From a virus: 50,241 nt of DNA. Below are positions 1 through 50,241 of this stretch, piece after piece; the stretch's first letter is position 1; each line of letters opens with the position of its first letter. A program made the position numbers and the translations under genes. The stretch is taken from the IMG/VR virus record IMGVR_UViG_3300008954_000078, positions 1-50,241 of that record; one strand, given 5' to 3'. The notes under the pieces were generated by a model. The model worked only from the letters and a program-made list of their open reading frames with translations, was not told the DNA's origin and did not search any database.

Positions 1-294
1 GGCATGCCAAAAAACACTTTTATGATTTTTTAAATTATAATATCTTTTCCCCAACTCCTCATCTTTTATCATAGATAAAAACTTATATTCTTCATCTAAT
101 AATTCTTGCCGATTTGAATGTATTCGTTTTAATGTTCTTCGTTTGAAATCGGATGGTCTTCTTTTATATGATTTCCTCATCCACGGAGAACTGCAAATAT
201 ATCCATCATCTTCTGTTCCCCAATGACACCCAATATAATATCTCCTATGCTTCCTATCATACCAAATATAAACAAATCCATATTTTTCTTTCAT
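1..294 (-). CDS. GIY-YIG-like endonuclease, 3' end cut by window edge
   Basis: At least 98 residues are visible; the frame is still open at base 1, so the C-terminus is missing. Near the start the protein reads YGFVYIWYDRKHRRYYIGCHWG, split here as YGFVYIWY and RRYYIGCHWG. This matches the GIY-YIG nuclease core, with a Y-V-Y element followed by YIG about ten residues later, and a basic stretch (KSYKRRPSDFKRRTLKR) follows. Such proteins are usually free-standing homing endonucleases in T4-like phages, nicking or cutting DNA to spread their own gene. The ATG at 294 is preceded by a GGAG ribosome binding site. It follows gp14 in the same direction, about 35 bases downstream. The family call is from motif memory; the catalytic Glu of the family cannot be placed because the C-terminal half is absent. 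Confidence 0.65.
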   Translation of the reverse strand, partial: MKEKYGFVYIWYDRKHRRYYIGCHWGTEDDGYICSSPWMRKSYKRRPSDFKRRTLKRIHSNRQELLDEEYKFLSMIKDEELGKRYYNLKNHKSVFWHA

Positions 295-328
295 TTTAAA
301 TCTCCATACTATATATAAAAAGTGTACC

Positions 329-1252
329 CTAGAAATTTCCCTCACTGAATGGATCAGTTTCGGTAAAGTCAAAGATGTCATCTTGGTCTCTTAATAATTC
401 AAAGTCTTCGCCATCGCCCATGTTATCACTATCTTCTGGCTCTTGTGGAATAATTAATGTGGTTGTTGTGGTACTACTAAGTTCATATTCAGCACTAGAA
501 ACTGCGCCTTTAACTGTCTCACTGGTTGCAGTAGAAAGATTACCTGCAATATTTGTAACTGTTAGTTTCGTTGTATCCGCATCCCAATCTGTAACAACGG
601 CAGTTGCAGTCGCATCAGCAAGTGCCGCACCAGTAGAACCCAGAACTTGAAAAACAGTTTCACCTTCAAAATAATTGATATATGCAGAATCACTTATTCT
701 TGTACCAAGTGATAGTTCAATTGCAAATTGTTTTCGTTCATCTTCAACTTTATCGATATCACTATATCCTGTATCAATAGTTTCTCCACTGTATGTGAAT
801 ACCTCACATGAAAGTTTATATGTAAAGAGTTTGCCCAATTGATAGAAGGGATTTTCGTGTTCTACAAAGTTAATTTCAAACAAAGTATTACTTAACGGAA
901 AGAAGATTAAATCGCCTTCTTTTGGTCGTGTTGTATTTTCATAAGAACCAACTGATTCCTCAAATCGTTTACGAGAAACAATTAATTCTATTCTATCTTT
1001 TATTTGAATGCCAAATCTAGAAAGAACATCACCCTCTCCCTCAAATCCATCAACCGACTGAATATACATTTCAACTTCATATCCATCATCAAATTGAGAT
1101 ATAGTATCCTCTCCGAATATTTCATCTTTATTCATAAGAGTTCTTGGAATATAGACCATATCCCTTCCCATCGTTTTAATCATTTCGATGGTAAGGTCTT
1201 CTACTATATTCTGTTCACCAGTATAGTCTTTAAAGTAAGGATTACGAGCCAT
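329..1252 (-). CDS. 14: T4 gp14-like neck protein
   Basis: 307 aa, a little longer than T4 gp14 (256 aa). In T4, gp13 and gp14 form the neck that closes the filled head and accepts the tail. The N-terminal third follows gp14 closely: NPYF, then two dozen residues on YIPR and IFGED. The central block PKEGDLIFFPLSNTLFEINF followed by PFYQLG and FTYSGE is the gp14 signature. Residues about 190-275 are an extra Thr/Ala/Val-rich domain that T4 lacks but which I associate with marine T4-like phages. The acidic tail ends in FTETDPFSEGNF, like the T4 DSPFDDDFMD end. The gene lies 7 bases downstream of gp13, so the two are probably co-translated. The start is the only ATG close to the conserved N-terminus. 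Confidence 0.9.
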   Translation of the reverse strand: MARNPYFKDYTGEQNIVEDLTIEMIKTMGRDMVYIPRTLMNKDEIFGEDTISQFDDGYEVEMYIQSVDGFEGEGDVLSRFGIQIKDRIELIVSRKRFEESVGSYENTTRPKEGDLIFFPLSNTLFEINFVEHENPFYQLGKLFTYKLSCEVFTYSGETIDTGYSDIDKVEDERKQFAIELSLGTRISDSAYINYFEGETVFQVLGSTGAALADATATAVVTDWDADTTKLTVTNIAGNLSTATSETVKGAVSSAEYELSSTTTTTLIIPQEPEDSDNMGDGEDFELLRDQDDIFDFTETDPFSEGNF

Positions 1253-1259
1253 ATTTTAG

Positions 1260-2066
1260 TTATCCTGTCATAAAGTCTATTGGAAGTTCGTATGTTAATC
1301 GTAATTCTTCTTCAAGTTTTTGAATTTCTTCGTTCGCTTCGGAAGAAATTGCATCACCTCTTAAAGAAACTCCACCAGGCATTTGAATGCCCTCAAACTT
1401 TGATAAATTCGACCCCCATTGTTTTTTGATTTGTGCCGTGACATACTTCTTTAACCAAATATCATTAAATATTTCTGAAAATTGAACAGAAGATATAGCA
1501 ACATATGCTTCAATTAAAAGATACTTGTCTTTTATGATGTCATTATCCCAATCAGCATCAAGGTTTAACTTATTTGTTATTTTATTAAATCGAATTTGCT
1601 TTTCTGGTTGGAAAAAATCTTGAATCATATTGATATATCGTTTCGTGGAATCATACCTAGACAATCCCATACTAGAATTGAATCCGAGCCCTCTATTAAT
1701 TCCAAAATAGTCCATTAATGCCATTTGATAACGAACATCAAACATATTAATATTTGCAAACTCACCAAATTGGTGAATTCTAACAACACTTAAAATATCC
1801 TTTCCTTGGATTCTGCTGCCTGTTGCACCAACGGGGTCACCCAAATCATTCAAATCAATGTATTTACGATCTTTATCCTCTTGGGTTACTTGGTAACTAA
1901 ATAATTCTTTTTCAGCACCATCAAAATGATATTCTGAAAATAATTCTAATGATTCGTCTAGTCTATCTTCGCACTGCTGTCTATCAACATTGATGTCAAT
2001 GACTGGTGCCCCAAGTTTTCTTAAAGAATAATCGATTAATGCATCTCTGGATGTTATATTTGACAT
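1260..2066 (-). CDS. 13: T4 gp13-like neck protein
   Basis: 268 aa; partner of gp14 in the head-tail neck. The start MSNITSRDALIDYSLRKLGA, followed by P-V-I-D-I-N-V and a QCEDRLDESLELFSEYH helix, is typical of gp13 in T4-like phages (SR..L..Y.LR.LG.PVI.INV....IEDRID.AL..F.EYH). Later landmarks are DILSVVRIHQF and FGINRGLG. The protein is mostly polar with no membrane segment, as expected for a virion component. It sits directly before gp14 on the minus strand, the same order as in T4. No clear promoter was seen in the 54 bases upstream, so it is probably transcribed from the 2681 promoter or from late read-through. Confidence 0.88.
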   Translation of the reverse strand: MSNITSRDALIDYSLRKLGAPVIDINVDRQQCEDRLDESLELFSEYHFDGAEKELFSYQVTQEDKDRKYIDLNDLGDPVGATGSRIQGKDILSVVRIHQFGEFANINMFDVRYQMALMDYFGINRGLGFNSSMGLSRYDSTKRYINMIQDFFQPEKQIRFNKITNKLNLDADWDNDIIKDKYLLIEAYVAISSVQFSEIFNDIWLKKYVTAQIKKQWGSNLSKFEGIQMPGGVSLRGDAISSEANEEIQKLEEELRLTYELPIDFMTG

Positions 2067-2120
2067 TAAAAACTCCTATACCTTTAATATATGTATAAAG
2101 ATAGAGGAATGGAGTTGGAA

Positions 2121-2630
2121 CTATTGAGCATCTTTGGTTGGATTTTGCTCTTCTTCAGTTCCAATTTCTACATTTAATTTCTGAATATTCTCGTAATCAA
2201 TGTTTTCAATGTAATATTTGCGAGTCACGGGTTCTTCTGATTCGTCTGAGGTGCTTACAAGGTAATTGGTAAATCCTGGCATTTGCAAAGGGCATGCCAG
2301 TTTTGGATAATCTAATTTTCCATATTCCTCTGCTTCTGCAACCAAAAATGTTTGTTTTCTATCTCCACAGCCACAACCACCACAAATGTGTTTAGTCGGG
2401 TCTACTTCACTTTGTTGCAAATATTCACAGGGTGGAAGTTCTCCTCCACCATCTTCGTTGCCAAAACAACTCAACACCCGCAATTGCTTAATTGGTTTGT
2501 TAATTTTTTTATTATTTAGATTTCTTGATGTTAAGGCCATTGCAAAATTTTGCACCATACTAAATGCTTTTTTAACACCTCGTTGGTTTGGGTCAACTGG
2601 TACTTTTCTGAATTTTGGTTTATCTGTCAT
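2121..2630 (-). CDS. Conserved phage protein with six-cysteine metal-site candidate
   Basis: 169 aa. Not assigned to a named family. Six cysteines fall at residues 55, 68, 83, 86, 88 and 113; the core ICGGCGCGDRKQTF has a CxxCxC pattern that would suit zinc or an iron-sulfur cluster. It is followed by a conserved-looking KLDYPKLACPLQMPGFTNY stretch that I have seen in marine T4-like phage proteins of unknown function. The basic N-terminus (about 50 residues) has no cysteine and could bind nucleic acid or a partner. It has its own strong sigma70-like promoter and a GGAG site at the ATG, unlike the surrounding late genes. It may therefore be expressed early even though it lies between fibre and neck genes. 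Confidence 0.7.
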   Translation of the reverse strand: MTDKPKFRKVPVDPNQRGVKKAFSMVQNFAMALTSRNLNNKKINKPIKQLRVLSCFGNEDGGGELPPCEYLQQSEVDPTKHICGGCGCGDRKQTFLVAEAEEYGKLDYPKLACPLQMPGFTNYLVSTSDESEEPVTRKYYIENIDYENIQKLNVEIGTEEEQNPTKDAQ

Positions 2631-2658
2631 AATATCTCCATAATAAAAGGTTTTATAA

Positions 2659-2686
2659 ATTATACACTATATGTATCACTTGTCAA
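2659..2686 (-). promoter_or_regulatory. sigma70-like promoter, consensus match
   Basis: Read on the minus strand, TTGACA (2686-2681) is separated by 16 bases from TATAAT (2664-2659), a perfect match to both hexamers. It lies about 29 bases upstream of the ATG at 2630. The sequence overlaps the gap between the 531-aa fibre gene and the 169-aa gene. Confidence 0.75.
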
Positions 2687-2692
2687 GAAAAA

Positions 2693-4288
2693 TTATACTA
2701 TTCTTGCTAAAGTTACAGTTCTAACCCTGTGCATCATATCCCAATCACATGCAGAAACAAATCCCGAATTAAAATTTTGCGTATATGTCATTTTTCTATT
2801 TTTATCAGATTCATTCACTATTGTAGAAGTCCAATATGTAGAAGTCATTGGTTGCCATTTATATGCTGGATTAGAATTTTTTAGAATACCATCCATGAAG
2901 TTGGAATCGTTTTTTGTTTTGTCGTATATAAATGCAGATAAATGTAAAGAAGGTATAATGCACGAATTAATATTACTTGAAGTTATTCCATTATCTACGC
3001 AACTGTGTTTTACTGTATTGATTATATCAAAATCAGCATTCATATTTCTTGCGCTGTCGAATTTTGATGATATAGGAATTTTTGTATTCAACGAAATTGA
3101 TTTTTCATGAAACTTAATATTAGTTGCATGTAAATCTCTAGGAGAAACAATAACTGCGTATTTATTTTTAAGAAAGGATTTGAATTCTTTCCCATCAGAT
3201 TCCATAACATATTTTTCTGCTATACCTGTTTTTGGATTTCCGTAACCCTGAAGCCTTTCAAATGGGCTACCACTTGACCAAAACTGGCCAACATAAAACC
3301 CACCAAGTTGATAACTTCCTGGAGTCCAAGAATTAGCAACACTAGAAGATACTGTGCCGTATTTTATAAAATCATTTACAACATTAATTTCGGAACTATC
3401 TGAACAATTGTATGGAATTCCTTGTTTCTTTAGTCCCATCCAATATCCATTACAATTGCCGACAACAGTTTCGGTACATTTGTCCTCTTGAACACATGCA
3501 GAAAACAACCCGTCCTTGCTATTAACTGTGTTATTATATCTAATGATTGAATCTCTTTCGGTAGGCACAGAACTTATTAATACATTATCATAAACTTTAC
3601 TGCGAACCGAATTTCCACCTTCTGTAGTTTCTGACCTATATGGTGTGCTACCACATTCAATTTGTATTTCAACCGTTGGGTCGAAGGGACAAGAAACCGT
3701 GGGATAATATGTGGCAATGCCATTTGGATTTATTTTTGTTTGTTGATTGGAGCATTCTGATTCGGAACAAACATTATAACAATCAAACACATTACCGCCA
3801 ACTTCAACACAGCACCCAGAAGGAAATCTCACATCATCTTCAATTGGGTCTGGAACTTTTGGATTGTTACTTGCACCGTTTGTACAAAATGCAAAAATGT
3901 CATCCGAACTTTCGTTTATTTCGGAGCAAAGCCTATCTTTACCTAACCAAATGCCCCCAATAGAATGACATTCGCAAAATGTTACATCGTCTTGCAATCC
4001 ACCCATATAACTCGGAACGCCCTGATTAATACTGTTTAGATATTCGTCATAGTCATCAACATATTCACAAGCGCAACAGCACCCCCTAGAACTTAATTCT
4101 GGACATTGAACATCTGAAATGTCTTCACCTTCTTGTTTATATTGAAAATATCCCCTAGATTCCATACATGAAATATATGTTATGGGATATTCTTTTGTGC
4201 CGTCTGGATGACAACACACACCAATATCAGAAAGAAAATCCTTATAATTGGTTGATGATTTTATTCTAGATCGAAATTGTACACTCAT
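2693..4288 (-). CDS. Cysteine-rich fibre-like protein with C-type-lectin-like end
   Basis: 531 aa. The first ~300 residues are cysteine-rich, with GVCCHPDG, RGCCCACEY and GCCVEV patches and C-x(n)-GGIWLG units that resemble the repeats of the 2615-aa neighbour. No signal peptide is visible. Residues ~325-531 have few cysteines and contain GGFYVGQF, KYAVIVSPRDLH, a SARNMNADFD element, TSTYWTST (~480) and a final HRVRTVTLARIV. The same order of motifs (GG.VVG, Y.IVS, YWTST, VR..R) closes the 1043-aa protein, so the two share a C-terminal domain of the DUF1566/Lcl type (C-type-lectin-like fold, often ligand binding). It is likely a receptor-binding or decoration protein of the tail. There is no convincing Shine-Dalgarno before the ATG. 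Confidence 0.6.
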   Translation of the reverse strand: MSVQFRSRIKSSTNYKDFLSDIGVCCHPDGTKEYPITYISCMESRGYFQYKQEGEDISDVQCPELSSRGCCCACEYVDDYDEYLNSINQGVPSYMGGLQDDVTFCECHSIGGIWLGKDRLCSEINESSDDIFAFCTNGASNNPKVPDPIEDDVRFPSGCCVEVGGNVFDCYNVCSESECSNQQTKINPNGIATYYPTVSCPFDPTVEIQIECGSTPYRSETTEGGNSVRSKVYDNVLISSVPTERDSIIRYNNTVNSKDGLFSACVQEDKCTETVVGNCNGYWMGLKKQGIPYNCSDSSEINVVNDFIKYGTVSSSVANSWTPGSYQLGGFYVGQFWSSGSPFERLQGYGNPKTGIAEKYVMESDGKEFKSFLKNKYAVIVSPRDLHATNIKFHEKSISLNTKIPISSKFDSARNMNADFDIINTVKHSCVDNGITSSNINSCIIPSLHLSAFIYDKTKNDSNFMDGILKNSNPAYKWQPMTSTYWTSTIVNESDKNRKMTYTQNFNSGFVSACDWDMMHRVRTVTLARIV

Positions 4289-4299
4289 ATATTATATAT

Positions 4300-7200
4300 C
4301 TATTTGTTGCATACGCCATAAGGGCAATTTGGAGGAAGACACTGCACCCAAATACATTCTCCAGACGGAAGGGTAATGTATGTATAGGCCACTCCGTTGA
4401 TTATTTTACTATAATCTTCATTGAATGTTTGTCTGGTACAAACAATACAACCATCTGGAGGGTAACAATCTTGATGGTCTTCACAGACCGAATTGTCTCC
4501 ATTGTATGTTCCATAGTTTAGAGAACAAGAGTCTGAATCTGTTATATAACACCAAGGTTCTTGATTTACACAACATGCTCCAGTTTGAGTTCCTGGTTGA
4601 TGACATTCAGTATCATCTTCTAGTGTATCGCATAAATTGCCAGCACCCTTCCATGTTCCAAGTAAAACTGTATCGCATTCAAATTGAATGGTATCAACAC
4701 AACTAGGAGTTCCATTTATTCCACCACAACATGCACCCAAAGCACATGGGTCGGAATCACAATTCGCAATATGTGATAAAGATGTTCCCGTACATGAACT
4801 AGGCAACACATCAGAACATCCGCCGGTATATATTCCACCTGTCTTTTCACAACATGCGAAAGTATAGTCGGTGCAATCACCGCACTCATTTTCAATAGAA
4901 TCCAGTGGATTATTACAACAAGTCCAATCGGATGTACAAGTCGAATCTCCATGACAGCAGACTCTATCTGGGCAAGAGTCAGAACAACTATTAGATTCAT
5001 TCCAAAGACCGCCGCATAGTAGGCACTGTGTTTCTTCAAGTATTCGGCATTCTCCTACACCCAAGCAACATTGTCCTGTAGGAATTGAAGTATCGCATAG
5101 TGTTGTGGCCGCACAGGTATTTGAATCGTCCCATTGTCCTTTACCATTTGTATCACAACTACAATTCCATTCAGTTAAGTTATCATAACAAGTTGTTTCG
5201 CTTGTGCAACACGAACCCGTTCTATTCCCACAATCATTATTAATACAACTTCCGTTTGCAATGAAGTTATTTGGATTAGAACAATCACCTATTGTTGCAT
5301 TTCCGTCTTGACAATTTTGTGAACCACCATAACAACCATTAGCGGAGCTGGCATCCTCACAGCATATTCCATACTCAATAGGAGAGCATGGAGTGCCATC
5401 AGCACATTGTCCTTGCGAGCATTTTGTTGTTCCATCACCACAGTACACTCCACCATGTTGCATACTACATTGATTTTCAGTTACATCTGTTGTACAACTA
5501 CCACTACCGTAACAACAAGCACCTGTTGGTTCTGTAGTATCACATAAACCACCAATACAAAAACCTTGATTACAATCTGTTGTATTATCGCCACACCAAG
5601 TTCCAAGACAGTTACTCTGAGTAACATCTGTTATACAAGTTGTATCTGTACAACAAGCACCTGTTGGTTCTGTAGTATCACATCCACCACCAGTACAAGA
5701 ATCTTGATTACAATCTGTTGTATTATCGCCACACCAAGTACCAGAGCAATTTGCTTGTATGTCGTCTGTTGTACAAGTTGTACCATTACAACACGCACCT
5801 GTTGGTTCACCACATGTTATTTGTGAGCAAGTCATTCCATCATGGAACACTCCACCACCATTACTGTTATCAATATCCCAACAATCTACTGCGTTTGTAT
5901 CATCCACGCAAACACCTTTATTTGGATTACAACACGCACCCCTACCAAAACAAGACTCTTCGCACATCGGTCCAGAACCTTCTGGATGGAAACCGCAATA
6001 AGTACAAGTTTCTGGATGTAGATTGCAATCACACATTTCATGACCGGCCACCAAAGTATCGCAAAGCGATTCGTCTCCGTTGGTGAAACATTGGGGGTTT
6101 GGATTATTGGTCAGGCCGATAATATAACAACACTTATTCGGGCCCGAAAGGCACGGAGTCTCGCATTCAACTGGCTCTCCACTGCATGTAATATCTTCTC
6201 CTCCACATCCACAACACCCCGCACATGCCTGACCCCCCCCGGGGTCGCCACAAGAGCAATGACATGGTGTCCAACAATCTCCAATGTCATTGTCGCCGCA
6301 AGATTGTCCTAAACTATTAATACAATCCGTATCGATGGGATTATTTGGAAGCCATTGACCATTCCCATTCATCCAACAAGGACAACGCAATGCTGGGTCT
6401 GTTTCGTCAAACTCCAGGCACTGTGGATTCTGTCCGTTTGGACCTATATCACATTGTGGTGTAGTTCCAGAACTACCAGTATCACAAAACGGAGGTTGAA
6501 CTAAAGCAGAACCTTGACTACAATTGTACCCAAGTGTTTCGGGTTGTTGAATACAACAAGTAGATAAATTTGCCCAATATTCGCTTGGAATGTTATCACA
6601 TTGGTCATCATTAACATCACCCGGACATAAACCACAATCAAGATTACCATTGGAGCAATCTAGAGGAATCCACTTGCAAGGTTCAGGGCCGCACTCACAA
6701 CTACCGTCAGTACATTCTGTCGGAATAGTCCCACCATTGCACCTATACATACACTGCTCTGCGGTACTATATAAACATTGTGTTTCGCCCAAGACGGTAA
6801 GACCATCGCAACAAGTTCCAAACTGGATACCAGTACAAGATGGCCATTGGGGTATTACTTTACCAGTGTCATATTCACTAGTGCAATAACCACACGATTC
6901 TTCTTCACAACCCTCTGGGCAACATGGAGGTTTGGAATCGTCCCAATGAGAAGTTCCAGTAGATGAAAACTGGCCCATAAATTCACATTGTGCTTCACAT
7001 ATATCTTCATAACATCTCCAATTATATTGAGTTTCTACACAACATGTTCCTACTGGCTCCAATTCTTCAAATGCGCCTGGGCAATCGTTTGCGTTACAAT
7101 ACGATTCATGGCTTGTTCCACCATAAGTAGCACAATCTTCTGGTGAAATATTATCCAAACAGAAACAACTTAAACAGCAACTTGTTTGAGGCACATCGTC

Positions 7201-10200
7201 AGCAAGACAATTCGCACACAGATTTCCATAATCCCATCCAGCATTTTGGTCACACCACGCATACGCGCCTCTTAGACCACCTGTGAAGTCCTCACACGGA
7301 CCGTACATAATTTCACTACAGCCTTGTGGGTCATTAGGACTATTACATGGAATAATATAAGGAGGCAATTCACTATTATTTCTCGGTGCGTCTTCAGTAC
7401 ATGCCATATCTTTCATAAACCAATCGGGTCTTGCTGGGAATTGGTCGGGAGGAGTGCTTCCTCCAGTAATTAACGCAGTACAAATCTTTGCTCCTTGCAT
7501 TAATCTTGAGGCATCTGAAAGTGAAATGTTGTTTGCTTGGTCGGTTGAATATACACCATGAGTACAGAAACTATGTGCATCAGTTGTGAGTATACCATGT
7601 GTTGGATTTATATAACCCACCACGGTTTGGTCAAATCCAGGCAGAATCGCAGGGCACGCTGGTGGGTCCGCTGTACAATTTGGATAATCAAGAACACCAG
7701 TCCATGTGTTTGGATATCCTATGGCCTCCATAGCATCACATATTTTTGTACCACCACCAAGGCCACGGTCTGTTGCCTTAATGTCATCCCACAAACTTGC
7801 GAGTTCCGAAGAATTATTAGTATTAACTCTTTTAACATTTACATTTGTATTTGGAATCCACGCTTGAGTATTAAAGAATATTAGAGAGAAGAATACATCT
7901 CCTCTGTCAGCGAAAGCGGGTGACATACCAACAAGAGATTCACCAATTCCTTGCATTGCTTTATCAAACATTCCAGCCGCTATACTACCAGACACATCTA
8001 TTATGAATACTATATGTTCTGTTACTGAGGTTTGGCCTCTTTCGTCTCTGTCTTCTGGTTCATTTGCGCCAGGACAGCACGATGTTCCATCGCCATGGAA
8101 CACTCCATCATCATCTTCACATGCACTTCTGGATAAATTATCTTCACAACTTCCATCAGTATGGCAACACGCACCATATTCTTTTATACCACAAGGATCA
8201 CCGTCACATGTAGTATCATCTCCTTTATAAATTCCTTGCACATTGTCACAATCTGTTGATGTCATTATATCACAGGATTTTGCAGTACAACACGCACCTG
8301 TTGGTTCTAATGGGTCACCGCATAGGTCACAAGTTGTATCTATTCCTAACCATTCTCCACCACATCCTTCTTGGGTCGTTATAAAGCAACTTCCACTACT
8401 TAAACAACATGCACCAACATTTATATCTATATCACAGGCACAATCTACGGGGTTATCTCCCTCGCATTCTGTGTTTGGACCCATAAAGTTTCTTCCAGTT
8501 TGCGTACAAATGTCTGCGGTAGTTTTTTCACAAAGACCATCTCCACAACACGCACCAACATAAATGGTTGCATCACAGCAATCAACTTCACCACATATTC
8601 CATCAACTGCAATACCACCATAAATTAATTCACAAATGGTTGCACTCATTGGTGGTAGTTTTGTTTCTGGACGATTGGTGTCATAACTTCCTATACTATC
8701 ACCGATACAACTACCATCTTTACAACACGCGATAGGTGAGCAACAAGGACTTAAACAAAGTTCATCTCCACCATTTGTACAACCGGGACCATCACATTCT
8801 CCTGTGCATTGTCCTTCAGGATTGAATGAACCACCGAGAGCATTGCATTCTGTTACTGTAACATTTGAAACACATTCTTGACCAGCACCTCTAAGTGGTT
8901 CAGTTCGTGGTCTACCAGTATCACCGCCAGTTAAAGGCGTTCCTCCACTAAAGTAACCAGTACACACAGAACAAGGACCACAACATTCTGGATATGGCTT
9001 TCTGTTGGCTTGATCATATCCACAAGCACAACTTTCATCATCACTCCAACCATCGGGACATTCGCAACCTGCAATGGATCCACAGGGAGCATCTCCCAAG
9101 TAAACACCGCCCAATAATATACATTCTCTTCTTGGCCATCTAGATGCATATCCAACACAATTATTACCATTTTCATCACAATGGGGTAAGCAACAACATC
9201 CAAATGGACCCATTGCTTCTCCAACAAATGGATTATATGCATTTCCGGCGCCATATGTGTGAACTCCGTGTGTTCCTAATCGGGAGAGTCCACCAGGCAA
9301 ATTACAAACTTGCCTTCTAATTCTACATTCTGGGCAACCAGCACCACACTCTGAACCTAAATATGAAGGTCCTATAATAGTATCTGAATTACTATCGTCT
9401 CTGTACCAATTTGTGTTTGGAATAGGAACTCCATTATCATCCAAATCCCCACAGAACCCCCATTTTCTTGAAGGAGTACCAACATGAAGAGGATGAGTAC
9501 CCCAACTACAATTAGCATCTTCGACCAGAGCAGAGTGACACCACGGACTACTCCATTCTCTATCAAGTTTTACGCAGCCAGTATGTTCATCCCAACAAGA
9601 ACCAGCAGGACACATCATATCCCAGAAAGACATAATTACGGTAAATAGTGGGTCATATCCTCCAGTATCGACATGTGGTCCTTGAGCATCTTGCCAAGCA
9701 TAACTGGTAGTTGGAAAGCCGCAAGGACCCAATGAATCCCATATGGGCATGTTACTGGTAGTCCTAAAATCCTCGTGACTGGGAATACATGACTCTCCAC
9801 TCCACATCCCTTGACCATTTTCACAAGGTTCTAGATATTCTGAATCCCACATACCCTGTTCACAACTTGTTCCGGGACCCCACCATGTCCAATTTCCATC
9901 TTCTTCAAGACCTTGAAATCCTTGTACGCCAGGCAACGAATTACATTCTGGATATAGAGAAATTTCATCTGGGAAATTCTCATTCCAATTGGTGCATCTC
10001 TGTGGAATTCCAATGATTGTATCTACTGGGTCGTCATCATAATTCCCAAGCGAGCCTGGGTATGTGGGTGTTCCATTATATAATCCCCATTTATTTAATC
10101 TATCACAATTATGTTTTGTTGTTGTAAAACAAGCGGCCGGCGAATGTGGAACTCCTATACCACCACCGCCACAGTTATTACCAAACCACCACTCATCACA

Positions 10201-12147
10201 CCAATTGTCTCCAATAGCAGGATCATCTGGGTCAGATCCGTATTCAGTCCACGGATAGTTCCACTGATATGAAGTACAAGAACAACACGCGCCAGTTGCC
10301 TCTTCAATGCCAATGTCACAATTTTCTCGACAAACATTATCATCACAACATTCTTCATCAGATTCACAATCTGTATCGTCCTGACACCCACATGGTGGGC
10401 AACTATTATCGAGACATGGTTCTTTACAAAGACCACTACAACATATTTCAGAACCAGTACAGTATGTGTCATCACAACATTCAGGACATGGAGGGCAACC
10501 TCCATCACAACAGTTATCTGTGACACAGTTTCCACCACAACAAATTTCATCAGAACCGCAACTATTATCGTCAACACATTCTGGCACGAAACAAGAACTA
10601 CAAGGAATTCCAGAACCTAAAAATGCACCACCCAAAGATAGACATTGGAATAGAGTAGTAAATTGACACGAACCATCTGTCATACAACAAGCACCAGATG
10701 CATCAACACAACATGAACCAAACTCTTCTCCTCGTTCGTTTGTAGATTTCGCAGTATTAACTCCACATTCAATTTCTATAGGTTCATCTAATAATACTGG
10801 TCTTCCCCACTCATCTATTTCATAAAAATAATGAGTCCAGAAAGTACCACCAAAATAATCACATTCGGTAGCACCAATATTCGATAAACATACTCTTGTA
10901 CCTGCAAAATTGCCCCAATCACCACCTTCACTACAGCAAACACCACCAGCAGTTATACCACAGTTTTCTGCACAGGTTGCGAAAGGACTCCAATATCCAC
11001 CAGAACTTTCATCTGGAATTCCATCACCATCCAAATCAAATGGGTAATTATAATCTGGATTATTCGCACATTCTTCTGATGTAACATAATCTTTACAATT
11101 TAATTCATTTTCGTTGTCTAAGTAACAGCAAGAACCCAAACCATGTACAACTTCACATTCACTTGTTCCATATCCACGAACTGCGACATTTGCTTTCCAA
11201 CTTTTACCACCATCATGTGTTAAAAAATTAATAATATCTGTGCCGCAGGAGAAGTATAGGTCATGCTTGTCCATATAAACATTTTCTGGCCAATCCCAAA
11301 TTTCGTTGCCTTTAAGATGGACAGTAAAGTTAAATATTTCAATATCGGAAAATTCTCCAGTAAATCCTTTGATTCCTATAGGCGTTTCTACATTATAGAC
11401 ACCGCCTCTGCTCACATCAAGGTACATGCCAGCACCATCTCCAGATGTAGCACCCCAATTACCACCATCCCCCCACAGACGACCACCAGTTAAACCATAC
11501 CAAATTACATCACCAGTATCTTCACTGTAGAGTTCCATTGGCGGGACAGGTATAACAATTTCTTCTGGGTCATATGAAGCGTGTTTAGAGTTTCCAGTAG
11601 CATCAGTACCAAATATAATAACACCTTCATCTGAATAAGTTAAATTTGTGACATCTGCGCCTGTATCGGCACTAAGATATGCTACTCTTCCTGTTGTTGA
11701 TGAGTCTGCTGTACCACCTCTTTGCAAAATAACATTTCCACGAATACCCACGACTTCATCATTAGCGTATATTTTACCAAGAAGTGTTCCATCACCAGTC
11801 AATCCACGAAATTCAAAAGTAATTCCTTCTGTTACTTGTTTAAAAATTGCATAAGTAGTACCACTTATGTCTCTGTTGCGATATACACCACTCGCAGTTC
11901 CAGTAGCACCTGTGGGCCCACCAATATGGTCGATTGTAATTTCATTTCCGTCAGAAAGTGTTAATATTAAAGATTTACCAAAAGGTCTACCAGAAACAAC
12001 CCAATTTCCAGTTGCACCCGTTAAACCAGTTGCACCAATTGGACCAGTTGGTCCAGTAGGACCTGTACTTCCTGTTGGTCCTATAAGTCCAACAGGTCCC
12101 TCTTCTATTGCTGGTACTGTAACTGTACTGCTTCCAATTACTGGCAT
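4300..12147 (-). CDS. Giant collagen-tipped cysteine-rich fibre protein with vWA domain
   Basis: 2615 aa, the largest gene in the window. In order: residues ~16-48 are about ten Gly-X-Y triplets (GPTGSTGPTGPTGPIGATG), a collagen-like trimerising rod. Then comes a beta-rich stretch to ~300. From ~335 onward are dozens of cysteine repeats of the form GACC...C...T...C...GG.Y.GD.T.C, with roughly one Cys in ten residues by partial hand count. DLDGDGIPDE (~370) looks like a calcium loop. Residues ~525-610 carry C-x-DD-x-C...E.CC...C modules. Residues ~1372-1560 are a von Willebrand A domain: FIIDVSGS (DxSxS, ~1383), GGGTKI (~1466) and LTTDAHS (~1521) supply the MIDAS. More cysteine repeats run to the end. 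By context it is a baseplate-attached fibre or whisker. Internal 138-bp repeats and the length make recombination likely. Confidence 0.7.
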   Translation of the reverse strand: MPVIGSSTVTVPAIEEGPVGLIGPTGSTGPTGPTGPIGATGLTGATGNWVVSGRPFGKSLILTLSDGNEITIDHIGGPTGATGTASGVYRNRDISGTTYAIFKQVTEGITFEFRGLTGDGTLLGKIYANDEVVGIRGNVILQRGGTADSSTTGRVAYLSADTGADVTNLTYSDEGVIIFGTDATGNSKHASYDPEEIVIPVPPMELYSEDTGDVIWYGLTGGRLWGDGGNWGATSGDGAGMYLDVSRGGVYNVETPIGIKGFTGEFSDIEIFNFTVHLKGNEIWDWPENVYMDKHDLYFSCGTDIINFLTHDGGKSWKANVAVRGYGTSECEVVHGLGSCCYLDNENELNCKDYVTSEECANNPDYNYPFDLDGDGIPDESSGGYWSPFATCAENCGITAGGVCCSEGGDWGNFAGTRVCLSNIGATECDYFGGTFWTHYFYEIDEWGRPVLLDEPIEIECGVNTAKSTNERGEEFGSCCVDASGACCMTDGSCQFTTLFQCLSLGGAFLGSGIPCSSCFVPECVDDNSCGSDEICCGGNCVTDNCCDGGCPPCPECCDDTYCTGSEICCSGLCKEPCLDNSCPPCGCQDDTDCESDEECCDDNVCRENCDIGIEEATGACCSCTSYQWNYPWTEYGSDPDDPAIGDNWCDEWWFGNNCGGGGIGVPHSPAACFTTTKHNCDRLNKWGLYNGTPTYPGSLGNYDDDPVDTIIGIPQRCTNWNENFPDEISLYPECNSLPGVQGFQGLEEDGNWTWWGPGTSCEQGMWDSEYLEPCENGQGMWSGESCIPSHEDFRTTSNMPIWDSLGPCGFPTTSYAWQDAQGPHVDTGGYDPLFTVIMSFWDMMCPAGSCWDEHTGCVKLDREWSSPWCHSALVEDANCSWGTHPLHVGTPSRKWGFCGDLDDNGVPIPNTNWYRDDSNSDTIIGPSYLGSECGAGCPECRIRRQVCNLPGGLSRLGTHGVHTYGAGNAYNPFVGEAMGPFGCCCLPHCDENGNNCVGYASRWPRRECILLGGVYLGDAPCGSIAGCECPDGWSDDESCACGYDQANRKPYPECCGPCSVCTGYFSGGTPLTGGDTGRPRTEPLRGAGQECVSNVTVTECNALGGSFNPEGQCTGECDGPGCTNGGDELCLSPCCSPIACCKDGSCIGDSIGSYDTNRPETKLPPMSATICELIYGGIAVDGICGEVDCCDATIYVGACCGDGLCEKTTADICTQTGRNFMGPNTECEGDNPVDCACDIDINVGACCLSSGSCFITTQEGCGGEWLGIDTTCDLCGDPLEPTGACCTAKSCDIMTSTDCDNVQGIYKGDDTTCDGDPCGIKEYGACCHTDGSCEDNLSRSACEDDDGVFHGDGTSCCPGANEPEDRDERGQTSVTEHIVFIIDVSGSIAAGMFDKAMQGIGESLVGMSPAFADRGDVFFSLIFFNTQAWIPNTNVNVKRVNTNNSSELASLWDDIKATDRGLGGGTKICDAMEAIGYPNTWTGVLDYPNCTADPPACPAILPGFDQTVVGYINPTHGILTTDAHSFCTHGVYSTDQANNISLSDASRLMQGAKICTALITGGSTPPDQFPARPDWFMKDMACTEDAPRNNSELPPYIIPCNSPNDPQGCSEIMYGPCEDFTGGLRGAYAWCDQNAGWDYGNLCANCLADDVPQTSCCLSCFCLDNISPEDCATYGGTSHESYCNANDCPGAFEELEPVGTCCVETQYNWRCYEDICEAQCEFMGQFSSTGTSHWDDSKPPCCPEGCEEESCGYCTSEYDTGKVIPQWPSCTGIQFGTCCDGLTVLGETQCLYSTAEQCMYRCNGGTIPTECTDGSCECGPEPCKWIPLDCSNGNLDCGLCPGDVNDDQCDNIPSEYWANLSTCCIQQPETLGYNCSQGSALVQPPFCDTGSSGTTPQCDIGPNGQNPQCLEFDETDPALRCPCWMNGNGQWLPNNPIDTDCINSLGQSCGDNDIGDCWTPCHCSCGDPGGGQACAGCCGCGGEDITCSGEPVECETPCLSGPNKCCYIIGLTNNPNPQCFTNGDESLCDTLVAGHEMCDCNLHPETCTYCGFHPEGSGPMCEESCFGRGACCNPNKGVCVDDTNAVDCWDIDNSNGGGVFHDGMTCSQITCGEPTGACCNGTTCTTDDIQANCSGTWCGDNTTDCNQDSCTGGGCDTTEPTGACCTDTTCITDVTQSNCLGTWCGDNTTDCNQGFCIGGLCDTTEPTGACCYGSGSCTTDVTENQCSMQHGGVYCGDGTTKCSQGQCADGTPCSPIEYGICCEDASSANGCYGGSQNCQDGNATIGDCSNPNNFIANGSCINNDCGNRTGSCCTSETTCYDNLTEWNCSCDTNGKGQWDDSNTCAATTLCDTSIPTGQCCLGVGECRILEETQCLLCGGLWNESNSCSDSCPDRVCCHGDSTCTSDWTCCNNPLDSIENECGDCTDYTFACCEKTGGIYTGGCSDVLPSSCTGTSLSHIANCDSDPCALGACCGGINGTPSCVDTIQFECDTVLLGTWKGAGNLCDTLEDDTECHQPGTQTGACCVNQEPWCYITDSDSCSLNYGTYNGDNSVCEDHQDCYPPDGCIVCTRQTFNEDYSKIINGVAYTYITLPSGECIWVQCLPPNCPYGVCNK
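5521..5796 (-). repeat. Two tandem 138-bp (46-codon) repeats inside the giant gene
   Basis: The phrase acctgttggttc recurs at 5521, 5659 and 5797, giving an exact 138-base period. The units encode GACC..TTC.TD..Q.NC.GTWCGDNTTDC and end in CDTTEPT; a third, more diverged unit follows downstream on the minus strand. Long stretches of each unit are identical at DNA level (for example the bases encoding CGDNTTDCNQ). That indicates recent duplication rather than ancient repetition. Confidence 0.85.
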
Positions 12148-12185
12148 TCACTTTCATCCTTTTAATTTATGAAAAACGGTCTCTA

Positions 12186-12193
12186 TATTTATA
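12186..12193 (-). promoter_or_regulatory. T4-type late promoter (TATAAATA)
   Basis: The minus strand reads TATAAATA, the exact T4 late-promoter box, about 39 bases upstream of the ATG of the 2615-aa gene. The TAA stop of the 910-aa gene (12191-12189) is contained in the box. This would give the giant fibre gene its own late transcript in addition to read-through. Confidence 0.6.
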
Positions 12194-14921
12194 CTAAACA
12201 ATTGTCACATCCATTCACAGCAACACAGTTTAATCCTTTATTTTCACATTCTGATTGTGGTATTGGCCGCGGGAATTCCTTACACATCCCATCACAACAA
12301 CAAGAGCAAACCATCCATATAGGATTATTAGCATCTGATGTATCAATATATGGAATGCATCCTAAACTATTTGTCTCCCATATATGTTCTTTATTACATA
12401 TGGGTTTATTTGTTGGTAAAGATACTAAATCTATATCCTTTGCACTTGATTGACAATTTTTAGAATCAAATACTGCATAACACCTTGATTCTATATTCTT
12501 ACAGTCTTCAACAATGCCACCAATTCCTAATGCACCTTCCCAACAGACACCGGGACAACAACAAGAACATTCTCCATCTCCTGCTTCAATTATCACTTGG
12601 TCATTTTCTGAAGAGAATAAAGCAATACCTGGCTCAATACAAGAAGATAAATTTGAAGATCCAAAACATCTATCATTTGGATTTGAAATGTCAAGACTTT
12701 TCCTCGCATTAGAAGTATTAAAGGTCGGTTTATAGTTTTGTTGTTTTGTTCTCTTATTTGTTACATTATTGCTTTTAGGAATAACTATTGGCGGAACAAT
12801 ACCATCCTTCGCATCATCTTTTAATAGATTTAATCCAGCACATGGCTTTCCATTACAATCTCCAGGAATCCAGATGCCATTGGCATCTGAACACTCTGTT
12901 GGAGTTGTGCCAGGTTCACAAAATTCATTAGTATGACAACATGCACCCTCGTTACAGTTTATGTCTTCACAATTTCTTCCAAATGCGAACACACCATTTC
13001 GTTCATTGCAAATACTTTCTGTAAGTGGAATACAAGAAAAATTATTATCTCCGTCAATATCTGTACAACAAGCATATATTTCTTCAATATCTGTTGGTGC
13101 ATTTCTGCAACACTCCCAACAAGTTTGCTTATCTGCTAAAAGCATTGTACCACAAGAATCGCTGTCAACGCAAGAGTATGGGTCTATACCATAATCGGGG
13201 AATGGTTCGCAACGACATCCCACTTCTGGACACAAACACATATAAGAATCATCACCAGTTTCCAATGCATCTTGGCAAGTTGCATTTCCTTCACCAGATG
13301 GACTTGGTGCAGTCGGCATAACTTGACTCCAACCATCGCAACCACCACAAGGGGGCGTTGCAATTTGCCCTGTGTCTGGGTCGATTATAGGATCACCAGT
13401 ATCACAATCTACACATTGGAAGAGGGGATTTGCACAGCCATATTCTACCCCACCTATAATACAGTTATGTGGGTAGTAGGAGGCATCTGTATAGTCCGTT
13501 GCTGAACTTACCATATTTAGTCCAGAACATCTTGAACCTACACCCCAAAATACACCAGTAGAGAAACCTGCACCGCTGCCAGACAATAACCTAGAACAAG
13601 TGATAGAATCAGTAATGAAACATGCTTCATCAACGCAACATGCACCCAAGTTCGCTTCTAAACAACAATTGGTTTCTGAACAAGGTTTATCAATCCAAAC
13701 ACCATTCGGACTAAATGAACATTCATATTCTGTTAATTCAAAACATTCATTATTGATACAGCAAGAACCTCTTTCGCCACAGGCATCTGGACAACCTCCC
13801 AAAGATTCTACACTATCTTGACCAGTGCAGGAAAGTCCAGCAACAAAGAATCCACCAAAATCCCTACATTTATTTTCACTTGACGATACACATATTCCGT
13901 TTATACAACAAGAACCTTCTGAATAACAATTTGGACCTTCGGGACGGAACAGACAAACGGTAGTAGAAAACTGCCCGCCAATTTCATTACAATATGATTC
14001 TGTAACATAGTCGATGCAATCTTGATGGTCTAACTTATTTTCGTCAGTACCATCTTTACAGTAACAACAAGAACCTATAATGTTATCTTCTACCACATAT
14101 TTGGAATCATATGTAACTCCAGCAAATTTATGAATTGTGCCATCATTTCCACCACCCAAATGTATTCCACTGGCTATTGCAGTAGAACCGATAGGGCCTC
14201 CTAAAAGTTCATCAACATAACTTATACTACTAAATGTTACGGCAGTTCCTGTTATACCCGAAGAACTTACTTCAGTTTCTGTGTTTGTTGGATTTTGTCC
14301 AAAATCTGGAATGTTGTTGTTGGCCGCTCCATAGAGTTCTCTGTGTGTTAGTATTCTTGTAGTTAATTGATTGCCACTCCAATAAGTATTAATAGCACCA
14401 TGAGCAGATAGTCCACCAAGGGTTGGGTCAATAAAGAGAAGTTCTCCAGTGTTGCCCATTCTGCCGCGGTCATAAACTGTTCCAGTTAAAACAATTTCAT
14501 TGTTATTCTGCACAGCCGATATATCTCTACCAGAAACAGTTAGAGTTCTGAAATATGCAGTCGTTCCAACTATTTCCTTGAATATTTCTCCGTAGTTATC
14601 TCCTTCTACGGCATTGGTAATAATAAAGTCGTCACTTTCTCTATCTCCAGTCCCACCACGAACACCACGAACACCAAAAGTTAAGCCGGTAGAGTTTGTT
14701 TCAAAATCATACATATCAAATATAATTTCATATTCAATACCAGAGCCGCCTGTTCCATATGCACTAGTGATTCCAAATCCAGTAAATCCAACTATACCTT
14801 GAGGACCAACAGGACCAGTTTCACCAGTCGCTCCAGTCGAACCTATAGAACCAGTTGGTCCAGTTATTGAACCAACTCCAGATGTGTCTAATATTCTACT
14901 GCTTCCGTGTACTGATGGCAT
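12189..14921 (-). CDS. Collagen-tipped cysteine-rich fibre protein
   Basis: 910 aa, a shorter paralogue of the 2615-aa protein. The start MPSVHGSSRILDTSG resembles the starts of the two other collagen-tipped proteins (IGSST, IHGSSYF), so the N-terminus is a likely common docking end. Residues ~20-50 are about ten Gly-X-Y triplets (GPTGSIGSTGATGETGPVG). A beta-rich domain to ~285 contains GLTFGVRGVRGG, matching FEFRGLTG in the giant protein. From ~285 come cysteine repeats such as GSCCINNECFELTEYEC and GACCHTNEFC, and a DIDGDNNF calcium-type loop at ~622. The last 150 residues hold CSCCCPGVCW, CSCCCDGMC and a closing CVAVNGCDNCLV. It is probably a tail fibre or baseplate spike. The cysteines may form disulfides in the released virion, or bind metal; the sequence cannot decide. 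Confidence 0.65.
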   Translation of the reverse strand: MPSVHGSSRILDTSGVGSITGPTGSIGSTGATGETGPVGPQGIVGFTGFGITSAYGTGGSGIEYEIIFDMYDFETNSTGLTFGVRGVRGGTGDRESDDFIITNAVEGDNYGEIFKEIVGTTAYFRTLTVSGRDISAVQNNNEIVLTGTVYDRGRMGNTGELLFIDPTLGGLSAHGAINTYWSGNQLTTRILTHRELYGAANNNIPDFGQNPTNTETEVSSSGITGTAVTFSSISYVDELLGGPIGSTAIASGIHLGGGNDGTIHKFAGVTYDSKYVVEDNIIGSCCYCKDGTDENKLDHQDCIDYVTESYCNEIGGQFSTTVCLFRPEGPNCYSEGSCCINGICVSSSENKCRDFGGFFVAGLSCTGQDSVESLGGCPDACGERGSCCINNECFELTEYECSFSPNGVWIDKPCSETNCCLEANLGACCVDEACFITDSITCSRLLSGSGAGFSTGVFWGVGSRCSGLNMVSSATDYTDASYYPHNCIIGGVEYGCANPLFQCVDCDTGDPIIDPDTGQIATPPCGGCDGWSQVMPTAPSPSGEGNATCQDALETGDDSYMCLCPEVGCRCEPFPDYGIDPYSCVDSDSCGTMLLADKQTCWECCRNAPTDIEEIYACCTDIDGDNNFSCIPLTESICNERNGVFAFGRNCEDINCNEGACCHTNEFCEPGTTPTECSDANGIWIPGDCNGKPCAGLNLLKDDAKDGIVPPIVIPKSNNVTNKRTKQQNYKPTFNTSNARKSLDISNPNDRCFGSSNLSSCIEPGIALFSSENDQVIIEAGDGECSCCCPGVCWEGALGIGGIVEDCKNIESRCYAVFDSKNCQSSAKDIDLVSLPTNKPICNKEHIWETNSLGCIPYIDTSDANNPIWMVCSCCCDGMCKEFPRPIPQSECENKGLNCVAVNGCDNCLV

Positions 14922-14929
14922 ATATTATC

Positions 14930-17900
14930 CTAAAATTCTTGATTAATTCCTTTATCTTCATCTCTGAGAACATTTGGAAGTTTCCATAGTTTATAATTTA
15001 TGTCTGAACTTTCTGCAAATCTCCCATCACATCTAACAAATCTAATTGGTCTTACTTGATATGTATTGTGGGTCCTGTCTTTTTTACCTGCTATAAAGTT
15101 TTCTTTGATGCCGTTTACATCAAATTTCATTGCCCATGCGAGTGTTCCAGGGTCTGCTGATGCAACCCCTGATGTTATTTCGGCAATCCCTTCTCCAGTT
15201 CCATGAGTTATCCCTTTAGTTTCATTAAATGCACCAGTTGAAGTCCAATACCAATCATTAAGTGGAGTACCATCTTCTTCAAGAAGTTTAGCATTTAAAT
15301 CAAAACCGTCATGCTCCCTGCACACATTAGAAGCAATATATGCCATTTCATCATGACTTGGCATATGCCAACTGGAAACATTGTTTGGACTTGAACCAGT
15401 TATACCATCTATTGAAATTATTCTGTCATCGTATAATCTAGTTGCTCTAAATGCAGAAACATAATCAGCACTCAATCCTGGGCCAAAGTCTGTCGATGAA
15501 TAAAACCCATCGTTGTTGTTATAATTTTGAGATAGTGCATTATCAGCACTAATGATTCTGATGTTGTTATATAAACCCCAATTCCTATGCCATTGACCAT
15601 GTGCAGTTTGTATAGGTTTTGTTTGAAGTTTTTCTACCGCTCCATTTCCTAGTCTTCTGGCTTCTTTGCAACTGGTAAATGTATTAGGAGCAATATTACC
15701 ATAAGAAATATCTCCCATTTCCGAATTATACCAATAACCTTCTTTGAGTTTAAAATAATCAAGTTTCATGAAGTCATCGTATCTTCCAATTATTTGATTG
15801 TATATTGGTCCCCATGCACTGCCATGATTTCCCCAATAAAATTCACTCGTCGCTCCTGGGTTTTTAGTCGGATTTATAATTTCACGGTCACCAGTAATTC
15901 CAAGAGGGTCCATAGAGACAATCATATAATATGCATCTGGTCTACTAATATCTTCTTGATGGATAGACATTGGACCATACTCACCACATCCTTTAGAATC
16001 AAATCCATATCCATGAAAATCATATTTGGATTTGTATGATTCACACTCAAGACCTCTGGCATCTGATGTAGAACCAGTAGCACCTTCCATTAATGTTTGC
16101 CATGGTGTAGTTTTATTTCCACCAAATGCTTTTACACCAACTACAGAAGAACTATATGGTTGATACAAACCAACTACCATTCCACCCGCATATAAATCTC
16201 CTGGATTTAAATTTAATTTAGTTACTTCTTGAACACAAGAGGAAGTTGTTGTATTATTCCTACAATTAATATCATTACAGAGACTTCTATGACCAGCATA
16301 AAGATAACCAGATTCTATACAACCACCACCAGATAATCCATCAACACAAATCTCTGTTCCTTGACAACATGCACCTGTTCCACCAGAACATACTTCAAAT
16401 TTATGTGTTCCTGAATAGCAAGATACACCAACACCCAAGAAGTAATGCCCCTTCTTCTTGCATTGACTCTCAGAAATTTGTGAGCAATTTCCTATTCCGT
16501 CACAACATGCACCAAATTCTTTTGAAATATCATCACATTTCATATCAACACACTGGCTTCCAGTTCCACCGAATGAAGAAATTTTATTTAATGGGTTTCC
16601 AAGTTCAATACATTCATTAGCAGAAGAATTATCATAACATGTAGAAATATTTGTTTGTGTATTTGTCACACAACATGCACCATTTGCTTCATAGCAAACA
16701 CTTCCAGTATTTGCTATAACTGAACCACCGCAAGTGGTCCCTGCACCAAAGTAATACCCATAGCACAAATCACTTGTGGTATAAACACAAGTTCCATCGC
16801 CAACACAACACGCACCAGTAGTTCCTGTCATCCCACTAATAAACGGATAATTTCTATTCGTACTTTTATATGTAACTTTATCAGAAATACAATGGAAAGG
16901 ATCACCAGTATTTCCTTGAGAATGGTATTGAACCATGTTTCCATGCCATGCGGCGCCTTTTGGACATATTTCTTCTATACCATCACCGTCTATATCTCTA
17001 GATTCACAAGGCAACCAGAAGAAATTAATTATATCATCACCACCACTCCAACAAGGTTCTTTGTCTAAAGGCCATATAATGTTGCCTCCATCAAATCTAA
17101 CTTGTTCATATCCAGAAGATGCACCAATAACTTCCATTGTAAATGCTTTACTCAAATCCCTTAAATCGTCATCTGAATTTAATACATTTCCAGTATAACC
17201 AAAAGAAGCATCACGGAATCGGAGTTGAAGTGGACCAGTATTACCATCGGTATCATCAACATCGGCAAGTTGTCTCATATCTATGATAATGTTCTTTGCT
17301 TCATTTGGATTTATGGGGCTATCAATAGGCGTAATATACATTGGGTCTTCACCATCGCCACCAACATTTTGAATATCTCCAGAAGAACTAACAATAAGAT
17401 ATTTTATTTTTTCTTTATAACTTTTTACTTTTGCATTCAGAGCATTATAGTTTTTACCAACACCCTCTTCCAAGTCAAAACTACTTGCAGTGTCATATGT
17501 CGCACCAGTAATACCAGAAATCCAAAGAGGATTTGTAATATTGTCATCGATAGCAACCAACTGATTGGCAGTACCACTCTGAACATCTAAATATCCAAAA
17601 TTACCTCTATCATAATTAATATCAATGTTATTAAGAAATTCATTTTGAACCAAAGAAATGGCAGAACCATCATAATCACCAGTAACTTCAAGACTTCTTA
17701 TAATGATAGTGTTTGGGTCAAAATTGTCATTTCTGCCTTTTCCAATAGTTTCACCGCCCAATGTAGATGAAGCATTCAAGACATCAATTAAATTATAGGT
17801 ATCGCCAGTAGGTCCTTTGATTCTGGTTAAAGTAGTATAAGAACCAGTAGGTCCCTCTTGAGCATTAAATTCTGTATAAAGTTTATCATCATCTACCAGA

Positions 17901-18061
17901 TACATCCAAGTGATGCCTGCACCACTGTATCCAGTATTTCCTATTCGTCCCTCAGCGCTCGGTCCTGTGGGGCCTGTAAAACCAGTACTACCTGTCGGGC
18001 CAGCAATTGCTGTCTGTCCGAAAGGTTTGAAATAACTACTTCCATGAATAATTGCTACCAT
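14930..18061 (-). CDS. Collagen-tipped cysteine-rich fibre with lectin-like C-terminus
   Basis: 1043 aa. N-terminus MVAIIHGSSYFKPFG, then Gly-X-Y triplets (GPTGSTGFTGPTGPS) with an interruption. Residues ~55-330 are beta-rich. DIDGDGIEE (~353) is a calcium-type loop. Residues ~420-620 hold cysteine repeats (TGACCVGDGTC, GACCVTNTQTN, GACCDGIGNCS, GACCQGTEIC). Residues ~640-1043 lack the repeats and contain GGMVVGLYQPY, YYMIVSMDPLG, SSWHMPSHDEMAYIA (~894), WYWTSTGAF (~935) and VRPIRFVRC (~1002). This is the DUF1566/Lcl signature, a C-type-lectin-like fold related to the one used by receptor-binding proteins such as Mtd. I infer the protein is a receptor-binding fibre, with the rod at the baseplate and the lectin-like head outward. 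The stop lies 8 bases before the 910-aa start, so the genes form one operon. Confidence 0.68.
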   Translation of the reverse strand: MVAIIHGSSYFKPFGQTAIAGPTGSTGFTGPTGPSAEGRIGNTGYSGAGITWMYLVDDDKLYTEFNAQEGPTGSYTTLTRIKGPTGDTYNLIDVLNASSTLGGETIGKGRNDNFDPNTIIIRSLEVTGDYDGSAISLVQNEFLNNIDINYDRGNFGYLDVQSGTANQLVAIDDNITNPLWISGITGATYDTASSFDLEEGVGKNYNALNAKVKSYKEKIKYLIVSSSGDIQNVGGDGEDPMYITPIDSPINPNEAKNIIIDMRQLADVDDTDGNTGPLQLRFRDASFGYTGNVLNSDDDLRDLSKAFTMEVIGASSGYEQVRFDGGNIIWPLDKEPCWSGGDDIINFFWLPCESRDIDGDGIEEICPKGAAWHGNMVQYHSQGNTGDPFHCISDKVTYKSTNRNYPFISGMTGTTGACCVGDGTCVYTTSDLCYGYYFGAGTTCGGSVIANTGSVCYEANGACCVTNTQTNISTCYDNSSANECIELGNPLNKISSFGGTGSQCVDMKCDDISKEFGACCDGIGNCSQISESQCKKKGHYFLGVGVSCYSGTHKFEVCSGGTGACCQGTEICVDGLSGGGCIESGYLYAGHRSLCNDINCRNNTTTSSCVQEVTKLNLNPGDLYAGGMVVGLYQPYSSSVVGVKAFGGNKTTPWQTLMEGATGSTSDARGLECESYKSKYDFHGYGFDSKGCGEYGPMSIHQEDISRPDAYYMIVSMDPLGITGDREIINPTKNPGATSEFYWGNHGSAWGPIYNQIIGRYDDFMKLDYFKLKEGYWYNSEMGDISYGNIAPNTFTSCKEARRLGNGAVEKLQTKPIQTAHGQWHRNWGLYNNIRIISADNALSQNYNNNDGFYSSTDFGPGLSADYVSAFRATRLYDDRIISIDGITGSSPNNVSSWHMPSHDEMAYIASNVCREHDGFDLNAKLLEEDGTPLNDWYWTSTGAFNETKGITHGTGEGIAEITSGVASADPGTLAWAMKFDVNGIKENFIAGKKDRTHNTYQVRPIRFVRCDGRFAESSDINYKLWKLPNVLRDEDKGINQEF

Positions 18062-18066
18062 TTATT

Positions 18067-19383
18067 TTACTTCTTTTCAATGCTTGAGTTTGTTGCATTT
18101 TGGTCCCCATTCACTGAAGATTTCAAAGCCGCGATGTCATCTTGCATTGTATTGAACGCATTAGCAACATCAGATACTTTCACATCGTCATTTTCCGCCA
18201 CTAATGTCGTTACTGATAACTCATTTAGTTCTAAATTATTTGCTAAAGAAATTGCATGGGTGTATCTTGTTGTGCCGTTTCCAGCAATCGCATCTCTAGG
18301 ATTAAACACCATAACATTCAGTGGTAATTGAGTTTCTTTAATTCCGTCTGTTACTTTTATATTAAGCCAAGTATTATTTTTTGAAAGTTTTGGCCAAGTA
18401 TAACTTAATTTTTTAAATCCATTATCCGAAACCGTTAATAAACCACCATTCTTTACACTTACAAATCTACCGGCAACTATACTAGAATCAAATTTATTAA
18501 AGTATATACTATCACACAAAACATCTATATAACTTTGAGCAACATTAACTCCTTGAACTTTTCCAGTAATAAGAGTTTTTCCAGCATTCTTAATCGAAAA
18601 TACAGTATCAACCATACTTCTTGATGGCGTTTCTACGGTATAAATTCTAAGAGAAGTTTGACAAAGATGCCCAACTTTATTGTAAGAGTTTATAAATGTA
18701 TTTCCTTCTTCTTCATTTAAGTTGAAGGATGCTCCCAAATCAAACCATCCATCTCTATTTGGAGTTTCAAATATTTCTGGAACAAACCTCATAGAACCCG
18801 TAGGATTTTCTGAATCTTGACTAGCAACAACTTGCCCACCTGATTGATATCCAATATAGTTTACAACTTGACCTGTAAAGGGACTATCTGGTGCAACTTG
18901 ATATATTGGTTTTATAACTTGCGTTGGTTCTGTTGGTGCAAGGTTTTGTAGTAATCCACCTGTTACTGCACTCAAGAAATATACATCATTGCCGCCGGCA
19001 GAACCAGTTACTCCTGCATCAACATCAACATGAGTTGCTGTAATTAATTTATCTTCTGGATAATTTATTTGACCATTTATAACAATCACAACAGAGGAAT
19101 TATTTACATCTACGGTTTCAACAATACCAACCACTTCAGAGTTAGCAGGAGAGTCTGCTTTGGCTTTTATATACTTTCCATAACTAGTACTATCTGTAAC
19201 ATTATCATAACGAATAGCATTACCATATGTAATACCGTCTGTCATTTCTGGTGTAGTTTGTATAACACCACTTCCAGAAAAACCACTTAGTGGAAGTGTC
19301 ATAAGAAGCCTTGCACCACTTCCAGAAATATCATTAATATTGACATTTCCTAAAAGGTTTGAACTATTTGAACAACTTGACAT
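18067..19383 (-). CDS. Tail fibre-like structural protein
   Basis: 438 aa, Gly/Ser/Thr/Val-rich and beta-like throughout. Residues ~50-170 contain GNAIRYDN, YIKAKADSPANSEVVGIVE and NDVYFLS, then GGLL..LAPTEPTQVIKP and NYIGYQ. The same order (pass-through of a state value, EV.GIV, YFLS, GG..PIEP...KPV, YRGQ) occurs in the 777-aa neighbour, so the two share a fibre module. The C-terminus (NAFNTMQDDIAALKSSVNGD) looks like a short coiled coil. It begins 19 bases after the 777-aa gene and ends 5 bases before the 1043-aa gene. It lacks enzymatic motifs. Likely a tail-fibre or connector subunit; no T4 counterpart was recognised. Confidence 0.6.
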   Translation of the reverse strand: MSSCSNSSNLLGNVNINDISGSGARLLMTLPLSGFSGSGVIQTTPEMTDGITYGNAIRYDNVTDSTSYGKYIKAKADSPANSEVVGIVETVDVNNSSVVIVINGQINYPEDKLITATHVDVDAGVTGSAGGNDVYFLSAVTGGLLQNLAPTEPTQVIKPIYQVAPDSPFTGQVVNYIGYQSGGQVVASQDSENPTGSMRFVPEIFETPNRDGWFDLGASFNLNEEEGNTFINSYNKVGHLCQTSLRIYTVETPSRSMVDTVFSIKNAGKTLITGKVQGVNVAQSYIDVLCDSIYFNKFDSSIVAGRFVSVKNGGLLTVSDNGFKKLSYTWPKLSKNNTWLNIKVTDGIKETQLPLNVMVFNPRDAIAGNGTTRYTHAISLANNLELNELSVTTLVAENDDVKVSDVANAFNTMQDDIAALKSSVNGDQNATNSSIEKK

Positions 19384-19403
19384 TACTTATCTCCATTATG
19401 GTT

Positions 19404-21737
19404 TTACATGTTTTCATCTAAATCTGCATCCGAAACACAATGAGTTGAAATTTGATCCCATAGAACTGCTCCATTTGGAACAATAAATACAACACCATCC
19501 GAATCAACATAATCTGCTCTGATAGTACCGCTTCCGCTTGGTGCAACTCTAGCAATACCGCCACCAAATGTGCCAGATGTTTTTCTTAAATCTACTCCAG
19601 CAGATCTATTATATGCATCTCCTGTTTGCCCAGACTTTGGAGAATATAGAGTAACACTTGGAGTTCCTCTCATTCTTACGGGAAATCTATACATATAATC
19701 TTTCATCAGAGTAGTTGTAAAATCAATTACCGTGTTGCTTGGCATTCTATTATCCGACATAGTTTGTGTGGCATTAGTTTCATCTAAACTATAGGTTCTT
19801 TGATAATATCTACTACATTTTTCTAATTCTTCTTCTGGATTTACTGGTTCATTAACTGTTGCAACCAATCCTCTTTCAACTTTCACTTTAGCAAGGTCTA
19901 GTGAAGTATTCAATTTTGTAACATCAAAACCAACACCAACATAATGTTTTTGTCCTGTTACCACTGATGTTACATCTGGAACTTTAAAAGAAACTTCATA
20001 TTTGCTCCACAAAGTTCCTAGTGATGCAGTAGCCATATTTGTACTTGTGTGTGAAGAACCATCCCATTGGTTTACAACTAATCCCATTGTTGAACCAGTA
20101 ACACCACACTTAGCATGGAACGACATAGTTACATCTTCGCCATTAATTAATCTAACATCTTCTATACGATTTTCAATATGAACAAAGTCACCATTATGAC
20201 CACCAGTTCCTGCAAGTGTGTGATTACTCGCAAGATAATATTTTGGATGACCATCAACCTCATTTTGGTCTTTATCAAATTCCATTCTTTGTAAACTGAA
20301 AGTTGTTATATCCTGTCCACCACCAGAAACACCATTTCTTCTTACCCACCTATCTGCAAAGTAAGTTGTATCTGTTGCAGTATATGAACCATCGTGGCCA
20401 ACACCTCTTTGCCAAACATCAAATGCACCATTAATTAATAGGTTATCATTAATTGCAGAACCATATGTGGCGCCAGATGTATCTGTGCGATACGCCCAAG
20501 ATGGAGATAATGAACCAGAAGTGCTTCTGCTAGTCCCACCAGAAGTTTCTTCTCCACTTCCAGAATGGTTTTGATTTAGAATTACACCCCGTTTTGTTGA
20601 ACTATTACCACTATCTGGCCATGCAACTGCAAATGGCTTGAGAACACCACCGACCGCATTTGAAGTTAATTCACCATCGGCACTAACATATAGAAGTCCT
20701 AATGATCCATCAGTAGGAATGTTGTCAACATGACCAGATGATACAATTTCAATATAGTCTGTACCATCAAGAGTAAATCGTTTTGTAATTAGACCGACCG
20801 CATCTGATACAACTCCTGTACTGGAACATTTTCTCCATTCTGTGCCATTATGTCCAACTACTACACCCCTGACCAAATCTGCTGAAGTTGTTGAAACAAT
20901 AAATCTATTATTATCAATTCCACCAGTACCACCAGTACCTGTTCCTTGTAAATATTGTCCACGATAATGTAATACCACTCCTGTATCTGAAGTAAGTCCG
21001 AGTAAAACCGGCTTAGATACATGACCAGCAATTGTTGGTTCTATTGGAGTAAATCCACCACTATTTCCTGTACTTAAAAAGTAAACTGTGCCGGCAGAAA
21101 GACCAGTATTATCATCATTAGCACGAACAAAATCTCCTTGAATCTTTCCACCTGTGGTTACTTCAATATATGTGTTATCACTGTCGTATCCACTTCCATC
21201 GTATGGCCAAGTAACACCAGAAACAATCCCAAATACCTCTGCATAATCTCTGCTGTCTGCTTTGCCAAGATAATATGTTGCATCTCCAGAACAACCAGAA
21301 TTTTCTGGAGATGTCCCAACACGAATTGGCATACCAAAAGTAAATCCAACAGTTCCAGTAAATCCATTATCGGGGTGAAGTTTCATTTTGACACTTGAAA
21401 CTTCACCTTTACCCAAATCATAGTTTAATGTTCCACTGATGGTAACATCTTCTTCAAATGTTATTCCTTTTGGAATGCTATCTGCAAGACTTACTCTAAA
21501 TGTTCCTGCTGGCAAATCAGCAGGTTTTGAACCGTCCCAATCACCACCAACTGGGTCATTAGAAGCGGTAGTCCCCAATGTTAAATTTATACCATCACCA
21601 GAAATACCATCATATACTTTTATCAAATTAAGTTTATTGATTGCAAGGGTGTTATAGTGGCTCACCCAATCTGCAAAGGTGTGATTTCCCGTTACATAGG
21701 GTATCGTATAAAGGTTGTCGTTTACATTATTTGCCAT
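19404..21737 (-). CDS. Tail fibre protein with jelly-roll-like carbohydrate-binding region
   Basis: 777 aa. The N-terminus (NLYTIPYVTGNHTFADWVSHYNTL) is a typical fibre attachment start. Residues ~130-260 share the EV.GIV/YFLS module with the 438-aa gene. A Gly/Ser/Thr linker (GSGEETSGGTSRSTSGS) at ~395-410 leads to NLLINGAFDVWQRG (~432) and YFADRWVRR. This is a frequent opening of phage fibre domains with a carbohydrate-binding jelly-roll fold; EELEKCSRYYQRTYS follows near 640. The C-terminal ~100 residues form another beta domain. The role would be host surface recognition. The cysteine repeats of the neighbours are absent. Confidence 0.7.
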   Translation of the reverse strand: MANNVNDNLYTIPYVTGNHTFADWVSHYNTLAINKLNLIKVYDGISGDGINLTLGTTASNDPVGGDWDGSKPADLPAGTFRVSLADSIPKGITFEEDVTISGTLNYDLGKGEVSSVKMKLHPDNGFTGTVGFTFGMPIRVGTSPENSGCSGDATYYLGKADSRDYAEVFGIVSGVTWPYDGSGYDSDNTYIEVTTGGKIQGDFVRANDDNTGLSAGTVYFLSTGNSGGFTPIEPTIAGHVSKPVLLGLTSDTGVVLHYRGQYLQGTGTGGTGGIDNNRFIVSTTSADLVRGVVVGHNGTEWRKCSSTGVVSDAVGLITKRFTLDGTDYIEIVSSGHVDNIPTDGSLGLLYVSADGELTSNAVGGVLKPFAVAWPDSGNSSTKRGVILNQNHSGSGEETSGGTSRSTSGSLSPSWAYRTDTSGATYGSAINDNLLINGAFDVWQRGVGHDGSYTATDTTYFADRWVRRNGVSGGGQDITTFSLQRMEFDKDQNEVDGHPKYYLASNHTLAGTGGHNGDFVHIENRIEDVRLINGEDVTMSFHAKCGVTGSTMGLVVNQWDGSSHTSTNMATASLGTLWSKYEVSFKVPDVTSVVTGQKHYVGVGFDVTKLNTSLDLAKVKVERGLVATVNEPVNPEEELEKCSRYYQRTYSLDETNATQTMSDNRMPSNTVIDFTTTLMKDYMYRFPVRMRGTPSVTLYSPKSGQTGDAYNRSAGVDLRKTSGTFGGGIARVAPSGSGTIRADYVDSDGVVFIVPNGAVLWDQISTHCVSDADLDENM

Positions 21738-21770
21738 AGGTTAATATCTCTTTTATTATATATCTAGGAT

Positions 21771-22787
21771 TTACCACTTGTATAAAAGTATGTTGTTCAT
21801 ATATCTGATAGTTTTTAATTTGGGGTTAATAGTACAGATGAGAGATAGTCCTTTCCATTCATCTATTCCATTTTGATTCCATCCAGACCCATCGGTTGGC
21901 CAATTATTTTGACTTGGAACACTTGCGCCAATAGCATTAATTGCATATCTACTGCCGCCACACGCAACTGGATTTGCAAATCCTGCCGCATTATCACCCA
22001 AATCTGGGTCACATGGTGTGCTTGGGTCGGTGGTTTCTGTACAACAACGATAATATAAACTTTGCATTTCAAGTCCTACAGGGATTTCAATATCTCTATC
22101 TGCAATACTTCCTGAAACATCAACATCAATTTGGAAAGATGGGTCTGGAGTAAAACCGCCCAAAGACGATTCAATCCAAATCCAGTGTTTTAGTCCACTT
22201 ATTTGATTGTTTGGATCTGTTGAACTTGGATTTTGTTGAGGCAATTCAACACACCACCATCCTGGAGTAATTGTAATTTTAAGATGGCCATTACTTAAAA
22301 GTTCCACATCAACAGGATTTCTAGAATCACTGCCACTGTATGGTGATGCGAAAGGATATAGTGGTGTTGCACCTCTCCAGCCGGGACCAGATATTGCTAA
22401 ATTTGAATCGTGGCCGCCACCATCAATACCACCAATACCAATTCCAGTATTATATGGTAAAGAAACATTGCCGCTTGGTACACCATCGCCTGGATGTGAC
22501 TGATTGCTTCCAGCCCATAGTGGACCAGCACCAGAAGTAATCCAATTATTCATCATATTAATTGTTAAGGTTAATTGTAATTGATAATGCTCCTGTATTT
22601 CATTTAATTCAGATGCCTGTAATGGAAATCCTGGTCTAAAACCAATGAATTGATAATTCTTTGGAGTTTCACCAGTATCAAAGATTAATTCATCTTCTAC
22701 ACGACTATTATATGGAGTATTTAATCCACTTGCTAGTGGAAATGATGGATTTCCAGACGTTTTAATTGGTGTAATATCTCTTGGCAT
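21771..22787 (-). CDS. Baseplate/fibre structural protein, DUF4815-like start
   Basis: 338 aa. The region FIGFRPGFPLQASELNEIQE (about residues 48-67) is characteristic of phage proteins at the fibre-baseplate junction (RPG.PLQA.ELNE.Q, the DUF4815-type start); a helix follows. Residues ~90-330 are Gly/Pro/Ser-rich and beta-like, with a small cysteine patch (YYRCCTETTDPSTPCDP) near 240. The closing LICTINPKLKTIRYMNNILLYKW ends in aromatic residues like many fibre-chaperone interfaces. Position between the 664-aa wedge-region gene and the 777-aa fibre supports a connector role. Confidence 0.55.
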   Translation of the reverse strand: MPRDITPIKTSGNPSFPLASGLNTPYNSRVEDELIFDTGETPKNYQFIGFRPGFPLQASELNEIQEHYQLQLTLTINMMNNWITSGAGPLWAGSNQSHPGDGVPSGNVSLPYNTGIGIGGIDGGGHDSNLAISGPGWRGATPLYPFASPYSGSDSRNPVDVELLSNGHLKITITPGWWCVELPQQNPSSTDPNNQISGLKHWIWIESSLGGFTPDPSFQIDVDVSGSIADRDIEIPVGLEMQSLYYRCCTETTDPSTPCDPDLGDNAAGFANPVACGGSRYAINAIGASVPSQNNWPTDGSGWNQNGIDEWKGLSLICTINPKLKTIRYMNNILLYKW

Positions 22788-22805
22788 GGTTATAAATTCC
22801 TATAA

Positions 22806-24800
22806 TTATTCAAAAAGCATTTCTCCAGTTCCAAGTACCATTTCTAAAACAATACTTTGATGAGAAAATGCATCTTTATGTTCAGGTTTGACATTTGTTA
22901 AACTTTGTTCTGGAAGACTGATTGTTCCTTTGGTCTGATTATATAAAACTGTTTTACGAGGATCTAACAGTTCTCCAGATGTTGGGTCGGTCGATGGTTC
23001 ACTTTTTGAGGTAGTATAAATATTACCAATAGTATCGGAAAATTTTAAATCACCTTTCAATTTACTATTGGTATTTGAAGAAAATATTTCTACTTGAACT
23101 TTTGTTGTAGTTAGCGATTTTATATTTGCTAATTTTACATATGAGGTGCTTCCGCCTCCCCCTTCAGAATCTTGCTGTGCTTGAGTAACAGATATTGATA
23201 ATTCTTTAGATTCTTGTGTATAAGTTTGAGACGCGTGAGACTTACTTGAAAGGATTAATCCATTTTTATCAACAGGAGTTCCACCGCCAGAAGATGCAAC
23301 AGTCATCGTATTTGCAGTCGTTAATCTGGCTTTTTCTGGAACTCTAGTAGAATGAGTGAAAAAAGGCCTACCACTTTCTGTTTTTAATTGTCCAACTGCC
23401 CATCCATCAAAACTTCCCACATCTGTAATTTCTGAGATATCTCGGAATTTAATTTGCTTACGAATAATTGTTTGGGTTTTACCTACTAATAAATGCATTT
23501 CTTTGTGAAGATTGGGAACTCTAACAACATTAAACCATTCTGGCTGTGCATCAGGACAAATCTTTTTCAATTCTGTGAAATTTATTTCTGGAGTAATATT
23601 ATAATTCCCAACACTTCTCAATTTGATGCCTGTAATATATGCTTCTCCCTTTTTGCCTCTAACATCTAATTCATAGACAGTATCTTTTGCACCATCGTCT
23701 TGTGGCCCAACCAATTTTATAAATTTATCTCTATCAAAATAAGCGTCAGCAATTTTTTTACTTGCTGAAGGCAAATTGGTAAACTTTTGAGTTAAATGGA
23801 TAAATACCATTCCTTCATTTCTTTCCCACCAACTTGCATATTCTGCATTTTGTTTGATCTTGCTTGCTGGCGCCAAATCATTATCACTTAAAAGTCTAAT
23901 AGTATCAGTATTATAAGGAACAGAACAATCACAAGGTCCACAGTTGGTAGGAGGATTATCATAATCACAATTTAAACATCTATCTCCAGTACCACCAGTA
24001 GTCCCATTAGATCCAGTAAATCGATTAAAGACATAATGCATGTCCATGGCTTTCGCTATTTCTAAACACCTATAGCATTTAGCACCCATACATTTATAAT
24101 ACTCTCCAGGCCCACAAGTTCTTCCCTGAATTGAATCATAGTGATGTTTATTATAATATAAACAACAAGTTCCAGTAGTTTGTTCATTTCCAGAACCACA
24201 TATTCTTGTTGCTTGGCTTTTATCATTTTTAGAAACTAAGTGCAAATGTTCAGCCGCACTGTCTTCCACATTTGAAAGTTCAACATAAGAATCTGATAAA
24301 GATGAAAATCCATCAAATACTTTTCCAACAACAGCAAATACTTGACCACCATGTAATTGATGAACTCCAGTTCCCCTATTAAAATTTATATCATTTTTAA
24401 ATGTACGACTATTATAATGCTCAGTATGCCACATGGCTTTGTCGTTTCCAAAAATAGCACACAATAAACCATCTTCTGTAACTACATAGGGTCTGTTGCT
24501 TAGTGTTGTTGCACTTCCATCTCCTCTAAAATATCCATATGGAGGCGAATCTGATGTGATTATTTTTTGTTGCCCGGGCGGTATTGTTACACTTCTAAAA
24601 ATTTCATTTGGTTGTATTTCAAATGCCGCAACCATTGAATTTTTAAAATTCGATTCTGATTCTGGAGTATTTCCATCAACCCCCGTCTTTGCAGAATTAG
24701 TAGCAAGAATTAAAGATAATCCCTGAATATCCCTCAAGGATTTAATAGAGTTGTCTACAAGATTTGCTAATATTGGTGATCTATTTGTATGATTAGGCAT
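22806..24800 (-). CDS. Probable baseplate wedge-associated structural protein
   Basis: 664 aa; I do not recognise the family. The N-terminal ~170 residues look globular (IPPGQQKIITSDSPPYGYFRGDG). Residues ~200-290 are an inserted cysteine-rich patch with GTCCLYYNKHHYD, CGPGEYYKCMGAKCYRCLE and NCDYDNPPTNCGPCDC, suited to zinc or disulfides. The rest is beta-rich, ending in a Ser/Thr/Gly-rich stretch. By position (after gp6 and the gp7-like gene, before the fibre genes) it could stand in for T4 gp8, gp9 or gp10, but no sequence match is claimed. No transmembrane or signal segment is present. Confidence 0.5.
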   Translation of the reverse strand: MPNHTNRSPILANLVDNSIKSLRDIQGLSLILATNSAKTGVDGNTPESESNFKNSMVAAFEIQPNEIFRSVTIPPGQQKIITSDSPPYGYFRGDGSATTLSNRPYVVTEDGLLCAIFGNDKAMWHTEHYNSRTFKNDINFNRGTGVHQLHGGQVFAVVGKVFDGFSSLSDSYVELSNVEDSAAEHLHLVSKNDKSQATRICGSGNEQTTGTCCLYYNKHHYDSIQGRTCGPGEYYKCMGAKCYRCLEIAKAMDMHYVFNRFTGSNGTTGGTGDRCLNCDYDNPPTNCGPCDCSVPYNTDTIRLLSDNDLAPASKIKQNAEYASWWERNEGMVFIHLTQKFTNLPSASKKIADAYFDRDKFIKLVGPQDDGAKDTVYELDVRGKKGEAYITGIKLRSVGNYNITPEINFTELKKICPDAQPEWFNVVRVPNLHKEMHLLVGKTQTIIRKQIKFRDISEITDVGSFDGWAVGQLKTESGRPFFTHSTRVPEKARLTTANTMTVASSGGGTPVDKNGLILSSKSHASQTYTQESKELSISVTQAQQDSEGGGGSTSYVKLANIKSLTTTKVQVEIFSSNTNSKLKGDLKFSDTIGNIYTTSKSEPSTDPTSGELLDPRKTVLYNQTKGTISLPEQSLTNVKPEHKDAFSHQSIVLEMVLGTGEMLFE

Positions 24801-24809
24801 TATGATTCC

Positions 24810-26300
24810 TTATTTGGGCAAGCATGGCAATTCTCCAGTAGTTATACATCCAGTTAAACCTAAATTTGGACTTCTTTCCAATGGGCATAACTCTATAAAC
24901 TCTCCTATATATATCCCCGCAAAGGGCGCATCATGATCATCATCGCCAGAAATTCCTAAAGACCAATTTGGATAATGATGAGTAATAGCACCAAATGTAA
25001 TACCATTTCCTTTGGCCGCATTTGTGACTCCGCCCCATGCGGCATAGGTTGATCCTTGTTTTTCAAAACCAAAAGATGTCCCAGCAGGAGCGGCACCTTC
25101 AATACAAATTCCACCTATTCCAATTTTATCCCATTGACTTCCATATGTCCACCCAGTAAGTCCGCCCATACTGTCTTCAGTAATACCCAAAAACATAGCA
25201 TCTGGTCCATCGTATGTATGACCGCTTCCAGAACAACCAGCGCAACCATCAAGACTTCTGCTGTCTAACATCCTGTAAGGAAAATAATTCATCAATTTTG
25301 GTGTTTCGCAGAAATTAAAACCACCCCCAAAATCATCTGGTGGAATATAATCGGATTCTGTCTTTTCATAAAACCCCTTCATGCCGGCAGGATGAAGCAT
25401 CTCATATAAAGCATCAAAATATATCGGCAATCCAGTTTCTTCATCAACTTGATCGACATAACTCTTAACGACATAAGAATAGTCTTGATACCAATCACTA
25501 TCTTGTATTACATATCGTCCATTTAAATAACTGCCGCCTAGATGCCATACAGCATTACCAACACCTGTGCAGTATGAAACACCTTCGGCAAGGTCACAGT
25601 CCCTGTCAAATCGAATATCTTGAAGAACACCACCATAATGACCAGTCACCCCTTCATTAGTTAAAACAGTCCATCCATCAAACTTTCCGCCATTTAGACG
25701 AAGAATATCTGCTTTTGGATAAAAGAATTCTGTTCCCGGCCTTTTCTCTTGTTCTAATTGTGGACTTCCATCAGAAGAATCGGGTGGAGAAAATAAAGAC
25801 GAAAAGAAATACCTATATGCACCTTCGGTACTTTTTCGTTGATAAAATCCCTGACGAATGTTTTTTATAAGTTGCCTGATGTTGTTGGTATTATCAACCC
25901 CATCGGGGCCCACTTCTGCACCAATAAACCAATTTGGGAATCCTGATGCGTACATATATGTAAAATGTTCTAAAAATTCAACTGGAGTTTCATCTATATC
26001 TACTAGATGGGTCATTCCTGTTGAATAAAAAGGAGCGGCAACTAACTCATAACCACCGAAGTTATATAACCAATCGTAATATGCTTGAGTAAATTTTATA
26101 ATATTGCTTGTTGAAGGAGTCGATTCACTTTTCTCTACAATCCATCGAGGAAATATACCACGAACATCAATATATGAAGGCACTGGTACACCAGAAGAAT
26201 CATAATTTTGTTCTATTTTTTCTCCGAGCAAAAGCAACATATACTGTTCGTTGCGTTTGCCCTGGTTATTATTATTACTTATCCCTCCAAAAAATCCCAT
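24810..26300 (-). CDS. Baseplate wedge protein, gp7-position homologue
   Basis: 496 aa. Two elements are typical of phage wedge proteins: an early FPRWIVEKS...IIKFTQAYYDWLY block (~50-85), and WYQDYSYVVKSYV with LHPAGMKGFYE (~270-320), the YQD.SYV.KS...HPAG element found in baseplate proteins of many myoviruses. A cysteine patch follows (DGCAGCSGSGHTYDG, ~350). The first residues are Gly/Asn/Gln-rich. It starts immediately after the gp6 stop, with no gap. In T4 gp7 is 1032 aa and joins gp6, gp53 and gp25; this shorter protein sits in the same place, but equivalence to gp7 is inference from position. Confidence 0.6.
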   Translation of the reverse strand: MGFFGGISNNNNQGKRNEQYMLLLLGEKIEQNYDSSGVPVPSYIDVRGIFPRWIVEKSESTPSTSNIIKFTQAYYDWLYNFGGYELVAAPFYSTGMTHLVDIDETPVEFLEHFTYMYASGFPNWFIGAEVGPDGVDNTNNIRQLIKNIRQGFYQRKSTEGAYRYFFSSLFSPPDSSDGSPQLEQEKRPGTEFFYPKADILRLNGGKFDGWTVLTNEGVTGHYGGVLQDIRFDRDCDLAEGVSYCTGVGNAVWHLGGSYLNGRYVIQDSDWYQDYSYVVKSYVDQVDEETGLPIYFDALYEMLHPAGMKGFYEKTESDYIPPDDFGGGFNFCETPKLMNYFPYRMLDSRSLDGCAGCSGSGHTYDGPDAMFLGITEDSMGGLTGWTYGSQWDKIGIGGICIEGAAPAGTSFGFEKQGSTYAAWGGVTNAAKGNGITFGAITHHYPNWSLGISGDDDHDAPFAGIYIGEFIELCPLERSPNLGLTGCITTGELPCLPK

Positions 26301-28091
26301 TTAATATACTACTCTCTGCATGTTTAATTCTAAAAATAACTTAGAGACCATATGTTGCTTCGCATCAAATACAGAATTTCTTGGCGAACATACAACATTG
26401 AACGGTTCGGCTGCAACTCCTTTTGCAATAAATACTTCTCCTGTATTTGCATTAAATGTTCCTGCGCCTTGGAGAACACTTATAACATTATTTTCATTTT
26501 GATAAAATCCTTGTAATCTTTGAACTCCGTTTGAATCTATTGCTCCCGCAGGTCTTAATTGGATTAATTGATTTGTTGGTATATCTGCATCATCATTCCA
26601 TTTTGGTCCAACCCTAAAACTTGATGTTGTCAATATATTTTCTTTTAGTGCTGTTTGAAAATTTATTTTTTTTGCATCAAAACCAATTCCCAAATCTACC
26701 TTTATTCTTAAAGAAAATGAAAAATCACTAGCACCAGATAAAATTGAATTGGACTCAACGCTGTTTATGATATTGGATATTTCCGAAGCACTAAATTTAT
26801 TTTCAAATCCAGACCTATAAGAGTGTGCAACAGTACTGATAATATCACTCATTATTTCTTCTCTAGATTTAAGAGTTTTTGAAGAATCCCAAGGAACACT
26901 TCCGAGTAAAACAACATCCATATATTCTGGATTCATATATTCAGGCAAAATAGTCACACAAGTTTTTTCTTTTAATAATGCAGGAATCGTTCCTGCTAGT
27001 ACTGCTTGACTTAAAACATCTGGATCATTTACAGAAACAAAAACCCTGCCAAACATTGGAGGGTCCATTTCTTCTCCGCCCCACACATTAAATACTTCAT
27101 ATGGGTCTGAAGAATCTCCAACAAATCCTTGTTGTGCTAATAATGCTCTACAATCTTCCACAGTAACTGCTCTATCTTGCGCTGCAAACCACTTTGGTGC
27201 AAAGAATTTAATCATATCCACATTCGGTTCATCCGAACCACCGTTGGAAAGAGAAATAGTTTCTGTTTCTGAGGCCACTTCAAGACCGTGTATTTGATAA
27301 TTACCAGCGCCATTACCTGCTTTTCCACTGCTCTTTAAATATGTGACTCTTGTTAAATCATTTGGTGTTATTTGTCTTCCGACTTGAACTACAGTATTCG
27401 CACCAACATTACCACCAAATACGACAAAGAAACCCAACTCACTTCGCTCCAACCAATAAACCTTACTGGTTGAATCTAAACCAGATTGAATATTGTCTGC
27501 TTTTGACCAGACTTCCCATTCATCAGTATTTGCATTTTTTACTTCTACAGTAATAGTACTTATATCAATATCCAATCCATGAAGAAATGCTTTTTGAGTA
27601 TCTTGGTCTACTAACAAAGGCAAATTTCTATTTAAAGTACTCCCCTCAATTATTTCTACTATTGCTTCGCCATCAAGATTTAAAGAATAATTTTTTGTTG
27701 TGTAAAACGAATACGGAGTCCCGTTTTCATCATATGCAGAAAATCTAGTATATGCTGGTACTATAGTCCCTTCCGCACCACCATGTCTTACCTTTGCTCT
27801 TCCCTTTGCAGAAGTTCTGCCAGGGACCACAAATCCCAATGGTTTAACTAATGATATAATAGATTCTAATCTTTGTGCAGAATCTAAAAACATTTCATTT
27901 CCAATCATATTTGCATAATACCCATAATACATGGTGTTATATGACAAAACATCTAAAAGAACTTGAGCGGCCGAACCAGAATAATCATAGTCCTTTATCG
28001 TTTCTTGTGTTTTTAAATATTCTATGATACTATCTTTTATTTCATAGAAATTTAAACTTCCTAATTTTATGACTGGTGAATCGTTTGGCAT
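26301..28091 (-). CDS. 6: T4 gp6-like baseplate wedge protein
   Basis: 596 aa (T4 gp6 is 660 aa). The N-terminal block IKDSIIEYLKTQETIKDYDYSGSAAQVLLDVLSYNTMYYGYYANM, given here only in part, is the strongest gp6/gpJ-family signature: a helix, DYD..GSA, LLD.LSYNT..Y..Y.NM. The usual EMFLDSAQ follows at ~68. AVTVEDCRALLAQ (~305) and the VFVSVN..DPDVLSQ region also match. In T4 gp6 dimers tie the wedges into a ring around the hub and trigger sheath contraction. The gene starts 1 base after the gp25 stop, preserving the 25-6 order seen across contractile tails. Confidence 0.92.
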   Translation of the reverse strand: MPNDSPVIKLGSLNFYEIKDSIIEYLKTQETIKDYDYSGSAAQVLLDVLSYNTMYYGYYANMIGNEMFLDSAQRLESIISLVKPLGFVVPGRTSAKGRAKVRHGGAEGTIVPAYTRFSAYDENGTPYSFYTTKNYSLNLDGEAIVEIIEGSTLNRNLPLLVDQDTQKAFLHGLDIDISTITVEVKNANTDEWEVWSKADNIQSGLDSTSKVYWLERSELGFFVVFGGNVGANTVVQVGRQITPNDLTRVTYLKSSGKAGNGAGNYQIHGLEVASETETISLSNGGSDEPNVDMIKFFAPKWFAAQDRAVTVEDCRALLAQQGFVGDSSDPYEVFNVWGGEEMDPPMFGRVFVSVNDPDVLSQAVLAGTIPALLKEKTCVTILPEYMNPEYMDVVLLGSVPWDSSKTLKSREEIMSDIISTVAHSYRSGFENKFSASEISNIINSVESNSILSGASDFSFSLRIKVDLGIGFDAKKINFQTALKENILTTSSFRVGPKWNDDADIPTNQLIQLRPAGAIDSNGVQRLQGFYQNENNVISVLQGAGTFNANTGEVFIAKGVAAEPFNVVCSPRNSVFDAKQHMVSKLFLELNMQRVVY

Positions 28092-28092
28092 A

Positions 28093-28560
28093 TTATCTTA
28101 CCTTTGTTAATCCTATACTGATTGCATCTCTTAAAGTTTGTCCAGGGCCTGCAAGTCTCGTTACAAAATACGAAATATAAACATATAAAAGATTAATATC
28201 TGCATTATTTGCCATTGCGGCTTCTACTCCATGCCCTGGAACATATGCTGTCCTTTCCGTTACTGGAACATCATTTATTATAACATGTTCAACATTTACT
28301 CTTGGCTCATATAATTTTATTTTATCCCTAATATCTAATGATTGTATGGCAGCCAAGTGAGGGTCATAATTTTCAAACAAAGAGTCATTAATATCTGTTC
28401 CAAAGTTTCTATTAAATGGTTTTTCTCCAGGAATAGTAAGAAGTAAATTCACCAAAGATTGTCTTATAGAATAGACATCTTTTACCACTCCAATATCGTT
28501 AGTAAATCTATTTTTCGCGAAATTAATTTCTACATCTGAATGTACATTTGAGAGTGCCAT
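28093..28560 (-). CDS. 25: T4 gp25-like baseplate wedge protein
   Basis: 155 aa (T4 gp25 is 132 aa). The conserved EPR triplet lies at residues 85-87 in IKLYEPRVNV. The preceding PGEKPFNRNFGTDI (44-57) is the family's PGE...FGS.L element. gp25 forms the wedge core with gp6 and gp53, and its EPR motif sits at the sheath initiation site. The C-terminal extension (VRIGL-type end, SIGLTKVR) is slightly longer than usual. The gene is 76 bases downstream of the hub-like gene and 1 base upstream of gp6. The ATG is preceded by AGGAG. Confidence 0.93.
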   Translation of the reverse strand: MALSNVHSDVEINFAKNRFTNDIGVVKDVYSIRQSLVNLLLTIPGEKPFNRNFGTDINDSLFENYDPHLAAIQSLDIRDKIKLYEPRVNVEHVIINDVPVTERTAYVPGHGVEAAMANNADINLLYVYISYFVTRLAGPGQTLRDAISIGLTKVR

Positions 28561-28636
28561 TATATGTTCTCCTATAGTAAGAATGACTCTTTGTATGTAT
28601 AATATAAATGGTAAATGTTCATTTTTTATCTTTCTG

Positions 28637-29533
28637 TTAAATCCAAGATTTTATTAAGTCCCATATAGATTCCCACAATTTTGGTTCTTCGTCTGGGTCA
28701 AAAACTGTTGTATCTCTTATTAAATCTACCATCATTCCATGAGCAACAGGAAACGCACCTATACTGTGGGTAATAGATGCAACCAACCACCTACCACCAA
28801 TTTTTTTTGGACCGATTGTACCTTCTCCTCCTTCTTTTAATTCATTTATAAAAATCATAGTACCAGGTCTCAAAGTTAAATCCCCAGAAATGGTCATCTG
28901 TGCTTTTTGAGAAGTTATAAGTTGCATTTGTGCATTTCTTAGTAATGGTTGTTCGTCTGGAGTATCCCAATATGTGGAATATGTTCTGGTATATTCAAGA
29001 TAATCTTTAAACTTTGGACCTATACAAGGACAATTACAACTACTCGGATGTTCTGTCTCACTCCACAAACATCCCAACCAATCTTCATCAAGATGCTCTT
29101 TGATTAAATCACATTCCTTGATGGCTCTCTCTGCTCTTTTAAGGTTTTTCTCTGTTGGTTCTTTGAGATGAGAAGAAGTGATGGTAGTCTCGTCTTCCCC
29201 AATAATAGAATTCCAAAAAGTAACTGCACTAGACCATATCGAATTGGTAATATCACCAATCGGGCCTCCTATATCAATTGGTGTCTGGTCTATGCCAGTT
29301 ATTTCTTCATTGATTCTATTTACTTCTTCATCCGAATCTGGTTTTAATTCTTGACAAGGGCAATTACATAACGGATCATCTTCTGGGCAACTAGAATTAT
29401 CTACTGGACCATTTGGATTTGCACAAGGATATTCATCAACCACTCCCTTGTGGGAATGAGTTATTTTTTTGCTATAAGCCCACGAACTATTAGCAAATTC
29501 TGTTAATCTTGATACTAGTTGTTTCTTATTCAT
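28637..29533 (-). CDS. Hub-type C-terminal domain protein with cysteine inserts
   Basis: 298 aa. Residues ~200-285 read MTISGDLTLRPGTMIFINE, then GGRWLVASITHSIG and MVDLIRDT. This is the pattern of the last beta-barrel of gp27/GpD-type hubs (.l.v.Gd..lrpG..i......G.w.V..v.H.i.........l.RD). The N-terminal two thirds carry two short cysteine clusters (NSSCPEDDPLCNCPCQE and PSSCNCPCIGPK) separated by acidic helices. I infer that it supplies the C-terminal part of a hub whose N-terminal part is the 762-aa gene upstream. Alternatively it is an independent tip protein. Confidence 0.5.
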   Translation of the reverse strand: MNKKQLVSRLTEFANSSWAYSKKITHSHKGVVDEYPCANPNGPVDNSSCPEDDPLCNCPCQELKPDSDEEVNRINEEITGIDQTPIDIGGPIGDITNSIWSSAVTFWNSIIGEDETTITSSHLKEPTEKNLKRAERAIKECDLIKEHLDEDWLGCLWSETEHPSSCNCPCIGPKFKDYLEYTRTYSTYWDTPDEQPLLRNAQMQLITSQKAQMTISGDLTLRPGTMIFINELKEGGEGTIGPKKIGGRWLVASITHSIGAFPVAHGMMVDLIRDTTVFDPDEEPKLWESIWDLIKSWI

Positions 29534-29561
29534 TAGAATCTCTTTATTTTATATGTATATC

Positions 29562-32500
29562 CTACGGACACGGACATAAATCTGGAGGACACGGCGAATT
29601 ACCCCAAACACCACAAAATGCCTGACATATCAATTGATTATATTCACCACAAGGCATAAGTAAACAACTCTCGTCCCCTGAATTATTTTCATTACACCCG
29701 CCATTATCACAATGGGGAGGACTATTTCCAAAATAACAGCAACAAAATGGTTCATCACAATCTCCCAAGTAACACGCATTATCTGAAGGCTCTGGGAAAT
29801 CATCACACGAATATGGTGTTCCAAAAATGTCACAAACTCCTGATTTAATTCCTCCCCACCAAAAATCATAATTTTTGCAAACCTGTTCTGAACCACCACT
29901 TTCAATACACAATTCTTTACAATAGTCTCTACAAGCGTGTCTCCTACACACTGTCTCATTACTCGATTCATCGCAAGCAGGTAAAGTTGTTACGGTACAC
30001 TCATGTACAACCTCTGCGTAGCCACAATCTTGACCTTCTTCTTCAACACAGTATCCATAATTGCAAACACACTCAAAATCTGCCGGCGCGCCACACCCAC
30101 TTTCTTTGCATTCGTGATATCCATCAGATCCTGGAGAGTCTATTGAACTTCTTGGCCAAAATATTCCACCTGCAATAGATTCACACTGTTCTTTTGTAAT
30201 TCCAACATAAGTTCCAACACTGCCATCAGGAATTCCTTCACCGCACGATCCCTCAACACCAGTCAGACAGCAGGTGGTTGGTGGGAAGCACAAATTCGCT
30301 GGGCCATCTGCATTATGCCGCGGGCATCCATAGACATGCCCCGCCCAGATACTATCGCGGCCTAAGCATATACCATGCTCCTCTAGTATTACATAAGACG
30401 GTGTGCCGTACGGAACACAGCAATGTCCTAACTCTTCTATACAATCAGCACATTCTCCATCTTCACAACATTGTTCTCCTTCACAATCTTCATCGGTACA
30501 ACATTCTCTTTCTATACATTCCCCATCTTCACAACATTCACCATCCAAACAATCACTATCTGTATCACATTCTGGACATTCACAAGAATCACAGTCTTGA
30601 TTTTCTTTCCAAGTGTATCCAGGTTGTTGGCAACATTCCCATTCATACATCTCACCCAAACATTCACATTCACACGGTTCATCAGCATAACATGGAGATT
30701 CTGGGTCTGGAATTTCATTACACCATACTCCCTCATGAAAAACTGCATTTGGAGGACTATTGACTCCTTCGCATTCGTATTGAGTCATTATCTGACAGTT
30801 CCAATTGGAAAAACCACCCCAACAACATGCGCCCTTTGGTGAACAGCAACCACCACAACGACATCGACATCTTCCTTCGGAATCTGGATACGGGTCATCG
30901 TGTGTCCAGTCTTCATTTGGACAAATGCAAGTTCTTGATTCACTATCCCATTGTCCACATTTGAAACAAGTATCCCCATAGTTCCTAACTCTTCCTGGCA
31001 TCCATTCCCCCGCAACCTCAGTACAATCCTGCTCGTTATAAATTCCGTAATCATTACAAGGAGGACTTTTGGGAGTTGGTGGTTCACAAACAGCAACACA
31101 AGCACCAAGTACACCATCGTTTCCAACAGGAATACAACATCTATCATAACAACTACACCAGATACTATCTGGGTCTGTACAACAGATATGATTGGGATTA
31201 TCTGGTGGACAACATGCATCATTAGGTCCATCTGGATAACACCATGCATCCCATCCACCAATGGGTTCATCTAAGTTAGAATTACCATTATTTCCACCAC
31301 CACCAGAAACTAGTTGTCCAGTGCATCTACAACAAGAACCTGTTGGCATAGGTTCACACGGTTCTTCTAATTCCTCACATGATGGACAACACCAATCTTG
31401 TGTATTAGCAGTATTGTTGTTATTGCAAACTTCGTCTGCACATCTTCCTCTCCATATTCCGTGTGCTTCCGTACATTGCCAAACATTTAGATTTTGACAA
31501 GTTCCATCTGGTAAACAGCAGGCCGCAGTAGGAACACATTCATTATTTTGATAGTCTGGACCCATGTTATCCCAAAATTCTGGGCCTTCACACTCAGTGG
31601 GTTCATAACCTTCTTCAATTAAAAACTCTTCACAAAGGAATTTCCAAAAATCATTATTGCAATGCCTTAATTTATTTTCTTCTGGTGTTAATCCGTTATT
31701 AATAAGTTCATATTCTGATATTGGTACTTGCGTTGCAGTCATTCCCCAAACATTACTGTCATAAACAACAATAACTGCGCCTTTACCATTTTGTTTATAT
31801 ACAACTGTACAATCTTTAGAATCGCAACTGCCAACAAGTCCCTTTCCTTTGTTTCTTGGAACTAATCCAGTTGCATCAATTGTTTTAAATGGAAGTGGTA
31901 AATTTGGTGTTGGTCCTATATCGACTCCAAAGATTTCCAAATAATATTGTACAATGTCTAAAATTCCTTCGGGAAAAATATCTGGTGGTGAAGGAAGACC
32001 AAGGCTTGCAAGAAGATCTGCTAACCATAAACTACCATCAATTTCTTTTATGAATGGTTTTTTAGTTTTTTGACAACAAGTAAGATTGCCTTCATTTTCA
32101 AGAATTTCAACCTCATTTATTAGTTCGTTATTAAAATCAAAGAACTTTTCTGGTTCAGTAATTTCTTCATCACTTTCATCAGCGCAAAATTCTGCAAACA
32201 GTTTTAATCTTTCTGATATTTCCTGACCAGTAAAACTTTGTGATTCATATTCTTCTACTACATTTTCTACATCACATGGAATGTTACACCCAGCAGATTG
32301 ATAAAAAGGCTCAGGTCTATCAAATATTAATGATTCATCCGTACACTCTTTTGCTTCTCCCATAACAACTAACTTGCCACCAGATTGAACCCATTCTCTT
32401 ACCCATTGCCAGTTGCCAAAATCTTCATCTGGTTCTGGTGGGACGGTTGCTACTTTAGCACCACACTCAAGTCCAAATGTATGATAGTTACCAATATTAC

Positions 32501-32912
32501 CCGTAAAAGCAATTTTATGACACCCAACATTTTCTTCAGTGCAGTGCATAGTACAATTGCCTCTTGGAACAAGAGGACTCTGATAATACTGTATCCATTC
32601 TGCAAATACTTGTGGTGACCACGGAAGAAATCCCATAGGAGATGCGAACTGATAATAATCTGGTGGGGCCATGTCTGGTAGGCATGGGTCATATTCCGCA
32701 CAAACATTAGAAGACCAACAAGAATTACCAATAAACAAATCATCAAGTTCCCCAGGCATAGGAGCGACCTCTTCCGCCAATGAATCAGTATATGAAGATT
32801 CTCCAATTGCACAAACAGGGCAAGTTCCTTGTGTTCCAAATTCATAAAAGAACTCATTAGAATTACAAGGATTATCACTACATCCACAACAACATGTTCT
32901 ATGAGTACTCAT
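29562..32912 (-). CDS. Large cysteine-rich baseplate-region protein
   Basis: 1116 aa. Residues 1-40 start with [12 protein letters not shown] and CPVC. Residues ~90-450 are less cysteine-rich and contain [17 protein letters not shown] (~165-181) and [13 protein letters not shown] (~377), a pattern like the Rossmann-type class I glutamine-amidotransferase-like fold; no catalytic triad was identified. From ~455 the protein is a string of cysteine repeats: [41 protein letters not shown]. At ~777-827 are tandem modules [18 protein letters not shown] and [18 protein letters not shown], close to modules in the 2615-aa protein. The end is CPPDLCPCP. It lies between two hub-like genes and overlaps the upstream gene by one base, so it is probably made in step with the hub. 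Function unknown. Confidence 0.6.
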
Positions 32913-35200
32913 TATTCAATACAGTCGCATAATCCATCATGTGCATTTGGAACATCAAAGAAAAATATTTCTTCTAGTTCAGAATCTTGTTCAGTTTGTT
33001 CTTCATCTTCATCGCCATTAAGTGGAACTCCTAAGATGCCTGAAACCCAATCTTCCCACCATTCTAAAAGTGAAATGTCTTCATCTTCTTCCTCTACTGT
33101 AGAACCAAGAGGAGAAATAAATTCCAGCATATAAGAAGGAATTCGATTCATTTGCACAATGTGTTTATGAAAATGTATTTTATCTTCGTGGTCTTCGGCA
33201 CATGGGTCTTCTCCAACTTTAAAATAACCACCAACTGGCATCATTTGATATGATTCTGGATAATCATTAAAATCTTTATCTGCAACATTAATTCCTGGAC
33301 CAACAAATATATTATCATCTTCTTTTACATTCATTAGTTCGTTAAGATTCCACGCACTTCCCAAATCTGATGGCTGGTCAGCACCGTTTTCTTCTTCATC
33401 AACAGGCCCGCCTCGCAATCCATTTGGAACAACCACCACAGAAATTGGTGCTTCTTCGTTTGTTAAAATTTCTGGTTCTACCCCATCAGGCCATTCGTTG
33501 ATAGCGTCTGAAGGCCATAACTCAACCTCTCTCCATGTATATTCATATATCCCACCGCTGTTCGCTTCTCCACCATCGTCAGATATAAGTCTTGCATCAT
33601 CAATAACTGCAAAGAATTGCATCTTCGTGTCTTGCTTTTCACAGCAAATTGAATGACGATATACATTCCATTTCTCTTTAAGGTTCTGTAGGTGAAGATA
33701 CCTTGCATAATTTTCTTTTGTTGGCTCAATAATATTTTTATATATTTTTTCTAATTGGCTTATTTTTAAATCTGTTTGGTCAAGTACAGTTTGCCACATT
33801 ACATTATTTTGTTTTCCCATTTTTCCATTTTCAATTCTGCTTGACAAATAATCATACTTATTTGGAGTTTCGTCATTAAATGCAGAACCAAAATATCCAT
33901 AGATGTCGTTCTTTTTTAATCTTCTGGTTTTGTTTGGAGAATCTTTATCATTCTCTGTTTTTATTTTAGAAGGAAGAAGTTTATAGGTTTCCACAGTTTC
34001 CCATAAACATTCGTCTGGATTAGGCCAAACATCTTGATACGAATAGTTAATAAATTTAGTTTTTATTGAAGAAGAAGTATCAAGATAGTTATGATAGGGA
34101 TCATCATAATTTGGTTTTATATATTCATAATATGAAGAATATGCTCCATTTTGCCACAAACCTAAATGATTAGTTTCCCGATTTCCAGACAATTCAAATA
34201 GTCTTGGATCTCCCTTATCCTTTACAAATGATTTTTTAGAAGTTGCGGCCGGTCCTTTTGCATAAACATATGGAGTTTTCAGTGTATAGGTAATTTGAGA
34301 TGATTTTAAAATATTATTTTTATTTTCTTTAATCATTTTTGCAACGGATTTAAAATGCCACCCATCGAAATCGTTCCAGAATAAAAAATTAGCGTGTTTT
34401 TGATCTTTATCAAGAGAGTTTTCTGCTAAATTAGACATCAATTGCATTAATGGCATTTGATTAGGCAATTTGCCCCACGGATACATGTTTTGATTTGCCT
34501 TTAACCAAATGGAATTATGAGTTCCTTCAATTTCCATAGGGTTCTCAACATGCCATTTTCCACCATTAAAATATTTCGGTGCAAGGGTATTGACCAATCC
34601 CTCTTTCTCCTCTTCCTCCTCTTCCTCAAATAATCCTTCAACAATATCCCCAGCAACACCCAATAAACCACCTAGTTGCGGGCCTTCTTCTTCACCACCG
34701 CCTTCACCACTAGTAGCAATTTTTAAAAATCTATCTTTGTTCATGAATTCTGCATTTTGTTCTTGAGTTAAAATATCCATATTATAGTATAAACTTTCAC
34801 AAGAAACCAGTTTAATTTTATAATAGTTTCTTGTAAGATTTTCTCCCATGATGCCACTCAACTCTGCAACATTGTCTATCCTATTACATTCACTAACACA
34901 AAGTTCTAATGTTACATCGGAGTCAGGAACGGTTGGAGTATTCATTTCTATGTGTAAAATTTCATTCTGGCCAGTCATTACAAAATCGTCAATCATATGG
35001 CCTGGTTCTCTAATAACCAGAGAACCTACGATTGTTGATTCTAGAGGCAAGATGCTTTCTTTTATTGTAAATTGATGGATTGCATCCCCGATTTTTTCAG
35101 TTTTCTCTCCATATAATTCTATTTCACCTTCACCGTCTAATTTTTTTACAGAAAGTTTCTTAATAGAAATTCTAAATGAATCATCTTGTGTAAAGACCAT
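32912..35200 (-). CDS. gp27-like baseplate hub protein
   Basis: 762 aa. The N-terminal ~150 residues ([27 protein letters not shown], given in part, then [10 protein letters not shown]) follow the first barrel of T4 gp27-type hubs: F.I.ESI......GSL.I.DP.......GE.ILHI. Next is a predicted second barrel ([18 protein letters not shown]). The middle carries [16 protein letters not shown] (~290), matching the hub FF.....G..F.S. element. T4 gp27 is 391 aa; this protein is about twice as long, and ~165-210 and ~690-740 are very acidic (runs of Glu). The closing residues [16 protein letters not shown] add two cysteines. Stop and next start overlap as TAATG. Confidence 0.6.
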
Positions 35201-35204
35201 ACTA

Positions 35205-36245
35205 TTATCCTAATGTTATATATCTTGTTGTTCCTGGTGGAACATTTTTTCCTATAAGAGAATTAAATTCCAAAATAACCCCTTTTACTATTTCTGGGTT
35301 AAGAACTTTAATTTTTCTCCTATTATCATTATCACGAATAAGTGCCGCACCTCTACTTACTGCCTTAATGGAAGTATTAGAAGTTTCTGGAAAACCGTCT
35401 GTAGTGTCAGTAACCCATTGGTATAAAAGAGTAGCAGTGAGACCGCATAGATTTCCTTCTGGAACATAAAAATCTCCACTAACTCCTCTTGGAGAGTTCC
35501 CATCAATCATAGAATATGGATTTACTGGATTATCATTAGATTCAAAAAATCCAAGACTGCTTTTTATAGTTGTTGCTCTACGAATAGAAGAAAATGTAAA
35601 GCCCGCAGTTGCACAATATGGTCCAGTTCCTAAACCACCCTCATACCCTACTGGTGTACATCCAGTTTGTCCTACTCCCTGTATAGCACATGCCGTTAAG
35701 CCAAACCCATCAATCTTTTTATATCCTTCTGCGGTTTCACGATAAATATAAAACTCATCAGACCCATTAAATGTTCCACTGGAATTATTAGACTTTACAT
35801 CTATCTTGTGGTGGAAGGGATCCCAATCGGCAATTTTACCCCATGTGTTTATATCTAATGAACCATCTTGTGATGTATCTCTTTTTACAATAACATCATC
35901 TTTATGAATATCTAGATGTTCCATTATATAAAGACTTTGGCCTTCTAAAAACTCATTAAATAATCTATCAAGTTCAGTAGTACCTTTTACCCACCGTTTA
36001 TCTACATCTAAAATATCATTTGCTAATAACACTATCCACCATAAACTAGTATCACCATACACATTAAAGGAAACTTGTTCTGGAGTATCTCCATCGTTTA
36101 CTATGTGAAAATTATAATTACTTGGATTATCTAGTGTTTGCCTTTTAATTTTTACTCTACGAAAAATGTCTTGCATTTGAAGAGAAATAGTTCCATCCGC
36201 AGTAGTAAAATCATAATTGAGTTTTGGAAAATTATCAAAATACAT
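35205..36245 (-). CDS. 53: T4 gp53-like baseplate wedge protein
   Basis: 346 aa, against 196 aa in T4. The gp53 frame is clear: an early YFDNFPKLNYDF, the helix IFRRVKI with a short spacer, YGDTSLWWIVLLANDILD (~63-80) and a C-terminal NRRKIKVLNPEIVKG. In T4 gp53 bridges wedges and, like gp25, has a LysM-type fold. Residues ~165-290 are an insertion containing GLTACAIQGVGQTGCTPVGY and YCATAGFTFSS, with no T4 counterpart. It could be another surface decoration with cysteines. The gene starts 12 bases after the gp48/54-like gene and stops 4 bases before the hub gene. Confidence 0.82.
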   Translation of the reverse strand: MYFDNFPKLNYDFTTADGTISLQMQDIFRRVKIKRQTLDNPSNYNFHIVNDGDTPEQVSFNVYGDTSLWWIVLLANDILDVDKRWVKGTTELDRLFNEFLEGQSLYIMEHLDIHKDDVIVKRDTSQDGSLDINTWGKIADWDPFHHKIDVKSNNSSGTFNGSDEFYIYRETAEGYKKIDGFGLTACAIQGVGQTGCTPVGYEGGLGTGPYCATAGFTFSSIRRATTIKSSLGFFESNDNPVNPYSMIDGNSPRGVSGDFYVPEGNLCGLTATLLYQWVTDTTDGFPETSNTSIKAVSRGAALIRDNDNRRKIKVLNPEIVKGVILEFNSLIGKNVPPGTTRYITLG

Positions 36246-36257
36246 TTATTTTTCCTA

Positions 36258-37271
36258 TTATAGTGGTGAAAATGGACCACCCTCTCCAGCATATCCAGGA
36301 CTGTCTTTGTCCGTTGCGAATGAGTATGGAATAATGTGTGTCCAGTTTTGGTTTGCAACAACTTGTGCAACTTCCATAAAACTTAATGACAATGATGTTA
36401 CTAATGGAAATCCATTTGCCGCTTTCACCATTGTGCCATCTGTTGATTTTGTTGGTGAAATTTCTGCTCTTACTAGAACAGATAAGAATTGATCCATATG
36501 CCATCTCCATAGTCCAGGTCTCGCTTGTGGGCCTTCGTTCAAGTTTTCAGCCGCGTCATCGCCACCCCTTGAATCTGTAGAGCCAAACCCACCTATGATG
36601 GCTCCAGCAAGACCGAACATCGATAACCCACTGGCCATCCCCATCATAGAGAAACCACCACCATCAGGTTGGCCCGAATTTGGACTTCCAAAATCTTCAA
36701 ATGCGGGCGCTAATTTATTATTTGATTTGTCTGGTTGAAGAAAAGTAACATTCCACATCGGCGGCGGCATAACTTGTTCATTACCAACCAAATCCATCCC
36801 ACCTTTGCCTGCTTTTCCAATTCTACCATAAACAGATGCTTGAAATGCCCTGCATATTTCTGCAATTTCTTGACCATCTTTTTCTTCTCGATTCACTAAA
36901 TTCCAACTATAATGTCTTTGTCGCAATGTCGGTTGCTTATATCCGGCCATACTTAATTCCATTTGAACTTGATCAACCGCAGGACTAGGAACAAATGAAC
37001 CTGCGACCCGCTTGATAAATTCTGAAGCGCCAGTATCAGCATCAGTATATCCCCAAAAACCATCATTATCCCCACTATCCCAAACTGAAGATTCTGAACT
37101 TACAACATTTGTATATGGAAGGGATATGTCGTGAACACTGCCAGCATCTCCAGTAGTTTCCGCTTGGTCGTCTAGTGTATTTTCAAAAGGTCTGGCCTTG
37201 AAGTTTAAAAAACCTCCAAGATTTTCTTCTGTTGTGAAGTCCCCTCCCGTGGGATACGATAGTTGTGCCAT
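36258..37271 (-). CDS. gp48/gp54-like tail-tube cap protein
   Basis: 337 aa (T4 gp48 is 364 aa, gp54 is 320 aa). Residues ~115-150 read RQRHYSWNLVNREEKDGQEI followed by AEICRAFQASVYG, resembling the tube-initiator helix region of gp48 and gp54. Residues ~300-320 read GFPLVTSLSLSFMEVAQV, a typical tube-fold beta strand near the C-terminus. Residues ~195-235 are Gly/Met-rich and hydrophobic (FSMMGMASGLSMFGLAGAIIGG), an unusual flexible or membrane-like insertion. In T4 these proteins cap the hub and nucleate the tail tube. It is the first gene of the minus-strand late block, with TATAAATA 24 bases upstream of its ATG. I cannot decide between gp48 and gp54. Confidence 0.62.
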   Translation of the reverse strand: MAQLSYPTGGDFTTEENLGGFLNFKARPFENTLDDQAETTGDAGSVHDISLPYTNVVSSESSVWDSGDNDGFWGYTDADTGASEFIKRVAGSFVPSPAVDQVQMELSMAGYKQPTLRQRHYSWNLVNREEKDGQEIAEICRAFQASVYGRIGKAGKGGMDLVGNEQVMPPPMWNVTFLQPDKSNNKLAPAFEDFGSPNSGQPDGGGFSMMGMASGLSMFGLAGAIIGGFGSTDSRGGDDAAENLNEGPQARPGLWRWHMDQFLSVLVRAEISPTKSTDGTMVKAANGFPLVTSLSLSFMEVAQVVANQNWTHIIPYSFATDKDSPGYAGEGGPFSPL

Positions 37272-37294
37272 TTATTAATGCTCCTATTATGTAA

Positions 37295-37302
37295 TATTTA
37301 TA
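37295..37302 (-). promoter_or_regulatory. T4-type late promoter (TATAAATA) for the minus late block
   Basis: Minus strand TATAAATA, exact match to the T4 late box, 24 bases upstream of the ATG at 37271. An AGGAG ribosome site lies between. It would drive the 37-kb structural operon. Confidence 0.75.
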
Positions 37303-37314
37303 AGAGATTTGTGA

Positions 37315-37322
37315 TATAAATA
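37315..37322 (+). promoter_or_regulatory. T4-type late promoter (TATAAATA) for the plus late block
   Basis: Plus strand TATAAATA, 18 bases upstream of the gp4 ATG at 37340. It lies only 12 bases from the opposite-strand late box, so the two form a compact divergent late control point. Confidence 0.75.
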
Positions 37323-37339
37323 CTTTAGCGGACAATTAT

Positions 37340-37774
37340 ATGCCTTATAAAACTAAATACAAACCCAAAAATGTGGAAAAATATATTGGAAATCCCAACA
37401 ATATAATATGTAGGTCGTTATGGGAAAGAAGAGTATGTCGTTATTTGGACGAAAATGTAAATGTTCAGAAATGGGGAAGTGAAGAAATAATAATTCCGTA
37501 TTATTCCCCAGTAGACAGAAAAAATCATAAATATTTTCCAGATTTTATTGTAAAGATGAAAAACGAAGATGGTTCTTTTAAAACTGTAGTAATAGAAGTA
37601 AAACCAAAAAAACAGACAATTCCACCCAAGAAGCCGAAAAGAAAAACCAAAAACTATATCAATGAATGTATCAGATACACCATAAATCACGAAAAATGGG
37701 AATCTGCAAAAGAATTTTGTAAAAAACGAAAATGGAAGTTTATAATTTTAACAGAAGACGATATTCTTCCATAA
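37340..37774 (+). CDS. 4: T4 gp4-like head completion protein
   Basis: 144 aa (T4 gp4 is about 150 aa). Landmarks: ICRSLWERRVCRYLDEN, KWGSEEIIIPYYSPVDRKNH, KYFPDFIVKM and VVIEVKPKKQT. The E (in SLWER), D (PDF) and ExK (IEVK) follow the PD-(D/E)XK nuclease layout noted for this TnsA-like family; gp4 is needed to finish filled heads before tail joining. The C-terminus WKFIILTEDDIL is also family-typical. It is the first gene of the plus-strand late block, with a late promoter 18 bases upstream. No good Shine-Dalgarno is visible between promoter and ATG. Confidence 0.88.
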   Translation: MPYKTKYKPKNVEKYIGNPNNIICRSLWERRVCRYLDENVNVQKWGSEEIIIPYYSPVDRKNHKYFPDFIVKMKNEDGSFKTVVIEVKPKKQTIPPKKPKRKTKNYINECIRYTINHEKWESAKEFCKKRKWKFIILTEDDILP

Positions 37775-37811
37775 ATATAATATAGGAAACATACAGAAAG
37801 AAGATATAATT

Positions 37812-38333
37812 ATGCCGATAACATCCACACTACAACAACAGGGACATCACAGAACTATAAATGAATTTAAAAAGATGTTCAAAAATTTTGCATCTCCAGC
37901 CAGATATGCTGTAGATTTTTTCGGTGGCTCCCAAGTATTTCCAGAAAGTATAACACTTCCGGCAAGAGGATTCTCCTTTTTTACAGATGCACAATATGGT
38001 GCTATTAGGCAATATCCATACCGAAGACAATTTAATACAGAAATTGTAATGACTATTCCTGTGTCTGAAGACCAAAGCCAAAGAAAATTTTTTGAAAATT
38101 GGATGAATGGGTTAATTCCAAGTAACGAAGTCGCGATACCAGTGAATACAAGTCCCAACACTGTTAATATGACAATTTCTTGCTTAGACCACTTTGATGT
38201 GCCTCAAGGAACATTTTCTCTGTATGGAGCATTTCCAAGTTCTATTATACCATCAAATTATGGATATGGTATGCTAAACGAAACTGCAAAACTACAGGTA
38301 ACAATAACTTATCGTAAATATGACTACAAATAA
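37812..38333 (+). CDS. Tail-tube-fold protein (gp19 family or tube initiator)
   Basis: 173 aa, close to T4 gp19 (163 aa). Pattern: N-terminal helix (NEFKKMFKNFASPARYAVDF), LPARGFSF, YPYRRQFNTEIVMTIPVSE and FFENWMNG, then a beta-rich second half ending LQVTITYRKYDY. This F..W and L.VT..Y layout is that of T4-like tube proteins. It may be the main tube subunit or, given its place beside gp4 and the chaperone, a tube-related baseplate protein; the main tube gene of T4 normally sits next to the sheath gene, which is not in this window. CATAAATA at 37770-37777 is one base off the late box and could add a promoter. Confidence 0.7.
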   Translation: MPITSTLQQQGHHRTINEFKKMFKNFASPARYAVDFFGGSQVFPESITLPARGFSFFTDAQYGAIRQYPYRRQFNTEIVMTIPVSEDQSQRKFFENWMNGLIPSNEVAIPVNTSPNTVNMTISCLDHFDVPQGTFSLYGAFPSSIIPSNYGYGMLNETAKLQVTITYRKYDYK

Positions 38334-38348
38334 TAAAGGATTTATAAT

Positions 38349-39071
38349 ATGAGTATAGTAGATATTTTAAAAGAAGCGACTCCAAAATATGAATTGATAT
38401 TACCTTCAACTGGAGAAAGCAAAACATTTAGACCATTTTTGGTAAAAGAAGAAAAGATTCTATTAATGGCAAAAGAATCATCTGACGAATCATCAATAAT
38501 GAATGCCATTAAGCAATTAATCGGTGCATGTTTTGATGATATTGATAACCTTGAAGATTTGCCTATGTTTGATGTTGAATACATGTATCTTCAATTAAGA
38601 GCAAAATCTATTGGGGAAATATTAAACCCAACTATTATTTGCCCAGAAACACAAGAGAGAATACAAAAAGAAATAAACATTGAAGATATTACAGTACAAA
38701 AGGATAAGGAACACACAAACGAGATTCAAATATCAGACGATATCGTTGTCACAATGAAATACCCTTCACTTCATATGATGGAAGAAATCCAACATACTAA
38801 ACCAAAAAATGAAGAATATACCGTTCCTCTGTTTTATGTGATTATTAATACTATTGATAAAATTGAAACTAAAGAAGAAACTTTAGATTGTAGTATAATT
38901 CCAAGAACAGAATTGGAAGACTTTGTAAATAATCTTACTAAAGGCCAGTATGAAAAGATAATTCAATTTTATTCAACTGCTCCGAAAGTAGAATATAATT
39001 TAGAATATGAAACATCAGATGGAGAAACGAGGGAAATTACACTTAAAGGGCTTCTGGATTTTTTCAAATAG
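38349..39071 (+). CDS. gp26/gp51-family baseplate hub / tail assembly chaperone
   Basis: 240 aa in the zero frame. Landmarks: KTFRPFLVKEEKILLMAKESSD (38-59, given in two parts: KTFRPFLVKEEK and ILLMAKES), LIGACF, LPMFDVEYMYLQLRAKSIGE and a closing LKGLLDFFK. These mark the Pfam T4_baseplate family (annotated gp26 or gp51 in T4-like phages). It is acidic, soluble and lies just before the tape measure, the usual place of a tail assembly chaperone. Its last codons TTT TTC AAA TAG form a slippery site followed by a hairpin (separate entry), so a fraction of ribosomes should extend it to 306 aa. Start ATG follows AAAGGA. Confidence 0.85.
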   Translation: MSIVDILKEATPKYELILPSTGESKTFRPFLVKEEKILLMAKESSDESSIMNAIKQLIGACFDDIDNLEDLPMFDVEYMYLQLRAKSIGEILNPTIICPETQERIQKEINIEDITVQKDKEHTNEIQISDDIVVTMKYPSLHMMEEIQHTKPKNEEYTVPLFYVIINTIDKIETKEETLDCSIIPRTELEDFVNNLTKGQYEKIIQFYSTAPKVEYNLEYETSDGETREITLKGLLDFFK

Positions 39072-39089
39072 GGCTCAGCCATCTGAGCC
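39059..39089 (+). promoter_or_regulatory. Programmed -1 frameshift signal (slippery heptamer plus hairpin)
   Basis: Heptamer T TTT TTC at 39059-39065 is in the correct zero-frame phase (GAT TTT TTC AAA TAG). Six bases later a hairpin begins: GGCTCAG (39072-39078), loop CCAT, CTGAGCC (39083-39089), a perfect 7-bp stem extendable by a G-T pair. After a -1 slip the frame reads TTT TTT CAA ATA GGG and stays open to 39265. The hairpin has no following T run, so it is not a terminator. Confidence 0.8.
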
Positions 39090-39268
39090 TAGTAGGATAT
39101 TACACCTTAAACTTTCAACTAATGCAACATCACAAATATAGTTTAACAGAATTAGAATCAATGATTCCTTGGGAAAAAGAAATCTATGTTGCACAATTGA
39201 TAGAGTATATTGCGGTAGAAAACGAAAAAATAAGAGATAAGATGGCAGAAAGAAACGCAAAAGGATAA
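39065..39268 (+). CDS. Frameshift extension of the tail chaperone (T-like half)
   Basis: After slippage at 39065 this frame adds 67 residues to residue 239 of the upstream gene. The first part is QIGLSHLSLVGYYTLNFQL, then from the ATG codon at 39122 MQHHKYSLTELESMIPWEKE and IYVAQLIEYIAVENEKIRDK. The LTELESMIPWE.EIY element resembles the second half of tail assembly chaperones. The ATG at 39122 has no Shine-Dalgarno before it, while the frame is open right through the upstream stop region. That favours production by frameshifting rather than independent start (which would give 48 aa). It ends 7 bases before the tape measure ATG. Confidence 0.75.
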   Translation, partial: QIGLSHLSLVGYYTLNFQLMQHHKYSLTELESMIPWEKEIYVAQLIEYIAVENEKIRDKMAERNAKG

Positions 39269-39275
39269 ATAATAT

Positions 39276-40808
39276 ATGGCGCTTCCAGAAATAGCACTAT
39301 CGGCTTTAGGATTGTCACCACCAATGGGTGGAATGGGTGGAATAGGCAATAAACTTGGTAGCATTTTTGGTGGTGGAAACAATATAGAACAACCTCCCAA
39401 ACCCAAAGAATCTCAAAGTCTACTTAGTAAGGGCGTAGATGCTCTTTTTGGTGATGACTCTAAGAAGTTTGAAAAATTAGAAATTGAAAAATTAGAAATT
39501 GACAGCGCCAAAATCGGAAAACTTATAATAGAAAGTATGACCGAACAAAAGGGCGACTTTGAAGAGTTAGAGGATTCTAAATTATCAGAAGAAGGAATGC
39601 AAAAAACAGTTCCTCAATCAGAAGAAGAAGGAATGCAAAAAACAATTCCTCAAGAGGAAAGTGAATCCATAATAGACCCCTTACAAGGAATATCAGATAC
39701 CAATAATGAAGTAACTGAAATACTGGGTGGAAGTTCCGCAACTGGTGGGGGTGTTGGTGATATATCTTTTGATACAGAAACAATTTCAGGACAATTGGGC
39801 GATATAGACAATACTCTTAATAAACCAGAAGACCCCATTGATTTTGCATTGTTTGAAGATTTGCTTGGAGGCGATAGAGGATGGATTGACCAAATAGTTG
39901 ATGGAATACTTAAACCGTTTAGTATGCTGTGGGGAACAATTACAGATATTGCAAAGGGTGCTTGGACAGTAATAACAGATGCCGTAATTGGATTATGGAC
40001 AGGCGTAACAGATATCGTAAGTGGAGCATGGACAGGCATAAAAGATATCGCAAGTGGAGTATGGGAAGCAGGAAAAGATGTTATGTCTGGCCTTGATAAA
40101 TCTGCTAGAGCATGGGCTGAAACTAGTGCAACCATAGCCACTGAGATAGCAGAATCAGTTGCAAGAATAGGTATTGAAATTGGACAAGCGATAAGTGGAG
40201 AGTTGCAAGCATGGGCTGATACAATGACCGATAATTTAGTAAAAGTTACCGACCAAATCGGTGGTTTTATGCAGGGTGTTAGTGAAGAAGGAAGAGGTTG
40301 GATGGATTCCATTAGTGGCGGGATTTCAGGTATTATTCACGGCGAAGGTGACACAACTATAAACATGGAAACAGGCGAACTTATATCCGCACTTGAAAAG
40401 TCAACGGAAATAATATACGGTTGCTTGATTGACATAAAAGGAATACTTTTAGATTGTTGTGGTATGGCCCCAAACCTTGCACTTGAAGAAGAAGAGCCTG
40501 CGGCCGCAATAGTAGAAGAAAGTACCGCATCCGAAGAAGCAAAGATGCTTGAATCAAATGCCAAATTAAAAGCACAAGAACAAGAATCAACTTCTGGACT
40601 TCAGGGAGAAAGAAATACATCTGGCGCATTCACAAGACCACCACAAAAACGAGGACCATATCCGCCCAGTCACCCAACCATGGCCAGCGGTAATAACAGA
40701 GAACGATATACACATGTTCCTCCTCCTATGATTGCCCCCAGTACAAGAAATTTAAATGAATTTGCAACATACCAAATCATACCTCAGTGGCAAAGAATGC
40801 TTGGATAA
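39276..40808 (+). CDS. Tape measure / tail length protein
   Basis: 510 aa (T4 gp29 is 590 aa). A Gly-rich start (PPMGGMGGIGNKLGSIFGGG) is followed by Glu/Lys repeats (KFEKLEIEKLEID; SEEGMQKTVPQ and EEGMQKTIPQ as a direct repeat). Residues ~205-275 are a hydrophobic, Trp-containing repeat of about 11 residues (GAWTVITDAV, GLWTGVTDIV, GAWTGIKDIA, GVWEAGKDVM), then long helices to ~360. This is typical of tape measure cores. The C-terminus is Pro/Arg-rich and ends EFATYQIIPQWQRMLG. It directly follows the chaperone frameshift pair, the canonical order. It is the last gene before a strong terminator. The assignment to gp29 is by position and composition. Confidence 0.72.
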   Translation: MALPEIALSALGLSPPMGGMGGIGNKLGSIFGGGNNIEQPPKPKESQSLLSKGVDALFGDDSKKFEKLEIEKLEIDSAKIGKLIIESMTEQKGDFEELEDSKLSEEGMQKTVPQSEEEGMQKTIPQEESESIIDPLQGISDTNNEVTEILGGSSATGGGVGDISFDTETISGQLGDIDNTLNKPEDPIDFALFEDLLGGDRGWIDQIVDGILKPFSMLWGTITDIAKGAWTVITDAVIGLWTGVTDIVSGAWTGIKDIASGVWEAGKDVMSGLDKSARAWAETSATIATEIAESVARIGIEIGQAISGELQAWADTMTDNLVKVTDQIGGFMQGVSEEGRGWMDSISGGISGIIHGEGDTTINMETGELISALEKSTEIIYGCLIDIKGILLDCCGMAPNLALEEEEPAAAIVEESTASEEAKMLESNAKLKAQEQESTSGLQGERNTSGAFTRPPQKRGPYPPSHPTMASGNNRERYTHVPPPMIAPSTRNLNEFATYQIIPQWQRMLG

Positions 40809-40811
40809 AAG

Positions 40812-40837
40812 AAAAGGAGTCCCGAAGGACTCCTTTT
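40812..40837. terminator. Bidirectional rho-independent terminator
   Basis: Arms AAAAGGAGTCC (40812-40822) and its exact complement (40827-40837) enclose a 4-base loop. The plus strand has CGAA in the loop and T5 after it. The minus strand has the very stable C(UUCG)G loop, also with a T run. It sits between the convergent tape measure and gp32 genes and should stop both, gp32 read-through in particular. Confidence 0.92.
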
Positions 40838-40858
40838 TCAATAGAAGATGAAATCAAA

Positions 40859-41740
40859 TTACTCGTTCGCTAATTTTTCAAAATATGATAGAGCATCTGT
40901 ATCTTCTTCCGTACTACTTTCACCAAATGCTTTTTCTGCGGCTTCTGAACCACCATCACTAACTGTTTCGGCAGTAGAAGTTTTTTCTGGAGTTGTTTCA
41001 CGAATATCAGCACCAAGAACAGCATCTCGTTTTGTCTTTAATTCGTCATATGACTTAAAGTTTTTAGGGTCTGTAAATTCAGAAAGTGCATATTGAGTCT
41101 TCCAAAGTTCTTCTAACTTCGCATCATCACCATCAAGCAATGCGGAAGTAGATTCAAATTCACTCTTATCATAGTTGATAAAACCTGCAACCTTACGAAC
41201 CTTCAGTTTGAAGTTTGCACCTTCCCAAAAATCAAATGGATTCACTGGTGTTTCATCATCAAATTCTGGGTTCATTGCTTCATTAATTTTATCAAAAATC
41301 TTCTTACCGAATTTGTAAAGGAATACCTTACCTTCGTTTTGAGGATTGGCAGGGTCACTTACAACCATAATGTTTGAAGTGTAGTGCAAACGGCGTTTAC
41401 GACTCCTTGCAATATCCTTATCCTTTTCAATTCCACTATTCCAGAGTTCACTGTTTGCTTCGCATATAGGGCACTTTTGACCAATAGTTGTAGGACAATT
41501 CTCAATAAACCATCCACCTTTGCCTTGGAAACCATGCGAATAATACTTTGCCCATGGCAAGTCTTCACCGTCTGGTGCGGGAAGGAATCTAATTACAGCA
41601 TAACCGTTACTGGACTTGTCCAACTCTGGACGCCAGAAACGGTCATCGGTGTATGATTCTTTCTTGTTTGTTTCTTCAATCTTCTTAGTCAATTCATTAA
41701 TACTTGACTGAGAACGCTTCTTAAAATCTGCAAATGACAT
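40859..41740 (-). CDS. 32: T4 gp32-like single-stranded DNA-binding protein
   Basis: 293 aa (T4 301 aa). N-terminus MSFADFKKRSQSSINELTKK is the basic self-association region. The core has GYAVIRFLPAP, SHGFQGKGGWFIENC and KCPIC: zinc ligands H69, C82, C90 and C93, with the T4 His-13-Cys spacing kept. Later FLYKFGKKIFDKI, FWEGANFKLKVRKVAGF and NYDKSEF are near copies of T4 segments. The C-terminus is Ser/Thr/Glu/Asp-rich and ends DTDALSYFEKLANE, the acidic partner-binding tail. It coats ssDNA in replication and recombination. It has a promoter of its own and a structured leader with two matching hairpins, and AAGGAG before the ATG. Confidence 0.96.
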   Translation of the reverse strand: MSFADFKKRSQSSINELTKKIEETNKKESYTDDRFWRPELDKSSNGYAVIRFLPAPDGEDLPWAKYYSHGFQGKGGWFIENCPTTIGQKCPICEANSELWNSGIEKDKDIARSRKRRLHYTSNIMVVSDPANPQNEGKVFLYKFGKKIFDKINEAMNPEFDDETPVNPFDFWEGANFKLKVRKVAGFINYDKSEFESTSALLDGDDAKLEELWKTQYALSEFTDPKNFKSYDELKTKRDAVLGADIRETTPEKTSTAETVSDGGSEAAEKAFGESSTEEDTDALSYFEKLANE

Positions 41741-41765
41741 ATAAAATGCTCCTTATTTTGCTACT

Positions 41766-41810
41766 CACGGAACTACCGTGTTCTAATACTCGATTGGGAA
41801 CTACCCAACC
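41766..41810 (-). promoter_or_regulatory. Twin hairpins in the gp32 mRNA leader (operator candidate)
   Basis: In the minus-strand leader two hairpins carry the same loop UAGUU. The first is GGTTGGG / CCCAATC (41810-41792; 7 pairs with one G-U). The second is CACGG / CCGTG (41780-41766; 5 pairs). They start about 10 bases after the predicted transcription start and end 26 bases before the ATG. T4 gp32 represses its own translation by binding a structured leader; these hairpins are the natural candidate here. Confidence 0.65.
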
Positions 41811-41827
41811 ACAATTACTATATGTAT

Positions 41828-41855
41828 ATAATACTACAAACCTACTAATAGTCAA
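41828..41855 (-). promoter_or_regulatory. sigma70-like promoter for gp32
   Basis: Minus strand TTGACT (41855-41850), 16-base spacer, TATTAT (41833-41828). It lies about 88 bases upstream of the gp32 ATG and just before the end of gp33, leaving room for the hairpin leader. Confidence 0.6.
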
Positions 41856-41858
41856 ACA

Positions 41859-42086
41859 TTAAATTGGAAGTTTTGCAGTATTTTCTTTCAATAGATTGAT
41901 ATCTACACCTTCTATTGCCACTTTTTCGATGATGGGTTTAGTAAGGAATTTAGCGGCTATTTGAGGTTCTATTTCAAAGTTCTCACACATGGTGAGAATG
42001 GCATCAATATATGTTCCGCCATTATTCTCAACATATTTTTCTACATCCCTTGCAAAATCCGTCTGAATGTCTTTGTCAAATAGCAT
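41859..42086 (-). CDS. 33: gp33-like late transcription coactivator
   Basis: 75 aa from the ATG at 42086. A longer reading from 42107 is possible, but its first codons are themselves the Shine-Dalgarno (AAGGAGG) for 42086, so the shorter start is preferred. The middle GGTYIDAILTMCENFEIEPQ and then FLTKPIIEKV with NLLKENTAKLPI resemble gp33 of marine T4-like phages (YIDAI...CE...IE.E..AK...). In T4 gp33 joins the host RNA polymerase to the sliding clamp so that gp55 can use TATAAATA promoters, which are present in this window. The hydrophobic C-terminus (KLPI) is consistent with clamp binding. It is small, so the call rests on motif and neighbour. Confidence 0.7.
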   Translation of the reverse strand: MLFDKDIQTDFARDVEKYVENNGGTYIDAILTMCENFEIEPQIAAKFLTKPIIEKVAIEGVDINLLKENTAKLPI

Positions 42087-42150
42087 TTTTAATAAATCCT
42101 CCTTCATAAAATATTAACTAAGCATTTACTGCACATTATTTTCTATATAT

Positions 42151-42178
42151 AGTATAGCAAAAAAGAGATTTTAATCAA
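42151..42178 (-). promoter_or_regulatory. sigma70-like promoter for gp33
   Basis: Minus strand TTGATT (42178-42173), 16-base spacer, TATACT (42156-42151), about 65 bases upstream of the gp33 ATG. On the plus strand TATATATA (42144-42151), one base off the late box, overlaps it and could serve the divergent structural gene. Confidence 0.5.
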
Positions 42179-42203
42179 CTAATTTTTGGAGATTTTATAA
42201 ACT

Positions 42204-43571
42204 ATGTCACACTCAGGCGGCGACCAAACATCTAACATCACTGTTGACATTACAGGCAATACTGCAAGTATAGCAACAGACTTTGGCACAGATGGGATAG
42301 GATTATCCCATGCACACATTAATGTAGTAAAACCCGTATGGGGAGATGAAACAGAATCAAAAAGAGTGACTCTAACTGACCCACTGCCAATACAATTCGC
42401 AGGACAAACAGAAACAACTACAATAACAGGTACAATAAACGGTGGAGAAACTGGATTTTTTGCTATAAGAAACTATGGCCAAGACGGTTCTGGCTCTTCT
42501 ACTGAATTACATTATATCGCAGTTGCTGGTTCAACGAATGGCACAGACCATGTTGGAATTACAGGACAAATTCAAGGATTCCCAGGCGGGAATCCCGTTG
42601 CTGTTACTGGTGATATTATTGTTAGAGGAAACGGTAATATAATGCAACAATCAGGCATTGCCGTACAGGGAACAAGTGCAGGGGTGACCGCAGAAGTTCA
42701 AGGAGAAATATATCCTGGATATGGATTTGGAGTTCCAATTGCTGTTACTGGTGGTAGAAGATTGGGAAGATTTACAGACAGCATTGAAGTCTTTGGTTCG
42801 GTGCATAACACGGGTGGCCGAGAACTTGGGGCTGCAACGGATTCAGTTTCTTGCTATGGGTTTGACCAAGGTGAAAAGGTATATACAAGAATATATGCAA
42901 GTGATGGTAATACATTAGGGCATTCTGGAGATGCATTAAATGTTGCAATAACGAATGCAGGATTCAGTGCCACAGTAAATGTATCCAGTGTTCATGGTGT
43001 GACAAACTCCTCTGAACCGCCACTAAGGATTCAAGGATTCACAGCAGGTGGTGGTGACCCAGTGACCGTCAGAGGTGAGAATGATGGCGCATTAGAAGTT
43101 ACTGCAACTTCCGCATTAAGCACCACCGTTTCTAATACCGTTACTATTGATGATGATGCTATTATTGATTCGTTAGAAAATAGTTCCAAACCTCTTATTA
43201 GCACATTAGATGATGTCAAAACGAATACATCTGCAATATCAAGTATCCGAGCAGATATTAATAGTGGTAATGTAAAAGCAACTATTTCTGCGATAAACAG
43301 GCCCAGCGATTTAAGGTCTGGCCGCAAACAAGTTACCACAACAACACAACAACTACACACCAATTTAGAAATGAGAACTGGTGTTACAATTAAAGCCATG
43401 GGAAATGAAAATGTTCTTGTGGGCAATACGGGACTTCTTAACAGTGTTGAAAACGGTTATTTGTTAGAGCCAGGAGAATCTATATTCCTTGAAATCAACA
43501 ATCTAAATAAGATTTATGTAAGAGCGGCTGGTACTGCCGGTAGCGCAGAAGTATACTATATCGGCACATAA
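42204..43571 (+). CDS. Beta-rich virion structural protein
   Basis: 455 aa, Gly/Thr/Val/Ile-rich, no cysteine clusters. The N-terminal two thirds are beta repeats with VPIAVTGGRRLG, NPVAVTGDIIV and PLPIQFAG units. Residues ~310-350 are helical (DDAIIDSLENSSKPLISTLDDVKT), probably a coiled coil. The last 60 residues (NVLVGNTGLL, GYLLEPGESIFLEI, KIYVRAAGTAGSAEVYYIGT) form a domain I have met at the end of structural proteins of cyanophages and other marine T4-like phages. It could be a fibre, whisker or head decoration. GGAG lies 13 bases before the ATG; the next gene starts 3 bases after the stop. Confidence 0.6.
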   Translation: MSHSGGDQTSNITVDITGNTASIATDFGTDGIGLSHAHINVVKPVWGDETESKRVTLTDPLPIQFAGQTETTTITGTINGGETGFFAIRNYGQDGSGSSTELHYIAVAGSTNGTDHVGITGQIQGFPGGNPVAVTGDIIVRGNGNIMQQSGIAVQGTSAGVTAEVQGEIYPGYGFGVPIAVTGGRRLGRFTDSIEVFGSVHNTGGRELGAATDSVSCYGFDQGEKVYTRIYASDGNTLGHSGDALNVAITNAGFSATVNVSSVHGVTNSSEPPLRIQGFTAGGGDPVTVRGENDGALEVTATSALSTTVSNTVTIDDDAIIDSLENSSKPLISTLDDVKTNTSAISSIRADINSGNVKATISAINRPSDLRSGRKQVTTTTQQLHTNLEMRTGVTIKAMGNENVLVGNTGLLNSVENGYLLEPGESIFLEINNLNKIYVRAAGTAGSAEVYYIGT

Positions 43572-43574
43572 AAT

Positions 43575-45149
43575 ATGTCATTTAATTCTTCACGGAAAGT
43601 AAGAAACACAAAGAAGAACTCCATTTATCGAGAAGTTGGAAGTGGAAGATTCATCGCAATTCATCTTATTGATGAACTTGAAGACATCATCGACACATCT
43701 GAAGCATATATGACCGACCCAACAGTTGTTTTTAATAAAGATAACACCAAAGTTATTTTTTACTACAACACCAAAGATACAAATGAAATTGAAGAAATGG
43801 AAACTCTCTTTAAAAGAACCGTTAAAAGAGGAAGTACTATTACTTTATCTGATGCTTTTTACTTAGACGAATCTTCTGGCGATGATACAAAATACGATTT
43901 AAGCGGAACATACAAATTTGAAAAATATGACTCCGAAACAAAAACTATTATCGCTGTTCCTATAAGCATAAACAGTCAAAGTTCAACTTATAGGAAATAT
44001 GATTCTAGGTATTGGTTGGGTTCTTTATTGTGGACTACAGCAGACGAGATAGTCACCACAAAAATATCACACGAAATAGTTAATTTCTTAGGAAATAATA
44101 CAGAGCATTCTTTTTCTTCTGTTTTTGGAGAAATACTAGAAAACGACAAAGTTGAAATTGCCGGCATAGGCACATATACGGTCAAAGAGTTTAAAGTTGA
44201 CACAGACGAAGGATGGGAACGAATAGTTGTTAAAGAAGCAATCCCAGAAATAGATTTACTAGGAGACCTGACCCATATATCTATTATTCGTTCAGATAGA
44301 AACCAACCCAAACAGCCAAATGTTGGGACTATTCCATCACAATATTCATTAAATATTCAAACATCAACTGTTGAAAAAATGGTTTCTGCATTTTCAAACC
44401 TAACAATAAATCCAGTTGATGGAAAGGTATCAAGAAAAATAGATACGGGAGTTAGCCAGACAGATATCCAAACTATTCCCAATTCTCCTTCACCAATCCC
44501 AATAGATGCCACATGGGGAAGCATCCATCTTGAATGGTTTATATGGTTTATTGAAGTGGGAGTTCCTTTTGTAGTAGCGTCCAATAATCAAGACCCAATA
44601 GAATCCCTAGATTGGCGAAGATTAGGATTTCCGCAATCAGTTCAAAATGCATGGAACATTCTAACAAATCAATTTGGATACCAATGGAACATAGATACCC
44701 TAAATGAATTGTTGGCTATGTGGGGCTCTGGTGGAGTCGCTGCAAGTCGTAGCGCGCCCACCAGTGGAATAACATTCCACTCATGTTGTGATTCCAGTGT
44801 TCCTAATTATTGTGGAGAGGGTATACCAAAGTGTAGAAATGTCAGAGTTCCAAGAGGTGGGTCTTTTAGAAGAAATCCATGCTGGGCAAACGAAACATAT
44901 AGAGCGGGACCATGTTCAAATTCAGGCGGAAGAAGATGTTGCAACTCATCTTTGCCTGGTTGGGGCGACACAAAAAGAGTTAGTGAATATTCAGAAGAAG
45001 AATGTATTGCTGACCCCAACACACATTGGATGGGGTCATCTGCAACTGGTTATTGTATGGAAGGTGCTGAACACCCACAACAACTACAATCAACCGCAAT
45101 ACCAAGAAACCTCTTCAATACCAGAAGACCTAATAATATGGGATATTAA
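43575..45149 (+). CDS. Virion structural protein with cysteine-rich C-terminus
   Basis: 524 aa. Residues 1-410 are a mixed alpha/beta protein without recognised motifs; early segments RKVRNTKKNSIYREVGSGRF and IAIHLIDELEDIIDTSEAY are followed by YWLGSLLW and WFIWFIEVGVPFVVAS. Residues ~415-500 carry the cysteine signature of the minus-strand fibre genes: FHSCCDSSVPNYCGEGIPKC, RRCCNSSLPGW, EECIADPNTHWMGSSATGYC. The last unit has the C...GG.W.G...C spacing of the large repeats. This links the plus-strand virion genes to the same cysteine-rich system. It overlaps the convergent 71-aa gene by 4 bases at a shared TTAA. Confidence 0.6.
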   Translation: MSFNSSRKVRNTKKNSIYREVGSGRFIAIHLIDELEDIIDTSEAYMTDPTVVFNKDNTKVIFYYNTKDTNEIEEMETLFKRTVKRGSTITLSDAFYLDESSGDDTKYDLSGTYKFEKYDSETKTIIAVPISINSQSSTYRKYDSRYWLGSLLWTTADEIVTTKISHEIVNFLGNNTEHSFSSVFGEILENDKVEIAGIGTYTVKEFKVDTDEGWERIVVKEAIPEIDLLGDLTHISIIRSDRNQPKQPNVGTIPSQYSLNIQTSTVEKMVSAFSNLTINPVDGKVSRKIDTGVSQTDIQTIPNSPSPIPIDATWGSIHLEWFIWFIEVGVPFVVASNNQDPIESLDWRRLGFPQSVQNAWNILTNQFGYQWNIDTLNELLAMWGSGGVAASRSAPTSGITFHSCCDSSVPNYCGEGIPKCRNVRVPRGGSFRRNPCWANETYRAGPCSNSGGRRCCNSSLPGWGDTKRVSEYSEEECIADPNTHWMGSSATGYCMEGAEHPQQLQSTAIPRNLFNTRRPNNMGY

Positions 45150-45361
45150 TCTTGTAAGAAGGTTGATTCTGTTGGGTCAGTTTCGTATAACATTCTAGAA
45201 ACTTCACTCACAGAATGCCAATCTGTTGAACCATCTTCAAATTGAATTTTTACTGATTCAGTAGTACCATCTTCTGTGCTTTCTGCGGCATCAACAACCT
45301 TCCCCATCTTTTGACTGTCACGATGTACCACACTTTCACCTAAATCATATGTTTCACTCAT
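45146..45361 (-). CDS. Small SH3/Tudor-like hypothetical protein
   Basis: 71 aa: YDLGESVVHRDSQKMGKVVD followed by ESVKIQFEDGSTDWHSVSEV. The pattern of a start-strand, VV....GKVV and V.FEDGS..W is that of small beta-barrels of the KOW/SH3/Tudor type that bind nucleic acid or protein, but this is shape only. It is preceded by a strong promoter and AAGGAG set inside the palindrome GGAGTACTCC. It ends in a 4-base convergent overlap with the 524-aa gene. Confidence 0.65.
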   Translation of the reverse strand: MSETYDLGESVVHRDSQKMGKVVDAAESTEDGTTESVKIQFEDGSTDWHSVSEVSRMLYETDPTESTFLQD

Positions 45362-45393
45362 TGGAGTACTCCTTCTTCTTTATCTATATGTGT

Positions 45394-45421
45394 AGTATAA
45401 CACAGACGGAAGGGATGTCAA
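45394..45421 (-). promoter_or_regulatory. sigma70-like promoter for the 71-aa gene
   Basis: Minus strand TTGACA (45421-45416), 16-base spacer, TATACT (45399-45394), 33 bases upstream of the ATG at 45361. It begins right after the stop of the small membrane ORF at 45422. Confidence 0.7.
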
Positions 45422-45584
45422 TTACAAAGTGTGCATAAAGTACATTATAGTTCCGATGCCAATTATACACTCAAGAGTAATCATGGCAATAGAAATCAAC
45501 TTTACTCGGCGTTGTCTTTGGCGTTCTCTGATTGTTGCCGGTGTTTCTTTTTTTCTCGTAGATATTTCTAAATGGCTTAGTCAT
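45422..45584 (-). CDS. Small membrane protein, apparently frameshifted (A7 run)
   Basis: ATG at 45584 overlaps the stop of the 62-aa gene and opens MTKPFRNIYEKK, but the zero frame stops after 37 residues. Removing one A from the A7 run (minus strand, 45555-45549 region) joins it to a frame reading KETPATIRERQRQRRVKLIS and then IAMITLECIIGIGTIMYF, ending 45422. The joined product would be 53 aa: basic N-terminus, then one membrane helix. The downstream frame has no good start of its own. Causes could be a homopolymer error in the assembly, a real inactivating indel, or +1 frameshifting. Confidence 0.5.
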
Positions 45585-45765
45585 CTTTATTTTCCATTAA
45601 GTGTTTTGCCCATTTACCAAAGAAGGTTTGAGGTTCTTCCCTCAAACCCTTTTTGGCTTGTCTTCTGTTCTTCTTTGGGTCTTTACCTAATTTTGCATCC
45701 CAAGTTTTGGCTCTGTTCTTGGGTCTTCCGAACATATCTCTGTCTGTTTCTTTTTTCTTTTTCAT
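45577..45765 (-). CDS. Small basic hypothetical protein
   Basis: 62 aa, about a third Lys/Arg: MKKKKETDRDMFGRPKNRAK, then WDAKLGKDPKKNRRQAKKG and a less basic end (TFFGKWAKHLMENKDD). GGAG precedes the ATG, 12 bases after the tRNA gene. No named family. The charge pattern suggests RNA, DNA or ribosome binding. The coding sequence contains a hairpin that looks like a terminator for the opposite strand. Confidence 0.6.
   Translation of the reverse strand: MKKKKETDRDMFGRPKNRAKTWDAKLGKDPKKNRRQAKKGLREEPQTFFGKWAKHLMENKDD
45625..45654 (+). terminator. Candidate plus-strand terminator inside a minus-strand gene
   Basis: Plus strand GGTTTGAGG (45625-45633), 6-base loop, CCTCAAACC (45640-45648), then CTTTTT. 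The perfect 9-bp stem and T tract have terminator form on the plus strand only. The plus-strand structural operon ends about 475 bases before it, with no other terminator seen between. Confidence 0.5.
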
Positions 45766-45776
45766 ATTTTCTCCAA

Positions 45777-45849
45777 CACACCTGGCAGGAATCGAACCTG
45801 CGTGTATCAGTTTAGAAAACTGATGCGTTATCCACTACGCTACAGGTGC
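45777..45849 (-). tRNA. tRNA-Arg (anticodon UCU)
   Basis: 73-nt cloverleaf on the minus strand. Acceptor GCACCTG pairs with CAGGTGT (one G-U), the anticodon stem is TCAGT/ACTGA with loop TTTCTAA, and the T arm holds GGTTCGATTCC. Anticodon TCT decodes AGA, a codon used heavily in these AT-rich genes. CCA is not encoded. It is embedded in an operon of small genes and would be cut from the mRNA. Confidence 0.93.
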
Positions 45850-45855
45850 AGACAA

Positions 45856-45999
45856 TTATTTTATCCTTGCACCATTTCCTCTTTTAGATGTTCGTGATGG
45901 TGGATTACCTTTCTTACGAAAGATTTTTGATGTTCTAGGTTTACCTACCTTTACCCGATTTGCGATTGACGGGTCGTACCCGATTTTTTTCTTTGCCAT
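45856..45999 (-). CDS. Small basic protein
   Basis: 47 aa: MAKKKIGYDPSIANRVKVGK followed by PRTSKIFRKKGNPPSRTSKR and GNGARIK. It is nearly half basic or small polar residues and has no cysteine. It could bind RNA or DNA. It begins 2 bases after the LSm-like gene stop and ends 7 bases before the tRNA, so it belongs to the same transcript. No family recognised. Confidence 0.65.
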   Translation of the reverse strand: MAKKKIGYDPSIANRVKVGKPRTSKIFRKKGNPPSRTSKRGNGARIK

Positions 46000-46001
46000 T
46001 A

Positions 46002-46325
46002 TTAAATCTTCGCACCATTAAATTTTAAACTAGAAGGTGTTTCAATCTTACCTTTTGGAACAACCAAACCCGAACCAAATGCTTCTTCGTATTGTGCTGC
46101 CATTTCTTCCATTGGGTCTACAACAAACACAACATAGGCAGAGAGAATTTCAATACCATCTTTAATGTCTACATAAGGCAACCACTGACCAAATGCGAGT
46201 TGGTCTTTTCCTGTTGCAATCAAGATTGCTGGCTTCTTCAAGATGTAACTAATGTCATCTACTTTTTCTACCTTTGCAATCAATTCTTCACCTGATGTTA
46301 ATCGTACAATTTTTACTTCACTCAT
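46002..46325 (-). CDS. LSm-like small protein
   Basis: 107 aa. The start MSEVKIVRLTSGEELIAKVE with ISYILKKPAILIA and FGQWLPYVDIKDGIEI is the standard beginning of a family of Sm/LSm-like proteins common in marine T4-like phages: V.L.sGEELIAkVe...y...kPa.li. Sm folds bind RNA; the role in phage is unknown. The C-terminal ~35 residues (DPMEEMAAQYEEAFGSGLVV) are family-typical. ATG overlaps the previous stop as ATGA. Confidence 0.8.
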   Translation of the reverse strand: MSEVKIVRLTSGEELIAKVEKVDDISYILKKPAILIATGKDQLAFGQWLPYVDIKDGIEILSAYVVFVVDPMEEMAAQYEEAFGSGLVVPKGKIETPSSLKFNGAKI

Positions 46326-46453
46326 TTAGACTTTCCTTTTTTCTTTGTCTTTTTCTTTTTCTTTTTGCCAAATGCCCGTTCCCAATTTTCGGCATATTTT
46401 TCTTGATTTACTGGACGGTATTTACTACCTTTACCTGCTTGTCCATCAACCAT
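46322..46453 (-). CDS. Small Lys-rich phage protein
   Basis: 43 aa from the ATG at 46453: MVDGQAGKGSKYRPVNQEKY, then AENWERAFGKKKKKKTKKKG. A KGSKYRPV..EKY..NWERIFGK core is familiar from marine phages. The open frame runs further upstream but there it only shadows the 58-aa gene, whose stop overlaps this ATG by a few bases. The poly-Lys end suggests nucleic acid contact. Function unknown. Confidence 0.65.
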   Translation of the reverse strand: MVDGQAGKGSKYRPVNQEKYAENWERAFGKKKKKKTKKKGKSK

Positions 46454-46622
46454 CCTCGCAACAATCCTGTGCTTCACCATCAAGGGAGTCAATCCATTGA
46501 TTTGCAACACGAATATCTTCCATAACAGAATCACACTCGCACCTATCCGCAGGTGTACATGTACAAGATTCGTATAATAGTTTTGCTTTAAGACCACGAA
46601 TCACTTGTTCATTTAGTTCCAT
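46446..46622 (-). CDS. Small cysteine-motif hypothetical protein
   Basis: 58 aa from the ATG at 46622, chosen because AAGGAG lies 8 bases before it; the frame continues upstream without such a site. Sequence features: helix MELNEQVIRGLKAKLLYES, then CTCTPADRCECD (CxC...CxC, a zinc-type spacing), helix, and a CC near the end. No named family. First gene of a tight run of overlapping small genes that leads to the LSm-like gene and the tRNA. Confidence 0.65.
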   Translation of the reverse strand: MELNEQVIRGLKAKLLYESCTCTPADRCECDSVMEDIRVANQWIDSLDGEAQDCCEDG

Positions 46623-46632
46623 AACATTCTCC

Positions 46633-47223
46633 TTATAATATGATTTGTTTGACACTATTATATTTATTAGACTTTTCGATTTCTATATGGAATTGTTCTG
46701 TTAAATCAGAAACTGGCAACCATAACCATAATTGGTCACTCATAGACTGTTCAATCTTTGCTAGAAATTTTCCTGTTCCTTGCCATCCTCTTTTTGTTTT
46801 TTCCCAATTTAAATTTTTATAATCCAAATACTCAGAATCAAAAGTATATAATTTATATATGTGATTATCTTTGTTTTCGTATGTTAAACAAAAATAAACA
46901 TCTTCATGTCTCTCGTCAAAGTAATTTATCTTTTCTTCGATTGTCTTGTACATTGTACTTCTATAAGAAGAAATTTTAAGTTTATCTTTCTTCTTTCCTA
47001 ATACCCTACCACCTTTGCATGATATTCCTGTTGATTCAAATTTAACATCTTCACCCGTTTTATGGCTTCGGTAATCCCATTCTACATTTGATGATTGCAT
47101 TAAAAGTGAATTGTAAAGAAGATTTTCCCATACTATGCCATTGATAGGAACTTCAAGTAATGAATGATAATCATTGAAGTTGTCAATCAAATCGTTTGTT
47201 AGTTTATTATAATCTATATTCAT
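46633..47223 (-). CDS. Hypothetical protein, possible PD-(D/E)XK-like nuclease
   Basis: 196 aa. Residues 49-100 contain WDYRSHKTGEDVKFESTGIS, then CKGG and KISSYRSTMYKTIEEKI. An order of SHK.G.D(I/V)...IS.K.G...L.IS..R is known to me from some type II restriction-like nucleases; here D59 and K70 would be active-site residues, but the middle acidic residue is replaced by Ser68. C-terminal residues (WQGTGKFLAKIEQSMSDQLW) are unusual and Trp-rich. Its promoter is a perfect consensus with only 6 bases between the -10 box and the ATG, and no Shine-Dalgarno is present, so the mRNA may be leaderless. Confidence 0.55.
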   Translation of the reverse strand: MNIDYNKLTNDLIDNFNDYHSLLEVPINGIVWENLLYNSLLMQSSNVEWDYRSHKTGEDVKFESTGISCKGGRVLGKKKDKLKISSYRSTMYKTIEEKINYFDERHEDVYFCLTYENKDNHIYKLYTFDSEYLDYKNLNWEKTKRGWQGTGKFLAKIEQSMSDQLWLWLPVSDLTEQFHIEIEKSNKYNSVKQIIL

Positions 47224-47229
47224 ATAGAA

Positions 47230-47257
47230 ATTATATCACATTTATAAAATATGTCAA
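47230..47257 (-). promoter_or_regulatory. sigma70-like promoter, consensus match, possibly leaderless
   Basis: Minus strand TTGACA (47257-47252), 16-base spacer, TATAAT (47235-47230). The ATG at 47223 falls where transcription should begin. It starts immediately after the terminator stem at 47258-47309. Confidence 0.75.
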
Positions 47258-47309
47258 TTAAAAAAGTCGGCTTTCATATCGTGGGGGTATACTACTAACC
47301 GACTTTTTT
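47258..47309 (-). terminator. Long-loop hairpin terminator
   Basis: An 11-bp perfect stem pairs 47260-47270 (AAAAAAGTCGG on plus) with 47299-47309, around a 28-base loop. Read on the minus strand it ends CCGACTTTTTTAATT. It would end the transcript of the HTH gene and of the hairpin region. Confidence 0.6.
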
Positions 47310-47728
47310 CGTCCTCACTGCGAGGCCACACAGTGTATAGTGGTAATGAATCTTACATCATCTTCACACCCGAAGGTGTCTATAAATGCCTCTACTTTTC
47401 CACAAGGACGAGTTGTTTGTACTCCGACAGGATTCAGCATTACCTGCAACTTTCGGGAACACTACTGGTTATCCTACTCGCACTGCGATTGTTCTAGTTA
47501 GAAACTGCTTCATCCATTTGGACATCCACACTCCACTACAGAGAACCGCATACCTTAGTCCGCATAACAAAAACTTATTCAGTCACGGAGTTAGTGCAGG
47601 CAATTACCCCTGCACAAAATTATTCACTTGTCAAACCTAACTAAATTCTTGAATGGGCTTAATCACCGTAAGGTCTTCCCCCATTCAAGAGGAAATGAAT
47701 GGAATCTGATTAGATTCCAAAGAATCGT
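47258..47728 (-). ncRNA. Candidate structured noncoding RNA or long structured 3' UTR
   Basis: About 470 bases without a credible gene, in a genome that otherwise has almost no gaps. By hand count 47281-47700 is 43% G+C, while a sampled 120 bases of the 196-aa gene gave 22%. Hairpins seen: 47700-47719 (8 bp), 47648-47689 (10-bp stem with inner ACC-GTAA-GGT), 47594-47615 (7 bp), 47478-47488 (4 bp), 47424-47456 (CCGACAGG against CCTG and TCGG), 47410-47424, 47366-47379 (C(UUCG)G loop on the minus strand), 47316-47335, and the terminator. Minus-strand polarity is favoured by the UUCG loop and by both neighbours. No internal promoter was seen, so it may be cut from the HTH-gene mRNA. No known RNA class is assigned. 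Confidence 0.55.
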
Positions 47729-47983
47729 TTACACGATTCCGGCACGGATGGCGAATGGGTTATCTGTGTAACCATGAAAATCCATCCCATAACAAGTTGT
47801 ACCATTGTCAAGTGTACGAGTAGTAACTTCCCAGTTGCCATATCGTTCAACTTGCTCTTTGATGTTGCTCATTGTGGCACGAAGATTTTTAATACCAAAT
47901 CTGCTATATGCTTGCTTTGGTGTAATGTCCCAACCTCGCGAAAGGTGATTCATCAATCGTGCTTTTTTTGTGTATACTGCCAT
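47729..47983 (-). CDS. Helix-turn-helix-type small protein
   Basis: 84 aa from the ATG at 47983. The frame extends to 48067, but that point coincides with the predicted transcription start, and AGGAG precedes 47983. Residues ~19-46 (DITPKQAYSRFGIKNLRATM) look like a winged or plain helix-turn-helix: helix, turn at FGI, recognition helix NLRATMSNIKEQ. It is followed by a beta-hairpin (WEVTTRTLDNGTTCYGMDF). This family is frequent in marine T4-like phages and may regulate transcription. The stop codon sits in the loop of a small hairpin (47722-47739). Directly downstream lies the structured RNA region. Confidence 0.7.
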   Translation of the reverse strand: MAVYTKKARLMNHLSRGWDITPKQAYSRFGIKNLRATMSNIKEQVERYGNWEVTTRTLDNGTTCYGMDFHGYTDNPFAIRAGIV

Positions 47984-48067
47984 AGTCCTAAAACTCCTGT
48001 CTTTGCGGTTCTCACTGGTTGAAGGATTTCGATGCACACCGCAATACATCTGTTCCTTAATTGTCAT
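47984..48067 (-). promoter_or_regulatory. Structured 5' leader of the HTH gene
   Basis: The 84 bases between the predicted start of transcription and the ATG contain TTGCGGT and its complement ACCGCAA, 28 bases apart, which would form a 7-bp stem closing a large loop. Reading it as protein gives a polar, unremarkable N-terminus. A regulatory leader is more likely. Confidence 0.4.
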
Positions 48068-48073
48068 ACAAGT

Positions 48074-48101
48074 ATTATACTTTATATTAGTCGCCGTTCA
48101 A
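48074..48101 (-). promoter_or_regulatory. sigma70-like promoter for the HTH gene
   Basis: Minus strand TTGAAC (48101-48096), 16-base spacer ending AAAG, TATAAT (48079-48074). The same AAAG-TATAAT junction occurs in the promoter at 48415-48442. Confidence 0.7.
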
Positions 48102-48340
48102 GACTTTTTTTGTACGAATTCGTAAATTTTTTCTGCTTCTATTAAAACTTGTTCATGTGTTGGAAATTTTGGTCGTTCAGTAACAGGAGAAACGGCGGTA
48201 ATAACATCACCATCGGCCTCTCGGTCCCGTTTCCAATCCTCAAACTGATGCCACATATCGTGTTCGTTGTGGAATTTTTCCGTTAATCTGTTTTGTGCTT
48301 GTTGGTAGATGTCCCACCGTAGTTCGTAAGGGTTTGCCAT
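48098..48340 (-). CDS. Small conserved phage hypothetical protein
   Basis: 80 aa from the ATG at 48340, chosen over the longer frame because AGGAG lies just before it. N-terminus MANPYELRWDIYQQAQNRLT, then HDMWHQFEDW and a C-terminal FPTHEQVLIEAEKIYEFVQKK. The NPYELR.(E/D)I...A...L and FPT.E.V..EAEKIY.FV pattern is common in cyanophage small proteins of unknown function. Mostly helical, no cysteine. Read from the promoter at 48415. Confidence 0.75.
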   Translation of the reverse strand: MANPYELRWDIYQQAQNRLTEKFHNEHDMWHQFEDWKRDREADGDVITAVSPVTERPKFPTHEQVLIEAEKIYEFVQKKS

Positions 48341-48383
48341 AATCATATCTCCTTTGTGTGTATGTGTGTTTGGCGTTAATTGT

Positions 48384-48400
48384 GATGACACCTTGTCATC
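48384..48400 (-). promoter_or_regulatory. Leader hairpin at the start of a transcript
   Basis: Perfect 7-bp inverted repeat GATGACA / TGTCATC around a 3-base loop, about 8 bases after the predicted transcription start of the 80-aa gene. It may protect the 5' end or be a protein-binding site. Confidence 0.5.
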
Positions 48401-48414
48401 TACTTACATATGTA

Positions 48415-48442
48415 ATTATACTTTATGTTTGAATAAAGTCAA
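48415..48442 (-). promoter_or_regulatory. sigma70-like promoter for the 80-aa gene
   Basis: Minus strand TTGACT (48442-48437), 16-base spacer, TATAAT (48420-48415). Confidence 0.75.
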
Positions 48443-48448
48443 GTAAAA

Positions 48449-48829
48449 TTAATATTTTATTTTAGGTAATGGTACTTCATAGTAAATATCAATACCGATT
48501 GCTTTCGCCAAATGATATTCTGCTAATGCACCACGGCTGTTTTCAAATCCAGACATACAGTAAATGGCAGTACAGTCTTCGGCAATCACAGTCAAATCTC
48601 GTTTGAGTGCATCTCGCATAAACTCTCTGTCTTCGTAATCTGTTGTGGGGTCATATTCCATCGGGCCACTTTCAGGACTTCCGTGCTGTCTGTCCATCTC
48701 TGCGGGATTGATGACATTCCATCCCTGCTTTTTTAATAATTTTTCTTGCCTATCAAATGCAGGGAAATTAAAATCTGCTATACCCCTCATTGGACCGGCA
48801 ACATATATCGTTGGTTTTCTTTTTTCCAT
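48449..48829 (-). CDS. DUF4406 protein (nucleoside deoxyribosyltransferase-like)
   Basis: 126 aa. Start TIYVAGPMRGIADFNFPAFD, then GWNVINPAEMDRQHG, RDLTVIAEDCTAIYCMSGFE and GALAEYHLAKAIG. This is the DUF4406 pattern: YVAGPMRG..., FN.PAF, INPAE.D, D......W..S.GA..E. The fold is related to nucleoside 2-deoxyribosyltransferases, where Asp and Glu of these motifs act on the nucleoside. Activity of the phage family is unproven. A role in nucleotide salvage or DNA base modification is possible. The 85-aa gene ends 2 bases before it. Confidence 0.88.
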   Translation of the reverse strand: MEKRKPTIYVAGPMRGIADFNFPAFDRQEKLLKKQGWNVINPAEMDRQHGSPESGPMEYDPTTDYEDREFMRDALKRDLTVIAEDCTAIYCMSGFENSRGALAEYHLAKAIGIDIYYEVPLPKIKY

Positions 48830-48831
48830 AA

Positions 48832-49089
48832 CTATTTTTTCTTATCCTTACCACCATCAGCGTCATCAAATATATGACCATTCTCTTCTAACACCTTTCT
48901 TAAATTTGTCATAATTCTTGCTAATTGTGTATAATTTATTTTATCCATCAAATATTTTTCATAACCAACAACAGCAGATGCCGATACATCCATCAATTCC
49001 TTTACCCATTTTTCTGGTTTCGACTTTTTACTTTTCTTTTCCATCGGTTTATTTCCCGTAATATCTATTCTTTTTTGGTTACTAATCAT
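48832..49089 (-). CDS. Small hypothetical protein, Lys-rich
   Basis: 85 aa. Start MISNQKRIDITGN, an internal MEKKSKKSKPEKWVKELMDV, a helical middle (YEKYLMDKINYTQLARIMTN) and an acidic-basic end (DDADGGKDKKK). The ATG overlaps the stop of the 182-aa gene as ATGA, indicating translational coupling. No family recognised. The second Met at residue 16 is a possible alternative start. Confidence 0.6.
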   Translation of the reverse strand: MISNQKRIDITGNKPMEKKSKKSKPEKWVKELMDVSASAVVGYEKYLMDKINYTQLARIMTNLRKVLEENGHIFDDADGGKDKKK

Positions 49090-49634
49090 TTTCTAAAACT
49101 TCTCTTTAAATTTCTATTATTCCATAAACTAGTAAATATAGTCGCCGCCCATGCCTTTATCTTGCTCTCAGAAAATTCAATCAATTGTTGTGGTGCATTT
49201 TCTATTGCCATGTTTATCTTTTCTGTCATTTTTTTGGTAAATTCTTCTGTTAGCATTGTTCTTGTTTCTGGTGAAATTTCTCCTGATTCTAAAGAATCTG
49301 CCTCTTCTATCATTCTTTCCATCATCTCTCTTGTATCATCAAACGAAGAAACAGTATATAAAGTAACAGAGTGTAAATAAAAACTTCTCCATCCTGCCAC
49401 CAACAAGTCCCAAACTACTATGGGGAAGGATTCGGCGCCTGGCTGAAGGGATTTTGCTATTATAGAATCTAAGGTATTATCATTTCCTTGTGGGATATAT
49501 TTTTCATCAAGGGTGCAATGCATATGTCTTGGCTGACCAGTAGTTTTCTTTATAAAATAAACATCAACTATACCACTGGTCAGTTCCTCAACCGCTTGCT
49601 CTGCTGAATTAAATTTTGTTGGTTGGTATGCCAT
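49086..49634 (-). CDS. WYL_2-like (Sm-like) protein
   Basis: 182 aa. A GTG at 49637 is in frame, but the ATG at 49634 follows AAAGG and is preferred. Residues ~20-45 read IVDVYFIKKTTGQPRHMHCT followed by LDEKYIP, and ~70-95 VVWDLLVAGWRSFYLHSV. This V.F.K..G..R.M.CTL...IP...W...GWRSF...SV pattern is the WYL_2 family (DUF2693), a small beta barrel common in phages. The C-terminal half is helical (EMMERMIEEADSLESGEISP and later KMTEKINMAIENAPQQ). Function unknown; nucleic acid binding is likely. A promoter directly precedes it. Confidence 0.7.
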   Translation of the reverse strand: MAYQPTKFNSAEQAVEELTSGIVDVYFIKKTTGQPRHMHCTLDEKYIPQGNDNTLDSIIAKSLQPGAESFPIVVWDLLVAGWRSFYLHSVTLYTVSSFDDTREMMERMIEEADSLESGEISPETRTMLTEEFTKKMTEKINMAIENAPQQLIEFSESKIKAWAATIFTSLWNNRNLKRSFRK

Positions 49635-49641
49635 CACCTTT

Positions 49642-49669
49642 ATTGTATCAAATTAGATGCAGGTTTCAA
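49642..49669 (-). promoter_or_regulatory. sigma70-like promoter for the WYL_2-like gene
   Basis: Minus strand TTGAAA (49669-49664), 16-base spacer, TACAAT (49647-49642), overlapping the end of the kinase-like gene. Seven bases separate the -10 box from the ATG, so this transcript too may be nearly leaderless. Confidence 0.5.
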
Positions 49670-50241
49670 GAAGTTTCTTCTTCTTTGTCGAATAATTTGT
49701 TTGTGAGTGTTTCGGGTGCTTTATCCATAATCCACTTATATGCTTGCTTTTTCAAATCACTACTCTTTGTCATTCGTCTGCCAGGAGTCTTCATTGTAAT
49801 GTAAGAAAAGTCCTTTACAACAATTTTGTCTTTATTTTTGCCAGTCTTTATTGGTTTGCCTTCACTGTCTGTGTACAACACAGTATTCTCTTTTCCTCCA
49901 AGAACAATATAAACACCACCGTCTATAGTACGAGGAGTGCCATGTTTAATAAAATTATACATTGTTGTCGCGGCGCCTTCATGAGTTATTAACATAATAT
50001 CTTCTGGAACAACCCTTTCCCTTTGTTTATTTTGTTCTATTGCAACAGCATAGTCTGTAAGTACCCATATAATATGAATATTCTTTGGGTCATAACCGGC
50101 TTGCAATAATGAAGGAAGTGCGTCTTTAATCTTATTTTTGCTTTGAAGTGTTGTGTCTATCAATATATTTGGCAGAATGCCTCGTCTTGCATCTTTAAGT
50201 AATAGGTTCAGAGTCTTTTCCTTGATGCGTTTATTTTCAAT
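49666..50241 (-). CDS. Zeta-toxin/kinase-like P-loop protein, N-terminus beyond window
   Basis: At least 191 residues; the frame is open to base 50241, and a TTG at 50163 should not be taken as the start. Visible: NILIDTTLQSKNKIKDALPS, GYDPKNIHIIWVLTDYAVAI, EQNKQRERVVPEDI and THEGAATTMYNF. In zeta-toxin-like and related kinases a D.T......(L)...GY...I..V......A...N..R.R.VP follows the Walker A loop, which here would lie outside the window. It probably phosphorylates a small molecule, nucleotide or RNA end, but the substrate cannot be told. The last ~60 residues are basic with an acidic tip (KLFDKEEETS). Confidence 0.55.
   Translation of the reverse strand: MENKRIKEKTLNLLLKDARRGILPNILIDTTLQSKNKIKDALPSLLQAGYDPKNIHIIWVLTDYAVAIEQNKQRERVVPEDIMLITHEGAATTMYNFIKHGTPRTIDGGVYIVLGGKENTVLYTDSEGKPIKTGKNKDKIVVKDFSYITMKTPGRRMTKSSDLKKQAYKWIMDKAPETLTNKLFDKEEETS

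Follow-up and report, generated by a model that had tools for sequence, protein, structure and literature searches.

The stretch of viral DNA analyzed here (the window; an IMG/VR record of 50241 bases) very probably encodes, at 38349-39071, the tail assembly chaperone of a marine T4-like phage (a myovirus of Kyanoviridae type), and its sequence points to production of this protein in two forms by a programmed -1 slip. Most ribosomes would stop at the TAG at 39069 and yield a short, gp26-like form of 240 aa, while a minority, held by a stem-loop, would slip back by one base as the P- and A-site tRNA-Phe re-pair from TTT TTC to TTT TTT. The slipped ribosomes would pass the stop and complete a long form of 306 aa, whose additional C-terminal (C) domain would correspond to the last part of gp51 in phage T4. 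If lambda G/GT is taken as the model, the short form may coat the tape measure and the C domain may bring in the tail tube protein. The features of the locus are as follows.

37812-38333 (+): tail tube gene (gp19-like), upstream neighbor; phrog_45 E 1.5e-16, PF06841 only E 0.11
38349-39071 (+): zero frame, predicted short form, gp26-like tail assembly chaperone, 240 aa; PF12322 T4_baseplate E 1.8e-55, phrog_150 E 2.1e-55, model residues 1-88 similar to 2ob9
39045-39050 (+): AAAGGG, near the position of the Shine-Dalgarno (SD)-like stimulator of relatives and weak in the window
39059-39065 (+): slippery heptamer T TTT TTC, in phase
39059-39268 (+): -1 frame extension (gp51 C-terminal domain), completing the predicted long form; phrog_634, conserved from residue 1
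39069-39071 (+): zero-frame stop TAG, read from the sequence
39071-39090 (+): probable stimulatory stem-loop, seven Watson-Crick pairs and one G-U pair, loop CCAT; MFE -13.9, z -3.6, p 0.01 against synonymous shuffles, covariation in 11 picked loci
39276-40808 (+): probable tape measure protein, 510 aa

Anatomy and identity of the chaperone gene

The gp26-like zero frame ends in the codons GAT TTT TTC AAA TAG, so that the heptamer falls in phase. A spacer of 6 nt, AAATAG, contains the zero-frame stop and separates the heptamer from a stem formed by GGCTCAG (39072-39078) and CTGAGCC (39083-39089), which the pair G39071-U39090 extends to 8 bp. A recheck of the sequence thus bore out the preliminary description in its four anatomical points, namely the heptamer in zero-frame phase, the six-base spacer with the TAG between heptamer and hairpin, the perfect 7-bp hairpin at 39072-39089, and a -1 frame open from the slip site to 39268. 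Because the -1 frame opens only at 39047 (it runs to the stop codon at 39266-39268), it overlaps the end of gp26 by only about 8 codons, and the heptamer lies within these. Among the in-phase codon junctions of 25 window genes (n = 14162), T TTT TTN occurs at 7, the present site included, which corresponds to 0.004 per 8-codon overlap; the figure for any X XXY YYZ is 0.05. A 7-bp stem with a loop of 3-8 nt that starts 5-9 nt downstream is found at 120 of 41211 window positions (0.003). A chance origin of the slip site in the window was rejected on the values for heptamer and stem.

The chaperone gene directly follows the tail tube gene. Downstream, an ORF starts at 39276, 7 bases after 39268, as the preliminary description had it; the identity of that ORF as the tape measure gene is plausible but unproven, because it is based on position and weak PHROG matches (best E 8.8e-9). 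In HTVC008M another ORF lies between the chaperone gene and the tape measure candidate. Elsewhere in the window we noted a head closure protein (gp4-like) with a TnsA-like endonuclease domain (37340-37774; PF08722 E 9.2e-21, phrog_218), a 2615-aa ORF at 4300-12147 with only a weak, sub-threshold collagen-repeat match, adjoining ORFs of 910 and 1043 aa without a match (all three are perhaps tail fiber or adhesin genes), and a tRNA-Arg (TCT) at 45776-45850 (-), which the VPALA phage carries too.

Both parts of the window protein are homologous to the T4 gp26/gp51 family (PF12322, phrog_150/634), the -1 product matching phrog_634, "baseplate hub assembly catalyst", at E 3.5e-24. In two-sequence blastp comparisons, the match of T4 gp51 extended over nearly the whole predicted frameshift product (E 5e-7) and that of T4 gp26 over the zero-frame part (E 3e-6), and a C-domain profile built from the related loci found T4 gp51 at E 1.9e-11. 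By these alignments T4 gp51 is a full-length homologue of the predicted product. The T4 layout, with a separate full-length gene 51, is absent from the window, where the C domain occurs only in the gp26 -1 frame. On a tree, the window gp26 groups with those of HTVC008M, P-SSM4, and S-CAM4 (support 99/96). An NCBIfam search returned nothing useful. T4 gp26 and several divergent gp26 proteins contain CPxCG-like cysteine pairs that suggest a metal site; the window protein is without them.

Structure models were obtained for the zero-frame protein (pLDDT 93) and the C domain (pLDDT 78). With Foldseek, no PDB entry reached significance (best E 0.16; 2ob9 at E 2.6), and a profile search of PDB sequences gave no phage chaperone among 7 matches, the best being a helicase at E 0.019. 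VIA-align placed 3fgx (Z 8.1) and the HK97 tail assembly chaperone 2ob9 at the top, the latter over 87 residues of model 1-88 at Z 7.9, a value within the range that can reflect a common arrangement; 5ir0 followed at Z 6.2, then 4.6 and below. The resemblance of the zero-frame model to the HK97 chaperone supports, short of proving, a chaperone fold. Among viral models, the highest-ranking hits that carried a name were chiefly gp26-type "baseplate hub" proteins. Such database names, together with the weakness of the chaperone-fold match, would agree with gp26 and its extension being parts of the baseplate hub, as in the T4 annotation, rather than tail assembly chaperones. We hold this to be unlikely, since the gene is situated between the tail tube gene and the tape measure candidate, carries a -1 extension, and has a chaperone-like predicted fold, and since T4-like genes are called chaperones in the title of Vladimirov, Gautam and Davidson 2022. 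The proposal that this family is the T4-branch equivalent of the G/GT chaperones gains support from the gp26/gp51 homology, the conserved -1 frame, and the HK97-chaperone-like model.

Conservation and translation of the -1 frame

Viral contigs were scanned twice, with gp26 and with the -1 peptide; the top 80 loci of either scan, of which one was common to both, make up a set of 159. The window and 158 of these have both domains; the remaining locus, L005, ends inside gp26. Counting the 158 and the window, the C domain occupies the -1 frame in all 159 cases, with an in-phase T TTT TT[C/T/A] inside the overlap. None has a -1 frame stop between slip site and C domain; such stops had been named beforehand as refuting. 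The scan by the -1 peptide could favor loci that have the extension; among those chosen by gp26 alone (n = 80), the heptamer and the -1 C domain are present in 79/79 with the gp26 end present. The loci comprise 149 distinct junctions, or 80 clusters at 60% identity. Throughout these 149, the codon before TTT ends in T, as compared with 75% of Asp, 70% of Asn, and 56% of Ser codons in the same genes, and the first Phe codon is TTT, as compared with 77%.

Three routes into the -1 frame can be weighed against these data. In the first, the short downstream ORF would be a gene in its own right, with translation beginning at its own ATG or re-initiating behind the gp26 stop. This agrees with its separate name, "baseplate hub assembly catalyst", in 30/60 among the matches listed (of 575 matching records), an annotation that the frameshift reading would correct, and with the occurrence of TAATG or TGATG, in which the gp26 stop and an ATG overlap, in some of the named phages described below: 6/16 that bear the heptamer (V09, D484, PhiW-14, RHph_I9, XG4, YB07) and 4/7 that are heptamer-less (K355, K469, D495, PP35). 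In the near family, such an ATG is found at only 1/149 loci, with GTG or TTG in 8 more, and the window has none. Furthermore, conservation of the -1 peptide (FFRIxLSHDSLxNYYxTNF, followed by MQHHKYSL) sets in at the slip codon, and the usual ATG lies some 20 codons further on: the first ATG of the -1 frame is codon 20 or 21 (slip = 0) in 105/149 loci. An ATG precedes a conserved QH-like pair in 120/149 loci, and a 4-base SD core is present at 0/120 of these, in contrast to 134/147 gp26 starts of the same loci set; the window ATG at 39122 likewise lacks one. T4 gp51, finally, holds both domains in one chain. We therefore consider a separate gene very unlikely, and translation from an own start was rejected for the window on the missing SD core and the conservation from the slip codon. 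The preliminary statement that the short ORF has no ribosome site of its own holds for the conserved downstream ATGs; a stop-overlapping ATG is present in 10/23 named phages (L161, L163, L165, L172, L173, L176, L177, L178, L181, L184). An SD core precedes that ATG in 2/10 within the short stretch scanned, and because the ATG overlaps the gp26 stop, re-initiation may act beside or instead of frameshifting in these ten.

The second route is slippage of RNA polymerase on the T run, by which some mRNA would gain one U and so give the -1 frame. Runs of 7 or 8 T are present in 30/149 loci and would suit it, but 119/149 have only six T, the phase to the codons is fixed in 159/159, and the SD-like and stem signals described below would act on ribosomes and not on the polymerase. 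We judge this route very improbable; for the window it was rejected on the fixed codon phase, the ribosome-type signals, and the six T of most loci. The third route, ribosomal slippage at the heptamer, is the one that we favor.

Signals flanking the slip site

Upstream SD-like and downstream stem signals are under synonymous selection. The folding of the 45 nt that follow the heptamer was set against that of 200 shuffles in which the -1 protein is unchanged. It is stronger than the shuffles at p<0.05 in 41/149 loci (7.5 expected by chance), with a mean z of -1.15; as cluster means (50, 80, or 121 clusters) the z at the site is -0.96 to -1.11. Five control segments of the same genes (60 shuffles) have mean z of -0.13 to -0.57, and since 8-18 of 147-149 loci reach p<0.05 in them, the folding baseline lies somewhat above chance. 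An uninterrupted stem of at least 6 bp in the scanned range is found in 28/149 loci, 11 of these having it exactly 5 nt downstream of the heptamer. Of the features whose conservation across relatives the preliminary description had proposed to check, the heptamer and the -1 frame are universal in the near family and the stem is not.

Covariation was assessed in 11 loci picked for a short-loop stem, a choice by which the count leans toward pairing. In their aligned stem, 90.9% of cells are paired, and both sides have changed in 4/8 pairs. Paired cells, cells changed on both sides, and the covariation score all exceed the 500 shuffles and every slid register; in these picked loci, the number of pairs changed on both sides (45/500 shuffles as high) and that of further pair types (207/500) do not go beyond the shuffles. 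In L062 and L066 the stem pairs in another register.

On the upstream side, many relatives have GGAGG, GAGG, or AGGG at about -15 to -10 from the slip site, and the codon choice that creates these motifs is biased. At codon -6, the G-favoring choice is made in 55/97 Leu codons (26% elsewhere, p 5e-10) and 14/26 Val codons (12%); at codon -5, in 45/73 Glu codons (23%, p 7e-12) and 7/17 Arg codons (11%), with no effect for Lys and Gln at that codon. Restricted to Glu-Gly pairs, the G-favoring codon is used in 43/71 versus 23/88 (p 2e-5). Anti-SD pairing is better than in the shuffles on average (mean z -1.02), but only 21/149 loci reach p<0.05 on their own. SD strength and stem strength showed no trade-off (Spearman 0.11, p 0.17). 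In the window, anti-SD pairing of AAAGGG is no better than that of synonymous shuffles (duplex p 0.82), and the stem is therefore the likely helper there.

Distribution among phages and comparison with known systems

We analyzed 28 named records out of 690 phage records with a gp26 match: 23 of the frameshift type or heptamer-less, and 5 of the T4 type. Leaving aside the heptamer-less clade and the T4 type, 16/16 named phages have T TTT TT[C/T/A/G] with a -1 extension (V09, D484, AsFcp_4, PX29, CC2, PhiW-14, DLP6, RHph_I9, HTVC008M, P-SSM4, Ochrobactrum OC, Milchi, XG4, OLIVR6, S-CAM4, and YB07). By the classification of their records, these belong to Kyanoviridae, Straboviridae (Schizotequatrovirus, Angelvirus, Emmerichvirinae), Pootjesviridae, and others, so that the signal is present in Straboviridae other than T4 and more widely. 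T4, Thanatos-1, Aeromonas 31, FL15, and RB43 instead have a separate full-length gp51, and of the records with a match to T4 gp51, 1334/1339 span 80% or more of its length. Gene 26 lies on the opposite strand in T4, Thanatos-1, Aeromonas 31, and FL15. In RB43 (L204, 1201-2494) the long gp51 gene and a short one of gp26 type share a strand and are arranged in tandem, the T4 pair being divergent.

A third group keeps the -1 frame without a heptamer: S8, PP35, and phiMAM1 of the Ackermannviridae, Vibrio phages K355, K469, and D495, and VPALA. Their junction is reduced to NTT TTY NNN stop, and 15/15 IMG/VR Ackermann-type contigs (10 distinct junctions) agree, having the -1 frame and no heptamer. 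No X XXY YYZ is found near the stop, and the extension is kept, in L180, L181, L182, L183, L172, L176, L177, and L185-L199. In the S8, PP35, phiMAM1, and VPALA records the extension has no covering CDS. The six of these seven phages that were placed on the tree form one clade (100/98); a scan of viral contigs with the K355 protein found no relatives. Loss of the heptamer, which the preliminary description had named as evidence against frameshifting, is thus seen in 0/159 of the near family and 0/16 of the other named phages, but in 7/7 named phages and 15/15 contigs of this distant clade. According to a 2016 review, almost every -1 shift needs at least a Z_ZZN site (PMC5009743); a slip of one tRNA on T_TTY in this clade would agree with that statement.

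These distributions lead us to a tentative history, which we put forward as somewhat less than probable: frameshifting would be ancestral in the T4/Ackermann superfamily, the T4 lineage would have replaced it by gene duplication, the Ackermann/Vibrio clade would have kept the -1 frame but lost the slip of the first tRNA and now use a single-tRNA T_TTY slip or, in some members, re-initiation at the stop-overlapping ATG, and the helper signal would shift across the family between a dnaX-like upstream SD and a downstream stem. The case for an ancestral frameshift comes from its spread over families and not from a rooted tree; the root is unplaced, and the T4-type rows have long branches. The two genes of T4 look derived, because the frameshift signal occurs in other T4-family members and beyond. 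Heptamer, tetramer, and duplicated gene form a natural series for testing the decay of frameshift sites.

The preliminary description knew of no account of a frameshift in the gp26/gp51 family, a claim that now appears doubtful. The 2016 review calls G-T frameshifting widely conserved "except T4" (PMC5009743). According to the PRFect paper, certain T4-like phages instead have one short gene and one that is longer and fused; it refers for this to Vladimirov, Gautam and Davidson 2022, a work with T4-like chaperone genes in its title (PMC10885494). A 2025 paper on phage Adele credits the same work with polyT slippery sequences in T4-like phages (PMC12846349). By that title, the chaperone assignment of gp26/gp51 is already in print. 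Searches of the open literature listed no paper on the gp26/gp51 frameshift site in cyanophages. As far as we have seen, the selection on SD-like and stem signals and the heptamer-less clade are new.

Among other phage families, the locus of the Vandenendeviridae phage Adele is described as having a -1 frame, an invariant GTTTTT motif, and an extension without stops (PMC12846349). By this locus description, Adele shares the -1 frame and the polyT motif with the phages studied here. Many of our relatives also resemble E. coli dnaX, in that GGAGG or GAGG ends about 10 nt before the slip site. The dnaX frameshift site has an internal SD at similar spacing. The genes are unrelated, however; the heptamer here is T-rich and not A AAA AAG, and the window is without the SD element.

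The closest parallels in layout are lambda G/GT and P2 E/E+E'. There too, according to the review, a -1 slip close to the end of a single gene gives a short and a long form, and only the long form has the C domain (PMC5009743). In T4, gp26 corresponds to the zero-frame part and gp51 to the entire predicted long form. Two separate genes are present in T4 and its nearer kin, whereas the window has one gene with a -1 extension. The lambda heptamer differs from T TTT TTC, and many T4-like relatives, in contrast to lambda and P2, have an SD-like element upstream.
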